Shown here piece after piece: positions 1 to 64,000 of a stretch of 64,000 nucleotides of DNA. Both the position numbers and the translations under genes were made by a program. This DNA comes from an uncultured Pelagibacteraceae bacterium. Its GTDB lineage: Bacteria > Pseudomonadota > Alphaproteobacteria > Pelagibacterales > Pelagibacteraceae. The DNA lies in the NCBI GenBank assembly GCA_902552805.1, contig CACDIC010000006.1:1-64000 (forward strand), given 5' to 3'. Position 1 is the stretch's first letter. The number at the start of each line of letters is the position of its first letter. Below the pieces are notes generated by a model, which was not told the DNA's origin, did not search any database, and saw nothing but the letters and a program-made list of their open reading frames with translations.

Positions 1-195
1 GAGCAAAGAGATCATGCTTTATATGTAGCCTTTGGGCCTTATAAAAATCCAAGATACGCATTAAGTGTCATTGTAGAACATGGAGGAAACGGAAGTACAA
101 CTGCTGCTCCAATGGCAACTAAATTATTTAAATTGATTATTGACCGACACAAGATCAGAGAGTCATTGAGAAACAAAAAGTATTTGGAGATATAG
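1..195 (+). CDS. mrdA: Penicillin-binding protein 2 (MrdA-like), C-terminal fragment, truncated by window start
   Basis: Frame 1 reads EQRDHALYVAFGPYKNPRYALSVIVEHGGNGSTTAAPMATKLFKLII...LEI*, a PBP2 C-terminus, directly upstream of rodA. Confidence 0.8.
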   Translation, partial: EQRDHALYVAFGPYKNPRYALSVIVEHGGNGSTTAAPMATKLFKLIIDRHKIRESLRNKKYLEI

Positions 196-1323
196 ATGTA
201 TCAACATACAAGATTAACAACAAATAGACTTGGTTTTTTTCAAAAATTTAGAAACTTTGATTATATATTGTTAATTTGTATATTGTTACTTGGCTTTATT
301 AGTTTAGCAACAATGTATTCTACTGATGGTGGTGAGATTAAATTTCATACCAAAAGCCATTTTACAAAATTAGCAGTATTTACTTTAATGATGCTAGTAA
401 TGTCATTTATCAATATCAAGTATTGGTTCTCAATAGGTTATTTAGCTTATGTAGCGGTAGTAGGTTTGTTAGTAGGGACCTATTTATTTGGAATTACCTC
501 ATCAGGCTCTCAAAGATGGATAAATTTATATTTCATAAATTTACAACCATCTGAATTGATGAAAATATTTATTATTGTTTGTTTGGCTAAATTTTTTCAT
601 CGAATGAAGTTAGAAAATGTCAATTCAATTTATACAATTTTAACTTCTTTAATAATAATTCTTTTACCAATGGGACTAGTCATTGTACAACCAGACCTTG
701 GAACAGCAGTTCTTATTGCAATCAGTGGAATAGCAGTACTATGGTTTGCAGGCATTAATTACAAATATTTTATTTATACTATTCTTGGATTTATAATCTC
801 TTTACCTTTCGTCATCGCTTTCTTGAAGCCCTATCAGAAATTAAGAGTGTTGACATTTCTAAATCCTGACAAGGATCCCCTAGGTGCTGGTTATCAAATT
901 ATTCAATCAAAAATAGCTGTCGGATCTGGTGGTATATTTGGTAAAGGTTTTTTAAAAGGCACTCAAAGTTATCTTGAGTTTTTACCTGAAAAACATACTG
1001 ATTTTATTTTTACACTTTTCTCAGAGGAATTTGGTTTTGTGGGCTCTGCGATACTTTTAGTAATTTATGCAATTATTATTTATAGAATTGTTGCAATTGG
1101 TGCTAGTTCCAGAAGTTATTTCGCAAAGATTTTTTGTTATAGTTTTGGTGCAGCTATTTTTGTATTTATTACTATAAATATGAGTATGGTTTTAGGTTTA
1201 CTACCTATAGTAGGTTCTCCTTTACCAATTATGTCTTATGGTGGATCATCTATGCTGGCAACTATGATTGGTTTTGGAATTGTCATGAGTGCTAGAGTTC
1301 ACAATCAACAATTGATTGCCTAA
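196..1323 (+). CDS. rodA: Rod-shape-determining protein RodA (SEDS family)
   Basis: 375 aa polytopic protein with SEDS motifs (QPDLGTAVLI, GGIFGKGFLKGTQSYLEFLPEKHTDFIFTLFSEEFGF, LPIMSYGGSSM). Confidence 0.95.
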   Translation: MYQHTRLTTNRLGFFQKFRNFDYILLICILLLGFISLATMYSTDGGEIKFHTKSHFTKLAVFTLMMLVMSFINIKYWFSIGYLAYVAVVGLLVGTYLFGITSSGSQRWINLYFINLQPSELMKIFIIVCLAKFFHRMKLENVNSIYTILTSLIIILLPMGLVIVQPDLGTAVLIAISGIAVLWFAGINYKYFIYTILGFIISLPFVIAFLKPYQKLRVLTFLNPDKDPLGAGYQIIQSKIAVGSGGIFGKGFLKGTQSYLEFLPEKHTDFIFTLFSEEFGFVGSAILLVIYAIIIYRIVAIGASSRSYFAKIFCYSFGAAIFVFITINMSMVLGLLPIVGSPLPIMSYGGSSMLATMIGFGIVMSARVHNQQLIA

Positions 1324-1372
1324 GTATAATTTGTCGCTTAACTTATTTGACAGATAGATTGTATATTTTTTT

Positions 1373-2614
1373 ATGAGTAAAAATTTACATGTGGGGATTG
1401 TTGGCTCAGGAATTCAAGGAGTATCCAATGCTTTATTTCTTCAAAAAAAAGGTTTTAAAGTAACTATATTTGATAGAGATAACCCTGGCAGTCCAGCAGC
1501 ATCATATGGAAATGCAGGTCACTTCTCACCTTATGCCTCACTATCTTTAAATAGAACAGATGTTCTTGCTGATGTACCAGCAATGTTAATGAGTTCAACA
1601 GGTCCATTAGCACTAAAATGGAATTATGTGCCAAAAATGTTGCCTTGGTTTTTCAAGTTTATTTTAAATACAACGAAAAACAAAATGATGCATACCGCAA
1701 GAAATATGCATCAAATTTTAGATCTAGCTTTACCGGCTTATGATGAACTTTTTGATGAAATTAATTTAGATGGTCTAGTTGAAAATAAAGGAATACTCTA
1801 CATTTGGAATGACAAAGACTTAAAGAGTAGAGAGTTAGAAATTAAAGTAAGAGATGAACTTGGTGTAAAACAACAACTGGTCAATAAGTCTGAAATTCAT
1901 GATCTTGAACCTAATATAAAACCTTTTTATCATGCAGGAGTATACTATCCATATGCAAGACATGCGCGAAACCCTAAAAAAATCTTACTTAAATTATTTG
2001 AATTATTTTTAAAAAAAGGTGGAAAGTTTGAAAAGAAAAATATCAATGATATTGAGTTTGATACAGAAAAACCAGTTTTTGTAACTGATGGTGAAAGATA
2101 TACTTTTGATAAAATTGTGATTGCCTGTGGAGCTTTCTCAAAAAAATTAACAGATAATTTAGGAGAGCGAATTCCTCTTGATACTGAAAGAGGTTACCAT
2201 GTTCACTTTAAAGATTGTGATCACCTTTTAAGTAGACCAGTTATTTTTTCTAACAGAGGATTTGGTATAACTCCTATGGAACAGGGATTAAGAGTAGTTG
2301 GTACAGTTGAGTTTGGTGGATTAGATAATCCTCTCTCCAAATCAAGAATTAAAAATTTAATTAGTAATGCCAAGTATATGTTAGGAGATCTTCCAGAACA
2401 TGAGGATGAATGGTTAGGTTTTAGACCTACACTGCCAGATTTTTTACCTGTAATGGGACCCTCAAAAAATTATAAAAATGTATTTTATTGTTTTGGTCAT
2501 CATCATTTAGGATGGACATTAGGTCCAATTTCTGGAAAGATTGTCTCTGGAATGATAGCTAAAGAAAACACAAATCTAAATTTAAATCCTTATAGCTCAG
2601 TAAGATTTAGTTAA
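1373..2614 (+). CDS. FAD-dependent D-amino-acid dehydrogenase-like oxidoreductase (DadA family)
   Basis: GIVGSGIQGVSNALFLQKKGFKVTIFDR dinucleotide-binding motif; ERGYHVHF and GFRPTLPDFLPVMGPS typical of DadA/DAO family. Confidence 0.85.
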   Translation: MSKNLHVGIVGSGIQGVSNALFLQKKGFKVTIFDRDNPGSPAASYGNAGHFSPYASLSLNRTDVLADVPAMLMSSTGPLALKWNYVPKMLPWFFKFILNTTKNKMMHTARNMHQILDLALPAYDELFDEINLDGLVENKGILYIWNDKDLKSRELEIKVRDELGVKQQLVNKSEIHDLEPNIKPFYHAGVYYPYARHARNPKKILLKLFELFLKKGGKFEKKNINDIEFDTEKPVFVTDGERYTFDKIVIACGAFSKKLTDNLGERIPLDTERGYHVHFKDCDHLLSRPVIFSNRGFGITPMEQGLRVVGTVEFGGLDNPLSKSRIKNLISNAKYMLGDLPEHEDEWLGFRPTLPDFLPVMGPSKNYKNVFYCFGHHHLGWTLGPISGKIVSGMIAKENTNLNLNPYSSVRFS

Positions 2615-2618
2615 TCAA

Positions 2619-3512
2619 ATGCAAAATACTAAGGCATACATAATGCTAGTATGTGCAACATTATTTTGGGCAGGAAACTTTACATTAGCAAAGCTTGCTT
2701 ATTTAGAAAATATACCTCCCAACTCACTCGCATTTTTAAGGTGGTGCCTAGTATGGATAATATTACTTCCCTTCACCTATAAAGAGATATTAAAATTAAA
2801 ATATCAAATTAAAGGAAATTTATCATTACTTCTTATTCTAGGTTCTACTAGTGTATGTATATTCACTTCTTTTACTTATAACGCTTTAAATTACACTCAA
2901 GTAATTAATGCATCACTTTTTAATACCGCAATACCTGTAACAATAATTTTAGTTTGTTTTTTATTAAAAATTGAAAAAACAAATATTTTTCAAATATCTG
3001 GATTAGTCATTTCAGTTTTAGGAATTTTAGCTATTATTACTAAACTTGATCTAAATATTTTACTTACTTTAAATTTTAACAAAGGCGATTTATTTATGGT
3101 CGGAGCAATTATTGCTTGGGGAATATATTCTGCATATTTGAGAAAAAGAACCTTTGAAGTATCTTTACTTGCTCTTGTCCATATAATTTGCACATTTGGA
3201 TTAATTTTTCTTTTACCTCTATTTATTTTAGATATGACACAAGGCAAAATTATTGAGATGAGTAGTAATTTTTTTTATATTTTAGCTTATGTTGCAATAT
3301 TTCCAAGTATTGGATCTTACTATTGTTGGGCTGGCGCTGTTTCAATCATTGGGGCAAATCGAGCTGGAATATTTTTATCTTTAATTCCGTTATTTAGCAC
3401 TTTAATGGCGATATTCTTTTATAATGAACAATTCCAATTTTTTCACTTGATTGGTGCAATTTTAATTATATTAGGTTTATTTTTATCAAATAAAGAAATT
3501 AAAAATGCTTAA
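2619..3512 (+). CDS. DMT/EamA family transporter
   Basis: 297 aa, ~10 TM helices, EamA-type pattern (FWAGNFTLAKL, FLRWCLVWIILLPF). Confidence 0.85.
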   Translation: MQNTKAYIMLVCATLFWAGNFTLAKLAYLENIPPNSLAFLRWCLVWIILLPFTYKEILKLKYQIKGNLSLLLILGSTSVCIFTSFTYNALNYTQVINASLFNTAIPVTIILVCFLLKIEKTNIFQISGLVISVLGILAIITKLDLNILLTLNFNKGDLFMVGAIIAWGIYSAYLRKRTFEVSLLALVHIICTFGLIFLLPLFILDMTQGKIIEMSSNFFYILAYVAIFPSIGSYYCWAGAVSIIGANRAGIFLSLIPLFSTLMAIFFYNEQFQFFHLIGAILIILGLFLSNKEIKNA

Positions 3513-4455
3513 AGTTGCAATATTAGATGACTATCAAAATGTCTCTCAACAATTTGTAGATCTTGAAAAACTTGCAGGAAAATATGAAATCAAAATTTTT
3601 AGTGAGCCATTTGAGGATGAGGCTGATGTCATAGATAAGTTGGCTGATTTTGAGGCATTGTTAGTCATGAGAGAACGAACTCCCATTACTAAAAACATAA
3701 TAGAAAATTTGTCAAAACTTAAATTCATAATCACCAGTGGATTAAGAAACAAAGCAATAGACCTGGATACTGCAAAAAAAAGGAAGATCATAGTTAGTGG
3801 GACAGATAGCAATTTAAATCTAACTCCAGAATTAACCTGGGCTTTAATTCTTGGATTAGCTAGAAATATTAAAGAAGAAGTTGATAATATGTATCAGGGT
3901 TATTGGCAGACAACAGTTGGTGTTGAGCTCAAAGGAAAAATTCTAGGATTAATTGGACTTGGGAAAGTAGGTTCCCAAGTTGCAAAGATTGGTAAAGCTT
4001 TTGGTATGCAAGTAATGGCTTGGAGTGAAAACCTCAATCTGGATAAATGTAAAGAGCTAGATGTTTTACCTTGTACTAAAGAAGATTTAATCAAAAATTC
4101 TGATTTCTTATCTATTCATGTGCAAGGAGGTGAAAGATATAAGAATTGTATTACTTTAAAAGAATTAGATAAAATGAAAAAAACTGCTTTTTTGATAAAT
4201 ACTTCAAGAGGTTCAATAGTTAATGAGGACGATTTAATTATTGCTTTATCAACGAATGAAATTGCGGGGGCAGGACTTGATGTTTATGAAAAAGAACCCT
4301 TACCAGAGAATAATAAACTAAGATTTTTACCTAATGCTTTACTAACTCCTCATTTAGGATATGTGACTGCAGAAAATTATAATGTCTATTATAATCAAAT
4401 GATTGAGTCACTCGAAGCTTGTGCAAGTGGTAAGCCAATTCGTGTGATAGAGTAA
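3505..4455 (+). CDS. D-2-hydroxyacid dehydrogenase family protein
   Basis: LGLIGLGKVGSQVAKIGKAFGMQVMAWS NAD-binding motif; INTSRGSIVNEDDLI; GLDVYEKEPLP. Confidence 0.9.
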   Translation: MLKVAILDDYQNVSQQFVDLEKLAGKYEIKIFSEPFEDEADVIDKLADFEALLVMRERTPITKNIIENLSKLKFIITSGLRNKAIDLDTAKKRKIIVSGTDSNLNLTPELTWALILGLARNIKEEVDNMYQGYWQTTVGVELKGKILGLIGLGKVGSQVAKIGKAFGMQVMAWSENLNLDKCKELDVLPCTKEDLIKNSDFLSIHVQGGERYKNCITLKELDKMKKTAFLINTSRGSIVNEDDLIIALSTNEIAGAGLDVYEKEPLPENNKLRFLPNALLTPHLGYVTAENYNVYYNQMIESLEACASGKPIRVIE

Positions 4456-4457
4456 TT

Positions 4458-5354
4458 ATGGATTTATCAGTCGTCAATCATGAGGATTATTTTGCAAAAA
4501 TTGGTGATGACCATAAGTTTCCGATAAATAAATTTGGAGAACTTGCAAAATATTTAATTGATAAAAAAATAGTTAAAAAATTTTATCAACCATATGCATG
4601 TTCTGAAGAAACTTTAAAAAGAGCTCATTCAGAAAAATATATCAAGGATGTTAAAAATAAAACATTAGATCAAAATACAATTAAGAAAATTGGATTTCCG
4701 TTAGTTGATAGTGTTATTCAAAGGTCATTAGTTGCAACTGGTGGAACTGTATTGGCCACAAAGCTTGCAATAAAAAACGGTGTTGCATGTAATACTGCAG
4801 GTGGCAGTCACCACGCTAATTATGATGGCGGTGCAGGTTATTGTGTTTTCAATGACGTAGCAGTTGCGGCTCAATACTTATTGGATCGTGGTTTAGCTGG
4901 AAGAATTTTAATAGTTGATTTAGACGTTCACCAAGGCAATGGTAATGCTGATATTTTTGCTGATAACAAAAATGTTTTTACTTTTAGTATGCATTCAAAA
5001 TCAAATTATCCAGCTAAAAAATCTATCAGTGATCTTGATGTTGAGCTTGATGATAATATGGAGGATGCTCAATATATAAAGATACTTGATTTCTATTTAA
5101 ATCAATTAAACGATGAAAATTTTGATTTTGTCTTTTATATTGCTGGAGTTGATATTCATCATAATGACCGATTAGGAAAATTAAAAATTTCAGATAAAGG
5201 AATTAAAAAAAGGGACGAAATGGTTACTCAAAATTTCTTTTCACAAGGAGTACCTTTGTGTGGTGTACTTGGTGGTGGCTATAATAAAGATTTCAAAAAA
5301 CTTGTGGAATTACATTCTATTTTACATCAATCCTGTGCTAAATTAATTAAATGA
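4458..5354 (+). CDS. Histone deacetylase/acetylpolyamine amidohydrolase family protein
   Basis: AGGSHHANYDGGAGYCVFNDVAVAA and LIVDLDVHQGNG motifs of HDAC superfamily. Confidence 0.92.
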   Translation: MDLSVVNHEDYFAKIGDDHKFPINKFGELAKYLIDKKIVKKFYQPYACSEETLKRAHSEKYIKDVKNKTLDQNTIKKIGFPLVDSVIQRSLVATGGTVLATKLAIKNGVACNTAGGSHHANYDGGAGYCVFNDVAVAAQYLLDRGLAGRILIVDLDVHQGNGNADIFADNKNVFTFSMHSKSNYPAKKSISDLDVELDDNMEDAQYIKILDFYLNQLNDENFDFVFYIAGVDIHHNDRLGKLKISDKGIKKRDEMVTQNFFSQGVPLCGVLGGGYNKDFKKLVELHSILHQSCAKLIK

Positions 5355-5728
5355 GTAAAAAAAATCCTAATCTTACTGCTGAACAAAAATTGATAATGTT
5401 TGAGGATGGTACAGAACGTGCTGGTAGTAGTGAGTTAAATGATGAAAAACGAGAAGGGAGTTATCATTGTGCCAATTGTGGTATCAAGCTATTTGAGTCA
5501 AAAGCAAAATATGAAAGTGGATCAGGCTGGCCTTCGTTTTTTCAATCCTTACCAGATGTGTTTGAGACTAAGACTGATCACTTAATCGGTTATGCTAGAA
5601 CAGAGTATCATTGTAAAAATTGTAATGCTCACCATGGCCATATTTTTGATGATGGTCCCCAACCTACGGGCAAAAGGTATTGCAACAATGGTGTTTGTTT
5701 AGTTTTTCATGAAAAAGAAAAACAATGA
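5351..5728 (+). CDS. msrB: Peptide-methionine (R)-S-oxide reductase MsrB
   Basis: CANCG and CKNC zinc motifs, SGSGWPSFFQ, GKRYCNNGVCLVF. Confidence 0.95.
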   Translation: MSKKNPNLTAEQKLIMFEDGTERAGSSELNDEKREGSYHCANCGIKLFESKAKYESGSGWPSFFQSLPDVFETKTDHLIGYARTEYHCKNCNAHHGHIFDDGPQPTGKRYCNNGVCLVFHEKEKQ

Positions 5729-6066
5729 TTTTAAAGTATATAAGTTTTTTAATTGGTCTTACATGGTCATATTCTTTAATTAAAACACAATCTATTTTTA
5801 GTAAAAAAACAGGATTAATTTTTAAACTATTTATTTCCAAAGTTTCTTGGTTGACTTTTTTAGTAGCAATTTACTTTGGATTTAAGAATTTTTCCTTACA
5901 ATCGACTTTAGTTGGTGTTGTGGTTTCGGTTATAATTGTGCATCTGGGATTTATATTTCTCACTAAATTTTTAAAGTCAAAATTTACTGACAAACAATTA
6001 ATTTTTTCTAAAAACTTTTTTGAATATTCCTTAATTGTGTGGATATTATATTACTTTATATACTAG
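5725..6066 (+). CDS. Small integral membrane protein, unknown function
   Basis: 113 aa, ~4 hydrophobic segments; ATGA overlap with msrB stop. Confidence 0.6.
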   Translation: MILKYISFLIGLTWSYSLIKTQSIFSKKTGLIFKLFISKVSWLTFLVAIYFGFKNFSLQSTLVGVVVSVIIVHLGFIFLTKFLKSKFTDKQLIFSKNFFEYSLIVWILYYFIY

Positions 6067-6138
6067 ATAATTACCTATTTTGGTCGCTATCGGATAAGTA
6101 AATATTGTTTTTTTTAAAAATTATAGATAAAATTTAGT

Positions 6139-7152
6139 ATGTTTGAAAAATTAGAGGAATTAGCAAAAAATAATAAAAAAATATCAGATTTCCACATTAG
6201 GAGTGGTTGGCCGTTAGCATTTAGACAAACAGGAGAAATTCACAAAGTTCCAGAGGTTATGGTTAAAGCACAGGATCTCCAAGACCTAATATCGACCAAT
6301 TGTAATGAAGTAGAAATGAAAAGATTTAATGACACCCACGAACTTGACTCGTCAGTTACTCTTAGTGGTTTAAGATTTAGGGCAAATTTTTACAAAACTA
6401 TTAATGGACCGGCTGCCGTATTAAGAAGAGTTGAGAGTGTCATACCAGAAATGGGACAATTTGATTTACCACCAGTTCTTTATGATATTATTGATATGCA
6501 CAAAGGACTTGTGTTGGTCACAGGACCAACAGGATCAGGAAAATCAACTACGCTTGCTGCAATAGTCAACGAGATTAATAAGACCCGGACTGCAAATATT
6601 ATTACTGTAGAGGATCCAGTTGAATTTATTCACAAGGATGCAAAAAGCATTGTCTCACATCGAGAAGTTGGAAAACAAACACAAACTTTTGCGAGTGCTT
6701 TAAAAGCTGCACTGCGAGAAGATCCTGATGTTATTCTAGTTGGAGAGATGAGAGATTTAGAAACAGTTTCACTTGCATTGACAGCAGCGGAAACAGGTCA
6801 CTTAGTTTTCGGAACACTACATACCAGTGGAGCACCAAATACAATTAATAGAATTATCGATGTATTCCCGCCTGAGCAACAGGCGCAGATCAGAGCTCAA
6901 ATTTCGACATCTTTAAAAATGGTAGTCACTCAAAGACTTCTTAAAACTAAAGATGGTCAAGGCCGTTGTGGTGCTTTTGAAGTGATGAAGTGTACAGCCC
7001 CAATTCAAAACTTAATCAGAGAAGCGAAAATTCATCAAATCCCAAGCATCATGCAAACAGCAGTAAAAGATGGAATGATTACAATGGCTAAATCATTAGA
7101 AGAATTAGTTAAAGCTGGAAAGATAGATGCTGGGGCAGGTAAAGAACAATAA
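6139..7152 (+). CDS. pilT: Type IV pilus twitching/retraction ATPase (PilT family)
   Basis: Walker A GPTGSGKSTT, ALREDPDVILVGEMRDLETVSLALTAAETGHLVFGTLHT, AFEVM. Confidence 0.93.
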   Translation: MFEKLEELAKNNKKISDFHIRSGWPLAFRQTGEIHKVPEVMVKAQDLQDLISTNCNEVEMKRFNDTHELDSSVTLSGLRFRANFYKTINGPAAVLRRVESVIPEMGQFDLPPVLYDIIDMHKGLVLVTGPTGSGKSTTLAAIVNEINKTRTANIITVEDPVEFIHKDAKSIVSHREVGKQTQTFASALKAALREDPDVILVGEMRDLETVSLALTAAETGHLVFGTLHTSGAPNTINRIIDVFPPEQQAQIRAQISTSLKMVVTQRLLKTKDGQGRCGAFEVMKCTAPIQNLIREAKIHQIPSIMQTAVKDGMITMAKSLEELVKAGKIDAGAGKEQ

Positions 7153-7936
7153 AGGATTTAATCTTTTAGAATTAGTTGTTGTTATTGCAATTGTTGGATT
7201 TATATCTGCAATTTCATATCCAAACTTCTCTGCATGGAACAAAGAAAGAAAAATCAGAGCTGCAGTTAAGGAGGTTGAAGCGATGGTAAGAAACGCAATA
7301 GTTCAAACAGAGAGAGGCACTTTTGCTTACGTGCAAATACTTTTTTCAAATAATGTCAACAATTTGAAAATAGAATCACGAGGGATGACTATGGCAAGTT
7401 TAGTAACCAGAATGAATGATGGCACAGATGCTTGGAATACTGCACCTAGTGAGAGATGTAATACGGCTGCAGGAAATACTGGTAGTGATGGAAATTATTG
7501 GGACACTGATAATGTGAGTACAAGTAATGAAATTAAAAATGCTGTTTATACAATTGAACTCAAAGATGTAACTACAAATTTTTCTGGGGAAAGAGCAGCA
7601 GCAGTTTGTTTTGCAAAAAACGGCAAATTTTATGAGGGATCTGAGGCTCTTGCTTTTGATACAGATACAGGCGTTCCTTTTAATTTTATAAATATTTGCA
7701 GACGATCTAATTTAACACCAGTTTGTGAGATTGGTTTTCCTGCAGCAGTTGAGGGGGATATTTGTCCAGATGCTCCTGCAAGACTAGATGAAAAGATAGC
7801 ATTGAGCAGAGTTCATTGGAATAGATTTGGAAATGTTGTCACGAGCCGGTATGTTAATAAATTTGCTATAGATCCAGGCACTGGTGAAAAGACATGGCAG
7901 TGCGATGAAAATAACTTGGAATATATTTATGATTAA
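7127..7936 (+). CDS. Minor pseudopilin, GspH/FimT-like
   Basis: Prepilin N-terminus NNKGFNLLELVVVIAIVGFISAISYP; first gene of a minor pilin operon; overlaps pilT by 26 nt. Confidence 0.8.
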   Translation: MLGQVKNNKGFNLLELVVVIAIVGFISAISYPNFSAWNKERKIRAAVKEVEAMVRNAIVQTERGTFAYVQILFSNNVNNLKIESRGMTMASLVTRMNDGTDAWNTAPSERCNTAAGNTGSDGNYWDTDNVSTSNEIKNAVYTIELKDVTTNFSGERAAAVCFAKNGKFYEGSEALAFDTDTGVPFNFINICRRSNLTPVCEIGFPAAVEGDICPDAPARLDEKIALSRVHWNRFGNVVTSRYVNKFAIDPGTGEKTWQCDENNLEYIYD

Positions 7937-8558
7937 AAAAAAGACGAATAAAAAAATATCTGGATTATCTCTTTTAGAGGCTTTGATATCAACTGCTATT
8001 GTAGGAATTGGTTTCATTGCTATATTACAAATGACAAACTATTCAATTCAGTCTATTTTTATTTCAGGTGAAAGAACAAAAGCCAACTATTTAACAAATG
8101 TAATCGTAGAGGATGTCATTGGTCAGCAAGATATTAATGCTACTAGTGATAATTTCTCAAATTTATTATCTCAAAATGAATTTAATTCTAATTTTTGTCA
8201 AAGTAATACTGGAGGTACCAATAATAATGGTGAAATTTATTCTGAAGCAAATAATGCAAGTAATAATTTTCAAATAAAAACGAGTAAGTGGGATGCTCTA
8301 CTAAACAATAGAGATTATTTAAATTGTGCAGGCCGAAATGAAACAAGAAATTTTAGAGTTTTTAAAGTAATCAGTAGATGGAGTCAGGCAGATGGTTTAG
8401 TCAATACACAACAGACCGATATTGATAATAATGGCAGCGCAGATGAGCCTTACGTCATGGATGAAGTCATGTACATAGGAAGAGTACAATTTAATCTGAA
8501 TAACGGAAAAAAAAGAAAATTTTTATATTTTCAAAGTGATTTTGAGTTAAAGCAATGA
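7929..8558 (+). CDS. Minor pilin PilV-like
   Basis: Prepilin-like ISGLSLLEALISTAIVGIGFIAILQM; the ORF-track start at 7884 overlaps the upstream gene, so MIKKK at 7929 is the more likely start. Confidence 0.75.
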   Translation: MIKKKTNKKISGLSLLEALISTAIVGIGFIAILQMTNYSIQSIFISGERTKANYLTNVIVEDVIGQQDINATSDNFSNLLSQNEFNSNFCQSNTGGTNNNGEIYSEANNASNNFQIKTSKWDALLNNRDYLNCAGRNETRNFRVFKVISRWSQADGLVNTQQTDIDNNGSADEPYVMDEVMYIGRVQFNLNNGKKRKFLYFQSDFELKQ

Positions 8559-9736
8559 AAAATCGAATAAGTTACATAGCTGGACTAACTCTAATTGAGA
8601 TCATGATTGGAATCGTTATTACTACAATCATGATGGCTGCTGTATACACATCATATTCTGTTGTTAATCAAGCGTACTCACAAGTTAGTGATAAAGCTAA
8701 AATTAGCAGAGCAAGCAGAGATATAGTTACAATGTTAATGAGAGATGTGCGTATGGCAGGATTTAAATATTATGCCGGATCACATGAAATAGCTCAATAC
8801 GCATCTAGAACGCAAGAATGTTATAATGGTGCTGGAATTACTTTACCAAAAAATAGTTATTTATATTTTGATAATGGATTTGACAATCCACAAGAAAGTC
8901 ATAATGCATTAGTGATAAGAAAAAATACACTAGGATTTGGAATTGTCTCAGACGCGACTACATCATTATCAACCAACAATACTAATGCAACTGGATCTAC
9001 TGCAAGTACTGGGAGTAATTGCTGTGATCAAATTCAGATTGTATATGAGGATTTTAATCAAAATGACTTTGGTGATGGAGAACAACCTTATAAAAAATAT
9101 AGAATAACTTACTATGCTTTGCCTAATGACTCAGGTGGTTTTGCTGCATATAAAAGAGTTGAACATTATTCTCAACCAAGAAGCGGATGTAACTTATTCG
9201 AACAAGCAACTCCACCTTCACAAGATGATGGTGGAAATGATCCTCTTGGAGTTGGTAATTTGTTCAATTTAGAAAATCAATTTGGTCTTAGCAGAGATCC
9301 TAACGCCAGTGGTATAGTTGGAAGTGGAGTTAGTGATGACTCTGCTGACATAGATTTGATCAATAAAGGATTGTGGCTTACGAATTGCAATGAATGTACT
9401 CCAGGCGTGATGGTAAGAAACTACATCGACGATATGGAGTTCATACCTTTTGATCAAGATGGAAAGATAATACAAGATTCTGCTGGTAGGTTTCCAGCTC
9501 CAGAACATGTCGAAATTAGAGATAGGCTTCAAGATATTCGGGGTGTGGATATACGACTTACCTGGATATCAAAAGATGATTTTTATAAAGATGCAGCCAC
9601 AACAGATAAGCCTAGAACAATTTTAGGGTTGGGTGGTGAAAGTAGAAATAATTTAATTGAAGATGGCAAAGATAAAAAATTAAGAGACTCAGTTGTTGTA
9701 ACAGTCCATACTAGAAATATTGGAGAAACTTTTTAA
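8555..9736 (+). CDS. Minor pilin PilW-like
   Basis: Prepilin-like AGLTLIEIMIGIVITTIMMAAVYTSY; position and size as PilW. Confidence 0.8.
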   Translation: MKNRISYIAGLTLIEIMIGIVITTIMMAAVYTSYSVVNQAYSQVSDKAKISRASRDIVTMLMRDVRMAGFKYYAGSHEIAQYASRTQECYNGAGITLPKNSYLYFDNGFDNPQESHNALVIRKNTLGFGIVSDATTSLSTNNTNATGSTASTGSNCCDQIQIVYEDFNQNDFGDGEQPYKKYRITYYALPNDSGGFAAYKRVEHYSQPRSGCNLFEQATPPSQDDGGNDPLGVGNLFNLENQFGLSRDPNASGIVGSGVSDDSADIDLINKGLWLTNCNECTPGVMVRNYIDDMEFIPFDQDGKIIQDSAGRFPAPEHVEIRDRLQDIRGVDIRLTWISKDDFYKDAATTDKPRTILGLGGESRNNLIEDGKDKKLRDSVVVTVHTRNIGETF

Positions 9737-10431
9737 TGAAAAATAATACACAAAGAGGATTTGCATTAATTTTATCTTTAGTTTTATTATTAGCCATGTC
9801 ATTGATGGGAGGTGCTTTAATTGTGATCGCTTCATCTGATCATCAAAGTAATAATAGTAGTGATGAGTACCAGCAAACTTTCTATGTTGCCGAGACTGCT
9901 TTATTACAAGCCCAGAAAAGTTTAATTAATAAAATGCTAGGTCCAATCAATGTTGGCACTGGAAATAGAGATTATGATAGAAGAATATTTCCCACAAACC
10001 AGCCACTGAGCGAGGACAATCTTTTAGATGAAGATACTCCTTGTTATAAAAGTTTTAGAAACTTGAGTAGAGGTGATGATAGTTTTAGGGTAGTTGAGCA
10101 TGTAAAAGAGCAAAGCTTTTTGAATTTGATATTCCCAATTTTTAACGATGGTAGTGCGGGATTAGCTATAGACACTTTGATTGATAATCAGGACGCTCTC
10201 AGTCAAGAACAGGAAAATATTAGAAAATATTATTATGAATTTTTCTCGGTAAGCTCTGGCACCTCTGAGTATAAGGGTACTGGTGTAAGTTTGAAAAAGG
10301 GATCAGGTACTTCTCAAAGGAAAGGCACAGCCTACAAAATTTATGGATGTGGCATGATGGGAGATTTAAATGACCCTAGCAATCCAGAAATAATAGTTCC
10401 TCTTGAAACACTCGTAGTTTTATCTCATTAA
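9736..10431 (+). CDS. Minor pilin PilX-like
   Basis: RGFALILSLVLLLAMSLMGGALIVIASS...YVAETALLQAQ, PilX N-terminal pattern. Confidence 0.8.
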   Translation: MKNNTQRGFALILSLVLLLAMSLMGGALIVIASSDHQSNNSSDEYQQTFYVAETALLQAQKSLINKMLGPINVGTGNRDYDRRIFPTNQPLSEDNLLDEDTPCYKSFRNLSRGDDSFRVVEHVKEQSFLNLIFPIFNDGSAGLAIDTLIDNQDALSQEQENIRKYYYEFFSVSSGTSEYKGTGVSLKKGSGTSQRKGTAYKIYGCGMMGDLNDPSNPEIIVPLETLVVLSH

Positions 10432-10502
10432 CAATGAATTAAAGGCTTAAAATGACCAGGTAAGAATGTTGAAAAATATTTATATAAATTTATAATTTTA
10501 AT

Positions 10503-11015
10503 GTGAAAAAACTTTTCTTAAAAATTTTATTTTTAATATCTTTTTCAAGCTCCTCTTTTGCTTGCCCCTTATTGTCAGTCGATATAGGCACACCAGTACG
10601 TGATGCACAAAATACATTTGAATTTTTGATGTTATATAAATCTGAGCTTTATGGAGAAGGTTATTCTGCAAAATATCATGCATATGCAGCAGATTATTGT
10701 GAAGGCTCAAATTTAGAAAACACTGATTTGGAAGTGATAATTTACGACTCTAAAGTTGCTGGTATAAATTTAATCTCAACAAATAGTGAAATTAAAAATG
10801 AAATTTATAATTTTGTAAAAAATAATATTGGTGATCCTGGCAGTGAAGCTGAAAAAGAAGGTTGGGAAGGCTATAAAGATTTAAGTTTAGGAAATCTCGT
10901 CATAATGTATAGCAAAATAAATATTAGAGATGAAATTTTCGAGGTTCTTGAAATTACTAATCCTCAAATGATAGACTATACCACTGGCGAGGAAGTAATT
11001 GAGGTATTAGGATAG
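10503..11015 (+). CDS. Secreted protein of unknown function in minor pilin/pilY1 operon
   Basis: 170 aa, GTG start, signal peptide MKKLFLKILFLISFSSSSFAC; 6 nt from pilY1 start. Confidence 0.65.
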   Translation: MKKLFLKILFLISFSSSSFACPLLSVDIGTPVRDAQNTFEFLMLYKSELYGEGYSAKYHAYAADYCEGSNLENTDLEVIIYDSKVAGINLISTNSEIKNEIYNFVKNNIGDPGSEAEKEGWEGYKDLSLGNLVIMYSKINIRDEIFEVLEITNPQMIDYTTGEEVIEVLG

Positions 11016-11021
11016 GAAATT

Positions 11022-14000
11022 ATGAAAAATTTAAAAATTTTATTTTTTTTATTTTTGTTATCATTTAGTAACAATTTGAATGCAAAACCTGTGCCACCAG
11101 GTGCGGGCGGTGGTGATGTAGCTGCTAACATATTATTTTTAGTCGATAGTTCTGCCAGCATGGGAAAATGGATAGGAGGCGATGGTATTGGCCCAGTTGC
11201 TGGAGTTGCCTACGACTCACAAAATAGAATTTTATTTTCACAATATTCAAGACGAACCGCAGGAGCAATTATTAGATATACTGCTGCTGGAAATAGAGAT
11301 AGATCATTTAGACCTATCAGAGCAATTCCTAGAGTAGGATGTACACAATTCAATGATATGGGTATTCATACGAGGCGTAATTTTACAAGACAGAGAAAAG
11401 CTGCGCACATAGAGTTTGTAGAAAACCTCGACTCTGTCAGTTTCAATGAGAGTGTAATTTTTTTCCATAGTCAGGAGAGAAGTAGTGCAGGATATATATT
11501 CGGGTTTTCAGAGGACGGCAGAAGATGTTTAGTTGCCTTAAGGGCACCTGATAATATGAATTATAGGGGCTTTGACATTCAGGAAATTGGGGGTGTTCCT
11601 TACTTATTTGCAGCCGGAGGTGGTCGAAGAAATTTTGGTTTCTTTATGTCATGTAATCTTGAAACTTTTGTATGTAATGAACAAAGAATAACCGACACAA
11701 GAAGTGTTACACGTTGGTTTGCAAGACTAAGTGTTAATAATGAAGGTACCATGATTTATTTTTCTAATATGTTGGCAAATAATTTTGAAGGATATGCTCT
11801 CACTCAAAGCGGTAATGCATTTACTCTAGGATCTCGACAAAGACAATGTACTGCAACAAATGCTCCAAATTTAACTTCTGAATTAGCAATTCCTTTTGGC
11901 GTGGAAGTTTCACCAACAGACAGTAGCATAGTTTATACTACTTCCGTTTTTTCTCACGCAATACAAAAAATTCAAATATCAAACTCTACGACCAATTCTT
12001 GTACAATTATCACCGCAGTAGGTTCAGGTTCAAGAACAAATCTGTCAAATGAGGGAACTGAAAATGCTTTAGATGCTGAAAATGTGGGTTTTAATCAACC
12101 GCATGCTCTTGGCATAGGTTTTAATGCAGCTGATAATAGATACATGTTGTTAACAGGAACCGCAAGGGGTTACATAGACGAATTTCATGAAGACAAATTC
12201 ACTGCTGTTGCTCGAAATACAACTTGGGTTCAACAAATGGGGGGACCAAGAATTAGAAGATGGGATGGAGTTAAATCTGCAATTAATGCAATCGTTAATG
12301 ATACAACATTAACAACAGGTGCTTATTTTGGTTTTGGTCATTGGAACGCTGGTGAACATGGTCGTTCAAGAACTGCCGCTAGAGGAGGACGTTATTGCCA
12401 TAATAATAATGATTGTACTTATTATCAAGGCTGGAATGGTAACCATCCAGAAGGAACAAGTATACAATGTAATCGAGATTCATGTTTAAATGTAGCCATA
12501 AGCCCAAGGGGATCTGATCAAATTATGGATGTAATGGCTCCTTTGGGTATGGCCTGGGGTACAGATTCAAATGCTTTTGCTCAAATTGCTGAAGATTATT
12601 TTATGGATCAAAGTGCTGGAGGATCAATTCTAAATCCGGACGCTGATTGTCAGATTAATTATGTAATCGTAATTGGAGATGGCGCCATGAGAAACACTGG
12701 GCTGCTTGGTGATAATCAAAATGGTTTTGCTGCTGAAAGAATGGCACGATTAAGAGAATTAGGTGTAAAATCTCTTTATGTAGCTTATGGAGGTGGAATT
12801 AATGGTACAAGTTTAAATAGATTTCATGAACTTTCAAGAATAGGCACTAGTACGTTAGCAGCTGGAACAACTGCACAAGAATGTATTGATGATGAGGATT
12901 GTGAAAGAGCAATTATTGCTAGATCACCTGAGAGATTAAAAACTGCTTTAACAGCTAAGATACGACAAATTATTGCTGATAAACTAGCATTCACTGCACC
13001 ATCAATTACAGCAACTATTGAGGAGGGTGGTTCTTTATACCAAGCACAATTCGGTTATGAACAATTTGGTGAATGGCAAGGTAGAATTTTGCGGAAAAAA
13101 TTAATCAAACCAGCTGATTGCCCTGATACTAATGAAGATTGTGTTGAGCATAATACTGCACCAGGAAATCCACATAAAAACTGGGACTCATCTCTAATGA
13201 TTAAAAGACAATCAACACCAGGTGGAGGAGATGATAATAGAAATATTTGGACAGCTATGCCAGGAGCTCCTTATCTTGGAAACTGGGATAACTTTAGTCA
13301 AGACCAATCAACAGCAATAACAAATTTATTTAACTTACTAGGATATGAGATTGACGATTATCATTCTAGTACCTCAACGTGTTCTAGTGTTGGTAATGAT
13401 GCTACTGAGGGTGATGAAACAATAGGTTTGATAAATTTTATGAAAGGTAATGACTATTTTGATTATGATGGTGATTGTGATGTTACTGAGGTTAGAAACC
13501 ATGTAATGGCTGATGTGTATCATTCGCAACTCGTAGAAGTAGGAGCTCCAGATTCGAATATTGATTTTAAATCTTTTAATGAAGAAGCATATCATCGATC
13601 AACAAGAGGTTATGCACGCTTTAAAGTGGAACAAGCAAAAAGACAAAATGTAATTTATGCTGGTGCAAACTCAGGTGTACTCCATGCAATCGCAGCTAAA
13701 AGTGGAAATGGATACAAAGGTGGTGAGGAAATATGGGGCTTTATACCTCCGTTTGTTGCTGCAAAACTTCCACAAATAATAAATTCAGAGTATGATAAAT
13801 CTTCTGGTGGTGGGACTAACCCAATTTTTGGTGTTGATGGCTCTCCTGTGATACACGATGCTTTTATAAGGGGATATAATTTTAGAGGAGAGTTAGAGGG
13901 CAGTAGAACTTGGCGTACTTTATTGTTTGTTCCTTATGGAAGAGGTGGTGCTGGTTTCACTTTGCTTGATGTAACAGATCCGATACCATCAGGAAATAGA

Positions 14001-15869
14001 GGTCCAATTCATATGTTTTCAGTATTTAATGATAGAATAAATAATAGAGTGTTAGTTGCTGATGTACTTGGAAGAATATCTGCACTAGAATATAATTCTA
14101 CCTCATCCAGTTTAATGAATTCTGCCGAAGGAGAGGTAGCTACAGATAATTATAATGACGCTAGAGAAAAAACAGAATTACCTACTAACGATGCTAACTA
14201 TGATGCTAATGCGCTTACAGATATAGCAGTGTGTAGTACAGCAACTGATTTTAGGACTAATGGAACAGCTAGTTGTTATAGAGGTAACACTTTCTATTTC
14301 CCAGATCTTGTTTTAGATTATCCAGTTGGTGACGAAATTCCTAAAACTGTTTTAGGAGCAGTTAAATTAAATGATGGTGTCCCTGAACCTATTAGTATTT
14401 CAAGTGCACAAATGTCAGATGATGGTTCTGGAGGGGCCGTTTTAAAAGTTGTGTTTAAAAATGAACAAGTTTTTAATGCCAATCCATCTGATGAAGAGCC
14501 CACATTATCAGATGAAATAAGTGTTAGAGCATGCATTGGAGGATCAGGTATAGACCCTGCTTACGATTATTCGAGACTAGGAGAGACTTGGTCAACACCA
14601 AAAATTGTGAGAATGCCCTCAAGTTCTGGATCAACAAATATTGGATCTGATAGATATGTTGCAATCATGGGCGCTGGTATGTCCAAAGGAGATGCTTGTG
14701 CTGGATCAGCTTTATTTGTGATTGATTTAGAGGGTCATATGGATGGTATGCCAGGTAGAATATATGGTTCAGAAATTAATGGAGGCCCAATAAATATAGT
14801 AGATACAACACCTAATGGTATTTTATCAGGGGATGTATTGGTTGAAACTAATAATGGAAGTAATATTCCTAATGCTATACCTGCTGCGCCAGTGATAATT
14901 ACTCCTGATACTGCACCAGGAGTTCCGTGGAGAGGTGCATTAGTTTATGTAAATGATCTTGAGGGCAAAATAACAAAAATAAATCTGACCAATAATACAA
15001 AAGGACTAAATGATAATGGAAAATTAGTAAGTGGTGTAACAGAATTATATGATCAAACGACTCTTTTTAGATTGGATGCTACAAGAGAAAATGCAAGATA
15101 TTCATTTTTTTCAATGGAAGCTGGACTGGGAGTAACTGATAAATCTTTTTGGTTATTTGGATCAACTGGAAATTTTATCGACCTAGGGGGAAAAAATTCT
15201 GAATTAGATAACATTTTATATGGTGTCCAAGATAAACATTTTCCATATTGGAAGCATTTAAATGGAGTAACAGTTCCGAAAATTATAATGAACCCGGGAA
15301 GCGAACCAATGGAAATAAATCCTGATTTTTTACAATTGGCACATGAAGGAGCTGATAAAGCAAGTAGCGTTGGAAATGCATTTAATTGTATCAACGTCTC
15401 TGGAGATCAATCTGGTGATAATTGTCCGATACCAGAGTCAGCAGATGCTTGGGTAATACATTTAGAAAAAAATCAAAATGATGCTTTCTTATCTCCAAGA
15501 ACTTTCAGAAAAGCATCAGCACCACCTACTTTATTTAAAGGAATAGTTTATTATCCTGTATACCAGCCACCGCCAGGTTCTGCTCCGTGTGCTCAAGGAC
15601 ATGCATTTATTTGTGCTGCTGATGATGAATGTGGAACGAACAATTCATCAAGATTAAAACTTACAACACCAGGAGATGTAAACAATCCTGGTTTGAACGC
15701 GTGTGCATATGTAAGTGAAGGTGTGCTGTCTGAGCTGGTTGTGTTTGGTGATAAACTTTTTGCCAATGTTGCTGGTCCTTCTGAAGACAAAAGCACTTTG
15801 TTTTCTGTTTTCTCAGTGCCAGGAGAAATTTTATCGAACAAAGGTGGTTGGAGAGATAGTGGTTTTTAA
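11022..15869 (+). CDS. pilY1: PilY1-like T4P tip/assembly protein (vWA + PilY beta-propeller)
   Basis: 1615 aa; signal peptide; MIDAS DSSAS; C-terminal PilY propeller pattern NVIYAGANSGVLHAIAAKSG...EIWGFIPP; located after pilX. Confidence 0.9.
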   Translation: MKNLKILFFLFLLSFSNNLNAKPVPPGAGGGDVAANILFLVDSSASMGKWIGGDGIGPVAGVAYDSQNRILFSQYSRRTAGAIIRYTAAGNRDRSFRPIRAIPRVGCTQFNDMGIHTRRNFTRQRKAAHIEFVENLDSVSFNESVIFFHSQERSSAGYIFGFSEDGRRCLVALRAPDNMNYRGFDIQEIGGVPYLFAAGGGRRNFGFFMSCNLETFVCNEQRITDTRSVTRWFARLSVNNEGTMIYFSNMLANNFEGYALTQSGNAFTLGSRQRQCTATNAPNLTSELAIPFGVEVSPTDSSIVYTTSVFSHAIQKIQISNSTTNSCTIITAVGSGSRTNLSNEGTENALDAENVGFNQPHALGIGFNAADNRYMLLTGTARGYIDEFHEDKFTAVARNTTWVQQMGGPRIRRWDGVKSAINAIVNDTTLTTGAYFGFGHWNAGEHGRSRTAARGGRYCHNNNDCTYYQGWNGNHPEGTSIQCNRDSCLNVAISPRGSDQIMDVMAPLGMAWGTDSNAFAQIAEDYFMDQSAGGSILNPDADCQINYVIVIGDGAMRNTGLLGDNQNGFAAERMARLRELGVKSLYVAYGGGINGTSLNRFHELSRIGTSTLAAGTTAQECIDDEDCERAIIARSPERLKTALTAKIRQIIADKLAFTAPSITATIEEGGSLYQAQFGYEQFGEWQGRILRKKLIKPADCPDTNEDCVEHNTAPGNPHKNWDSSLMIKRQSTPGGGDDNRNIWTAMPGAPYLGNWDNFSQDQSTAITNLFNLLGYEIDDYHSSTSTCSSVGNDATEGDETIGLINFMKGNDYFDYDGDCDVTEVRNHVMADVYHSQLVEVGAPDSNIDFKSFNEEAYHRSTRGYARFKVEQAKRQNVIYAGANSGVLHAIAAKSGNGYKGGEEIWGFIPPFVAAKLPQIINSEYDKSSGGGTNPIFGVDGSPVIHDAFIRGYNFRGELEGSRTWRTLLFVPYGRGGAGFTLLDVTDPIPSGNRGPIHMFSVFNDRINNRVLVADVLGRISALEYNSTSSSLMNSAEGEVATDNYNDAREKTELPTNDANYDANALTDIAVCSTATDFRTNGTASCYRGNTFYFPDLVLDYPVGDEIPKTVLGAVKLNDGVPEPISISSAQMSDDGSGGAVLKVVFKNEQVFNANPSDEEPTLSDEISVRACIGGSGIDPAYDYSRLGETWSTPKIVRMPSSSGSTNIGSDRYVAIMGAGMSKGDACAGSALFVIDLEGHMDGMPGRIYGSEINGGPINIVDTTPNGILSGDVLVETNNGSNIPNAIPAAPVIITPDTAPGVPWRGALVYVNDLEGKITKINLTNNTKGLNDNGKLVSGVTELYDQTTLFRLDATRENARYSFFSMEAGLGVTDKSFWLFGSTGNFIDLGGKNSELDNILYGVQDKHFPYWKHLNGVTVPKIIMNPGSEPMEINPDFLQLAHEGADKASSVGNAFNCINVSGDQSGDNCPIPESADAWVIHLEKNQNDAFLSPRTFRKASAPPTLFKGIVYYPVYQPPPGSAPCAQGHAFICAADDECGTNNSSRLKLTTPGDVNNPGLNACAYVSEGVLSELVVFGDKLFANVAGPSEDKSTLFSVFSVPGEILSNKGGWRDSGF

Positions 15870-15898
15870 AACAATTCCGAAGGTAAATAAATTATTAC

Positions 15899-16663
15899 TC
15901 AATTCAAGTATAAAATAATTTTTTCAAGCAATAATAAATATAATACACATCCTAATACAAGATAAGGTCCAAAAGGAATTTGTGATGACAAATTTTTGGA
16001 TTTATCTATCAGACTTGGTATTGCTAATGCTAATGCAACAAAGGATGAAAAAAATAATATGAAAGGAATCGATATCCACCCGAACCAAAAACCAATTGCT
16101 GATAAAAGTTTAGCATCTCCTAAACCCATACCCTCTTTGTTTCTTAATTTTTTATAAATAAAAATTATCATCCAAATAATAGAATAACCAGCAACACCAC
16201 CTATCACCGAATTAAAAAAATTTGGAAATAAATACTGATTTAAATTCGGATCAAAGGTTTTAACTAATCCTATAACCATTAATGGAAAAGTTAGCTCATT
16301 TGGAATTATAAAATGTTTGAGATCAATAAAAAATATGATGATGAAGAAAATAGTTAAAATAAAAAAAAGAAGGGTTGTAAGTGATAAACCAAATAAATAA
16401 AAAAACCATACGAAGCTCAATGCACAGATAAGTTCTACTAAAAGATATTTAATACTAATCTTGGCTGAGCAGTCTCTGCATTTAGCTTTTAAAATTACAT
16501 ACGAGAATATTGGAACATTATCATACCATCTAATTTGTTTTTTACAGTTTGGGCAATACGATCTACCTTTGGCAACACCCTCATTATAGGGCATTCTATG
16601 AATACATACGTTACTAAAACTCCCCCATATACTTCCAAGGATAAATACTATAATATAGGACAC
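15899..16663 (-). CDS. pilD: Type IV prepilin peptidase
   Basis: GSIWGSFSNVCIHRMP, two CxxC motifs (CPNC, CRDC), IDLKHFIIP, GMGLGDAKLL aspartate motif. Confidence 0.95.
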   Translation of the reverse strand: MSYIIVFILGSIWGSFSNVCIHRMPYNEGVAKGRSYCPNCKKQIRWYDNVPIFSYVILKAKCRDCSAKISIKYLLVELICALSFVWFFYLFGLSLTTLLFFILTIFFIIIFFIDLKHFIIPNELTFPLMVIGLVKTFDPNLNQYLFPNFFNSVIGGVAGYSIIWMIIFIYKKLRNKEGMGLGDAKLLSAIGFWFGWISIPFILFFSSFVALALAIPSLIDKSKNLSSQIPFGPYLVLGCVLYLLLLEKIILYLN

Positions 16664-16705
16664 AATTTATAGTTTAATTTTGGAGGAAAATTCTATGAGC
16701 CCATC

Positions 16706-16735
16706 GATGCAATATTGTATAAACAACATTGCATC
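16706..16735. promoter_or_regulatory. Near-perfect 30-bp dyad (GATGCAAT A TTGT ATAA ACAA C ATTGCATC) between divergent pilD and GAF-SpoIIE gene
   Basis: 8-bp outer and 4-bp inner complementary arms with one mismatched pair; read directly. Confidence 0.55.
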
Positions 16736-16762
16736 AGCTATGTGTAAATAGAAATTTGGCGC

Positions 16763-18112
16763 ATGAATCATGATTTCCATCACTATCAAAATTATCAAAA
16801 AATTAATGAATATCAATTTATAAATAAGATGTTTTTTGGCGCAAAAAAAAAGGAAACAACTAAAGTAGATGATACTATCAGTAAAGATTTAGAATTAGTT
16901 ACAAAAATGAATCATGATCTAGCTAAATCGTTGGATCTTAAAGAAACTTTAAGTAATTCTTTAGAATTAATTATAAAAAGAATAAACGCACAAGCTGCAA
17001 ATATTTTTTTAATTGATGATAAGAACCAATCTTTTCAGTGTATTGCATCCAAACATCAAGCATATCTAGAGGATTTTGAAATTCCAATTACTCAAGGTGT
17101 AATGGGTAAAGCAGTAGTTTTAAAAAAATGTATAAGAGTAGGTGATGTAAGAAAAGATGTTAGAGAAATTGCTGAATTTTATTTTGACTTAGATAATAAA
17201 ACAAATTTTACAACATATTCTGTTTTATGTTCTCCTTTAATAGTATCTGATGAGTGTATAGGAGTTATTCATTGTTTAAATAAAAAAACAAACAATAAAT
17301 TGTTTGAGGAGAATGACAGAAAACTTTTAGAAACTTTATCTGGACCTGCTGCATTAGCAATTAGAAATGCAAGAATGGCAAAAGATCTTGTTGATAAGAA
17401 TAGAATGCAGAAAGAAATAGAAATTGTTGGTGAGATACAAAAAACTTTATTATCTCAAAATCAAAAAGAAAAATTTCCAATAGCAGGAATAAATATTCCA
17501 GCTAAAGTAGTTTCAGGAGATTTTTATAATTTTGCTGAGCTTACTGAGGGAGTTTATGGTTTTGGTGTTGCCGATGTATCTGGTAAAGGAATAAAATCTT
17601 CTCTGCTTATGTCAAAAGCATCAAGTCTTTATAGATGTTTAAGTAAAACAAATTTTTCTGCAGCAGAACTTTTAAATATTTTAAATTCAGAAATATGTGA
17701 GACTACTTCAAGAGGAATGTTTGTTACAATGCTCATAGGAATTTACGACAGCAATAAAAAAGAACTTACATTAGCTAATGCAGGACACGAACCGCCTTTA
17801 ATTTACGATAACGAAGGAAATTTTTCTAATTTTGAAGAAGCTGGTCCCCCCTTAGGTATTGCTCCAAAGTTTAAATTTAAAGAAACAAAAATTAATTTTT
17901 CAAATAGTTCAATGTATATTTTCACGGATGGTATTACCGAAATAAAAGATTCGAAAGGAAACATGTTAGAGTCTGATGGATTTAAAAATTATATTAAAAA
18001 ATATCAACCTATTCCTAATTATGAAAGATTAAATAAGATTGTCGAAGATATAATTAAATCTGGCCGAATACAAAAAGATGATTTAACTATTGTTGTAGTT
18101 GATGGGTTATAA
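16763..18112 (+). CDS. GAF-domain SpoIIE/PP2C-type serine phosphatase (RsbU-like)
   Basis: GAF-like region then VVSGDFYNFAEL, FGVADVSGKGIKSSLLMSKA, LANAGHEPPLI, FTDGITEIKD, DDLTIVVVD; internal start at 16829 possible. Confidence 0.9.
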   Translation: MNHDFHHYQNYQKINEYQFINKMFFGAKKKETTKVDDTISKDLELVTKMNHDLAKSLDLKETLSNSLELIIKRINAQAANIFLIDDKNQSFQCIASKHQAYLEDFEIPITQGVMGKAVVLKKCIRVGDVRKDVREIAEFYFDLDNKTNFTTYSVLCSPLIVSDECIGVIHCLNKKTNNKLFEENDRKLLETLSGPAALAIRNARMAKDLVDKNRMQKEIEIVGEIQKTLLSQNQKEKFPIAGINIPAKVVSGDFYNFAELTEGVYGFGVADVSGKGIKSSLLMSKASSLYRCLSKTNFSAAELLNILNSEICETTSRGMFVTMLIGIYDSNKKELTLANAGHEPPLIYDNEGNFSNFEEAGPPLGIAPKFKFKETKINFSNSSMYIFTDGITEIKDSKGNMLESDGFKNYIKKYQPIPNYERLNKIVEDIIKSGRIQKDDLTIVVVDGL

Positions 18113-18124
18113 ATGCATCAATAA

Positions 18125-18427
18125 ATGTTTAACATCGGAAAAATAATGATACTGGTCGGCATAGTTATTACTTCTGTGTTATATTGGGCTACAACTAACG
18201 TATGTAGATATAATTTTGTTATTGAAAAAAAAACAAACGAAATGAATATTATTGTTGCAGAAATAAAACCAGAAATTAAATTAGGTGAAATTTATTATTT
18301 TAAAGAATTAAATTGTAATAATATTGATCTATCATGGGATTATGAACGAGTTATAAGTAATTTAAATACAATCTCAGTTATGATCTATCAAGAATTGACA
18401 ACAGACATCAAAGGAAACCCTAACTAG
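18125..18427 (+). CDS. Small membrane-anchored protein, unknown function
   Basis: 100 aa, single N-terminal hydrophobic segment; 12 nt downstream of phosphatase gene. Confidence 0.5.
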   Translation: MFNIGKIMILVGIVITSVLYWATTNVCRYNFVIEKKTNEMNIIVAEIKPEIKLGEIYYFKELNCNNIDLSWDYERVISNLNTISVMIYQELTTDIKGNPN

Positions 18428-18616
18428 GATTAAATACAAAAAATTTTGGAAAAAAATTCATCTTTTTGAAAAATACAATCCAAAATAGAAAAAAAATAAA
18501 AAATTCTTATCAAAATAAATCAATTTTGAGTTGAAAGTATAAAAAAAACTGATTAATAATGATTTTTTATATAAATATTCGGATAACTTAGATTTAAATT
18601 AATGTTTATATCTTTT

Positions 18617-18937
18617 CTCTAACACAAAAATTTTAAACTCTAACACAAATTGCTTCAAATTTTCAAAATTCAATAATTGTTGATTTTATTAGCTTTTTTA
18701 AGTTTAAAAAAATAATTTTAACTCTAACACAATTATAAATTACTCTAACACAAATAATAAAATTTTATTGTGTTAGAGTCCATCTATTTTCTCAAATTAT
18801 AAAAAAAAAATTGATTATCTTAAAAGTATTGATTTTACTTACTTTTTCAAAAAAAACTCATTTTGAACATATAATATTTGATTTTGTGTTAGACTAAAAA
18901 TGATTTTTGTGTTAGAGATTCGTTAATTGTGTTAGAG
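18617..18937. repeat. Eight-copy array of the 11-mer TTGTGTTAGAG/CTCTAACACAA upstream of pilMN
   Basis: CTCTAACACAA at 18617, 18638, 18722 and 18743; TTGTGTTAGAG at 18768, 18884 (last base C), 18907 and 18927. Confidence 0.9.
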
Positions 18938-18956
18938 AAAATATTTATTTATTAAT

Positions 18957-21347
18957 ATGGACGATCAAGAAGAAGATAAAAAAAATTTAGATAATGACCC
19001 AAATGAATCTGGATCTGAAAATCAATCTAAGGTTGAGGATAAAAATCAACCTGAAGATGTAGATAATCAAAATAATGAAACAATTCAGAATGAAAATGAA
19101 AATATTGATCAAAATACTGACGAAACTAAGATCTTTGATGCATCTGTTGAAAAAAAAGATGAGAATGAGGGATCCACTCACCAAGTTATTCATAAAAAGG
19201 ACGGGAGACTTCATATTTACGTTAGACAAGACAAATATAAGGGTGAATTAAAATCTAAAAATTGGGTTGGAAGACTTTATATTGATGGAAAACAAAAAAT
19301 TTCCTCTTCAGGAACAACAAATCTAGATGAGGCAATACCGATATTAGAAAAATGGTTTGACGATGTTCAAGCAGAAAGTGAAAGACTAAAAAAAATTGCT
19401 GAGACGGGAGAACAAGCGCCGGCTTCAGTGCAAAATCAACCTGAAACGAATACAAATGTAGAAGAAAAAATTATTCCTGATGAAACCTCTGATATTAAAA
19501 CTGAAGAGCAAAAAATTGTTCCTACTCAAGGTGAGCCTGTGGTTCAAAACAATATCACTTTTAACAATGAAGTCACTGCAAAAGTTGAGGACACAACAGA
19601 AGAAAAATCAAAAAATAAAGTTTCAAATATTTTTGGCAAATTAAAAAATTTAAAATTTAAAAAACCTTCATTAAAAGGAATTAAACTTCCCAAATCGCCT
19701 GAAAAGAAACGAGACAATCCTTTTAATAAAGCATTAGAATTTTTTAAATCAAAAATAAGTAAATCTTCTGTTCAAGGAGAGGAAGTTATTGGCGTTGAGT
19801 TAACTAATAAAGAGATAAGACTTGCACAAATAAATACAAATAAGTCAAATCAATGGGTCTTAGATAGATTCTATTCTCATCCAATAGAAATTCCTGATGA
19901 AAGTAGTGTTCTTGAAAATGCTGAAAAAGTTACAACAGAACTTAGTTTAGCGTTACAAAAGTCTAAAATAGATGTAAGTAATGTTGCAATCTCAATACCA
20001 GTAACTAGTGCAATCATAAGAGTGGTTACGTCTCCATTGATGAAAGATGAGGAATTACAAAAAGCAATTGAAACGAATTCATTGTGGGAAAATTTAGTTC
20101 AATTAACAGATAACTTAGACGATTATTCAATCTTCCATCAAGTGATTAATCGAAATGAAAAAGATAATACAATGGATATTCTTTTTGTTGCATCTAAATT
20201 AGCAGATATTAATAGCTATGTATCAATAGTGAAAAATAGTGGTTTAAACCCTGTTATTATTGATGTTAAATGTTTTGCCTTAAAATCTGCTGTCGACCAA
20301 ATTAATCAAATCTCCAACAAAACTGAGGACGCAAATTTAACTGCAGTGTTAGAATTTGGTTTAGATGAAAATTATTTAATGATTTTGTATGATAATAACC
20401 CAATAATTACAGATATTTTTTTAAGAGGGCAGGATAGAAAAATTTTATTAGAATCTGAGGATGTAGAGGAAAAAGAAGCACTAGTTAGAAGGTACGTCAC
20501 TCAAGTTAAACAAGCCGTTCAAGATTTTGAAACAAAATATGAAAAAAGAATTAGAAATATCAAAGTTGTTTCAGATCTTAAAAATGTTGAGGAATATTTA
20601 TCATTTTTTAGAAAAGTATTAATGAATGTTGGCTTCAACTTATTTGACCCGATTGAAGGTCTAAAAGTGCCACAACAATTTGAACAGCAAATTAATTTAG
20701 AAAATAGATCTTACTTAGCTACACCTGTAGGACTAGCGTTTAGAAAACTTGATGTGTTTGGATATTATAAATTTGTAACAGCTGCAAAAAATATAAATTT
20801 ACTTCCTAATAGAAAGAGCTTGTTTCAGCAAAAGAAAATGAAAGCAATTTCAAGTTTTGCATTTAAAGGGTTAGCTGGAGGTATCGCAGCATTATATTTA
20901 GTTTTATTTTCGTTATCTTTTTGGAATATTCATTCTTATAATAAAAAATTAAAAGATTATTCTAAAGTTGTAAAAGTTCACAAAGAAAAATCTGCAGAGT
21001 TAAAAAAAGTCTCAAAAGAATTAAAATTAATTGAAACTACATTACAATTAAGTTCAACTTTAAAATCTAACAAAGAATTAACTTATAGAATATTAGCTCA
21101 GATAGCATCAAGCGTCCCTTCAAGATTAAAATTTGATCAAGTTGATTATAATGGTGGACGTATGATTACTATACAGGGTGTCGCAGCTAGCGATCAAGAT
21201 ATTTTAAAGTTTATTGACAACTTGGGAAAACAACAATTAGTCGAGCAAGCATCTTTGTCTTCAATGAGACTTCCTCGAGCAACACAAAATGGAACTACAA
21301 TGAAAGGGTTTAGAGTTTTTGTAAAAATTAAGAAAGTAAAATTATGA
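18957..21347 (+). CDS. PilM-PilN fusion protein with N-terminal acidic/accessory region
   Basis: 796 aa; PilM-like actin fold part (EEVIGVELTNKEIRLAQIN ... VAISIPVTSAIIRVV) then PilN signature INLLPNR, TM segment and PilN periplasmic region; followed by pilO. Confidence 0.85.
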   Translation: MDDQEEDKKNLDNDPNESGSENQSKVEDKNQPEDVDNQNNETIQNENENIDQNTDETKIFDASVEKKDENEGSTHQVIHKKDGRLHIYVRQDKYKGELKSKNWVGRLYIDGKQKISSSGTTNLDEAIPILEKWFDDVQAESERLKKIAETGEQAPASVQNQPETNTNVEEKIIPDETSDIKTEEQKIVPTQGEPVVQNNITFNNEVTAKVEDTTEEKSKNKVSNIFGKLKNLKFKKPSLKGIKLPKSPEKKRDNPFNKALEFFKSKISKSSVQGEEVIGVELTNKEIRLAQINTNKSNQWVLDRFYSHPIEIPDESSVLENAEKVTTELSLALQKSKIDVSNVAISIPVTSAIIRVVTSPLMKDEELQKAIETNSLWENLVQLTDNLDDYSIFHQVINRNEKDNTMDILFVASKLADINSYVSIVKNSGLNPVIIDVKCFALKSAVDQINQISNKTEDANLTAVLEFGLDENYLMILYDNNPIITDIFLRGQDRKILLESEDVEEKEALVRRYVTQVKQAVQDFETKYEKRIRNIKVVSDLKNVEEYLSFFRKVLMNVGFNLFDPIEGLKVPQQFEQQINLENRSYLATPVGLAFRKLDVFGYYKFVTAAKNINLLPNRKSLFQQKKMKAISSFAFKGLAGGIAALYLVLFSLSFWNIHSYNKKLKDYSKVVKVHKEKSAELKKVSKELKLIETTLQLSSTLKSNKELTYRILAQIASSVPSRLKFDQVDYNGGRMITIQGVAASDQDILKFIDNLGKQQLVEQASLSSMRLPRATQNGTTMKGFRVFVKIKKVKL

Positions 21348-22048
21348 ACTTTAAAATTGATTTAAAAAATATTGATTTAAAAAATATATCGCTCCAAGAT
21401 ATCCAAGCAAAACTAAGAAATGTTGACAAAAAAACTTGGATTAAAATAGGAGTATCTGTAGGTGCAATAATTTTCTTTTTAGTTATTTTTTATGCAGTTT
21501 TAAACCCGATTGTTAACAAGAAAAAAGCTCAACTTGACGACATGAATAAAAAGAAAGAAGAAACTGCAAAATTTATAAGTGACATAAAATCAAAAAATAA
21601 AAAAATAAAGAAAAAGACACCACAATATAAGCAGTATTCAACTTTATTTCACACCAAAGCTGAGGTTGAGGGCTTGTATCAGACCTTAAGTGAATTTGCG
21701 GCAATGAATAATTTGATAATTTCTAAGATTGAAAAGAAAAAAATTGCTGAGGTCTCCAAATCTGATGCAATAGCCTCAGTAAGTAAAAAAAAGGGTAAAA
21801 AAAAGAAAAAGAAAAAGAGCGAAAAACGAGATGTTAAAAATATAGCTTATTACAAAATCCCAGTAGATTTTGAGATAACTGGAAATTTTTTAGGATATAT
21901 TAAGTTTAAAAGGCAATTATCTCTATCACAGAAGACGTTAAACTTTGACAATGAGTCTATCAAAGTGGTAAAACAGGGAGATTCAACTGGAGCGATAAAA
22001 GTGAATGGAACATTGACTATAGTAGGTTTGGCAGATGAATTTTTTTAA
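21344..22048 (+). CDS. pilO: T4P inner-membrane assembly protein PilO-like
   Basis: Single N-terminal TM, coiled coil, position between pilN and pilP; ATGA overlap. Confidence 0.8.
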   Translation: MNFKIDLKNIDLKNISLQDIQAKLRNVDKKTWIKIGVSVGAIIFFLVIFYAVLNPIVNKKKAQLDDMNKKKEETAKFISDIKSKNKKIKKKTPQYKQYSTLFHTKAEVEGLYQTLSEFAAMNNLIISKIEKKKIAEVSKSDAIASVSKKKGKKKKKKKSEKRDVKNIAYYKIPVDFEITGNFLGYIKFKRQLSLSQKTLNFDNESIKVVKQGDSTGAIKVNGTLTIVGLADEFF

Positions 22049-22544
22049 GAAAATAATATATATTATATTTTTATTGCTTTTTGCATTCGCTGGTAATGCT
22101 GATAACCATGACAAAGAACAAAATATTGTTGAGCGAGCAAAAGAGGTAAACCAAAAAATAAAAGAAAAGCAAGCAAAACAAAAATCGAATATCAATTCAG
22201 AAATAAATAGTGAGGAGCCGCTTCCATTAAATGATCCTTTTGTAGGTGATGGTACTTTAGGAGGATCTAGCTCAGGTGTAAAACTTATTGCTGAAACTGA
22301 GGAAGAAAAGAAAAAATTGAGTGTGTTCAATTACAAATTAGTAGGGATAATCGAAGGTGAGCGTGTAGGATTTGCATCTTTGGTAGATGAAAATGGGGAT
22401 ATAATAAATGTAGCTTACAATGATGAGTTATCCCCAGGAGTGAGACTGATAGGCATTAGTAAAAAGGAAGTTATTTTTGAAAACGGCGAGGACTCTTTGG
22501 TCGTGATTAATTTTAAAAATCAAATTATAGAGAGAAACAACTAA
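22035..22544 (+). CDS. pilP: T4P pilot/assembly protein PilP-like
   Basis: Signal peptide, PLPLNDPFVGDG, C-terminal FNYKLVGIIEGERVGFASLVDENGDIINVAYNDEL PilP/GspC-like HR domain. Confidence 0.8.
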   Translation: MNFFKKIIYIIFLLLFAFAGNADNHDKEQNIVERAKEVNQKIKEKQAKQKSNINSEINSEEPLPLNDPFVGDGTLGGSSSGVKLIAETEEEKKKLSVFNYKLVGIIEGERVGFASLVDENGDIINVAYNDELSPGVRLIGISKKEVIFENGEDSLVVINFKNQIIERNN

Positions 22545-24097
22545 TGAAAAAATCTTATTTAAAAATATTTGCAAGTTTTATTATTGTAGGATTATTAGTT
22601 GCAGGTTGTACTGTCACAGGTAAAAAAAAATCTAACAAAACTTTTAAGCACAATACTCCACTTATTAAAACAGATGTTAAAGAAATAGGTAAAGCAGAAA
22701 TTGATAAAATGGCAGAGATGGGCCCAACTCCTGTAGAGGGAGATGTGGTAAAACTTAAAAAAAGGAAAAAATTATCTTCAGTAAAAGAAAAAAATTATCT
22801 ATTAATTCCAGAGGAATATGTGAGTTTAAAACAAAGGGTGACATTTAATTTCCAAAACATGGATTATGGTGAAACCATGCGATTAATGGGAGAAATAGGT
22901 GGTGTCAATATTCTTGTGGGCGAGGATGTAGCTGGATCAGTTACAGCTTCACTGACAGATGTACCTTGGGATAAAGCTTTTAATGCTTTATTAGATATGA
23001 AAAATTATGCAGCTGATATCGATGTTGCAAGCAATATTATAAGAGTAGCAACTCCAGCAACATTAACTTCTCAAGAAAGTTATAAATCCGCAAGAGCTCA
23101 AGCTGTTAAAAAGAAAGTTGAATTAGAGGATTCAGTTGAACCAATTATCTCAGAAATATTTAGATTATACTATATCTCCCCAGCAGAAGCCAAAGCTACA
23201 ATAACTGAACTTTTTACCTCTAGCACTGGTGCAGCTTCATTTATGCCTATACAAGTTACTGAGGAGACAACTACTCGTTCTATTATTGTTAGAGGTAAAG
23301 AAAAAGATTTGGATGTGGTCGATAAAGTTTTAAGAGAAATTGATGTAAGAACGAAACAAGTTCTAATGGAAGTATATATTGTAGAAGCCGAGTCTTCTTT
23401 TGAGCAAGAACTAGGTAAAAAATTAGGTGGAGTTTATAATAGAAATAGAGAAAGAGTTGGTGGTACACTTGGTGGAACGTCGATTGGTGCACCATCTGGA
23501 ACTGACTCTTCTATATCAGATGACACTGCAAACTTTGGTGATGGAAAGGATACATTAATGAATTTTCCAGCTGCTGGTGCAACATCAGGTATAGGAATAC
23601 TTAGAAGAACTGGTTCAGCAGTATTAAAAGTAGAGCTAGAAGCAATGGAGAAGAGAGGTATTTCAAAAATAATCTCTAATCCAAAAATATTTTCTTTAGA
23701 TAATCAAACTGCAACAATCAAACAAGGTGAACAGATTCCTGTAGCGGGAGGCGATGGTGCTGATACATTTACTGACGCAGCGTTGGTTATGACAGTGACA
23801 CCTAGTATCATAGGAGATGGAAATGTACTTCTAGACGTAAAAGTAAACAACGACTCTCCAAATAGACAAAACGCTGGTAGCGTTGGAATAAACACCATGG
23901 AAATTGCTACAAAATTACTTGTAGCTGATGGTGATATAGTCGTAATTGGTGGAATAAAGAAAAACACAGTTTCAGACAATGTAGGCCAAGTTCCAGGTGC
24001 AGCAAATCTTCCTATCGTTGGAAAAATGTTTAAAGGAACAAGTAAAGCTGATAAATTAACTGATTTGTTGGTGTTTATCGCTCCAAGAATTTTATAA
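22544..24097 (+). CDS. pilQ: T4P secretin PilQ-like, with lipoprotein signal
   Basis: N-terminal lipobox LLVAGC; VTFNFQNMDYGETMRLM, VLMEVYIVEAE, secretin domain TATIKQGEQIPV...LLVFIAPRIL. Confidence 0.9.
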   Translation: MKKSYLKIFASFIIVGLLVAGCTVTGKKKSNKTFKHNTPLIKTDVKEIGKAEIDKMAEMGPTPVEGDVVKLKKRKKLSSVKEKNYLLIPEEYVSLKQRVTFNFQNMDYGETMRLMGEIGGVNILVGEDVAGSVTASLTDVPWDKAFNALLDMKNYAADIDVASNIIRVATPATLTSQESYKSARAQAVKKKVELEDSVEPIISEIFRLYYISPAEAKATITELFTSSTGAASFMPIQVTEETTTRSIIVRGKEKDLDVVDKVLREIDVRTKQVLMEVYIVEAESSFEQELGKKLGGVYNRNRERVGGTLGGTSIGAPSGTDSSISDDTANFGDGKDTLMNFPAAGATSGIGILRRTGSAVLKVELEAMEKRGISKIISNPKIFSLDNQTATIKQGEQIPVAGGDGADTFTDAALVMTVTPSIIGDGNVLLDVKVNNDSPNRQNAGSVGINTMEIATKLLVADGDIVVIGGIKKNTVSDNVGQVPGAANLPIVGKMFKGTSKADKLTDLLVFIAPRIL

Positions 24098-24101
24098 TAA
24101 T

Positions 24102-25853
24102 ATGTTAAAAATAAGTAGAGAAAGCGAAATTAACCTAATCAATGTTTTAATTGATAATGATGTAATTTCTGGAAAAGACTTAATAAATATTAAAAAGACT
24201 AGCACAGAGGGTAATAAATCGCAAATAGAAGCAGTATTTGATCTTAAATTAACTGATGAAAAAAGAATTTTAGATATTTTAGTTAAAGAACAAAATTTAG
24301 AAATTGTTGATCTTGCTAAACAAGAAGTTTCTGAAGAGATCAAAACTGTTCTTCCATCTAATTATATAAAAGTGAATTTTGTTGCCCCTTTTAAAATTGA
24401 CGGCAAAACTTTACACATAGCTATTCCCGATAGTTCTAAACTGAATTTAATGAGAAATTTAAAAGCAATTACAAAAAAAAATATTGAATTGCATGCAGCA
24501 CCTTTGACACAAATTTCACAATTCATTGAAAAAATTTCTAGTGAAAGTGGAGAAGTGACTGCTGCGACTATTAGAGAAGAAAATAAAGAAAAACAAAAAA
24601 CTTTTGATTCTGATTTAGGCGAGGCAGGAGAGGTATTAGAAAATACGCCAGAAGAGGATATTGAGGCAATAGAAAATGAGTCTGAGGTTATAAAATTCAG
24701 TACAGCTGTAGTTGCAGATGCAATTAAAAGTGGTGTTAGTGATATTCATATTGAACCTTACAGATTTTCATCAAGAGTTAGATATAGGCTTGATGGAATG
24801 CTTACTGAGCAAGAGCAGTATCGAAAATTTCTTCATGATAATTATGGTGCGGTAGTAACACGTTTTAAGATTATGGGTAAACTTGATATTGCAGAGAGAA
24901 GACTACCTCAAGATGGTGCGATAAACTTCAAAATTGAGGGTAAAGTAGTTGACCTCAGACTTTCAATTTTACCTACAGCAAATAATGAAAGAATTGTAAT
25001 GCGGGTTCTTAACAAGGATGCAGGAGATATAACTTTAGAGCAATTAAACTTTGAAGATCAAGATTTGAAAAGTTTAAGAAAAGCAATTCATAGTACTCAA
25101 GGTTTAATTCTTGTAACAGGCCCTACAGGTTCTGGAAAATCAACAACTTTATATAGTATATTAAAAGAGGTAAGTAAGCCTCATCTAAATATTTTAACTG
25201 CTGAAGATCCAGTTGAATATGAACTAGATGGTGTGGGGCAAGTTCAAATAAAAGATGATATAGGGTTATCTTTTGCTGCCGCTCTTAGATCTTTTTTGAG
25301 ACAAGATCCTGAAATTATTCTTGTCGGAGAAATGCGAGATAAAGAAACTGTTGATATTGGATTAAAAGCTGCTCTGACGGGTCACTTAGTATTTAGTACA
25401 CTTCACACTAATGATGCGCCAAGCACAATTACCAGATTACAGAATATGGGAACACCCGACTATTTAATTAGTGCTGCCTGTCAACTTGTTGTCGCTCAAA
25501 GACTTGCGAGAAGAAATTGTAAAGATTGTAAAGTTCCTGATGATGACGTTAATCCAAAGGTTTTGCAAGATTTAGGTTTCACTGCTGAAGTTGCATCAAG
25601 GGTTAAAGCTATCAAAGGTAAAGGATGTCCAAAGTGTAAAGACACAGGCTATAAAGGAAGACAAGGTATTTATGAAATACTATCGGTTTCTAAGCCCCTT
25701 AAAGAAGCAATTCTAAGAAAAGCTACTACTCCTGAATTAAGAGAAATTGCAGTGAAAGAAGGTTTTCAAACAATGCAGGATATGGGTAGAAGATTAATTG
25801 CATCAGGTGACCTGAATTTTAGAGAATATGAAAGAGTTTTGTCTGAGGGATAA
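24102..25853 (+). CDS. pilB: T4P extension ATPase PilB
   Basis: GPTGSGKSTTLYSIL, LRSFLRQDPEIILVGEMRD, TGHLVFSTLHTNDAPSTITRL, tetracysteine CKDC/CPKC. Confidence 0.95.
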   Translation: MLKISRESEINLINVLIDNDVISGKDLINIKKTSTEGNKSQIEAVFDLKLTDEKRILDILVKEQNLEIVDLAKQEVSEEIKTVLPSNYIKVNFVAPFKIDGKTLHIAIPDSSKLNLMRNLKAITKKNIELHAAPLTQISQFIEKISSESGEVTAATIREENKEKQKTFDSDLGEAGEVLENTPEEDIEAIENESEVIKFSTAVVADAIKSGVSDIHIEPYRFSSRVRYRLDGMLTEQEQYRKFLHDNYGAVVTRFKIMGKLDIAERRLPQDGAINFKIEGKVVDLRLSILPTANNERIVMRVLNKDAGDITLEQLNFEDQDLKSLRKAIHSTQGLILVTGPTGSGKSTTLYSILKEVSKPHLNILTAEDPVEYELDGVGQVQIKDDIGLSFAAALRSFLRQDPEIILVGEMRDKETVDIGLKAALTGHLVFSTLHTNDAPSTITRLQNMGTPDYLISAACQLVVAQRLARRNCKDCKVPDDDVNPKVLQDLGFTAEVASRVKAIKGKGCPKCKDTGYKGRQGIYEILSVSKPLKEAILRKATTPELREIAVKEGFQTMQDMGRRLIASGDLNFREYERVLSEG

Positions 25854-25867
25854 ATAATTGTTAATAT

Positions 25868-27109
25868 ATGGAAGCATTTACATACAAAGGAATTTCTGAA
25901 GGTAAATACGTTGACGGAGAAATTGAGGCGCTAAATTTAGATGAAGCATCTCATAAGCTTAAAGAGCAAAAAATTATAATAACCAATATTGCTCGTACAT
26001 CTAAAAAGAAAAAAACAGAAGATAAAGAAAAGAAAAAAGGTAAAGGCCTTAGTCTTTTTGGTAAAAAGAAAGCAAAAGTTGAAGATGTATTAATTTTTTC
26101 TAAGCAATTTGCAACGATGGTCAAAGCTGGACTTCCAATATTACAAGTTTTAGGGATGTTAAGAGACCAACTTGAAAGTCCTGCAATGAAGGATGTAGTG
26201 GAAGAAATAAGAAAAAGCCTCGAGGGCGGTGTTACTTTATCAAAATGTTTTGAAAAATACCCAGAGCTTTTTGATAATGTCTATGTAAATTTGATCAAAG
26301 CTGGTGAAGCTAGTGGAAAACTTGATGTTTTCCTTCTTAAGATCGTTGAAGCCCTTGAAAAAAAAGAGAAAATTAAAAAAAAGATTAAATCAGCTTTAAT
26401 GTATCCGAGCATAATGTTTACAGTTGCAATTACTGTCAGTGCCTTCATGTTGGTCAAAGTTGTTCCAGTTTTTGCCAAAATGTATGATGGAATGGGAATA
26501 GAATTACCAGCAGCAACTGCAACAATAATGGCAATGAGTGATTTTTTAAGAGGCACTGGTGGAAAAATATTGTTATTTGGTTCAATCGCTTTTGTCTTTG
26601 GATTTAGATATCTTACTCAAAAAAATGAAAAGGTTAGATATGCATGGCACAAACAAGTTCTAAAGTTGCCAATCTTTGGTGACATGATTTTAAAATCTAT
26701 GTTGGCTAGAGTATCTTTAATTATGGGTAATTTAAGTGCTGCAGGTGTAAATTTACTTGAAAGTTTAGAAATTTCAAAATCAGTTAGTAACAATGTATTA
26801 GTTCTAGAATCTTTAGAAAATGTAAAAAAAGGAGTTTTCTCTGGAGATACTTTAACAAAATTATTTTTAAAAGATCCTTTATTTCCACCTACCTTTGCAC
26901 AATTAATTTCTGTCGGAGAACAAACTGGACAATTAGATGAAATGTTTGGGTCAGTTGCAAAATATTATGAGGCAGAATTTGATACAACTGTTGATAATCT
27001 TTCAGCATTAATTGAACCAATCATGATTGTATTCATGGGTATTATGATTGGTGGATTAATGATCGCAATGTATTCTCCTATTTTCAATGTTGGAGCACTG
27101 ATCGGTTAG
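25868..27109 (+). CDS. pilC: T4P inner-membrane platform protein PilC
   Basis: F-type domains: FSKQFATMVKAGLPILQVL, VYVNLIKAGEASGKLD, FAQLISVGEQTGQLDEMF. Confidence 0.95.
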   Translation: MEAFTYKGISEGKYVDGEIEALNLDEASHKLKEQKIIITNIARTSKKKKTEDKEKKKGKGLSLFGKKKAKVEDVLIFSKQFATMVKAGLPILQVLGMLRDQLESPAMKDVVEEIRKSLEGGVTLSKCFEKYPELFDNVYVNLIKAGEASGKLDVFLLKIVEALEKKEKIKKKIKSALMYPSIMFTVAITVSAFMLVKVVPVFAKMYDGMGIELPAATATIMAMSDFLRGTGGKILLFGSIAFVFGFRYLTQKNEKVRYAWHKQVLKLPIFGDMILKSMLARVSLIMGNLSAAGVNLLESLEISKSVSNNVLVLESLENVKKGVFSGDTLTKLFLKDPLFPPTFAQLISVGEQTGQLDEMFGSVAKYYEAEFDTTVDNLSALIEPIMIVFMGIMIGGLMIAMYSPIFNVGALIG

Positions 27110-27115
27110 ATAAAT

Positions 27116-27547
27116 TTATAATTGTTTAGTTAAAACTAAATGATTAATCCAAGGTTTTTTTCCGTCCTTAAACTCAACCGCATCCATTATTTGTTGAATA
27201 AAAAAGGTTCCTAGTCCACCTGGTTTGACATTATCGATTTCTCTATGTTTAACTTTTCCTGGATCAACAGGTGTACCCATATCATAAAAACCAATTTGCA
27301 ATTTGCTATCCTTACAACTAATTTGTACAACCATTTTATCTTCTGTATCTGGGGCGTCCTTGTATGCGTGTTTAACAATGTTTTGCGCTGCTTCAGCTAT
27401 TGCTAAAACTAATTCGTCTTTTAAATTTTGATCTATATGAAGTTTTTCAAAAACTTCTCTACAAAAACTTCGAACATCTTTTAAACTTGATGATCGCACC
27501 AAAAAATCTTTTTTTTCTGTATGATTTGTGTGAGCCAATTCACTCAT
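27116..27547 (-). CDS. RsbW-like anti-sigma/serine kinase HATPase
   Basis: ELVLAIAEAAQNIVKHAY N-box, DMGTPVD G1, GGLGTFFI G2 motifs. Confidence 0.88.
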   Translation of the reverse strand: MSELAHTNHTEKKDFLVRSSSLKDVRSFCREVFEKLHIDQNLKDELVLAIAEAAQNIVKHAYKDAPDTEDKMVVQISCKDSKLQIGFYDMGTPVDPGKVKHREIDNVKPGGLGTFFIQQIMDAVEFKDGKKPWINHLVLTKQL

Positions 27548-27553
27548 TAGTGA

Positions 27554-27853
27554 TTATTCCAAATTTAATATTTGTTCTAATTTTGCCATCATAATTACCT
27601 TTAAAACAGATTTACTAACTTCTTTGATAATTACTTTTGTATTTTTCTCTAAAGCTTTTTGGTGACTCTCAATTAAAACTGATATTCCAGAGGAGTCCAT
27701 ATATTGCACATTGCTTAAATTTAAATGAACTTCTTTACCAGTTTCAATGTGTGGAAAAATTACTTCTTTTGCTTTTTCAGTAACATCCATATCGATTTCA
27801 CCATCAAGATGAATCGTTGCTACATTTCCTTCTTCGGTTACTTTGTAACTCAT
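27554..27853 (-). CDS. STAS-domain anti-sigma factor antagonist
   Basis: YMDSSGISVLIES phospho-acceptor motif; 99 aa. Confidence 0.92.
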   Translation of the reverse strand: MSYKVTEEGNVATIHLDGEIDMDVTEKAKEVIFPHIETGKEVHLNLSNVQYMDSSGISVLIESHQKALEKNTKVIIKEVSKSVLKVIMMAKLEQILNLE

Positions 27854-28134
27854 AAAAATTTCCTCGCCATTGCTAAAACTTTTTCAACTGGTTTACTTAC
27901 TTCTACTAACTCAAATTTTGTATTTTTTTTTTCTGACAACTTCTTACTTTCAATTAAAACTGATATTCCTGATGAATCCATATATTCAACTTTACTTAAA
28001 TTCAGGTGAACTTCATGGCCTGCTTCAATAAGAGGTAGTATTGTCTGTCTAGCTTTATCTGCTACATCCATATCTATTTCACCATTTAGGTGAACTACTC
28101 TTTTTGTATCAATTTCTTCTACTTTATATGTCAT
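27850..28134 (-). CDS. STAS-domain anti-sigma factor antagonist (tandem paralog)
   Basis: YMDSSGISVLIES motif; overlaps the following STAS ORF by 4 nt. Confidence 0.92.
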   Translation of the reverse strand: MTYKVEEIDTKRVVHLNGEIDMDVADKARQTILPLIEAGHEVHLNLSKVEYMDSSGISVLIESKKLSEKKNTKFELVEVSKPVEKVLAMARKFL

Positions 28135-28147
28135 AAATTATTAAATT

Positions 28148-28162
28148 TGCTCATTATGAGCA
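28148..28162. promoter_or_regulatory. Perfect 15-bp palindrome TGCTCAT T ATGAGCA in STAS/pilin divergent intergenic region
   Basis: Read directly; 7-bp arms. Confidence 0.45.
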
Positions 28163-28283
28163 GATATCTTTTATTTTCCACAAAAAAAAACACAAAAAAT
28201 GTGTGTTATATATATTTACATATCATTAAAAAATATTTAAAAATCGTATTATTAAATTAATTTAATTAATATAAAGAGGAGCC

Positions 28284-28811
28284 ATGAAAAATAACAAGGG
28301 TTTTACACTAATCGAATTACTAGTTGTAGTTGCGATTATAGGAATTTTAGCAGCTGTAGGAACTGTTGCATACCAAGGGTACACGGAGGGTGCAAAAAAA
28401 TCTACCTCTAAATCAAATCACGCTTCAGTGGTTAAATATATTGTAGCCGAAGATCAGAAATGTAGCGTTGGTGCAGATAAAGTTTTTGGAGTTGAAGTTG
28501 ATGATGAAAATGAGTCAGTCGTAGGAACTTCATTTAAATGTAAACAGAGAGATGCAGAAGATGTTATAGATGCTGCAATAGCTGCCTTAGTAGAGTTTAA
28601 AAATCCGTATGATAATGACTCAGTTGCAGTTATCGAAGGAACAGCACAAACTAAAGCGGCAGCAAAGACAGCGGCAAAGACAGATGATGAAGAGGGAAAA
28701 ACTTATGTATCAGCCGTTGATGACACAGTTTTTGTTTACACTTGTCATACGAAAGAGTGTTCAGCTTCTGATGACAATGTAGTTGTAAACGAATTGAATG
28801 TTGCAGAATAA
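28284..28811 (+). CDS. pilA: Type IVa pilin (likely major pilin)
   Basis: MKNNKGFTLIELLVVVAIIGILAAVGTVAY class III leader/prepilin cleavage motif; strong AGAGGAG SD. Confidence 0.9.
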   Translation: MKNNKGFTLIELLVVVAIIGILAAVGTVAYQGYTEGAKKSTSKSNHASVVKYIVAEDQKCSVGADKVFGVEVDDENESVVGTSFKCKQRDAEDVIDAAIAALVEFKNPYDNDSVAVIEGTAQTKAAAKTAAKTDDEEGKTYVSAVDDTVFVYTCHTKECSASDDNVVVNELNVAE

Positions 28812-28831
28812 TTTGTTTTAAATTTTATAAT

Positions 28832-29284
28832 ATGATCACCAAAAGCTCAGGATTTAGTTTGCTTGAGCTTGTGGTGGTTGTAGCTATTATAGGAATTCTT
28901 TCAGCAACATCGATAGCTCTTTATTCAGGTTACATAACAAGTGCTAAAAGAAGTGCAGCCAAAAACCTCATAGCACAGGTAGCTTTAGCTCAATCCGAAC
29001 AATATGCTAATTCTGGAACTTACTTTAAAACAGGTTCTGATGAAGTATGTACTCCCGCTGATCCTGGTGGCACTGATGGCGAAAGTGAAATTGTTGATAT
29101 TGAAGTAGCCTTATTTGATGGCGAAAGAACAATACCTAGAGACGGCAATTTTGGATATTGTATTGGAGGAACTGACTCAGCTAATTTTCTTGCAGTTGCT
29201 CAAGAGTTTAAAGGTGGAAATTCAACTGGGTGTAGTTTTGCGATTAGGAAAAGAGGTGGTGTCCAACCATCTGAAGATTGTTAA
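28832..29284 (+). CDS. Second type IV pilin
   Basis: SSGFSLLELVVVVAIIGILSATSIALYSGY; C-terminal Cys residues. Confidence 0.88.
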   Translation: MITKSSGFSLLELVVVVAIIGILSATSIALYSGYITSAKRSAAKNLIAQVALAQSEQYANSGTYFKTGSDEVCTPADPGGTDGESEIVDIEVALFDGERTIPRDGNFGYCIGGTDSANFLAVAQEFKGGNSTGCSFAIRKRGGVQPSEDC

Positions 29285-29370
29285 TAAAATAACAATAAAT
29301 TATCAAAAAAAATCATTTTGAGCAGTTTACTAATTGCTAGTTGAAATTGTTTTGTTAGGTAATTAAAATC

Positions 29371-31533
29371 ATGAATAATGATATGGCTCAAGAAGTAATA
29401 GATATTTTAACAAGTAATATCGACACCTTATGGGTGATTGATTGTGCGATTTTAGTTTTCATCATGCAAGCAGGTTTTATGTGTATGGAAACAGGTTTAT
29501 CCAGACACAAAAATAGCATTAACGTTGCATTAAAGAATGCGGCAGACTTTGGTGTTTCGGTTGTTATCTTTTGGATTTTTGGTTTTGGTTTGATGTTTGG
29601 CACTTCTTACAATGGATTTTTTGGTACCGATTTATTTTTCTTTAAAACAGATAAGGCGGAGTACATGACTTACTTTGTCTTTCAAGCAATGTTTGTTGCA
29701 ACAGCGGCAACAATTATTTCGGGCGCAGTAGCAGAGAGAATGAAATTTAATGGTTATTTAATCATGACAGTTTTGGCGACTGGAATAATTTATCCAATTG
29801 TTGGTCATTGGGCTTGGTCTTCAAGTTATCTTTCAAAGTATGATCCTGTTGATCAACTCTTAGCAATAACAGGCACAGTTAAAACGACTGGTTGGTTATC
29901 TGATTTAGGTTTTGTTGATTTTGCTGGAAGCACTATTGTTCACTCCGTGGGTGGTTGGATTGCTTTAGCAGCAGTCATTATTTTAGGTCCAAGAATTGGT
30001 AAGTATTCAGATGCTAATAAAGGAAAGTTTACTGGCTCAAGTTTTCCTTTAGCAGTGTTAGGAACACTTATACTGTGGTTTGGTTGGTTTGGTTTTAATG
30101 GCGGAAGCAATGGTGCTATGGATGAGTCTGTTCCATTAATTTTAATCAATACCTTTTTAGCGGCAGCTTTTGGTTTGTTAACTGGATTAGGCGCTTCCTA
30201 CTTAAGATTTAAGAAACCAGATCCATTTTATATTATTTTAGGCCCACTAGCGGGTTTAGTTGCAATTACCGCTGGATGTAATTCAATGACTTCAGTTACT
30301 TCAATTTTTGTTGGAATTGCCGGTGCGATTATTGCAATTATAGTTAACGAAGTATTAAATAAATTTGAAATTGATGATGTTGTTGGAGCGGTACCTGTTC
30401 ACTTGGCTGCGGGAGTTTGGGGGACACTAGCAGTTGGTTTATTTAGTGATCTAAGTATTTTAGATACTGGCCTTGATAGATTTTCTCAAATTAAAATTCA
30501 ATTAATTGGTATCATTTCGATTGGTGCATTTACATTTATATTTTCATTTATAATTTTAAGTCTTTTTAACAAATTTTATCCATTAAGAGTAAGCCCCGTT
30601 CAAGAAGAATTAGGTTTAAATATTGCAGAACATAATGCTGTCTCTATTGAGCATGATTTAATTTCTATTTTAGATAAACAATCAGAGTCTGGTGATCTTA
30701 AAATTAGAGGTCCTCAAGATCCTTTTACAGCAGGGGGCGTGATTGGTCTTTATTATAATAAACTTATGAGCAAACTTGAGACTAGTGAAGATGAAAAGAA
30801 TAAATGGCGTGAGAGAATTTCAAAAGAAGTTAAACTTGCAGTTAAAGTTCAAGAAAACTTTTTACCAAAAAGAAATTTAAAAAATTATCCTGTTCATGGA
30901 ATTAATATTGCAGCAAGAGAAGTATCAGGTGATTTTTTCAGTTTTTATCCTCACAACGATAGCATTTATTTTATAATTGCAGATGTCGCTGGTAAGGGAA
31001 TTCATGCAGGTATGGTAATGGCTAAGGCATCGACTTTGTTTGAAGTTTTAGCTCAATCAAAAGTAGATCCAGATGAAATGGTTTTTCATATGAACAATGA
31101 TTTAAATAATACTAAAACTGCTGGTATGTTTGTAACCTCAATCGTTGGTGAGTATAATTTAATTACAGATGAAATCAGATGGGTGAATGCTGGTCATCAA
31201 CCTGCAATTTTAAGAAACGGACAAGGTAAATACGATCAGTTTGAAAGTTCAGCTCCTCCATTAGGTGTGATTAAACAAAAAGATAAAAGTATTTATAATA
31301 TTCATAAAACAAAATTAAATGGTTCAAGGTTTTATGCTTTTACGGATGGTTTATCAGAAAGTTTAAATGACAATGGAGAAGAAATTGGAATTGAGGGTTC
31401 TATTGGTATCATCGAGCAAAATTATAATAAAGATACGATTAAACAATTAGATAGTATTACTCAATCTGTAATAGGGACGAGCCAAAATAAAAAATTATCT
31501 GATGACTTAACTTTAATAAGTATTGGAAAATAA
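29371..31533 (+). CDS. Ammonium transporter (Amt) fused to SpoIIE/PP2C serine phosphatase
   Basis: N-terminal Amt (MQAGFMCMETGLSRHKNSINVALKN, FGWFGFNGGS, HLAAGVWGTLAVGLF); C-terminal AREVSGDFFSFYP, IADVAGKGIHAGMVMAKA, VNAGHQPAILR, FTDGLSESL, DDLTLISIG, in one frame. Confidence 0.93.
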   Translation: MNNDMAQEVIDILTSNIDTLWVIDCAILVFIMQAGFMCMETGLSRHKNSINVALKNAADFGVSVVIFWIFGFGLMFGTSYNGFFGTDLFFFKTDKAEYMTYFVFQAMFVATAATIISGAVAERMKFNGYLIMTVLATGIIYPIVGHWAWSSSYLSKYDPVDQLLAITGTVKTTGWLSDLGFVDFAGSTIVHSVGGWIALAAVIILGPRIGKYSDANKGKFTGSSFPLAVLGTLILWFGWFGFNGGSNGAMDESVPLILINTFLAAAFGLLTGLGASYLRFKKPDPFYIILGPLAGLVAITAGCNSMTSVTSIFVGIAGAIIAIIVNEVLNKFEIDDVVGAVPVHLAAGVWGTLAVGLFSDLSILDTGLDRFSQIKIQLIGIISIGAFTFIFSFIILSLFNKFYPLRVSPVQEELGLNIAEHNAVSIEHDLISILDKQSESGDLKIRGPQDPFTAGGVIGLYYNKLMSKLETSEDEKNKWRERISKEVKLAVKVQENFLPKRNLKNYPVHGINIAAREVSGDFFSFYPHNDSIYFIIADVAGKGIHAGMVMAKASTLFEVLAQSKVDPDEMVFHMNNDLNNTKTAGMFVTSIVGEYNLITDEIRWVNAGHQPAILRNGQGKYDQFESSAPPLGVIKQKDKSIYNIHKTKLNGSRFYAFTDGLSESLNDNGEEIGIEGSIGIIEQNYNKDTIKQLDSITQSVIGTSQNKKLSDDLTLISIGK

Positions 31534-31593
31534 GAGTAATTTTAAAAATTAATTAATTGAAAAAAATAATAGACTTAATATCTTTTCATTTTT

Positions 31594-32898
31594 ATGTTTT
31601 TGTATTTCGTAAGATTTAAATTATTTTTGATATCAATAATTTTATTGATTTCAACATCCGCTTTTTCGTCAGAAAAAAATATTACTTATATGCAAATCTT
31701 ACAGGATCCTAATAACTTAGATTTAAATTTGAAGTATGCACAACAACAAGGAAAAGTTGGTAACTTTAAACAAACAATCTCAACACTTGAGAGATTGAAT
31801 ATGCTTTATCCAGATAATGTTGAAATAAAATTATATTTGTTATCTGTTTTAGTTCAAGTTGACTCACCGGAAAAAGCTAACACTATTATTGAAGACATGA
31901 AATTAAGAAGAGATCTATCAGCGGAGGATTTAGAAACTTTACAAGAAATTGAAGAAGAATTAAAAGATCGTGAACCAAGCTTGTGGAATTTAACAGCAGA
32001 TGTTGGTTTTGGTGCAACGTTTTCTAATAACGTAAATAGTGTTTCTAAAACTAGATTGAAATATGATGAAGGTTCGATTTCAGCTTTTACATCACCAAAA
32101 CATGATAGAACTGAAAGTGCCTCTATTGGTATTACAGCGACAAGACCTATAGGTGAAGAGTCGTCATTACTATTAAATTTTGGACATACAACATCAAATC
32201 AATATCAAGAGGCAGATGATGATTTCCAAAGTTATGGTTTAACCATAGGATTGGATACTACTTTGGGTAATCAAAGTTTAAGTCCCTATATAATTATGAG
32301 TAAAACTGATGCACAACATGATGCAGATAGTTTTTCATTGATGCTTGGAATAGGAGGTTTTTTTACAGCAGGTGAAAGACATTCCTTCAGTTATGGTTAT
32401 TCATACACAGACTCAAAAGCAAATGAAAATATGTCAGACTTAACAGCGGAAGATACCAATGCAATTGGACATAGTTATACTTTTGGTTATGATTTAATTC
32501 TCACTCCAATAATTTCGAGCTCACTTAGTTTAGGTTATAGCGATAGTGATGCAAAAGTTGATGCTGGGAATGATTATGAAACTTATGAATTTGGTATTGG
32601 ATTAAACTTTGCATTCCCATGGGCTTATATTGCATGGAGTGCATCAACTAGTTTCAACGATTATAAAGTTGTAGACTCTTCTGTAGACTCTACCAAGTTG
32701 AGATCCGATCATGCAACAACAACAGACTTAATGATTACAAAAGCGATAGGAGATATTTTTCCAATAATTGATCCAAACAGATCGTTGTTTATCAACCTGT
32801 CTTACGAAAAAACTTTCTCTGAGGCTAATATAATGAACTATGATTATTTAGCTGATTCCTTCGCATTAAGTTTTTCTAAAGGTTTGAAGCTCAATTAA
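31594..32898 (+). CDS. TPR-containing outer-membrane beta-barrel protein
   Basis: Signal peptide; TPR-like region (LKYAQQQGKVGNFKQTISTLERLNMLYPDN); repeated amphipathic strands and C-terminal FALSFSKGLKLN. Confidence 0.7.
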   Translation: MFLYFVRFKLFLISIILLISTSAFSSEKNITYMQILQDPNNLDLNLKYAQQQGKVGNFKQTISTLERLNMLYPDNVEIKLYLLSVLVQVDSPEKANTIIEDMKLRRDLSAEDLETLQEIEEELKDREPSLWNLTADVGFGATFSNNVNSVSKTRLKYDEGSISAFTSPKHDRTESASIGITATRPIGEESSLLLNFGHTTSNQYQEADDDFQSYGLTIGLDTTLGNQSLSPYIIMSKTDAQHDADSFSLMLGIGGFFTAGERHSFSYGYSYTDSKANENMSDLTAEDTNAIGHSYTFGYDLILTPIISSSLSLGYSDSDAKVDAGNDYETYEFGIGLNFAFPWAYIAWSASTSFNDYKVVDSSVDSTKLRSDHATTTDLMITKAIGDIFPIIDPNRSLFINLSYEKTFSEANIMNYDYLADSFALSFSKGLKLN

Positions 32899-32997
32899 TT
32901 AAATTTTTTTAAAAATTCCCTTATAAATTGCTTTTTTTGACGTTCAATTTGAGCTTTTAAAGTTTATTTTTTTTTTATTTTTGTTAGTTTTACGTAG

Positions 32998-34251
32998 ATG
33001 AAAAAATTATTGTCAGTTGTTACAGGTCTAATTTTCATGATCAGCACAAGTGTTTTTGCTGAGGAGAAATTAACCATTGAAAAACAATTAGTAGGGATTG
33101 TTGGTGCAATTTCGGGAACTGTTAAAACTGAAACAAGAGAATTAAAAGCTGGTGACAAAATTTATTTAAATGAAACAATAGTTGCTGGTGAAGGATCCGG
33201 AACACAAATTTTACTATTAGACCAATCAACATTTACAATAGGTGAAGACTCTGAAGTTGTGATGGATACATTTATATTTGATCCTGCAACAAATGATGGA
33301 AAAATAGTTGCAAGTGTTAAACAAGGAAGTTTAAAAGTTATTTCTGGTTTAATTAGTAAAAAAAATCCTGATAGTTTAACTGTAGAAGTTCCAGAAGGAA
33401 CACTTGGATCACGAGGAACAGAATTTCAAACTATTGTATCAAAAGGTAAAACTGACACTTTATTAATTGGTCCAGGAAAAAATAATACTTTAGGAATGAG
33501 ACCAGGGGCAGTTCTAGTTGGAAATAACTTAGGTTCAACTTTACTTGATAATCCATACAGCATGGCGTCAATGACGAAAGGTAAAGCACCTGGACAAGCC
33601 AAAAAAATTACTAAAAACCAGTTAAAGAAATTTAATAAAAAGATGAAAGCTTTAAGAGTTGCTAAGCTCTCACCTGAGGAAAAGAAGGGCAAGAGAAAAC
33701 AAATGAAAAAGCAACTAAGAAAAGAGCTTAAGTCTATGGGTTTTGAAAAAGAAGAAATTAAATCAATCATTAAAGAAAATATTCAAAAAGATAAAGAGAA
33801 GAAAGTAGCTATCAAAAAAGAGAGAGCTGAGAAGAAAAAAGCCAAAAAGAAAAAAGCTAAAGCAGAAAAGAAAAAGAATAAAAAGAAAAAAGCTAAAAAA
33901 GTAGATAAGAAAAAAGGTAAAAAGAAAAAAGCTACTAAAAAAGGTTCTAAAAAGAAAAAAGCAGTTAAGAAAAAAGAGGGTAAAAAGAAAAAAGCTACTA
34001 AGAAAAAAGCTACTAAGAAAAAAGCTGTGAAGAAAAAACCTGCTAAAAAGAAAAAAGCAGTGAAGAAAAAACCTGCTAAAAAGAAAAAGAAAGCAGTTAA
34101 GAAAAAAGTTAAGAAGAAAAAGAAAGTAGTTAAAAAGAAAAAACCTAAAAAGAAGATTAAGAAAAAAGTAGCGAAAAAAAGAAAAATCGTTAAAAAGAAA
34201 AGAGCAGCTAAAAAGAAAAAAGCTAAGAAGAAAAGAAGAAAAAAGAAGTAA
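32998..34251 (+). CDS. Exported FecR-domain protein with extreme Lys/Ala-rich C-terminal tail
   Basis: Signal peptide; FecR-like VGAISGTVKTETRELKAGDKIYLNETIVAGEGSGTQILLLDQSTFTIGEDSEVVMDTFIFDP...GTLGSRGTEFQT; tail of KKKKAKK repeats. Confidence 0.85.
   Translation: MKKLLSVVTGLIFMISTSVFAEEKLTIEKQLVGIVGAISGTVKTETRELKAGDKIYLNETIVAGEGSGTQILLLDQSTFTIGEDSEVVMDTFIFDPATNDGKIVASVKQGSLKVISGLISKKNPDSLTVEVPEGTLGSRGTEFQTIVSKGKTDTLLIGPGKNNTLGMRPGAVLVGNNLGSTLLDNPYSMASMTKGKAPGQAKKITKNQLKKFNKKMKALRVAKLSPEEKKGKRKQMKKQLRKELKSMGFEKEEIKSIIKENIQKDKEKKVAIKKERAEKKKAKKKKAKAEKKKNKKKKAKKVDKKKGKKKKATKKGSKKKKAVKKKEGKKKKATKKKATKKKAVKKKPAKKKKAVKKKPAKKKKKAVKKKVKKKKKVVKKKKPKKKIKKKVAKKRKIVKKKRAAKKKKAKKKRRKKK
33805..34248 (+). 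repeat. Degenerate tandem repeat (AAGAAAAAAGCT-like) encoding KKKA/KKKP tail
   Basis: Repeated aagaaaaaagct/aagaaaaaacct units visible in sequence. Confidence 0.8.
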
Positions 34252-34310
34252 TTAAGTAGTTCTTAATAAGTTTCATTTACATTGCTTAAATTAGATATAA
34301 ATTTCACTTT

Positions 34311-36362
34311 GTGGAAGCTTTTGTACAAAAAAATCTAAATTATTTTGTCTTCTTAATTGTACTTACCTTATTAATTTTTCTAAAAATTTTAAATCCAGCA
34401 TTTATTAAGTCAGTTTCTTATTTAAGTTTTGACTTGTATCAAAAGATATTTGCTGAAGAAAAAGATAGTGAAGTAGTTATCATTGATATTGATGAACAAA
34501 GCCTTGGTAAGTTTGGGCAATTTCCGTGGAACAGAACAGTGTTTGCAAAAATTTTAGATCAACTAAATACTTCAAATCCAAAAGCAATTGGGTTTGATAT
34601 ATTTTTCACTGAAAAAGATAAACAGTCACCTGATGAAATTATTAAATCATATAACTTAATTCCTTCAGATGTTTCTGAATTACAAAATCTAAAAGGTCCA
34701 GATGATTTATTTGCTGAAAAACTAAAAGAGTCAAAATCAATTATTGCGGTGTTAGGTAGTAATGTACCTTCACATACTAACTATAATCGAAAAGCAAAAG
34801 CACGATTTCTTTCTAAAGGAGGAAAGCCAGAGGAATTTACTTATGCCTATCCTTATTCAATAGGTTCATTAGAAAAATTAGAAAAAAATGTTCAAGGTTT
34901 AGGATCCATTTCATTTTTAGATCAGCTCGATGGTATTATTAGATCTCTTCCTTTAATTGTTCAGTTTAATAAAAAGATATATCCAACAATGGGCTTAGAA
35001 ATGGTTCGAGTTGGATCAAAACAAAAAAATATTTACGTCGAATTAAATGAGGTGGGTGTTCAAAGAATAAGTGCAAGACCTTATAAAGTAGAGTCTGATC
35101 CTAACGGTATTATTTGGATTAAATATAAAAAATCACAAAAGAAACAATATATCTCAGCTGGCGATGTTTACGATGGCAATTTTGAAAAAAGTTTTTTTGA
35201 AAATAAGTATGTTTTAATTGGTGCATCGGCACAAGGTTTATTCGATTTAGTTAAAACACCACTCGGTGTTACCATTCCCGGAGTAGAGGTTCATGCAAAT
35301 GTTATTGAAAATATTTTAGATCAATCATATTTAATTAGAAATCCAAACACTTACATCTTTGAATTGATATTTTCTATTATCATTGCTCTTTTAACTTTTA
35401 TTTTATCGCAAAAAATTAAACCGAAATATAGTTTATCAATCTTCTTTGGTAACATTTTAGCAATTATTATTATTGGTTTTTCTATTTATAAATTTAGATC
35501 AGAGTTAGTAGATTTTAGTTATCCAATTTTCATTGTCACAATAACATTTTTAACAGGGCTTTATTTTAGGTTTATTGAGGAAAATAAAATGGCTTTAGCT
35601 AACTTACAAAAAGAGGCTAAACTTTTAAAAGAACGTGAACTAGCAGCGGGAGTTCAAAAAAGCTTATTTCCTGATATTTCAAAGTTTGAAAACTTTATTT
35701 TTGCCAAAAACGTTCCAGCTAGAGATGTCTCAGGAGATTATTTTGATGTTGTTAGATCAACACCTGAAGAATATTTCTTCACCTTAGCTGATGTATCTGG
35801 CAAAGGGGTTAAAGCTGGAATGTATATGGCAAAAGCATCCTCAATTTTTAGAACACTTACTAATTTAAAATTTCCTTTAGAAAAAGTTGTCTTTGGTGTC
35901 AACAATGAATTGGTAGAAGCAAAGTTTAAAGGAATGTTTGTTACTGCTGTTTTTGGTAAATTAAATATCAAAACAGGGGAGCTGGTTTTCATTAATGCAG
36001 GTCACGAAAGTATTCTTACTTTTGATGAAAATAAAAATTATGAATATATCAAATCCGAAATGCCACCCATTGGCATTGTAAAATATTTCACCGAGTCGAT
36101 GGTAAAATCAAATACTATTAATCTTAAAGATAAAACTTTTGTAGTTTATACGGATGGAGTAACCGAAGGGTATATGAAAAATGGTGAAGAGCTAGGAGCT
36201 GAAGGGGTACAAAAAATTATAAACGAAATGTCACAGGTCACACCAAAGTCTATCGTTGAAGCTATCGAAAAAGAGCTTAACTGGGGTGCAGAAAAGTTAA
36301 GGGATGACATCACTTGTATGGCAATAAACATTAATAATACAGAGCTGATAAAGAAGAAATAA
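34311..36362 (+). CDS. CHASE2-domain SpoIIE/PP2C-type serine phosphatase
   Basis: GTG start; CHASE2-like VVIIDIDEQSLGKFGQFPWNRTVFAKILDQL, three TMs, then ARDVSGDYFDVV, LADVSGKGVKAGMYMAKA, INAGHESIL, YTDGVTEG, DDITCMAI. Confidence 0.92.
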   Translation: MEAFVQKNLNYFVFLIVLTLLIFLKILNPAFIKSVSYLSFDLYQKIFAEEKDSEVVIIDIDEQSLGKFGQFPWNRTVFAKILDQLNTSNPKAIGFDIFFTEKDKQSPDEIIKSYNLIPSDVSELQNLKGPDDLFAEKLKESKSIIAVLGSNVPSHTNYNRKAKARFLSKGGKPEEFTYAYPYSIGSLEKLEKNVQGLGSISFLDQLDGIIRSLPLIVQFNKKIYPTMGLEMVRVGSKQKNIYVELNEVGVQRISARPYKVESDPNGIIWIKYKKSQKKQYISAGDVYDGNFEKSFFENKYVLIGASAQGLFDLVKTPLGVTIPGVEVHANVIENILDQSYLIRNPNTYIFELIFSIIIALLTFILSQKIKPKYSLSIFFGNILAIIIIGFSIYKFRSELVDFSYPIFIVTITFLTGLYFRFIEENKMALANLQKEAKLLKERELAAGVQKSLFPDISKFENFIFAKNVPARDVSGDYFDVVRSTPEEYFFTLADVSGKGVKAGMYMAKASSIFRTLTNLKFPLEKVVFGVNNELVEAKFKGMFVTAVFGKLNIKTGELVFINAGHESILTFDENKNYEYIKSEMPPIGIVKYFTESMVKSNTINLKDKTFVVYTDGVTEGYMKNGEELGAEGVQKIINEMSQVTPKSIVEAIEKELNWGAEKLRDDITCMAININNTELIKKK

Positions 36363-36425
36363 TTTGAAACCCAAATTGAATAAATTGGTTGTTTAATATT
36401 TTTCAATTTTATGTAGATTGCAGCT

Positions 36426-36719
36426 GTGAAACGAATCTTTTTTTTATTGTTACTATTACCGATATTGAGTAATTGTACTCAATACACTGCTGTAATAGGT
36501 CCAAGTCTAACATTGGCTCAAACAGGAAGTTTTGCTCAAGCCTCTACCGCGTTATCAAAGTCAATAGCAATCAATGAAGTTAAAAAAGAATATGTTGCTA
36601 ATAGTTTAACTGCTGAAAGAATTTGTCCAACTGCTCATTCTGCAGAAATCAATAAGATATTTTTTGAAACGATAGAAGAAATGGATTGTTATTATGATCC
36701 ACTCAGTGTTCTTAGATAA
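36426..36719 (+). CDS. Small putative lipoprotein
   Basis: GTG start; lipobox-like LPILSNC; 97 aa. Confidence 0.6.
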   Translation: MKRIFFLLLLLPILSNCTQYTAVIGPSLTLAQTGSFAQASTALSKSIAINEVKKEYVANSLTAERICPTAHSAEINKIFFETIEEMDCYYDPLSVLR

Positions 36720-36794
36720 AATCCTAGTTTTATTACTTTTTTACACCAAATTTTTTTTTTGACTCGTCTGTTAATCAAAATATAAATTTGTCCT

Positions 36795-39188
36795 ATGAAA
36801 GTTTTGAGAGAATTAAAATCAAAAAAAATCTTAAAAGCTGTATTAAAAGGTTCTCTTAAAACAAATGTATTCCTAATCCTTTTAGGAATTTTTTTTTCTA
36901 CACTCGCTTTTGCAGCAGCTTTAACAGTTACTTGGGAAACAGCTATAATTCCAGGTGGAAACAATAATTTTCATGCAAGCAATCCAGGCAGGCCATTCAG
37001 TTGTAAATCAAGCCAAAATGGAGTTGCGCTGACCATAGATAGAACTGAGGAGCCATCAGATATTGCTTTTAGTGATGATGGGTTCACTGTTTTTACGACC
37101 AACAAAAGAGATGCAATGGCTGGTGTATTATTTTCTCAAAATAGACTCACAATACCTTTTGATATTGCTACAGACAAAGTTAAAACAAATCCATCTGCTA
37201 CTTGTGACGATCTAGATGGATTAAATGTAAATACTTTGTCGAATGGAGCTCTAAATAAGCAATTAGAAGATATTGATTTTGCAAAAGACGGAATGGTTTT
37301 TTTTATTATGGCTACTGCTGGTCAATTAGCAAAGTTTAATGCTACTACACCTTTCGATGTTGATGGCTTAACTTATAGTGGAAACAGAATTGTCTTTGAT
37401 AGTACTGTGGATAGTACAGAATTTAGTAGAGATGGCACAAAACTTTTTACATTGCACTCAAATGCTAATTCGCCTTTGCTTACAACTTATTCTGTACCAG
37501 GTGATTACGACATTGCATCATCAACCCAAATTCAACAAGTCGATTTAATGGATTATGGTGTTATAGATGAAGATGGAAATGAAATAGGACAAGATTTTGA
37601 ATTTAATTCTGATGGTAGTGCGTTATTTGTAATGATTAGAAGTAGCACTGTCACTAATTCATTTATCTATCAATTCAGCTTATCAAAGAATTATGACATT
37701 TCTACAGCAACAAAAGTAGGAAGGTTCTCATTAACAGATATTTTTTTAAAACGAACTGCCAATCTAAGTGGTCTTCCATATGGATTTGGTTTTTCTGGGG
37801 ATGGTATGAAATTGTATATTTTAGATATTAGAGATCAAAATAATGCTCCAGACCATATTAATCAATTTCAATTAGAATGTCCTTTTGGTGTTGTTGCTTG
37901 TGTATCAGATCCAACTGCGAGTATTAGTTCACAAGTTGAATTAGCAAAACAAAATATTACTTTAAATATCTCTTCAATTTTTTACAGATTTGAATGGATC
38001 AAAAGAAATAGGGACGAAGAAAACTTTACCAGTCATAACATCAACATAAATTATCCAAATCCTTTATTGAAGAGTTTAGCAATGAGTTTGGAGCCAGCTG
38101 CTAAAAAAAAGATAGCTACTCTTGTAAGTACCAAAAAAAAGGATCAGGAAAAGTCTAAATGGTCTTCATGGAGTTTGGCAGACTTATCGTTAAGTCATTT
38201 TGATAAACTAGGGTTTGAAAACGCAAAAAATATCAGAAACGAGGGAATAACATTTGGTGCTGATAGAAAATTTAGTGATAATAAATTTTTTGGTTGGGCA
38301 ATAAGATATGGCAATGGCAGATCCAACATTGTCAATACAAAACAAAATATCCATATGGACTCATTAACTTTAAATTTATATGGCATCATGCCAAAGGATA
38401 AAGAAAATTATTTAAATGCAGTTTTAGGCTTAAGTGCGCTCAAAATAGATAGTCTTTATTTAGGAAAAAAATCAGGACAAAGATACGGTAAACAATTGTT
38501 CACTGCTATAGATTTTAGAACCAAAAATTCCTATGGTAAAATTAACCTTACTCCCACAACAAAATTTACTTTTGGAATTACAAGATTAGGTGAATATACA
38601 GATTTTTTAAGTGATGTAATCGACTCACCTACACAAAACATAAAATACGATAAAGATACATTTGTAACTGGACAATTTTCGAGCGGATTTTTATTTGAGG
38701 CAGATCAGATAACAATAAATGATAAAACTTTCCAACCAATGGGTGGAATGGAATTTTATTATGATTTATCTCGTGATATTGACTACAATTATTCTCTAGT
38801 AGGCTCTAATCAAGTCAACACTGATACAATTGAAGGAGCATATCATAGACCAAATCTAAGAACTAGCTTAGGTTTTGAACTGATTTATCCTGATGGTCTA
38901 ACTCTATCGCCGTTATATGAAAAAACATTTGCACTCAAAGGATCGACTTTAAATGATGTTCTGTTAAGCAAAGGTATCACAGAACGATTTATAATTAAAA
39001 TTAGCCGCTCAAAAGAAATGGATGGAAATAATTTTGCCCTAGATTTTGATCCTCTCAATCAAAATTATGCCAATATCAGCTTCAATAAAAATCTTGGTAA
39101 TTTAAATCTTAAATTAAATTCTAATTATAGTTTATTTAGTAAAATCCCTGATTATGGTGCAAATTTAGAGATTTCTGGTACTTTTTAA
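36795..39188 (+). CDS. Surface protein: beta-propeller-like passenger with C-terminal autotransporter-like barrel
   Basis: Extended signal peptide, repeated DIAFSDDGFTVFTT/EFSRDGTKLFTL/EFNSDGSALFVM motifs; C-terminal strand-rich region ending LEISGTF. Confidence 0.7.
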   Translation: MKVLRELKSKKILKAVLKGSLKTNVFLILLGIFFSTLAFAAALTVTWETAIIPGGNNNFHASNPGRPFSCKSSQNGVALTIDRTEEPSDIAFSDDGFTVFTTNKRDAMAGVLFSQNRLTIPFDIATDKVKTNPSATCDDLDGLNVNTLSNGALNKQLEDIDFAKDGMVFFIMATAGQLAKFNATTPFDVDGLTYSGNRIVFDSTVDSTEFSRDGTKLFTLHSNANSPLLTTYSVPGDYDIASSTQIQQVDLMDYGVIDEDGNEIGQDFEFNSDGSALFVMIRSSTVTNSFIYQFSLSKNYDISTATKVGRFSLTDIFLKRTANLSGLPYGFGFSGDGMKLYILDIRDQNNAPDHINQFQLECPFGVVACVSDPTASISSQVELAKQNITLNISSIFYRFEWIKRNRDEENFTSHNININYPNPLLKSLAMSLEPAAKKKIATLVSTKKKDQEKSKWSSWSLADLSLSHFDKLGFENAKNIRNEGITFGADRKFSDNKFFGWAIRYGNGRSNIVNTKQNIHMDSLTLNLYGIMPKDKENYLNAVLGLSALKIDSLYLGKKSGQRYGKQLFTAIDFRTKNSYGKINLTPTTKFTFGITRLGEYTDFLSDVIDSPTQNIKYDKDTFVTGQFSSGFLFEADQITINDKTFQPMGGMEFYYDLSRDIDYNYSLVGSNQVNTDTIEGAYHRPNLRTSLGFELIYPDGLTLSPLYEKTFALKGSTLNDVLLSKGITERFIIKISRSKEMDGNNFALDFDPLNQNYANISFNKNLGNLNLKLNSNYSLFSKIPDYGANLEISGTF

Positions 39189-39220
39189 TATTTTCAAATT
39201 CCAAATATATTTTTTATAAA

Positions 39221-41404
39221 GTGATTATGAAAAAAAATAAAATCTACATATTTTTATTTAATTTTTTGACTCTAATAACTTATTTTTTTTCTCAAAACGC
39301 GTATGCGAATTTTATATCATCCGGCGATAATCTTACTACCTCCAATTATGTAATACGAAAATTTGATGTTAATGCTCAATTAACTGATCCTAGAGAAATT
39401 ACATTTAATAATGATGGAACAAAAATGTTTACAGTTGATACTAATGCAGACGACGTATTTGAATATACTCTATCAACACCATACGACATTTCGACAGCTG
39501 TTTTTGTCCATAACTTTTCACTGAATGAAGATAGTAGTAGTAGACCATTTGGTGTTAGGTTTAACAATGATGGATCAAAAATGTTTATTGCTGGAAGATC
39601 AGAACAAAGAGTATTTGAATATTCACTCTCTAGAAAATTTGATATATCATCAGCAACGTATACTGGAAATTTTATTGATGTTTCGGCGCAAGTTGACAAG
39701 GGTAAATTATTTGGTCTAGTTTTTAGTCCTGATGGTACAATGATGTTTGTTACTGAGAATGGATTTGGTTTGCATCAATATTCATTAAACAAAAGTTTTG
39801 ATCTTTCGGGTGGAGCTAATTTTATAAGATCTGCTGAAGTGTCAACTGTTTCGGGTGGAAAACAATATACTGGTATAACGTTCAATCAAAGTGGTACAAG
39901 AATGTTTGTGGTAGACTCAGCATTTAATGAGATTAATCAATATACTTTATCTGAGGGTTTTAATATTTCGACAGCATCTTTTGATGGTGGTGCAACAGCA
40001 AAACAATTTTCACACCCAAATCCCACAGATAATGGTGACCCCCAAGGTATAGACTTTAGTCCCTCTGGGTTAAAAATGTATGTTTCACATCTTGCTGTTT
40101 CTGGTACTGAGACGAATGCAATGATTATAGAATATCACTTGCCTTGTCCGTTCAATCTTTTTGCTGGAAAATGTACAGAGATTACAGAAGGAGATAGAAG
40201 AGGAGTAGCTGAAGCTCAGATTAATATTGCAAATAGAACAATTGAACACTCAACAGACACAGCGCTCAATCGTTTAAAATGGATTAGACGAAATAAAGAT
40301 CTTCAAGATTTAAGCTTTAGGAATATTAAACTTAATTTTTCTAATCAAATGTTAGCTTCTCTTGCTGAGGCTATTCAAGTTTCAACATCTCCTAAAGAAA
40401 AAAGTAAAAATAGAGATATCTTTTATTGGGCTGAGGGAAGTTTAGCCTTTGGTAAAGTTAGAGAAACAGATATTTCATCTAAGAAAAAAATCTATACTGA
40501 TGGTATTACTATTGGTGCTGATAAGTTTACTGATGATCGAGAAATAAAAGGCCTAGCGTTTAGATATAGTCAAAATGATTTGAAAGTTGGTATCGATGGA
40601 AGTAGGCTAGATACAGATACTTACAATTTAACCTATTATTCAACCACTCCAGTAAAAGATGACAATAGATTTTTAGATGCGGTTGTTGGTATTGGTGCAC
40701 TTTATTCAGATATCTCAAGTGTTTTAGATGGAAATAAATTAACTGGAAATAGAAATGGTAAACAAATTTATGGAACTTTAAAATTGAAAGAGGAAATTAA
40801 AAAAGATGAGCTTACCTTAATTCCTGCTGCTCAAATTGATTTAGGTTATACATTGTTGAGTAGCTATTCAGAAAGTGGAAAAACTGCAATGAGATTTGAT
40901 AAACAAAGTATTCAGTCAAGAAATTTAAGATTATCTCTAGCCTCAGTTGAAGAATTAAACAATAAAAGATATAAAATGAAAAGACATGGTAAAATTGAAT
41001 ATCAAGCTAATTTACATCGCTCATCTAACATAAAATACTCTTACATAAGTGATAGCTCAACTAAATATGATACCGAATTAAATTCTGGAGCATTACATAA
41101 TATTAATGGTGAATTAGGTGTTGATATTATTTATGATAATAACTTTAGTTTATTTTTTATTGTTGAACACAATTATAAACATAGAGTTGGTTATACGAAT
41201 AAAATTCATATAGCTATTGGTTATCTACCACAAAAAAATACAAATTTTGCTTTTAAAATTGAAGGAGATGACATTTTAAAATCAAAATATATTTATACCA
41301 AAAATGTTAATGGGTTGGATATTGATTTTTATTTACTAAATAATGATGCGATGAGACCTGAAACATTTGATGAAATCGCTTTAAATTTAAGGAAAGTTTT
41401 TTAA
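39221..41404 (+). CDS. Paralogous surface protein: propeller repeats plus autotransporter-like barrel
   Basis: Repeats REITFNNDGTKMFTVD, GVRFNNDGSKMFIAG, GLVFSPDGTMMFVTE, GITFNQSGTRMFVVD; barrel-like C-terminus; shares layout (ECPFG/PCPFN, WIRRNKD) with upstream gene. Confidence 0.72.
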   Translation: MIMKKNKIYIFLFNFLTLITYFFSQNAYANFISSGDNLTTSNYVIRKFDVNAQLTDPREITFNNDGTKMFTVDTNADDVFEYTLSTPYDISTAVFVHNFSLNEDSSSRPFGVRFNNDGSKMFIAGRSEQRVFEYSLSRKFDISSATYTGNFIDVSAQVDKGKLFGLVFSPDGTMMFVTENGFGLHQYSLNKSFDLSGGANFIRSAEVSTVSGGKQYTGITFNQSGTRMFVVDSAFNEINQYTLSEGFNISTASFDGGATAKQFSHPNPTDNGDPQGIDFSPSGLKMYVSHLAVSGTETNAMIIEYHLPCPFNLFAGKCTEITEGDRRGVAEAQINIANRTIEHSTDTALNRLKWIRRNKDLQDLSFRNIKLNFSNQMLASLAEAIQVSTSPKEKSKNRDIFYWAEGSLAFGKVRETDISSKKKIYTDGITIGADKFTDDREIKGLAFRYSQNDLKVGIDGSRLDTDTYNLTYYSTTPVKDDNRFLDAVVGIGALYSDISSVLDGNKLTGNRNGKQIYGTLKLKEEIKKDELTLIPAAQIDLGYTLLSSYSESGKTAMRFDKQSIQSRNLRLSLASVEELNNKRYKMKRHGKIEYQANLHRSSNIKYSYISDSSTKYDTELNSGALHNINGELGVDIIYDNNFSLFFIVEHNYKHRVGYTNKIHIAIGYLPQKNTNFAFKIEGDDILKSKYIYTKNVNGLDIDFYLLNNDAMRPETFDEIALNLRKVF

Positions 41405-41409
41405 AAATA

Positions 41410-41664
41410 TTATTTTAAAAGCTCTTGAAGTTTATTTTCTTTCTCTAGTGCTCTTATCTCATCGTAACCACCAATGTGTTGGTCATCAAAAAATATTTGA
41501 GGAATAGTTCTTTTACCATTTGCTTTTTCAATCATCTCATCTTTTGCACCGTCAACCTTTGCAACATCAATTTCTTCATAAGGTGCATTGTTTCTTGTAA
41601 GCAATCTTTTGGCAGCTTCACAAAAATTACACATGGGACCTGTATAAATTGTAATTTTTTTCAT
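41410..41664 (-). CDS. grxC: Glutaredoxin 3
   Basis: YTGPMCNFCEAAKRLL active site, RTIPQIFFDDQHIGGYDEI. Confidence 0.92.
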   Translation of the reverse strand: MKKITIYTGPMCNFCEAAKRLLTRNNAPYEEIDVAKVDGAKDEMIEKANGKRTIPQIFFDDQHIGGYDEIRALEKENKLQELLK

Positions 41665-41667
41665 AAC

Positions 41668-41964
41668 TTATAGATAATCACCTTTTTTTATTTTACTAGT
41701 AATTTGTTTTCTTGAATATTCAAATTTTTTTCTGTGTTTGATACTTTTTTGACGAACTCTTTTTCTCCATAATCTAAATGAGGATGGCTTGAGAGATTTT
41801 CTCATTATTCTAATGACATCCGATTCTCGGTGGCCAGTTTTTTTTTCGATATCTTCAAAAGTGATCCTATCAGCCCAGGCTGCCCAGATGACCCAATCTG
41901 GATCTTCATGATTTGGCTCTGGATTTTTGACGCGGGTAATTGGCCTGTGACCTTTTTTTTTCAT
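41668..41964 (-). CDS. TIGR03643/DUF2805-like conserved protein
   Basis: DPDWVIWAAWADRITFEDIEKKTGHRESDVIRIMRKSLKPSSFRLWRKRV pattern recalled for the family. Confidence 0.75.
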   Translation of the reverse strand: MKKKGHRPITRVKNPEPNHEDPDWVIWAAWADRITFEDIEKKTGHRESDVIRIMRKSLKPSSFRLWRKRVRQKSIKHRKKFEYSRKQITSKIKKGDYL

Positions 41965-42028
41965 AAATCCTTTATATTTGAAAAAAATCGATAATGCATT
42001 TTTTTTAGGATCTGTTATAGTGTGATTT

Positions 42029-42084
42029 GATAGTCCTACTTAGCCATCTTTAGCTCCCGGTTTTTTAGGACTATCTTTTTTTTT
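42029..42084 (+). terminator. 10-bp perfect stem (GATAGTCCTA/TAGGACTATC), 27-nt loop, followed by T9 that abuts the next ATG; terminator/attenuator or small RNA
   Basis: Read directly; possible -10 TATAGT at 42016-42021. Confidence 0.6.
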
Positions 42085-42699
42085 ATGCTCCCCCTGGATT
42101 TTATCCTTTTTTTACAGATCATAATTTTTCTATTCATTACACCAGGAACCCCTCGGATAGTTATTATTACTTATTCGATGAATTATGGAGTTAAAAATTG
42201 TATTTGGACAGCTTTAGGCGATGTTACCGCAAATTTATTTCAAGCAACTTTAGTAATTTTTGTTATAGGAACTTTTTTGTCGGATAATTCATACTTTTTA
42301 AACTTTTTTAAGTGGCTTGGGGTAATTTATTTAATGTATTTAGCTTATGATGTGTACAAATCTTCTCCAAAAGATGTAAATTCAAAAATAATTAGCACCA
42401 AAAGTGTTTTTTCTTTTTATAAAGATGGTTTTTTAGTTGCTGGAACAAGTCCTAAAGCTTGGTTGTTCTTTCCTTTAATATTTCCCCAGTTTATTGACTT
42501 TAATACGAATTATATTGTTCAATTCTTTATTTTAATAACAACTTATGTTGTTTTAGATTTTATTTCTTTGATTGGTTATGCTTTGTTAGCACAAAAATTA
42601 ATTACATGGATTAAAGCAAATCCAAAAACAATTAATACAATCTCAGCGAGTGTTTTAGTAATCATTGCATTAATTATTATTGTTACACAACAATATTAG
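42085..42699 (+). CDS. LysE family translocator
   Basis: 204 aa, ~6 TM, ITPGTPRIV...GVKNCIWTALGDVTANLFQ LysE-like pattern. Confidence 0.8.
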   Translation: MLPLDFILFLQIIIFLFITPGTPRIVIITYSMNYGVKNCIWTALGDVTANLFQATLVIFVIGTFLSDNSYFLNFFKWLGVIYLMYLAYDVYKSSPKDVNSKIISTKSVFSFYKDGFLVAGTSPKAWLFFPLIFPQFIDFNTNYIVQFFILITTYVVLDFISLIGYALLAQKLITWIKANPKTINTISASVLVIIALIIIVTQQY

Positions 42700-42789
42700 A
42701 ATACATCCAAAGTTGTTTTTGCCCCTTGCAATAATTGAAAAATATTTATTTAATTAAGTATTAATTAATTAATAACAGAAGGAAATAAA

Positions 42790-44028
42790 ATGAAAATAAA
42801 CAAGATAATCTTGAGTTTTATTTCTGCAGTAGCAATTTTACTTTCAACTTCGGTTGTTTCATTTGCAAAAGTAGTTGGTGATAAAATTGTTTTAGGTGCT
42901 GCTATTTCATTGACTGGAAAATATTCATCTAATGGTGTTCATACTCAAAACGGTTATAACATGGCTGTTGATAGAATTAATAGCATGGGTGGTGTTAAAG
43001 TTGGTGGAAAAACTTATAAGTTTGAAATCATTTATTATGATGATGAATCAAACCCAAAAAGAGCAGCTCAATTAGCAGAAAGATTAATCTCACAAGATGG
43101 TGTTGAGTTTATGCTTGGGCCTTATAGTTCAGGTTTAACAAAAGCAATTGCACCTGTTACAGAAAAATATGGTGTACCAATGGTGGAAGCAAATGGTGCG
43201 TCTAGATCTTTGTTTACTAAAGGTTACAAATATCTATTTGCAGTTTTAGCTCCAGCTAACTTATATCTTGATGTAGCTATTAGAACAGCAGTTGAGTTAA
43301 ATGGTGGAAAAGGTGTAAGAATTGCACAAGCATTTGAACAAGACGCTTTCTCACAAGACGTAAGATTAGGTATTTTAGATGCAGCGAAAGAAACTGGATC
43401 TGAGATTATAATTGACGATAAGCTTCCAAAAGAGCTTAACGATATGGCTGCAACATTAGTTAAAGTAAAACAAATGAAGCCAGATGTTCTTGTGGTATCA
43501 GGTCACACAAAAGGTGCATTAACTGCAATTAGACAAATTGCTGAAATGAAAGTTGATGTTCCAATGTTAGCAATGACACATTGTGATGCTGCGAAATTAT
43601 CAAAACAACATGGTAAAAATTCTCAGTATGCATTGTGTGCTTCTCAATGGCATAAAACACTAACTTATAAAGACAACTTCTTTAAAGATGGTATGACGTA
43701 TGCGGCAGACTTTCAAAAAGAGTTTGGATATGATCCGCCATATCAATCAGCAGAATCTTCTGCAGCATTGTTAGTGTTCAAGGATGCTTTTGAAAGAGCG
43801 AATTCTTTCGATCAAAAGAAAGTAAGAGATGCTCTTGCAGCAACTAACATGCAAACATTCTATGGAAATATTAAGTTCGCACCGGGTGGTCAAAATGTTG
43901 ATAAACCGATGGTACTTTTCCAAGTAATGTGTGATGGCGCTGGAAAATGTGAAAACAAAGTTGTTGCTCCGCTTAAATGGGCTTCGGCAGAGTTAATTCA
44001 CCCAATTCCAAAGTGGTCTAAAAGATAA
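42790..44028 (+). CDS. Branched-chain amino acid-type ABC transporter substrate-binding protein
   Basis: Signal peptide; IVLGAAISLTGKYSSNGVHTQNGYNMAVDRIN periplasmic binding protein type 1. Confidence 0.92.
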   Translation: MKINKIILSFISAVAILLSTSVVSFAKVVGDKIVLGAAISLTGKYSSNGVHTQNGYNMAVDRINSMGGVKVGGKTYKFEIIYYDDESNPKRAAQLAERLISQDGVEFMLGPYSSGLTKAIAPVTEKYGVPMVEANGASRSLFTKGYKYLFAVLAPANLYLDVAIRTAVELNGGKGVRIAQAFEQDAFSQDVRLGILDAAKETGSEIIIDDKLPKELNDMAATLVKVKQMKPDVLVVSGHTKGALTAIRQIAEMKVDVPMLAMTHCDAAKLSKQHGKNSQYALCASQWHKTLTYKDNFFKDGMTYAADFQKEFGYDPPYQSAESSAALLVFKDAFERANSFDQKKVRDALAATNMQTFYGNIKFAPGGQNVDKPMVLFQVMCDGAGKCENKVVAPLKWASAELIHPIPKWSKR

Positions 44029-44040
44029 AAACTAACCTAT

Positions 44041-44076
44041 AAATACCCCCTAAACTCTAGGGGGTATTTCTTTTTA
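44041..44076 (+). terminator. Intrinsic terminator between substrate-binding protein and permease genes
   Basis: AAATACCCCCTA-AACTC-TAGGGGGTATTT followed by CTTTTTT. Confidence 0.9.
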
Positions 44077-44086
44077 AAGGCTGATT

Positions 44087-44980
44087 ATGGATTTCATGGT
44101 TTTTCAATATCCAATGATAAGTGTTCAAGCTTGCTTGGATGGAATACTTCTTGGAATTTTATTTGCCTTGGTCGCATATGGCATGGCTTTGCAATGGGGA
44201 GTCATGAATATCATAAACATTGCACAAGGTGATTTAGTTATTCTTGGTGGTTATATTGCATACTTCATGTATCTTTATGGAATTCATCCTGCCTGGGGTG
44301 TAATTATAGCTCCGATCATAATGTTTTTTGTGGGTGTAGGACTTTATAAATTAGTAATTAATAAAGTTGTTGATAGAGATTTATTTATCTCAATTCTTGC
44401 AACATTTGGAATAAGTATTCTATTTATGCAATTAATGAATTTTGCATTTGGTGCAGACGTTGTTCTTGCTAATTCAGGTTATGGAACTACTTTTTTATTT
44501 GATAGTGCTGTAGTTTTACCGAACTCAAAAATATTTTCTGCTTTTATAAGCATTCTATTTGCAATTTGTTTAGTTGTTTATATGAAAAAATCTAAACTTG
44601 GTCGTGCGATCAGAGCAACAGCACAAAACTCAAGAGCAGCAAAGATTTTAGGAGTGGATACAGAAAAAGTTTATGCTGCTACATTCGGCATAAATGCAGC
44701 CCTTTGTGGTGTTGCTGGTGCTTTAATCTCCATAACATTTACCATTCATCCTTACATGGGATTACCCTATACAATCAGATCTTTTATGATTGTTATTGTT
44801 GCTGGATTAGGAAATTTACCTGGAGTAGCATTATCAGGTATGGGATTAGGAGTTTTTGAGGAATTCGCGGACTATATTTTAGGCACTGAATTTAGAATAG
44901 GTGCAGTATTTTTATTATTAGTTTTAATTTTAGTCTATAGAAGATTTAAATTATCAAGAAAAAGAGAGTACTTAAAATGA
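44087..44980 (+). CDS. Branched-chain amino acid-type ABC transporter permease (LivH family)
   Basis: GMALQWGVMNIINIAQGDLVILGGYIA; RAIRATAQNSRAAKILGVD. Confidence 0.92.
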   Translation: MDFMVFQYPMISVQACLDGILLGILFALVAYGMALQWGVMNIINIAQGDLVILGGYIAYFMYLYGIHPAWGVIIAPIIMFFVGVGLYKLVINKVVDRDLFISILATFGISILFMQLMNFAFGADVVLANSGYGTTFLFDSAVVLPNSKIFSAFISILFAICLVVYMKKSKLGRAIRATAQNSRAAKILGVDTEKVYAATFGINAALCGVAGALISITFTIHPYMGLPYTIRSFMIVIVAGLGNLPGVALSGMGLGVFEEFADYILGTEFRIGAVFLLLVLILVYRRFKLSRKREYLK

Positions 44981-45597
44981 AGAAAATATTACTAATGATA
45001 TTATTGTTAACATTTCCAAATTTATCTTTTGGAAATGAAAGATTTATACCAATTGAATTATGGCTGGGGATACCATCGACTGGTTCAAGTGAATTGAAAT
45101 TTTATGAGGTGAATAATAAGCAACATAATGGAAAATTAAAAGTCTCAGGTCCTATTGACTGGAAAAATGAGATAACAGGAAAGACAATTAAAGTTTATGA
45201 GAGAAAAAGAGGTTCAAAAATACAGCTCTTTACAATAACTAATAATGGTCAATGCTTGGGAAGAGTGTGGGATAGTAGGAAAAGAAAAAGAGGAGTTGTT
45301 GTTGCAATAGATAATGGCTGTAAATTTCCACTAGGAACTTGGAAAGAGGGAGAAACTCGTGATTTCTTTTCAGCTTATAACTGGCCAAAAAAAAAATCAG
45401 GTGGTAGCTCTACTAGCAAAAGAACTGGGATGAAAAAGACACTGACTATTAAAAAATTAGGTAATGAAAAAAAATGTCTTACTTTCAGGTGGCAGCTTAC
45501 TGTTATGGGTGGAAAAAGATCAGGAAAAGTAATAGATGATAACGACTATACTTATTGTCCTAATAAAGGTTTTACAAAATTAGTATCAAGGAAATAA
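44977..45597 (+). CDS. Secreted protein of unknown function inserted in ABC transporter operon
   Basis: 206 aa with signal peptide (MKKILLMILLLTFPNLSFGN); overlapping start/stop with both permease genes. Confidence 0.65.
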   Translation: MKKILLMILLLTFPNLSFGNERFIPIELWLGIPSTGSSELKFYEVNNKQHNGKLKVSGPIDWKNEITGKTIKVYERKRGSKIQLFTITNNGQCLGRVWDSRKRKRGVVVAIDNGCKFPLGTWKEGETRDFFSAYNWPKKKSGGSSTSKRTGMKKTLTIKKLGNEKKCLTFRWQLTVMGGKRSGKVIDDNDYTYCPNKGFTKLVSRK

Positions 45598-46646
45598 TGA
45601 GTAAAAATATTATTTTATACGCAGCAATATTAGTTTTTGGAATAACAGCACCATTTATTTTTCCTGCATTTAAAGTTCAATTATCAATACTTTGTGTTTT
45701 AATTGTATTAGCTCTTACTTGGAATATTCAAGGTGGAGAAATGGGCTATAACACATTTGGGAACATATTGTTCTATGGATTGGGAATGTATCTATGTGCT
45801 TCGGTTCAAGTGGGGATGTTTTTTCCTTTAGCAGAATGGACTGAAAGTGGTGGAGAAAAAACTTTTGTTCATACGCCAGCTCAATTTTTCCAAGGAATGG
45901 CAGTTGGATTAGTAGTAGCAGCAGTAGTTCCAACAATAGTTGCAGGATTAATTGGTTATGCAATTCTAGGATTAAGAGGTCATTATTTTGCGATTTGTAC
46001 TTTAGGTTTAGGAGTAGCTGCAGGAGAAATTTCTGGAGGCATAGAAATTATTGGAGCTGGACAAGGTTTTACAACACCGCCATTTCCTGACGTAGGTGGC
46101 TTAGAAGCAAGAGGAGAATTTTTCTACTTATTAAGTTTTGTAGCTCTTGTACTAACATTTATTACTGTAAGAGCAATTTACTCTACAAGATTTAAATTAA
46201 TTTTAAATGCAATCAGAGATAACGAAGATAAAGCTGAAGCTATGGGAATTCAAACTATGAAATATAAAATTATTGGTTGGATGATATCAGCATTTTTCTG
46301 TGGTCTAGCAGGAGGAATTATGGGAGGACTAGTTGGTTATATAGACTCAACTGATGTCGCATTTGATGGTAGAGAAATGGGAGTGTTTATGGTCTTAATG
46401 GCTATCTTAGGCGGAAAAGGTACTTTGTGGGGACCAGTCATTGGCGCAACAGTATTTCATATTTTTAAAGAAGGATTTTGGACATTCTTTTTGGGTTGGC
46501 AGTATGTTGCACTTGGTGTTCTTATTGTTGTAATTGTAATTTATTTCCCTGAGGGAATTATGGGATGGCTAAGAGAAAAATATCCTGAAAGATTCGGAGA
46601 AGTGGTCGATGAAGCCGATAGAAAAGCACAGGTAGAATTAAAATGA
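45597..46646 (+). CDS. Branched-chain amino acid-type ABC transporter permease (LivM family)
   Basis: GLRGHYFAICTLGLGVAAGEI; NAIRDNEDKAEAMGI; GGKGTLWGPVIGA. Confidence 0.92.
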   Translation: MSKNIILYAAILVFGITAPFIFPAFKVQLSILCVLIVLALTWNIQGGEMGYNTFGNILFYGLGMYLCASVQVGMFFPLAEWTESGGEKTFVHTPAQFFQGMAVGLVVAAVVPTIVAGLIGYAILGLRGHYFAICTLGLGVAAGEISGGIEIIGAGQGFTTPPFPDVGGLEARGEFFYLLSFVALVLTFITVRAIYSTRFKLILNAIRDNEDKAEAMGIQTMKYKIIGWMISAFFCGLAGGIMGGLVGYIDSTDVAFDGREMGVFMVLMAILGGKGTLWGPVIGATVFHIFKEGFWTFFLGWQYVALGVLIVVIVIYFPEGIMGWLREKYPERFGEVVDEADRKAQVELK

Positions 46647-47383
46647 GCATCTTGGAAGTTAACAACGTAAGTAAATCATTTGGTGGTGTTAAAGCAAATG
46701 TTGATATATCGATGAATGTTGAGAAAGGAAAAATAGTTGGTTTAATAGGACCAAATGGTTCTGGCAAGACAACTTTATTCAATTCTATTGTTGGTACTTA
46801 TCCAATAGACAATGGTTCTATTAAGTTTAATGGTAAAGAGGTTTCAGAATTACCAGTTCCAGTTATTGCAAAACTTGGTTTATTAAGAACTTTTCAGCAA
46901 ACACGAATTTATGGAAAATTAAATTGTGTAGAAAATATGTTAATTAGTCATAAAGGGAGTGATGCAAGTATATTTACAATATTTTCTAAAATACCAAAAG
47001 ATCTTACAGAAAAGGCTGAAAATTTACTAAATTTTGTTGGTTTATATCAAAAGAGAAATCTACGTGCAGGGGATTTATCTTTTGGTCAACAGAAGCTGTT
47101 AGAATTAGCAATGGCATTAATGAATGAACCAGAAATGTTATTATTAGATGAACCCACAGCTGGAATCAATCCAACTTTAATTAATGGCATTATTGATAGA
47201 CTAATAAAAGTAAATCAAGATTTTGGTATCACATTATTAGTAATTGAACATAATATGAAAGTAATTATGCAATTGGCTGAGGATATTTTTTGCTTAGCAC
47301 ATGGGAAAATGCTTGCAAATGGTTCACCAAATGAAATTAAAAATGATAAGCGTGTTGTAGATGCTTATCTGGGAGCTCAATAA
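46643..47383 (+). CDS. ABC transporter ATPase (LivG family)
   Basis: GLIGPNGSGKTTLFN, LSFGQQKLLELAMAL, LLLDEPTAGINP. Confidence 0.94.
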   Translation: MSILEVNNVSKSFGGVKANVDISMNVEKGKIVGLIGPNGSGKTTLFNSIVGTYPIDNGSIKFNGKEVSELPVPVIAKLGLLRTFQQTRIYGKLNCVENMLISHKGSDASIFTIFSKIPKDLTEKAENLLNFVGLYQKRNLRAGDLSFGQQKLLELAMALMNEPEMLLLDEPTAGINPTLINGIIDRLIKVNQDFGITLLVIEHNMKVIMQLAEDIFCLAHGKMLANGSPNEIKNDKRVVDAYLGAQ

Positions 47384-48168
47384 TGTCTAATCAGTACGAA
47401 GTTTTAGGTAAAGCTCCTGGTGTTAAAGATTTACAAAATTTATCTCCAAGTAATGTTCATCTGACAATAAAAAATCTCAATGCTGGTTATGGGAAAATGG
47501 AAATTCTCCACAATTTCGATCTTTGTGTTAGCAAGGCCCAATCACTTTGTTTAATAGGACCAAATGGTGCTGGTAAATCAACTATTCTTCATTCAATTTA
47601 TGGATTTACTAATATTTTTTCTGGCAAAATAGAAATTGATGGAAAAGAGATAACCAATTTATCCCCAGCTGAAAAATTAAAATCAGTTGGTATTGCATAT
47701 ATTTTACAAGATAATTCTGTTTTCCCTGATATGACTGTAGAAGAAAACCTTTTAATGGGTGGATTTATCAAAGATAAAACTGAGGATTCATTTCAAGAAG
47801 CTGAGAGAATTCTTGAGAAGTATGAAAGATTAAGAAATAGAAGAAATCAACCTGCGAAAGTTTTGTCTGGTGGTGAAAGAAGATTATTAGAAATTTCAAG
47901 AGCGCTGGTTATGAAACCATCAGTTTTACTTGTCGATGAACCCTCAATAGGACTAGAGCCAAGATATATTGAAATGGTATTTGAAATTTTAAGAGACCTT
48001 CAACAAAATGAAAAAAAAACAATTATCCTTGTTGAACAAAATGCAAAAAAAGGCTTAGAGTTTGCTGACATTGGTTATGTTTTAGTATCAGGACAAACTG
48101 CAATAGCAGGTAAAGGAGATGAACTTTTAAATAATCCTGATGTGGGACGCCTATTCCTAGGCGGTTAA
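47383..48168 (+). CDS. ABC transporter ATPase (LivF family)
   Basis: CLIGPNGAGKSTILHS, LSGGERRLLEISRAL, LLVDEPSIGLEP. Confidence 0.94.
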   Translation: MSNQYEVLGKAPGVKDLQNLSPSNVHLTIKNLNAGYGKMEILHNFDLCVSKAQSLCLIGPNGAGKSTILHSIYGFTNIFSGKIEIDGKEITNLSPAEKLKSVGIAYILQDNSVFPDMTVEENLLMGGFIKDKTEDSFQEAERILEKYERLRNRRNQPAKVLSGGERRLLEISRALVMKPSVLLVDEPSIGLEPRYIEMVFEILRDLQQNEKKTIILVEQNAKKGLEFADIGYVLVSGQTAIAGKGDELLNNPDVGRLFLGG

Positions 48169-48872
48169 TGATTGACTCAAAATATTTTTTGAAAGGTTTC
48201 GCATCTATCAAAGGTGTTGGCAGTCCAGCTATAGCCTTGGGAGCTAGCTTTATAGCAATTGGAGCTCTTTTAAAAAATATTGGTTTTACAATTCAAGAAA
48301 GTCTTTTTTCAACTTTTTTGACTTACGCCTTACCTGGTTCATTAGTGATGGCAGAGTCACTTATAATTGGGTCATCATTAATAAATATCTTCATTGCTGT
48401 TTGGTTAGTAAATGCAAGGCTTTATCCAATGACTGTCTCCTTAATGCCTTTGTTGATGCACCATAAACAACCTAAATGGAAATATTATTTATCATGTCAC
48501 TTTATTGCCGTTTCATCGTGGCTAATAATGAAAGATAATTATGAACAAATAAAAAAAGAAGCAAGGATAGATTTTTGGATTGGTATTGGCACAGCAACCT
48601 GGTCTGTAGCAATTTTCTCTACATTTATCGGCTACATTGCATCAGACTTTTTAAATAGAGATATGTTAATTGGGTTAGCAATAATTAATCCAATTTATTT
48701 TACTTGTATGATGGTGGGGGCGATGAAAACTATTAAAATTAGTTTATCAATCATCCTTGGTACAATTTTAGGTCCGGCTTTTTATTTTATATCTCCAGAG
48801 TGGTGTATTTTATTTGGTGGTTTTGTGGCTGGAACAATTGCATTTTTTATTGGAGAAATTAATGACAGGTAA
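48168..48872 (+). CDS. azlC: AzlC family branched-chain amino acid exporter large subunit
   Basis: FASIKGVGSPAIALGASFIAIGALLKNIGFTIQESLFSTFLTYALPGSLVMAE AzlC-like. Confidence 0.85.
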   Translation: MIDSKYFLKGFASIKGVGSPAIALGASFIAIGALLKNIGFTIQESLFSTFLTYALPGSLVMAESLIIGSSLINIFIAVWLVNARLYPMTVSLMPLLMHHKQPKWKYYLSCHFIAVSSWLIMKDNYEQIKKEARIDFWIGIGTATWSVAIFSTFIGYIASDFLNRDMLIGLAIINPIYFTCMMVGAMKTIKISLSIILGTILGPAFYFISPEWCILFGGFVAGTIAFFIGEINDR

Positions 48873-49185
48873 TATTTTTTTAGTAATCTTAATTACTTCA
48901 TTAGCGACATTTTTGTCTAGATTTTTAGGTGTTGTAAGTTCAGAAAATATTAAAGAAACTTCCAAAATATTTAGATGGTTTAATTGCTTGGCATACTCGA
49001 CGTTAGCAGCATTAATAGCTAGGATTGTAATTTTTCCATCAGGATTACTATCTGAGATAGATTACTTAGTAAGACTAATTGTAATGATTTTATCAATTGG
49101 GCTTTTTTTTATCACTAAAAAAAATTTAGTTTACCCAACAATTTTCTCTGCTATCATACTTACACTTTTTAGCAGTTATTTATGA
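48862..49185 (+). CDS. azlD: AzlD family exporter small subunit
   Basis: Small 4-TM protein immediately after azlC; start at 48862 (MTGNIFLVILITSLATFLSRFLG) preferred over 48814. Confidence 0.8.
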   Translation: MTGNIFLVILITSLATFLSRFLGVVSSENIKETSKIFRWFNCLAYSTLAALIARIVIFPSGLLSEIDYLVRLIVMILSIGLFFITKKNLVYPTIFSAIILTLFSSYL

Positions 49186-50096
49186 TTGAAAAAATTGACG
49201 GATTTGAAATTTATGAAAATAAGCAATCTCAAAGAATAATTAACATAGATATAGGAGATGATATTTTAAATAAACTTATTTTTCCTTTTAATAAGTTTGA
49301 TATCACTGCATTAGAATATAAACCATTTACCAGATTTACTATCGCAAAAAGTTTAGATGATTTAAGTAATAATAAATTATCTAAATTAATTAATAAAATT
49401 ATTAGAGATCGAAATACTGGTTGTTTTATTATTAAACCTAAAAATTTAATTTCTAAAATTGATGATAGTTTTTTAGTAAAACTTTCCACTGCAGTTGCAC
49501 ATCTTATTGGAAACCCTAATCATGATGCAATGGCTGGTAAATACTATGCTAGATTTCATGTTAAGCATGAGGATAGAAGTGACTCTTATTTAAGAAAGGC
49601 TTATAAAAATATGGATCTACATACTGATGGAACCTATGTAAAAGAAAAAACTGACTGGTTGTTAATGTCAAAAATAGAGGAAAAAAATGTTGAGGGTGGA
49701 GAAACTGCTATGCTTCATCTCGATGATTGGGAACATTGTGATGAATTATTTAATGATCCTGTTGGAAAAGAAGATTTTCTTTGGGGTTCTCCGAAAAGTA
49801 AAAATATTGATTATAAAGTTGAACATCCAGTATTTTCATCTGATAAAGATGGAAGAGCTCAAATTTCATATATTGATCAATTTCCTGAACCTAAAAATAT
49901 GAAACAAGGTACTTTTTTACAAAAATTATCTGATAGTTTAGAAGAAAGTAATAAGAAGATTATAACTAAACTTCCGGTAGGATCATCTGTGGTAGCAAAT
50001 AATTATTTTTGGCTTCATGGCAGAAAAGCCTTTAAAGAACACAAAGATTTAAGTAGAGAGTTGTTGCGAATTAGAGGTTCTTTTTTTATTAATTAA
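49182..50096 (+). CDS. glaH: Glutarate 2-hydroxylase-like Fe(II)/2-oxoglutarate dioxygenase (GlaH/CsiD family)
   Basis: ALEYKPFTRFTIAKSLDDL, LSTAVAHLIGNPNHDAMAGKYYARFHVKHEDRSDSYLRKAYKNMDLHTDGTYVKEKTDWLLMSKIEEKNVEGGETAMLHLDDWEHCDELF closely resembles E. coli CsiD as recalled. Confidence 0.88.
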   Translation: MIEKIDGFEIYENKQSQRIINIDIGDDILNKLIFPFNKFDITALEYKPFTRFTIAKSLDDLSNNKLSKLINKIIRDRNTGCFIIKPKNLISKIDDSFLVKLSTAVAHLIGNPNHDAMAGKYYARFHVKHEDRSDSYLRKAYKNMDLHTDGTYVKEKTDWLLMSKIEEKNVEGGETAMLHLDDWEHCDELFNDPVGKEDFLWGSPKSKNIDYKVEHPVFSSDKDGRAQISYIDQFPEPKNMKQGTFLQKLSDSLEESNKKIITKLPVGSSVVANNYFWLHGRKAFKEHKDLSRELLRIRGSFFIN

Positions 50097-50122
50097 TATA
50101 AATTAATCACTATAAGATATTT

Positions 50123-50890
50123 ATGAAATTAGGTTTTATAGGAACTGGAAAAATAACATCTTCAGTTATATCTGGAATATGTTCTTCAAAGCTTAATTAT
50201 AAAAGGATATTTATTTCATCACGAAATAGTCTTATTGCAAAAGGATTAAAAAAAAAGTTTAAAAAAATATTTATTGAAAAGGATAATCAAAAAATTGTTG
50301 ATAATTGTGATTGGATCTTTTTAGCAGTCACACCAACTGTTGGTGAAAAAATTATTAAAAATTTAAGATTTAGATCTAGTCAAACAATAATAAGTTTTAT
50401 CTCAACTATAAATCTTTCAGAACTTCGAAAAATGATAAAAGTAAAAGCTGACTTAGTAAGGGCCATTCCACTTCCGCCAATTTCTCTTAAAAAAGGACCA
50501 GTACCTATCTGCCCACCAAATAGAAAGGTTAAAAATTTTTTTAATAAAATTGGATCCACTATTGAAATTAAAAATGAAAAATTATCAATTAATTTCTGGT
50601 CAACGTCAGGGATGATGGCATCTTATTATGAAATATTAAATGTGATGAGTACTTGGTTGATAAAAAAAGGTATTAAAAGATCTGATGCACAGAAATATAT
50701 AACTACTTTATTTTTGGCTTTATCCGAAGATGCAGTTGTAAATTCAAAAAAAGATTTAAGACATTTAGTCAAAGAGTCTCAAACTTCAAAAGGTTTAAAC
50801 GAACAAGGTTTAAAAGAAATGAGTAAGAGCGGGGCTTATAAATCTGTAGTAAATGCATTAAATAGAATTTACAAAAGACTTAACAAATAA
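50123..50890 (+). CDS. Pyrroline-5-carboxylate reductase-like NAD(P)-binding protein
   Basis: KLGFIGTGKITSSVISGI; VRAIPLPPISLKKGPVPICPP. Confidence 0.8.
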   Translation: MKLGFIGTGKITSSVISGICSSKLNYKRIFISSRNSLIAKGLKKKFKKIFIEKDNQKIVDNCDWIFLAVTPTVGEKIIKNLRFRSSQTIISFISTINLSELRKMIKVKADLVRAIPLPPISLKKGPVPICPPNRKVKNFFNKIGSTIEIKNEKLSINFWSTSGMMASYYEILNVMSTWLIKKGIKRSDAQKYITTLFLALSEDAVVNSKKDLRHLVKESQTSKGLNEQGLKEMSKSGAYKSVVNALNRIYKRLNK

Positions 50891-50893
50891 TTA

Positions 50894-51679
50894 ATGTCAG
50901 AAAATATTTTAGAAATAAATAATCTATCAAAATATTTTGGTGGATTAGCAGCGGTATCAGATTGTTCACTCAAGGTTAAGAAGGGAACTATAACTGGGAT
51001 AATTGGCCCTAATGGATCGGGAAAAACTACCTTATTTAATTTGATTGCTGGAAATCTAAAATGTTCAGCTGGAAGTGTCATGTTTAACAACGAAAATATA
51101 ACTGATGTGCCTGCGTATGAATTATTTTCAAAAGGTTTGCTAAGAACTTTTCAAATTGCACATGAATTTACGAATTTATCAGTTTTAGAAAATTTAATGA
51201 TGGTTCCTGGTAATCAGTCAGGCGAACAATTGATAAATGCTATATTTAAACCTTCATTAATCATGAAAGAAGAAAATGTCATTAAGCAAAAAGCTATTGA
51301 AGTTATAGAGTTTTTAAATTTAGGGCATTTAAGAAATGAACTAGCAGGAAATTTATCTGGTGGTCAAAAAAAACTATTGGAGCTTGGTCGAACAATGATG
51401 GTAGATGCAAAGTTAGTTCTATTAGATGAAGTGGGTGCAGGTGTGAATAGAACACTACTGAAAGACCTTGGCACAGCTATTGAAAAACTAAATAAAGAAA
51501 AGGGATATACATTTTGTATGATTGAACATGACATGGATTTCATAGGAAGATTATGTGATCCTGTGATTGTAATGGCTGAAGGATCAGTATTATTTGAAGG
51601 TTCAGTGGAGGATGCAAAAAAAGACGAAAAAGTAATTGAAAGTTATTTGGGCAGGGGATCAAAAATTAAGGATAATTGA
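50894..51679 (+). CDS. ABC transporter ATPase (LivG family), second system
   Basis: GIIGPNGSGKTTLFNLIAG, NLSGGQKKLLELGRTM, LLDEVGAGVN. Confidence 0.93.
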   Translation: MSENILEINNLSKYFGGLAAVSDCSLKVKKGTITGIIGPNGSGKTTLFNLIAGNLKCSAGSVMFNNENITDVPAYELFSKGLLRTFQIAHEFTNLSVLENLMMVPGNQSGEQLINAIFKPSLIMKEENVIKQKAIEVIEFLNLGHLRNELAGNLSGGQKKLLELGRTMMVDAKLVLLDEVGAGVNRTLLKDLGTAIEKLNKEKGYTFCMIEHDMDFIGRLCDPVIVMAEGSVLFEGSVEDAKKDEKVIESYLGRGSKIKDN

Positions 51680-52389
51680 TAATGGCATTTTTTGAGGGAA
51701 ATAAGATGACTGGTGGATATGGAAATGGTCCAGACATTATTAATTCGTGCTCAGTGAATGTCGACAAAGGAGAAATTGTTTCAATCTTAGGTCCTAATGG
51801 TGCGGGAAAATCGACTGCAATGAAAGCAATGTTAGGTTTATTAAATTTAAAATCTGGCTCAGTAATAATTGACGGTAAAGATATTACACAATTGTCTCCA
51901 CAAGATAGAGTTAAGTCAGGAATTTCATTTGTACCTCAAACGAAAAACGTTTTTGCAGGAATGACTGTTGAGGAAAATTTAGAAATGGGAGCCTTCTTAA
52001 TTGATGAGAGTTATAATTCAGTAATCAATGAGATCTACGAATTGTTTCCAATATTAAGTGAAAAAAGAAATCAATTAGTTGGTGAATTATCAGGAGGGCA
52101 AAGACAACAGGTTGCACTAGGTAGGGCACTAATGATCAAACCATCAGTTTTAATGTTAGATGAACCCACCGCAGGAGTTTCACCAATTGTAATGGATGAA
52201 TTGTTTGATCATATTGTAAAAGTTAAACGCACAAATGTTGCAATACTTATGGTGGAACAAAATGCCAAACAAGCACTAAGTATTTCAGACAGAGGTTATG
52301 TGTTAGTCACAGGAGAAAATCGTTATTCAGGATCAGGAAAAGAATTACTAAATGATCCAAGAGTAAGGAGTTCATTTTTAGGCGGTTGA
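51676..52389 (+). CDS. ABC transporter ATPase (LivF family), second system
   Basis: SILGPNGAGKSTAMKA, LSGGQRQQVALGRALM, LMLDEPTAGVSP. Confidence 0.93.
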   Translation: MIMAFFEGNKMTGGYGNGPDIINSCSVNVDKGEIVSILGPNGAGKSTAMKAMLGLLNLKSGSVIIDGKDITQLSPQDRVKSGISFVPQTKNVFAGMTVEENLEMGAFLIDESYNSVINEIYELFPILSEKRNQLVGELSGGQRQQVALGRALMIKPSVLMLDEPTAGVSPIVMDELFDHIVKVKRTNVAILMVEQNAKQALSISDRGYVLVTGENRYSGSGKELLNDPRVRSSFLGG

Positions 52390-52390
52390 T

Positions 52391-53401
52391 ATGGATTATA
52401 TAAACGCGATTGTACTTTTATTAAATTATATTTTTGTACCAGCATTAGCCTATGGATCTCAATTAGCTTTGGGTGCAATTTTTGTAACATTGATATATGG
52501 GATCTTAAGGTTCGCAAACTTTGCTACAGGAGATATGATGTCTTTTGGAACCATGGTTACAATTTTGTTTACATGGTATTTTCAATCTTTAGGAATAAAC
52601 TTAGGCATTTTACCAACTGCTCTCATCGCGATTCCTTTTGCTATTATATTTATGGTTGGTTATATGCTTGTGATAGATAAATTTGTTTTTAAATATTATA
52701 GAGTTAGTAAAAGCCCCCCTGTTCAATTAGCAATGGTGAGTATTGGAGTAATGTTCGTTACCCAAGCCGTTGTTCGAATAATCATTGGCCCATCTGATAG
52801 AAGATTTTTTGATGGTGAAAAATTTTTAATTAAAGCCGGTGAGTTTAAAGAAATGACAGGACTTAATGAAGGCCTCGCAATCAAATCAACCCAGGTAATT
52901 ACAATTGTTGTAACATTAATTTTAGTTTCAACTCTTTTTTGGTTTTTAAATAAAACAAAAACAGGAAAAAGTATGAGGGCTTATTCTGATAATGAAGATC
53001 TTGCATTGTTGTCTGGAATAGATCCAAAAAAGATTGTTATGATTACATGGATAATAGCGGGAGTTTTAGCTACAATTGGTGGAGCTTTATATGGTTTAGA
53101 TAAAAGTTTTAAACCATTTACTTATTTCAATAATATGCTCCCAATTTTTGCTGCAGCTATTGTTGGTGGTATAGGAAATCCTTTTGGTGCATTTTTAGGT
53201 GGATATGTAATCGCATTTTCTGAAATTCTTTTAACTTATGCTTATAAAAAATTTTTCATTTATCTATTGCCTGAAAGTTTAGAGCCAAATACTTTAGTAC
53301 AATTACTATCAACAGATTATAAATTTGCGGTATCATTTTCAATTCTTGTCATTGTACTGCTTTACCGACCATCTGGAATTTTCAAAGGAAAAATATTGTG
53401 A
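52391..53401 (+). CDS. Branched-chain amino acid-type ABC transporter permease (LivH family), second system
   Basis: YGILRFANFATGDMMSFG; MRAYSDNEDLALLSGID; GGIGNPFGAFLGGYVI. Confidence 0.92.
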   Translation: MDYINAIVLLLNYIFVPALAYGSQLALGAIFVTLIYGILRFANFATGDMMSFGTMVTILFTWYFQSLGINLGILPTALIAIPFAIIFMVGYMLVIDKFVFKYYRVSKSPPVQLAMVSIGVMFVTQAVVRIIIGPSDRRFFDGEKFLIKAGEFKEMTGLNEGLAIKSTQVITIVVTLILVSTLFWFLNKTKTGKSMRAYSDNEDLALLSGIDPKKIVMITWIIAGVLATIGGALYGLDKSFKPFTYFNNMLPIFAAAIVGGIGNPFGAFLGGYVIAFSEILLTYAYKKFFIYLLPESLEPNTLVQLLSTDYKFAVSFSILVIVLLYRPSGIFKGKIL

Positions 53402-54768
53402 GAAAAAATTTAAATGTAATTGCAGCTTATACTATAATGATGGGATTAATTATTCTTGTTGGAATTTTTCAATCTTGGAATATAGCTTTATCAATCTTCA
53501 ACCTTTGTTTGATTTCAGCAGTCATGACAATGGGAGCTAATATTCAATGGGGTTATGCTGGTCTAATTAACTTTGGTATAATGGGCTATACTGCCCTTGG
53601 TGGTTTAGCTGCAGTTTTAATCTCTGTTGATCCCGTTCAAGAAGCATGGAGCGCAGGTGGATCTAATATTTTATTAAGTCTTTTACTAATAATAGGAATG
53701 GCATTAGCCGTTAGATACGTACTAAAAAAATATGAAAAATCAAAAGTTAGAACCTATATTATTGCAACTATTATAATTGCAGGAATAATAATCATTAGAT
53801 TTGTATCTGAACCTGGGATTGAGGCAATAGAGGAAGTAGATCCTGCAAAAACAGGATTTCTCGGCGGATTTGGTCTTCCAATTATTTTTTCTTGGATCGT
53901 TGGCGCTCTATTTGCAGGTGGGTTAGCATTTGTAATTGGTAAAGTTGCCTTAGGTTTAAGGGCAGATTATCTGGCAATAGCCACTTTATTAATATCAGAA
54001 ATTGTTATAGCAATTATTAAACATGAAGATTGGCTAACCAGGGGTGTAAAAAATGTTATTGGTTTGAAGCGCCCTGCACCTTATGAGGTTAATTTACAAC
54101 AAACAGATTGGTTTATAAATTTAGTAGAAAAATTTAATTTAAGTAAATTAAATTTAATAACAGATTTAACTGAAAGACAATCTGCTCTAAATCAATTTGT
54201 CATTGAAGGATCATCAATTTTTGTAAAACTTTGTTATTCAGGTTTGTTTTTAATTGTTGTTATCATTCTATTAATTTTAACTCAAAAAGCTCTTTATTCT
54301 CCGTGGGGTAGAATGATGAGAGCTATTAGAGATAATGAAGAAGCAGCGAATGCAATGGGTAAAAATGTGGTGAAACAACATTTACTAATTTTTGTTTTAG
54401 GTTCAGCTATAGTTGGAATTGCTGGTGCTATGTTGGTAACCCAAGATGGATTATTTACTCCAGGCAGCTACAGACCTATGCGATATACTTTTTTAATTTG
54501 GGTGATGGTCATAGTGGGTGGTAGTGGTAATAATTTTGGTGCAATTCTAGGAGGCTTTGTGGTTTGGTTTCTATGGATTGAGTCAGCACCTATTGGATTA
54601 TATTTAGTTAATTTAACAACAGCTGGTTTAGCTGATACTCACTTTTTAAAAGTTCATTTAATTGAAAGTGTTCCATATTTTAGATTTTTAATGATGGGAA
54701 TAGGCCTGTTATTGATTATGAGATATAGACCAAAAGGTATACTTCCAGAAAAAATAGAAATAAAATAA
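53398..54768 (+). CDS. Branched-chain amino acid-type ABC transporter permease (LivM family), second system
   Basis: GTG start; NIQWGYAGLINFGIMGYTALGG; GLRADYLAIATLLISEI; RAIRDNEEAANAMGKN. Confidence 0.92.
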   Translation: MRKNLNVIAAYTIMMGLIILVGIFQSWNIALSIFNLCLISAVMTMGANIQWGYAGLINFGIMGYTALGGLAAVLISVDPVQEAWSAGGSNILLSLLLIIGMALAVRYVLKKYEKSKVRTYIIATIIIAGIIIIRFVSEPGIEAIEEVDPAKTGFLGGFGLPIIFSWIVGALFAGGLAFVIGKVALGLRADYLAIATLLISEIVIAIIKHEDWLTRGVKNVIGLKRPAPYEVNLQQTDWFINLVEKFNLSKLNLITDLTERQSALNQFVIEGSSIFVKLCYSGLFLIVVIILLILTQKALYSPWGRMMRAIRDNEEAANAMGKNVVKQHLLIFVLGSAIVGIAGAMLVTQDGLFTPGSYRPMRYTFLIWVMVIVGGSGNNFGAILGGFVVWFLWIESAPIGLYLVNLTTAGLADTHFLKVHLIESVPYFRFLMMGIGLLLIMRYRPKGILPEKIEIK

Positions 54769-54772
54769 AAAG

Positions 54773-54844
54773 ATGAAATATATAATTTTAGGTGCAGCCT
54801 TTGCTTGGGCTTTATATATGGCTGATAAATATTTATTTTTTTAA
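54773..54844 (+). CDS. Possible 23-aa transmembrane microprotein MKYIILGAAFAWALYMADKYLFF
   Basis: Short ORF between livM-like stop and terminator; hydrophobic; below ORF-track length cutoff. Confidence 0.4.
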   Translation: MKYIILGAAFAWALYMADKYLFF

Positions 54845-54846
54845 AA

Positions 54847-54878
54847 AAAACCCCCAACATAGAAATGTCAGGGGTTTT
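54847..54878. terminator. Bidirectional intrinsic terminator between convergent genes
   Basis: AAAACCCCCAACATAGAAATGTCAGGGGTTTT, A-rich on one side and T-rich on the other. Confidence 0.8.
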
Positions 54879-54892
54879 AATTTTAAGATAAA

Positions 54893-56074
54893 TTATCTTT
54901 GTTTTTTAGTTTTGAATTTTCCGCCTTTAACTTCTTGTTCTAAGAAAGAACCTTCAGCTTCACCGACGCTAGTAAAAGTAACACCTGTTGCACCTTCGTA
55001 GTCAACTTTTTTACCTTTAGCTAATAAATCTAAACCTTTTTTAAGTTCACCCGGATAAATTTTTGTTCCGGGGCCGTTTGCAACATCCATCACATTTTTT
55101 GCAATTGATGCTCTGTCAGCTGAATTACCTGCTTGCATTGCTAAAATAATTAAAGCAGCTGCATCATATGACTCACCAGTGTATGGACCAGAACTGTCAA
55201 TACCAGCGGCTTTTGCTACGTCAGCAAAAACTCCAGCACCTTTTCCAGTTGAACCTGGCATTGAACCAAAAGACTTTCTTAAATCTTTTCCAAATGCATC
55301 AACTAATGATTGACCAATCATACCATCTGACAAAATAAATCTGTCAAATGCACCAGAGTCTAAAGAAGCTTGAATAATACCTTTTCCACCTTGGTCAAGA
55401 TATCCAATAACAGCTACTGCATCACCACCTGCTGAAGCTAGTGTTGCAACCTCAGAAGAATAATCTGCTTTTCCATCTTCATGAGCATTTACTGTAGTTA
55501 CTTTTATTCCGTGAGCTTCTACTGCTGCTTTATAAACATCAGCTAAACCTTTACCATAATCGTTGTTTGTATAAGTAATAGCTACACTTTTTACTTTTCT
55601 ATCCTTAGTAATATCTGCAAGAATTTGTCCACCTCTAGCATCTGATGGAGCAGTTCTAAAGAAATACCCTTTATCATCTAAAGTTGTTAATCCTGGAGAT
55701 GTTGCAGAAGGTGAAATCATTACTACACCATTTGGTACAGCAACATTTGATGCAATAGCACCTGTTACACCTGAACAATCAGCACCCATGATTGCAGCTA
55801 CACCTTGTGCAATAACACCCTCAGCTGCCGCTGTTGCCGCTGCTGAATCAACACAAGTTGAGTCTGCTCTTACTACTGAAATTTTTTCTCCACCTAATAG
55901 TGAACCTGAGTCAGATGCTTCTTTAAAAGCAAGTTCTGCAGATGCAGCCATAGCAGGTGTAAGAGATTCTATAGGACCAGTGAATCCTAAAATTATTCCC
56001 ATTTTTACTTCTGCAAAAACATTTGTTGTAAAACTTGATACAAATATAAACGCAGCAATAATTAATTTTCTCAT
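54893..56074 (-). CDS. Branched-chain amino acid-type ABC transporter substrate-binding protein
   Basis: Signal peptide; VKMGIILGFTGPIESLTPAMAASAELAFKEA; GAIASNVAVPNGVVMISPSATSPGLT. Confidence 0.92.
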   Translation of the reverse strand: MRKLIIAAFIFVSSFTTNVFAEVKMGIILGFTGPIESLTPAMAASAELAFKEASDSGSLLGGEKISVVRADSTCVDSAAATAAAEGVIAQGVAAIMGADCSGVTGAIASNVAVPNGVVMISPSATSPGLTTLDDKGYFFRTAPSDARGGQILADITKDRKVKSVAITYTNNDYGKGLADVYKAAVEAHGIKVTTVNAHEDGKADYSSEVATLASAGGDAVAVIGYLDQGGKGIIQASLDSGAFDRFILSDGMIGQSLVDAFGKDLRKSFGSMPGSTGKGAGVFADVAKAAGIDSSGPYTGESYDAAALIILAMQAGNSADRASIAKNVMDVANGPGTKIYPGELKKGLDLLAKGKKVDYEGATGVTFTSVGEAEGSFLEQEVKGGKFKTKKQR

Positions 56075-56211
56075 TATATTCCTCTATTTGTTAACAATTT
56101 ATAAAGACTAAATTAAATCTTATTTAAATAGATTTTCAACCGCCAAATTATCTTATTTTATAATGTCTTTATTTAAACTAGACTAATAAACAAAGATTTT
56201 TAAGGATTTTA

Positions 56212-56961
56212 ATGAAGTCTAATAAAATTCAACCACAATTTATCCAGAAATATAATCCCAGAATAGGATTAATTGCCTTAGCTACTGATTTTATAATTGA
56301 AAAAGATTTTATCAAAATAATTAAAGATAAAGATATAGATTTTTTCGTAAATAGAATTGAATGTTACAATCCATTATCAAAAGAAAATTTAATTAAAATG
56401 TCTGAAAAAGTTACAGATGTTACTAAAAATATTTTACCAGATGAAAACATAGATTGCGTTGTTTACGGATGTACTTCTGGAACTATAGCTGTTGGACATG
56501 ATACTATAGAGAGAAAAGTTAAAGAGGCGAAACCAAAAGCAAAAATTACAACACCAAGCACTGCAGCTATTAAAGCATTAAAAAAGTTAAATATAAAAAA
56601 ACTCGCAATATTTACTCCTTATAGTAAAAAATTAAATGATGAGATTATAGATTATTTTTCAAGTCAAGGTTTTGATATTGTTACTAATACTTATCTAGAT
56701 ATCGCAGCTGACTATGATATCGGAAAAGTAGATCAAAATTTTTTATTGGAAACTTTATCGCAAATAGAAATTAAAAATTCTGATGCCTTATTTATTTCGT
56801 GTACAGCTTTACCAGTCTTAAATATAATCGAAAGATTAGAGAAAAAATTAGGTAAACCTGTCATTACAAGTAATCAATCATTAATTTGGGATACTTTAGA
56901 AAGCATTGGAATGAATAAAGATATTCAAGGCTTTGGAAAATTATTTAGTTTAGATCAATGA
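56212..56961 (+). CDS. Asp/Glu racemase/maleate isomerase superfamily protein, EutA-like
   Basis: RIGLIALATDF, VVYGCTSGTIAVG, FISCTALPVLNII two-cysteine racemase pattern; paired with DoeA-like gene. Confidence 0.75.
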   Translation: MKSNKIQPQFIQKYNPRIGLIALATDFIIEKDFIKIIKDKDIDFFVNRIECYNPLSKENLIKMSEKVTDVTKNILPDENIDCVVYGCTSGTIAVGHDTIERKVKEAKPKAKITTPSTAAIKALKKLNIKKLAIFTPYSKKLNDEIIDYFSSQGFDIVTNTYLDIAADYDIGKVDQNFLLETLSQIEIKNSDALFISCTALPVLNIIERLEKKLGKPVITSNQSLIWDTLESIGMNKDIQGFGKLFSLDQ

Positions 56962-58130
56962 GTCTTTTTACAAAAGAAGAATATAACAATAGATTAAAAA
57001 AAGTTCAAAAAATGATGCAAGATAAAGGCATCGAATTATTAATTTCTCACGATACAAATAACATAAATTACTTAACAGGTTATGATGCTTGGTCTTTTTA
57101 TTATGCTCAATGTGCAATAGTTCATGTCAATGCTGATGAACCCTTATGTTTCGTTAGAGATCAAGATGCCGGGGGAGCTTATTTAAAAACATATTTAAAT
57201 AAGGAGAATATAATCGTATATGATGAGCACTACATTCATACCTGGCCTAAGCATCCTCATGATTATTTAGTGGAGATAATTAAGAATAAAAAATGGGATA
57301 AGCTTTCTATTGGTTTAGAGATGGATGCACATTATTTTACCGCATTCTGTTATCAGAAAATTAGGGATGGTTTACCCGATGCCAAGATCAAAGACTCTGA
57401 AAGATTAGTTAATTGGGCTCGTCTAGTAAAATCAAATACTGAAATAAATTTTATGAAATCTGCTGCAAAAATTTCAGAGGTTGGAATGAAAAAAGCTTAC
57501 GAAGTTATAAGTCCTGGGGTTAGACAATGTGATGCTGTTGGAGAAATTCAAAAAGCTTTGTTTTATGGAACCCCTGAATTTGGCGGAGAATACGCCAGTA
57601 TTGCAACATTGCTTCCTACCGGAAAAGGAACATCTGCTTCACATCTAACCGCAACACAAGATAAATTTATTGATGGTGAGGCTACAATTGTTGAACTTTC
57701 TGGAGTGTACAAGCGTTATCATGCACCGATGGCCAGAACTATTTTGCTTGGAAAACCTGATCAACTTAAAATTGATACGATGAAAAAAACAATTGAGGCG
57801 CTTCAAGCTGGAATTGATGCAACCAAACCCGGAAATACTGTAGATCACGTTGCCCAAGCATTTTGGAAAATATTAGATAAATATGGAATAGAAAAAAAAT
57901 CTAGGACCGGTTATTCGATTGGAATTGGTTATCCACCAGATTGGGGAGAACATACATTAAATATTTATAAAGGTGACATGACAATTTTGGAACCTAATAT
58001 TTGTTTTCACATGATAGCGGTTATGCAATTTGGTGAATGGGGTGTTGAAGCATCAGAAGCAATAAGAGTTACAGATCAAGGAGCAGAATTATTTTGTAAT
58101 ATGTCTAAAGAACTTCACGTTAAAAGCTAG
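56958..58130 (+). CDS. M24-family hydrolase, ectoine hydrolase (DoeA/EutD)-like
   Basis: YDAWSFYYAQ, VISPGVRQCDAVGEIQKALFYGTPEFGGEYASIATLLPTGKGTSASHLT...YHAPMARTILLG resembles DoeA as recalled. Confidence 0.75.
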   Translation: MSLFTKEEYNNRLKKVQKMMQDKGIELLISHDTNNINYLTGYDAWSFYYAQCAIVHVNADEPLCFVRDQDAGGAYLKTYLNKENIIVYDEHYIHTWPKHPHDYLVEIIKNKKWDKLSIGLEMDAHYFTAFCYQKIRDGLPDAKIKDSERLVNWARLVKSNTEINFMKSAAKISEVGMKKAYEVISPGVRQCDAVGEIQKALFYGTPEFGGEYASIATLLPTGKGTSASHLTATQDKFIDGEATIVELSGVYKRYHAPMARTILLGKPDQLKIDTMKKTIEALQAGIDATKPGNTVDHVAQAFWKILDKYGIEKKSRTGYSIGIGYPPDWGEHTLNIYKGDMTILEPNICFHMIAVMQFGEWGVEASEAIRVTDQGAELFCNMSKELHVKS

Positions 58131-58182
58131 TTATTAAAGGTTGAAATTTATTCTTACAAATGTTTAAAAGTTGATTAAAATT

Positions 58183-59268
58183 ATGGCTCTTAAAAAAGAT
58201 TTCGTCAAATTCGATAAAGTAGATAAAAGCTATGACGGCAAAGTTTTAGTCGTTAAGGATCTTCAATTAGATATTGAAGAAGGTGAGTTTGTAACTATGT
58301 TAGGACCCTCTGGTTCAGGAAAAACAACTTGCTTAATGATGCTGGCAGGATTTGAGACACCAACAAATGGTGAAATATATTTAGATGGTAAGGCTATCTC
58401 AAGTATACCTCCGCATAAAAGAGGTATTGGAATGGTGTTTCAGAATTATGCGCTATTTCCTCATATGACAGTTTATGAGAACCTTGCCTTTCCGTTAAGA
58501 GTTAGAAAAATTCCAAAAGACGAGGCAGATAAAAAAATTGATAAGGCTTTATCAATGGTTTCACTTCAAGGTTTCGCATCAAGAATGCCAGGGCAGTTAT
58601 CAGGTGGTCAACAACAAAGAGTTGCTGTAGCGAGATCATTAGTATTTGATCCTCAACTAGTTTTAATGGACGAACCTCTGGGAGCTTTAGATAAAAATTT
58701 GAGAGAGAGTATGCAATATGAAATTAAACATATACATGAAAACATTGGTGTAACTGTTGTTTACGTAACTCATGATCAAAGTGAAGCATTAACCATGTCT
58801 AATCGTATTGCTGTTTTTAATGATGGAAAAGTTCAGCAGCTTTCAAGTCCGGATGAGCTTTATGAAAAACCTGTAAATTCTTTTGTTGCTGAATTTATTG
58901 GAGAAAATAATACTTTTGTGGGTGAGGTTTCAGATATTTCAGGAGGTAAGTGTAAGGTTAAAATAGCTAACACGGATATACTTGCAAATCCTATTTCTGT
59001 AAAAGGTAAAGGTGAGAAAACTAAGATTTCTTTAAGACCTGAAAGAGCGTTAATTAATCCAAGTGATCAAATGGACAATATACATACTGGAAAGATTGAA
59101 GAAGTAATATATCACGGAGATCATACAAGAGTTAGAATAAATCTTTTAGGCAATAATCAATTTATCTTAAAGGTCCCTAATAGTTCAGCCAATTTGGATA
59201 TTAAGCTTGGCAAAGATATCAAGATAGGTTGGAACAGTGAAGATGCTAGAGCGTTAGATCCTTCTTAG
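58183..59268 (+). CDS. Spermidine/putrescine-type ABC transporter ATPase (PotA family)
   Basis: LGPSGSGKTTCLMMLAGFE, LSGGQQQRVAVARSL, LMDEPLGALD, TOBE-like C-terminus; ATG at 58183 preferred over TTG at 58171. Confidence 0.92.
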   Translation: MALKKDFVKFDKVDKSYDGKVLVVKDLQLDIEEGEFVTMLGPSGSGKTTCLMMLAGFETPTNGEIYLDGKAISSIPPHKRGIGMVFQNYALFPHMTVYENLAFPLRVRKIPKDEADKKIDKALSMVSLQGFASRMPGQLSGGQQQRVAVARSLVFDPQLVLMDEPLGALDKNLRESMQYEIKHIHENIGVTVVYVTHDQSEALTMSNRIAVFNDGKVQQLSSPDELYEKPVNSFVAEFIGENNTFVGEVSDISGGKCKVKIANTDILANPISVKGKGEKTKISLRPERALINPSDQMDNIHTGKIEEVIYHGDHTRVRINLLGNNQFILKVPNSSANLDIKLGKDIKIGWNSEDARALDPS

Positions 59269-59368
59269 ACCACCAATATATTGCTAAATTAACTAAAATG
59301 GGCTGTTGACTCTCATTATCGATCTTGTTGTAATTCATTTTTATAAAAAACGTTTAAACGGAGGAAAA

Positions 59369-60496
59369 ATGAAAAAACTAAGTAAAGTATTACTAGCTAT
59401 TTCTTTTGTACTTTCACTAACTACTTCAGCATTTGCAACAACAGTAACTGCAGTGTCATGGGGTGGGGCTTATACTGAGTCTCAAAAGTTAGGTTATGGT
59501 GATCCTACAGCTAAAAAACTTGGCATAAATATTGCCTGGGTTGACTATTCTGGTGGATTATCTGAGATTAAAGCACAAAAAGAAGCTGGTAAAATCACGT
59601 GGGATATAATCGACGTGTTTGCAATGGATACTATTACTGGATGTGATGAAGGATTATTTGTTGAATTTGATTTCGATAAAGACTTCCCACCAGCTCCAGA
59701 TGGAACTCCAGCAAGTAAAGATTTCTTTACTGCAATGCCTAGTAAGTGTGCTGTAGGAAATATTTTATATTCTTGGAATTATGCTTATAACACTAATAAT
59801 GTTAAAGGTACTCCAAAGACTATCAAAGATTTCTTTAACACTAAAAAATTCCCTGGAAAAAGAGCTATCTACAAAAGCGCTTTAACTAATTTAGAGATCG
59901 CTTTAGCTGCAGATGGTATTAAACCAGGAAAAGGTGGAGCAAAAATCTATGAAGCTTTAGAAACAGAAAAAGGTGTTGAAAGAGCAATGAACAAGATCAA
60001 AGAATTATGTACAGATCCAAAAGGTGGATGTGTATTTTGGTCTGCAGGTGCTCAACCACCAGAACTGTTAGTATCAGGTGAAGTAGTGATGGCTACTGGT
60101 TGGAATGGTAGATTCTTCAATGCTGAAATTGGAGAAGGTGCACCAATCAAACAAGTTTGGGATGCCCAAGGTCTTGACTACGAATATTTTGTACAAGTTA
60201 AAGGTGGACCAAACGATGCTAATGGTATGGCTAAAAAAGCTTTAGCTATGATGACTAGCACAGAGATGTTAGCAGGAAGTGCTAAATATATTGCATATGC
60301 CCCGTGGAGAAAATCTTCATTGGACATTATGGCAAAAGGAGAGCCTTGGTATAAAGATGGTAAGACTAACATGGTACCACAAATGCCAACTGCTAAAGGT
60401 AACACTAAAAACTACTTCCTAGTAGATCCAATTTTCTGGGCTGATAACGGAACAGAGCTTGGTGAAAAATGGGAAGCTATGAAAGCTGGTCTATAA
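59369..60496 (+). CDS. Spermidine/putrescine-type ABC transporter substrate-binding protein
   Basis: SD GGAGG before ATG 59369; signal peptide; TAVSWGGAYTESQKLGYGDPTAKKLGI; PotD-like. Confidence 0.9.
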   Translation: MKKLSKVLLAISFVLSLTTSAFATTVTAVSWGGAYTESQKLGYGDPTAKKLGINIAWVDYSGGLSEIKAQKEAGKITWDIIDVFAMDTITGCDEGLFVEFDFDKDFPPAPDGTPASKDFFTAMPSKCAVGNILYSWNYAYNTNNVKGTPKTIKDFFNTKKFPGKRAIYKSALTNLEIALAADGIKPGKGGAKIYEALETEKGVERAMNKIKELCTDPKGGCVFWSAGAQPPELLVSGEVVMATGWNGRFFNAEIGEGAPIKQVWDAQGLDYEYFVQVKGGPNDANGMAKKALAMMTSTEMLAGSAKYIAYAPWRKSSLDIMAKGEPWYKDGKTNMVPQMPTAKGNTKNYFLVDPIFWADNGTELGEKWEAMKAGL

Positions 60497-60533
60497 TTTA
60501 AGTTTTAAACAACTTAATTATATATTATAATTT

Positions 60534-60567
60534 AAGGGCGGTTATTATTAACCGCCCTTTTTATTTA
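60534..60567 (+). terminator. Intrinsic terminator after substrate-binding protein gene
   Basis: AAGGGCGGTTA-TTAT-TAACCGCCCTT followed by TTTATTT. Confidence 0.92.
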
Positions 60568-61820
60568 TGAGCTCTGAAACAAAACAAATTTTAACAACAG
60601 ATGGGATACCTTTAGAGGTAAGTCTTAAAAAGGCAGAGAGAAAGAATAAGATCAAAGCTTTCTTACTTGTTGCTCCTTTATTGTTATTTTTAGTAATTAC
60701 TTATGTTTTTCCAATAGGTGATATGTTATTCCGAAGTGTTGACGATAAAATGGTAACACAAATGCTTCCAAAAACTTTTAAGGCAATGGAAACCTGGGAT
60801 GGTCAAGAGTTACCTGATGAGGAAGTTTTTGCTGCTTTCCATGAGGATTTCATAAAATTAGTTGAGGATAAACGTGAGGGTAAGTTATCTACCCAGTTAA
60901 ACTATACAAAAAATGGATTTAAAAGTATTATTAAAAAACTAAGACGAAAATCAAAATCATTTGAAGAGGGAAACTACAAGGAACAAATAATGTCAGTTCA
61001 CAAAAGATGGGCTAATGTCGAGTACTGGAGGGCAATTAAAAGAAGAGCCCCTGAGTTTACAAGTCAAAAGTACCTTAAAGGAATGGATATGTATGTGAAT
61101 GAAGATGGAAAAATAGTAAGTGTTGAGGAAGACAGACGAATTCACAGGGTGTTATGGCTAAGAACTCTTGAGATTGCATTCTTTGTGACAGTCTTTTGTT
61201 TTTTAATGGCCTATCCAATAGCGCACTTACTTGCTACTTTACCTATGAAGTACAGCAACTTATTAATGATCTGTGTATTGTTGCCGTTCTGGACTTCATT
61301 ACTTGTAAGAACTGCAAGCTGGATGATTTTGTTGCAGCAACAAGGAATAGTAAATGATTTCTTTGTCGGAATAGGATTGGTAGCTGACGATAATAGACCT
61401 GAGATGATGTACAACAAAACAGGAAGTTACGTTGCGATGACACAAATATTGCTACCATTCATGGTTTTACCACTTTATAGTGTCATGAAAACTATCTCAC
61501 CTAGCTTAATGAGGGCAGGAAAATCATTAGGTGGAACTCCATTTGTGGCATTTTGGAAAGTTTATTTTCCATTAACAATCCCAGGAATAGGTGCGGGCTG
61601 TTTATTAGTATTTATTTTAGCGATAGGTTATTACATCACCCCAGCCTTAGTTGGTGGTGCATCTGGAACTTTAATAAGTAACCAAATTGCTTTCCACATG
61701 AAAAGCACTCTTGATTGGAGCTTTGCATCAGCCATGGGATTAATGTTGTTAAGTGGAGTATTGGTAATTTATTGGCTTTATAACAAACTAGTTGGAATTG
61801 ATAATATTAAATTAGGATAA
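60567..61820 (+). CDS. Spermidine/putrescine-type ABC transporter permease (PotB family), extended N-terminal/periplasmic region
   Basis: YPIAHLLATLP, EAA-like loop MRAGKSLGGTPFVAFWKVYFPLTIPGIGAG. Confidence 0.88.
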   Translation: MSSETKQILTTDGIPLEVSLKKAERKNKIKAFLLVAPLLLFLVITYVFPIGDMLFRSVDDKMVTQMLPKTFKAMETWDGQELPDEEVFAAFHEDFIKLVEDKREGKLSTQLNYTKNGFKSIIKKLRRKSKSFEEGNYKEQIMSVHKRWANVEYWRAIKRRAPEFTSQKYLKGMDMYVNEDGKIVSVEEDRRIHRVLWLRTLEIAFFVTVFCFLMAYPIAHLLATLPMKYSNLLMICVLLPFWTSLLVRTASWMILLQQQGIVNDFFVGIGLVADDNRPEMMYNKTGSYVAMTQILLPFMVLPLYSVMKTISPSLMRAGKSLGGTPFVAFWKVYFPLTIPGIGAGCLLVFILAIGYYITPALVGGASGTLISNQIAFHMKSTLDWSFASAMGLMLLSGVLVIYWLYNKLVGIDNIKLG

Positions 61821-61824
61821 TCAA

Positions 61825-62679
61825 ATGGCTTTACCAAAATATACTGAACCACATTATAGAATTTGGCATTATATTTATCTTACAATTTGTGGTGCTGTTT
61901 TCTTTTTTCTAATCGCACCTTTGTTTGTAATATTTCCATTATCATTTAACGCAGAAGAATTTTTGAGTTTTTCTGATGGAATGAAGCGTCTTGATCCAGA
62001 TGCATTTTCTCTAAGATGGTATAAGGATATGATTTACGGAACAAAAAATCCATGGGGATTAGCAGCTAAGAATAGTTTTATCATTGCGATTTTTGCAACA
62101 ATTGGATCAGTGATACTTGGAACAGTTGCGGCTTTAGGATTGAGCAGCAGACATATGCCATATAAAGGATTAATAATGGCTGTGTTAATTTCACCAATGA
62201 TTGTTCCACTAATTATTTCTGGTGTTGCAATATTTTTCTTTATGGCAAAAGCGGGTTTAGCAGCAACTCATACAGGAATAGTATTAGCTCATATTATATT
62301 AGGAACACCTTTTGTGGTAATTACAGTCACAGCTACTTTGTCGGGGTTTGATCATAGTGTAACACGAGCAGCTGCAAGCTTAGGAAGTGATCCAGTAAAT
62401 ACTTTTATGAAAATTACCTTACCTTTAATTTTACCTGGAGTAATTTCAGGTGGTTTATTTGCATTTGTAACTTCATTTGATGAAGTTGTGGTTGTTTTAT
62501 TTTTAGCAGGATTAGAAAATACGACAATCCCAATTCAAATGTGGACAGGTTTACGGGAGCAATTAAGTCCAACAATACTAGCTGTTGCGACTTGTCTAAT
62601 TATACTATCAACATTAATATTAGTGACTGCTGAGCTTTTACGAAGAAGATCTGAAAGACTCAGAGGTATTAATCGTTAG
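61825..62679 (+). CDS. Spermidine/putrescine-type ABC transporter permease (PotC family)
   Basis: RAAASLGSDPVNTFMKITLPLILPGVISGGLFAFVTSFDEVVVVLFLAG. Confidence 0.92.
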   Translation: MALPKYTEPHYRIWHYIYLTICGAVFFFLIAPLFVIFPLSFNAEEFLSFSDGMKRLDPDAFSLRWYKDMIYGTKNPWGLAAKNSFIIAIFATIGSVILGTVAALGLSSRHMPYKGLIMAVLISPMIVPLIISGVAIFFFMAKAGLAATHTGIVLAHIILGTPFVVITVTATLSGFDHSVTRAAASLGSDPVNTFMKITLPLILPGVISGGLFAFVTSFDEVVVVLFLAGLENTTIPIQMWTGLREQLSPTILAVATCLIILSTLILVTAELLRRRSERLRGINR

Positions 62680-62691
62680 AAAAATAATTTC

Positions 62692-64000
62692 ATGAAGATA
62701 AAGAATGTAGTAGTGATAGGGTCTGGAACAATGGGCAGTGGCATAGCAGCTCATTTGTGTAATGCAAATATACCTGTAACTCTTTTAGATTTAAAAACTG
62801 AAATAAGTGAAAATGCCAGAGAAAGAATTCATAAATCTAGACCACCTTTATTAATTGATAAATCTAAAATTAAAAATATTAAAGTTGGTAATATTGAAGA
62901 TGACTTCTCTGTAGTTGAACAAGCTGATTGGGTTGTTGAGGCAGTTGTGGAGAGAATTGATATCAAACATCAAATTTATAAAAAAATTTTTAACAGCCGA
63001 AAAGATGGTGCGATTGTTTCATCAAATACTTCTTCAATACCTATTAAAATTTTATCTCAAAATTTAAATAAAGAACAAAAAAAAGATTTTTGTATAACTC
63101 ATTTTTTTAATCCTGTCAGATATATGGGTCTTTTGGAAATTGTTAAAAATGAAGACAATGACTTAAATAAGATAAATCAATTAAAAGAATTTTGTGAACT
63201 TGAGCTTGGAAAAGGAGCCATCGTTTGTAATGACACTCCAGGTTTTTTAGGCAACAGAGTTGGTGTTTACGCTATGCAAATTGCAATGACTGAAGCATTT
63301 AAAATGAAACTTTCTGTAGAGGAGGCAGATGCAATATTTGGGAGACCAATGGGTATTCCAAAAACAGGTGTTTTTGGGCTTTATGATTTAATTGGCATTG
63401 ATCTTATGGCTGATGTTTTAAAAAGTTTTATCAAAGAGTTACCTGAAACTGATGAATTTCATGAGGTCGCAAAAGAAATTCCTTTAGTAAAAAAATTAAT
63501 CGAAACTGGATATACAGGTAGAAAGGGCAAAGGTGGTTTCTATAGAATAAAGAAAACTGATAGTGGCAAAGTAATGGAAGCTATCGATCTACAAACTGGA
63601 GATTATTCTCTAAGCAAAAAAATTGACATAAAATCTGACAAAGTTGACCTTAAAGGTCTAATTAATAGGAATGATAAATATGGAGAATATGCTTGGTCAG
63701 TATTAGAAAAAATTATTAAATATGCTTCATCATTAGTTCCTGAGATAACAAAAGAATTTAATGATATTGATGAGGCTATGAGATTAGGGTTTAACTGGGC
63801 TAAAGGACCCTTTGAAATGCTAGAGGAAATTGGTGTTAAAAACTTTTTCGAAAAAGTTGAAAATTTTAAGGGCAATAATTTTTTAGAAAATTTAAGCAAA
63901 ACAAAAAATCAAAACTTTTATGGTGAGAGGCAAAAATATACATCAATAGAAACTCTGGGTAAGGTTAAGAAAACAGCAACGAATGTTGATGGAAATAGTT
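62692..64000 (+). CDS. 3-hydroxyacyl-CoA dehydrogenase (FadB-type NAD domain), truncated by window end
   Basis: My translation from ATG 62692: MKIKNVVVIGSGTMGSGIAAHLCNANIPVTLLDL...VEAVVERIDIKHQIYKKI...SSNTSSIPI...NDTPGFLGNRVGVYA; no stop before window end, hence absent from ORF track. Confidence 0.9.
   Translation, partial: MKIKNVVVIGSGTMGSGIAAHLCNANIPVTLLDLKTEISENARERIHKSRPPLLIDKSKIKNIKVGNIEDDFSVVEQADWVVEAVVERIDIKHQIYKKIFNSRKDGAIVSSNTSSIPIKILSQNLNKEQKKDFCITHFFNPVRYMGLLEIVKNEDNDLNKINQLKEFCELELGKGAIVCNDTPGFLGNRVGVYAMQIAMTEAFKMKLSVEEADAIFGRPMGIPKTGVFGLYDLIGIDLMADVLKSFIKELPETDEFHEVAKEIPLVKKLIETGYTGRKGKGGFYRIKKTDSGKVMEAIDLQTGDYSLSKKIDIKSDKVDLKGLINRNDKYGEYAWSVLEKIIKYASSLVPEITKEFNDIDEAMRLGFNWAKGPFEMLEEIGVKNFFEKVENFKGNNFLENLSKTKNQNFYGERQKYTSIETLGKVKKTATNVDGNS

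Follow-up and report, generated by a model that had tools for sequence, protein, structure and literature searches.

Some membrane-associated proteins with functions of their own are known also to bind promoter DNA, as do the one-component regulators of the ToxR/CadC type and PutA. In the ParR-parC-ParM plasmid partition system of the R1 type, two clusters of 11-bp iterons surround a promoter and precede the gene for an actin-like protein. To our knowledge, no promoter-binding role has been described for a pilus assembly-platform subunit. Complex tyrosine recombinases recognize arm sites through an arm-binding domain, which forms their N-terminal part (PMC8138268). Arm-binding domains, operators and PilM/PilN are all already known, each singly.

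The locus considered here, in a 64-kb stretch of DNA from a genome that groups with SAR11 (Pelagibacteraceae; the stretch is called the window), has features in common with each of these systems. The PilMN protein has the same modules as ordinary type IV PilM and PilN (Pfam PF11104 and PF05137) and the same pil operon; unlike those proteins, it joins both modules in a single chain, carries an additional domain and has an array of sites dedicated to it. As in ParR-parC-ParM, 11-bp copies are found upstream of the gene for an actin-like protein (PilM), but the array is chromosomal and has no fixed link to the origin, PilM is a pilus component, and the predicted reader is fused to the actin-like protein. 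A ParR-parC-type iteron centromere does not fit, the predicted reader being a strands-then-helix domain and not ParR, which is a ribbon-helix-helix protein. Compared with ToxR/CadC and PutA, PilMN has a different predicted DNA-binding domain. There is also a likeness to the arm-binding domains of recombinases of the lambda Int and Tn916 Int type (classes in PMC8138268): the PilMN domain also occurs N-terminally in SAR11 tyrosine integrases, its predicted strands and helix are tentatively comparable, and its candidate sites are, like arm-type sites, phased repeats only about 11 bp long, between which sites for a bending protein may lie. Unlike the integrases, PilMN has no core-binding or catalytic domain next to it, and unlike att arm sites, which are 11 bp apart, the copies are 21 bp apart, extend over 320 bp, lie at a promoter and surround no recombination core. 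No published description of the motif was found in a relevant context, no SAR11 pilM paper was found to deal with it, and no literature was found on a pilus assembly protein with such a domain and its own site array.

The repeat array and its conservation

Eight copies of TTGTGTTAGAG are found at 18617-18937 of the window, with all the positions and orientations that the initial annotation had given. Copies 1 to 4 (18617..18627, 18638..18648, 18722..18732 and 18743..18753) are exact and lie on the minus strand. The other four lie on the plus strand: copy 5 (18768..18778), exact and inverted relative to copy 4; copy 6 (18884..18894), which has one mismatch (a final C), corresponds to the conserved variant TTGTGTTAGAC and adjoins a promoter-like block; and copies 7 (18907..18917) and 8 (18927..18937), both exact, with the pilMN start codon 19 bp further on. 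The initial annotation had not found the 11-mer elsewhere in the window, and the window indeed holds no further copy even when one mismatch is allowed. The genome (1,072,515 bases, 87% complete) has seven exact copies, all inside the array, and the 19 other one-mismatch matches are scattered, a reversed control pattern giving 20. By this background, about 0.006 copies are expected per 320 bp. The array is not due to chance, since a similar arrangement recurs across SAR11, in some 100 genomes or more.

A paired-motif scan with one genome per species returned at least 120 further stretches, nearly all titled Pelagibacteraceae, and 121 loci were compared, namely the window and 120 among the matches listed. 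A domain-bearing pilMN lies beside the array in 112 of the 121 by a strict pattern and in three more by eye (L092, L114 and L118). Four arrays end at the edge of their stretch on the pilMN side and are not assessable (L063, L162, L169 and L175), and two loci (L144 and L181) are isolated repeats within unrelated DNA. All 115 assessable SAR11 arrays among the matches listed, window included, therefore directly precede a domain-bearing pilMN, and the position of the array upstream of this gene is kept in relatives. Neither outcome that would have counted against the initial annotation, dispersal of the motif over the genome or its lack of conservation among relatives, was thus observed. In viral contigs, paired arrays are essentially lacking (two matches). 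In one genome, about 15 motif copies with at most two mismatches extend over approximately 850 bp (L221 in G086, 2815-3660).

The common layout comprises three or four copies in one orientation followed by three to five in the opposite one, with a gap of 16-23 bp between the last copy and the pilMN start codon in most relatives. Same-strand spacings cluster at 20-23, 85-87, 96-98, 115-118, 126-129, 138-141, 148-153 and 161 bp, and the inverted pairs (-/+) of relatives are spaced by 25-26 or 35-36 bp, one helical turn apart. The spacings in 61 distinct architectures from the clade of the window fit a period of 10.7 bp best (R=0.84), with R=0.77 when the long spacings are taken alone. The same 10.7-bp period (R=0.74) is found in a divergent set in which pilMN is about 50% identical, the layout differs and the neighbor is often a divergently oriented pilT-type gene; this set retains the core TTGTGTTAGA, with mostly A or G at position 11. 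Because the spacings differ by steps of about 10.7 bp, all copies face the same side of the helix. The phasing on one face that the initial annotation had read from the 21-bp spacing is thus borne out, with the refinement that the relevant period is about 10.7 bp, 21 bp being two turns. Spacing changes by whole turns, together with intervening DNA that can scarcely be aligned, constitute strong evidence that protein binding on one face is under selection.

In AT-rich DNA, phased 11-mers in direct and inverted orientation have a superficial likeness to iterons or DnaA boxes, and an iteron or a DNA-uptake motif had been mentioned as alternatives at the outset. That the array is a replication origin, an iteron initiator site or an uptake signal is nonetheless highly improbable. 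The array always adjoins pilMN, and a DNA uptake sequence was rejected since the seven exact copies belong to one array and the motif is not dispersed. An oriC or iteron does not fit the GC skew, which does not switch across the locus, nor the position of dnaA, which is distant in relatives: in three genomes the array lies at about 7%, 19% and 25% of the genome from it. These distances and the unswitched skew of the window make an origin or a near-origin centromere unlikely. As for an RNA element at the array, this was discarded too, the sole Rfam match in the window being to the unrelated rhtB sRNA family (RF01814, 42011-42093).

The N-terminal domain of PilMN and its counterparts in integrases

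The pilMN fusion gene (18957..21347, plus strand) encodes 796 amino acids and is followed on the same strand, at 21344..27109, by pilO, a pilP-like gene, the secretin gene pilQ, pilB and pilC, which together probably form the controlled operon; pilP and pilC are presumed to be such from gene position and our own judgement. From the N-terminus, PilMN consists of a disordered tail, an arm-binding-type domain, a disordered linker, PilM, a transmembrane helix and PilN. In an AlphaFold2 model of the full protein, residues 1-74 and 151-255 are disordered, the latter forming a linker of about 105 residues, and a membrane helix spans 640-665. Both modules, the membrane helix and the pil operon context correspond to PilM/PilN of type IV pili.

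Among relatives, PilMN exists in two forms, one N-terminally extended and one whose match begins at about window residue 219. The extension contains a block of 65 residues, KKDGRLHIYVRQDKYKGELKSKNWVGRLYIDGKQKISSSGT...EAIPILEKWFDD (window residues 75-140; codons at 19179..19376, plus strand), which is the best-conserved part of PilMN, with a mean conservation of 0.87 vs 0.25 in each flank, and which is the predicted reader of the array. A 72-residue construct is modeled by AlphaFold2 (pLDDT 88) with strands at 6-8, 13-17, 31-37 and 40-45, followed by a helix that spans 51-71. Foldseek with this model gave no significant match among solved structures (best E 0.85), no sequence relative of the domain was found in the PDB, alignment to lambda Int by hhalign was not significant, and Pfam, NCBIfam and PHROG gave no convincing match to the domain itself. 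On structural grounds, assignment to the fold of solved arm domains, a three-stranded sheet with a C-terminal helix, is therefore tentative.

Three SAR11 proteins other than PilMN match the 65-residue block alone, and all three are tyrosine integrases of about 420 residues (L222, gene at 1103-2380; L223, 1461-2735; L224, 1378-2634) with the domain near the N-terminus, ahead of the core-binding and catalytic parts. Pfam Phage_integrase matches L222 at residues 207-405 (1.3e-7) and L223 at 234-402 (9.7e-8), and a PHROG integrase match in L223 begins at residue 34 (1.6e-13). When the PilMN and integrase domains are aligned, 23 of 72 columns are invariant. Tandem 11-bp repeats, e.g., TTGTGTAAGAG TAGTGTAAGAG, lie between the integrase start and a partial tRNA-like sequence; tandem repeats as good occurred in 0, 0 and 6 of 2000 shuffles for the three loci. 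One further TTGTGTAAGAG is found per locus near a resolvase gene, with 8, 6 and 16 of 2000 shuffles as good. The integrase-side repeats are placed as putative arm-type sites would be. These three loci belong to small, apparently undescribed SAR11 elements at tRNA-Leu(CAA), with the tyrosine integrase and a serine resolvase nearby.

The central argument is that one and the same domain is accompanied by an almost identical DNA word in two gene contexts that are not related to each other. As the domain is common to PilMN and to integrases with matching repeats beside them, the likely binder of the array is PilMN itself. In our reading, PilMN would have recruited an integrase arm-binding domain together with its sites, which suggests that a mobile-element domain for reading DNA, with its sites, has been co-opted to control or tie down a pilus operon. 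It also means that an uncharacterized protein domain can be paired with its probable DNA code by means of sequence only, and this in bacteria that are difficult to culture.

Presence and absence of the domain and of the motif go together. Every domain-bearing PilMN locus with upstream sequence has motif copies, and none with 0 or 1 mismatch was found at the 24 domain-less PilMN loci. In a tree of the PilMN core, the domain-less clade is nested among domain-bearing ones, long outgroup branches making the root less than certain; the two changes of domain state that this tree requires suggest one gain and one loss, with domain and array vanishing together, and two changes leave little statistical independence in the co-occurrence. 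A profile search of 397 genomes of the family detected the domain in 52, the carriers being PilMN, the three integrases and a single fragment located where a contig ends.

This bears on whether a separate, unlinked transcription factor might bind the array, the PilMN domain having some other role. The domain lacks a significant match to any solved DNA-binding domain, and its DNA binding is a prediction; a separate factor would, on the other hand, leave both the strict joint presence and absence and the near-identical repeats beside same-domain integrases unexplained, and is considered improbable. The dedicated regulator proposed in the initial annotation is to be modified accordingly: conservation backs a binder and a link with the pilMN operon, while the evidence favors a domain inside PilMN over a separate regulator.

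Neither the domain nor the integrases matched annotated phages at standard limits, weak matches of the catalytic part appearing at E up to 10. Proteins of about 115-160 residues that consist of the domain and a hydrophobic C-terminal segment, for which no Pfam family was found, are encoded on IMG/VR contigs (L230-L234, e.g., L233 at 2983-3330, plus strand), probably from T4-like phages of SAR11.

The promoter-like region and possible roles of PilMN

Directly upstream of copy 6 lies a conserved block that resembles a promoter, CTCATTTTGAACATATAAT (18857..18883, plus strand). In an alignment of 49 dereplicated sequences anchored on copy 6, which in relatives is mostly the variant TTGTGTTAGAC, the block CCCA-N3-TG-N2-CA is conserved at -27 to -15 relative to this copy, at a fixed distance, and in several relatives it can be read as TTGACC-17-TTATAC. 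Since the block directly precedes copy 6, copies 6-8 would begin at roughly the point where transcription starts and reach into the vicinity of the start codon. Conserved sites overlap or flank the predicted promoter of pilMN itself, as is found in autoregulatory operators.

PilMN of SAR11 probably serves either to control the operon that encodes it or to keep the chromosome at the membrane. Feedback autoregulation, mostly by repression, is the reading to which we give somewhat better than even chances. The recruited domain, on the long flexible linker of a membrane-anchored protein, would recognize TTGTGTTAGA(G/A), and several PilMN molecules would bind cooperatively along one DNA face, at the phased copies. 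Transcription would be blocked by those on copies 6-8, which have the promoter-like block on one side and the start codon on the other, and the upstream copies 1-5 would stabilize the complex through looping, in which a bending protein might assist at the TTGATTTTA motif. In this way, free PilMN would limit its own synthesis, and the pilus operon would be set to a level that depends on the amount of PilMN not engaged in machines, coupling expression to pilus assembly. If true, a part of the machine itself reads DNA. What counts against repression is that eight sites over 320 bp exceed the need of a simple repressor and that a membrane-bound repressor is unusual.

The gaps of the array contain a second conserved motif, TTGATTTTATTAGCTTTTT, at the center of the left gap (18680..18698, plus strand), with a second copy of TTGATTTTAYT in the right gap (18829..18847, plus strand). 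This second motif (TTGATTTTAYTNRYTTTTT) has its core inside the left gap, with at most one mismatch, in 51 of the 52 sequences compared, exact cores being 42-45 bp (mostly 44) after the preceding array copy, and in relatives it is often repeated in the right gap, sometimes inverted. Elsewhere in the genome there are only two exact copies, both intergenic in our judgement, one of them upstream of a gene resembling proteorhodopsin (G000:C2:9103, L288). One guess is that it is a site for a DNA-bending protein, three HU/IHF-family genes being present in the genome; the full IHF consensus was unmatched by eye.

The promoter-like block is preceded by five of the eight copies, and PilMN, with or without an IHF- or HU-type protein at the second motif, might instead switch the operon on, for which the fixed place of that motif and the three HU/IHF-family genes can be cited. 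The IHF consensus is incompletely matched, however, and copies 6-8, at or after the probable transcription start and reaching to about 20 bp from the start codon, fit blocking better, so that activation is judged rather improbable.

A role mainly in position rather than in expression can also be hypothesized: PilMN on the array would fix the locus to the membrane or to the base of the pilus, in the service of DNA positioning, transertion or segregation. The candidate binder is membrane-anchored and actin-like (PilM) and has a disordered linker of about 105 residues; the array, single per genome, large, convergent and phased, is richer than a simple operator; small phage proteins combine the domain with a hydrophobic helix; and iteron centromeres held by plasmid partition proteins offer a parallel. 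Against this, the varying distances from dnaA indicate no fixed position relative to origin or terminus and are similar for domain-less pilMN (about 17% and 20%), the array shows no switch of GC skew, many SAR11 lack it, and it lies, in the manner of an operator, right beside its own promoter-like block and the start codon. Such a tether is judged unlikely; if real, it would be categorically new. That a type IV pilus machine serves as a sequence-specific anchor of its own locus at the membrane, by means of a domesticated integrase domain, is likewise doubtful, and would, if true, connect the assembly of the pilus with gene expression and with the position of the chromosome in SAR11, the most abundant bacteria of the ocean.

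A GAF-SpoIIE phosphatase is encoded before the array (16763-18112), and an anti-sigma-type kinase and two STAS-like proteins after the pil genes (27116-28134), which is a partner-switching set within the pilus locus. Further on, at 29371-31533, an ammonium transporter is fused to a SpoIIE-type phosphatase.
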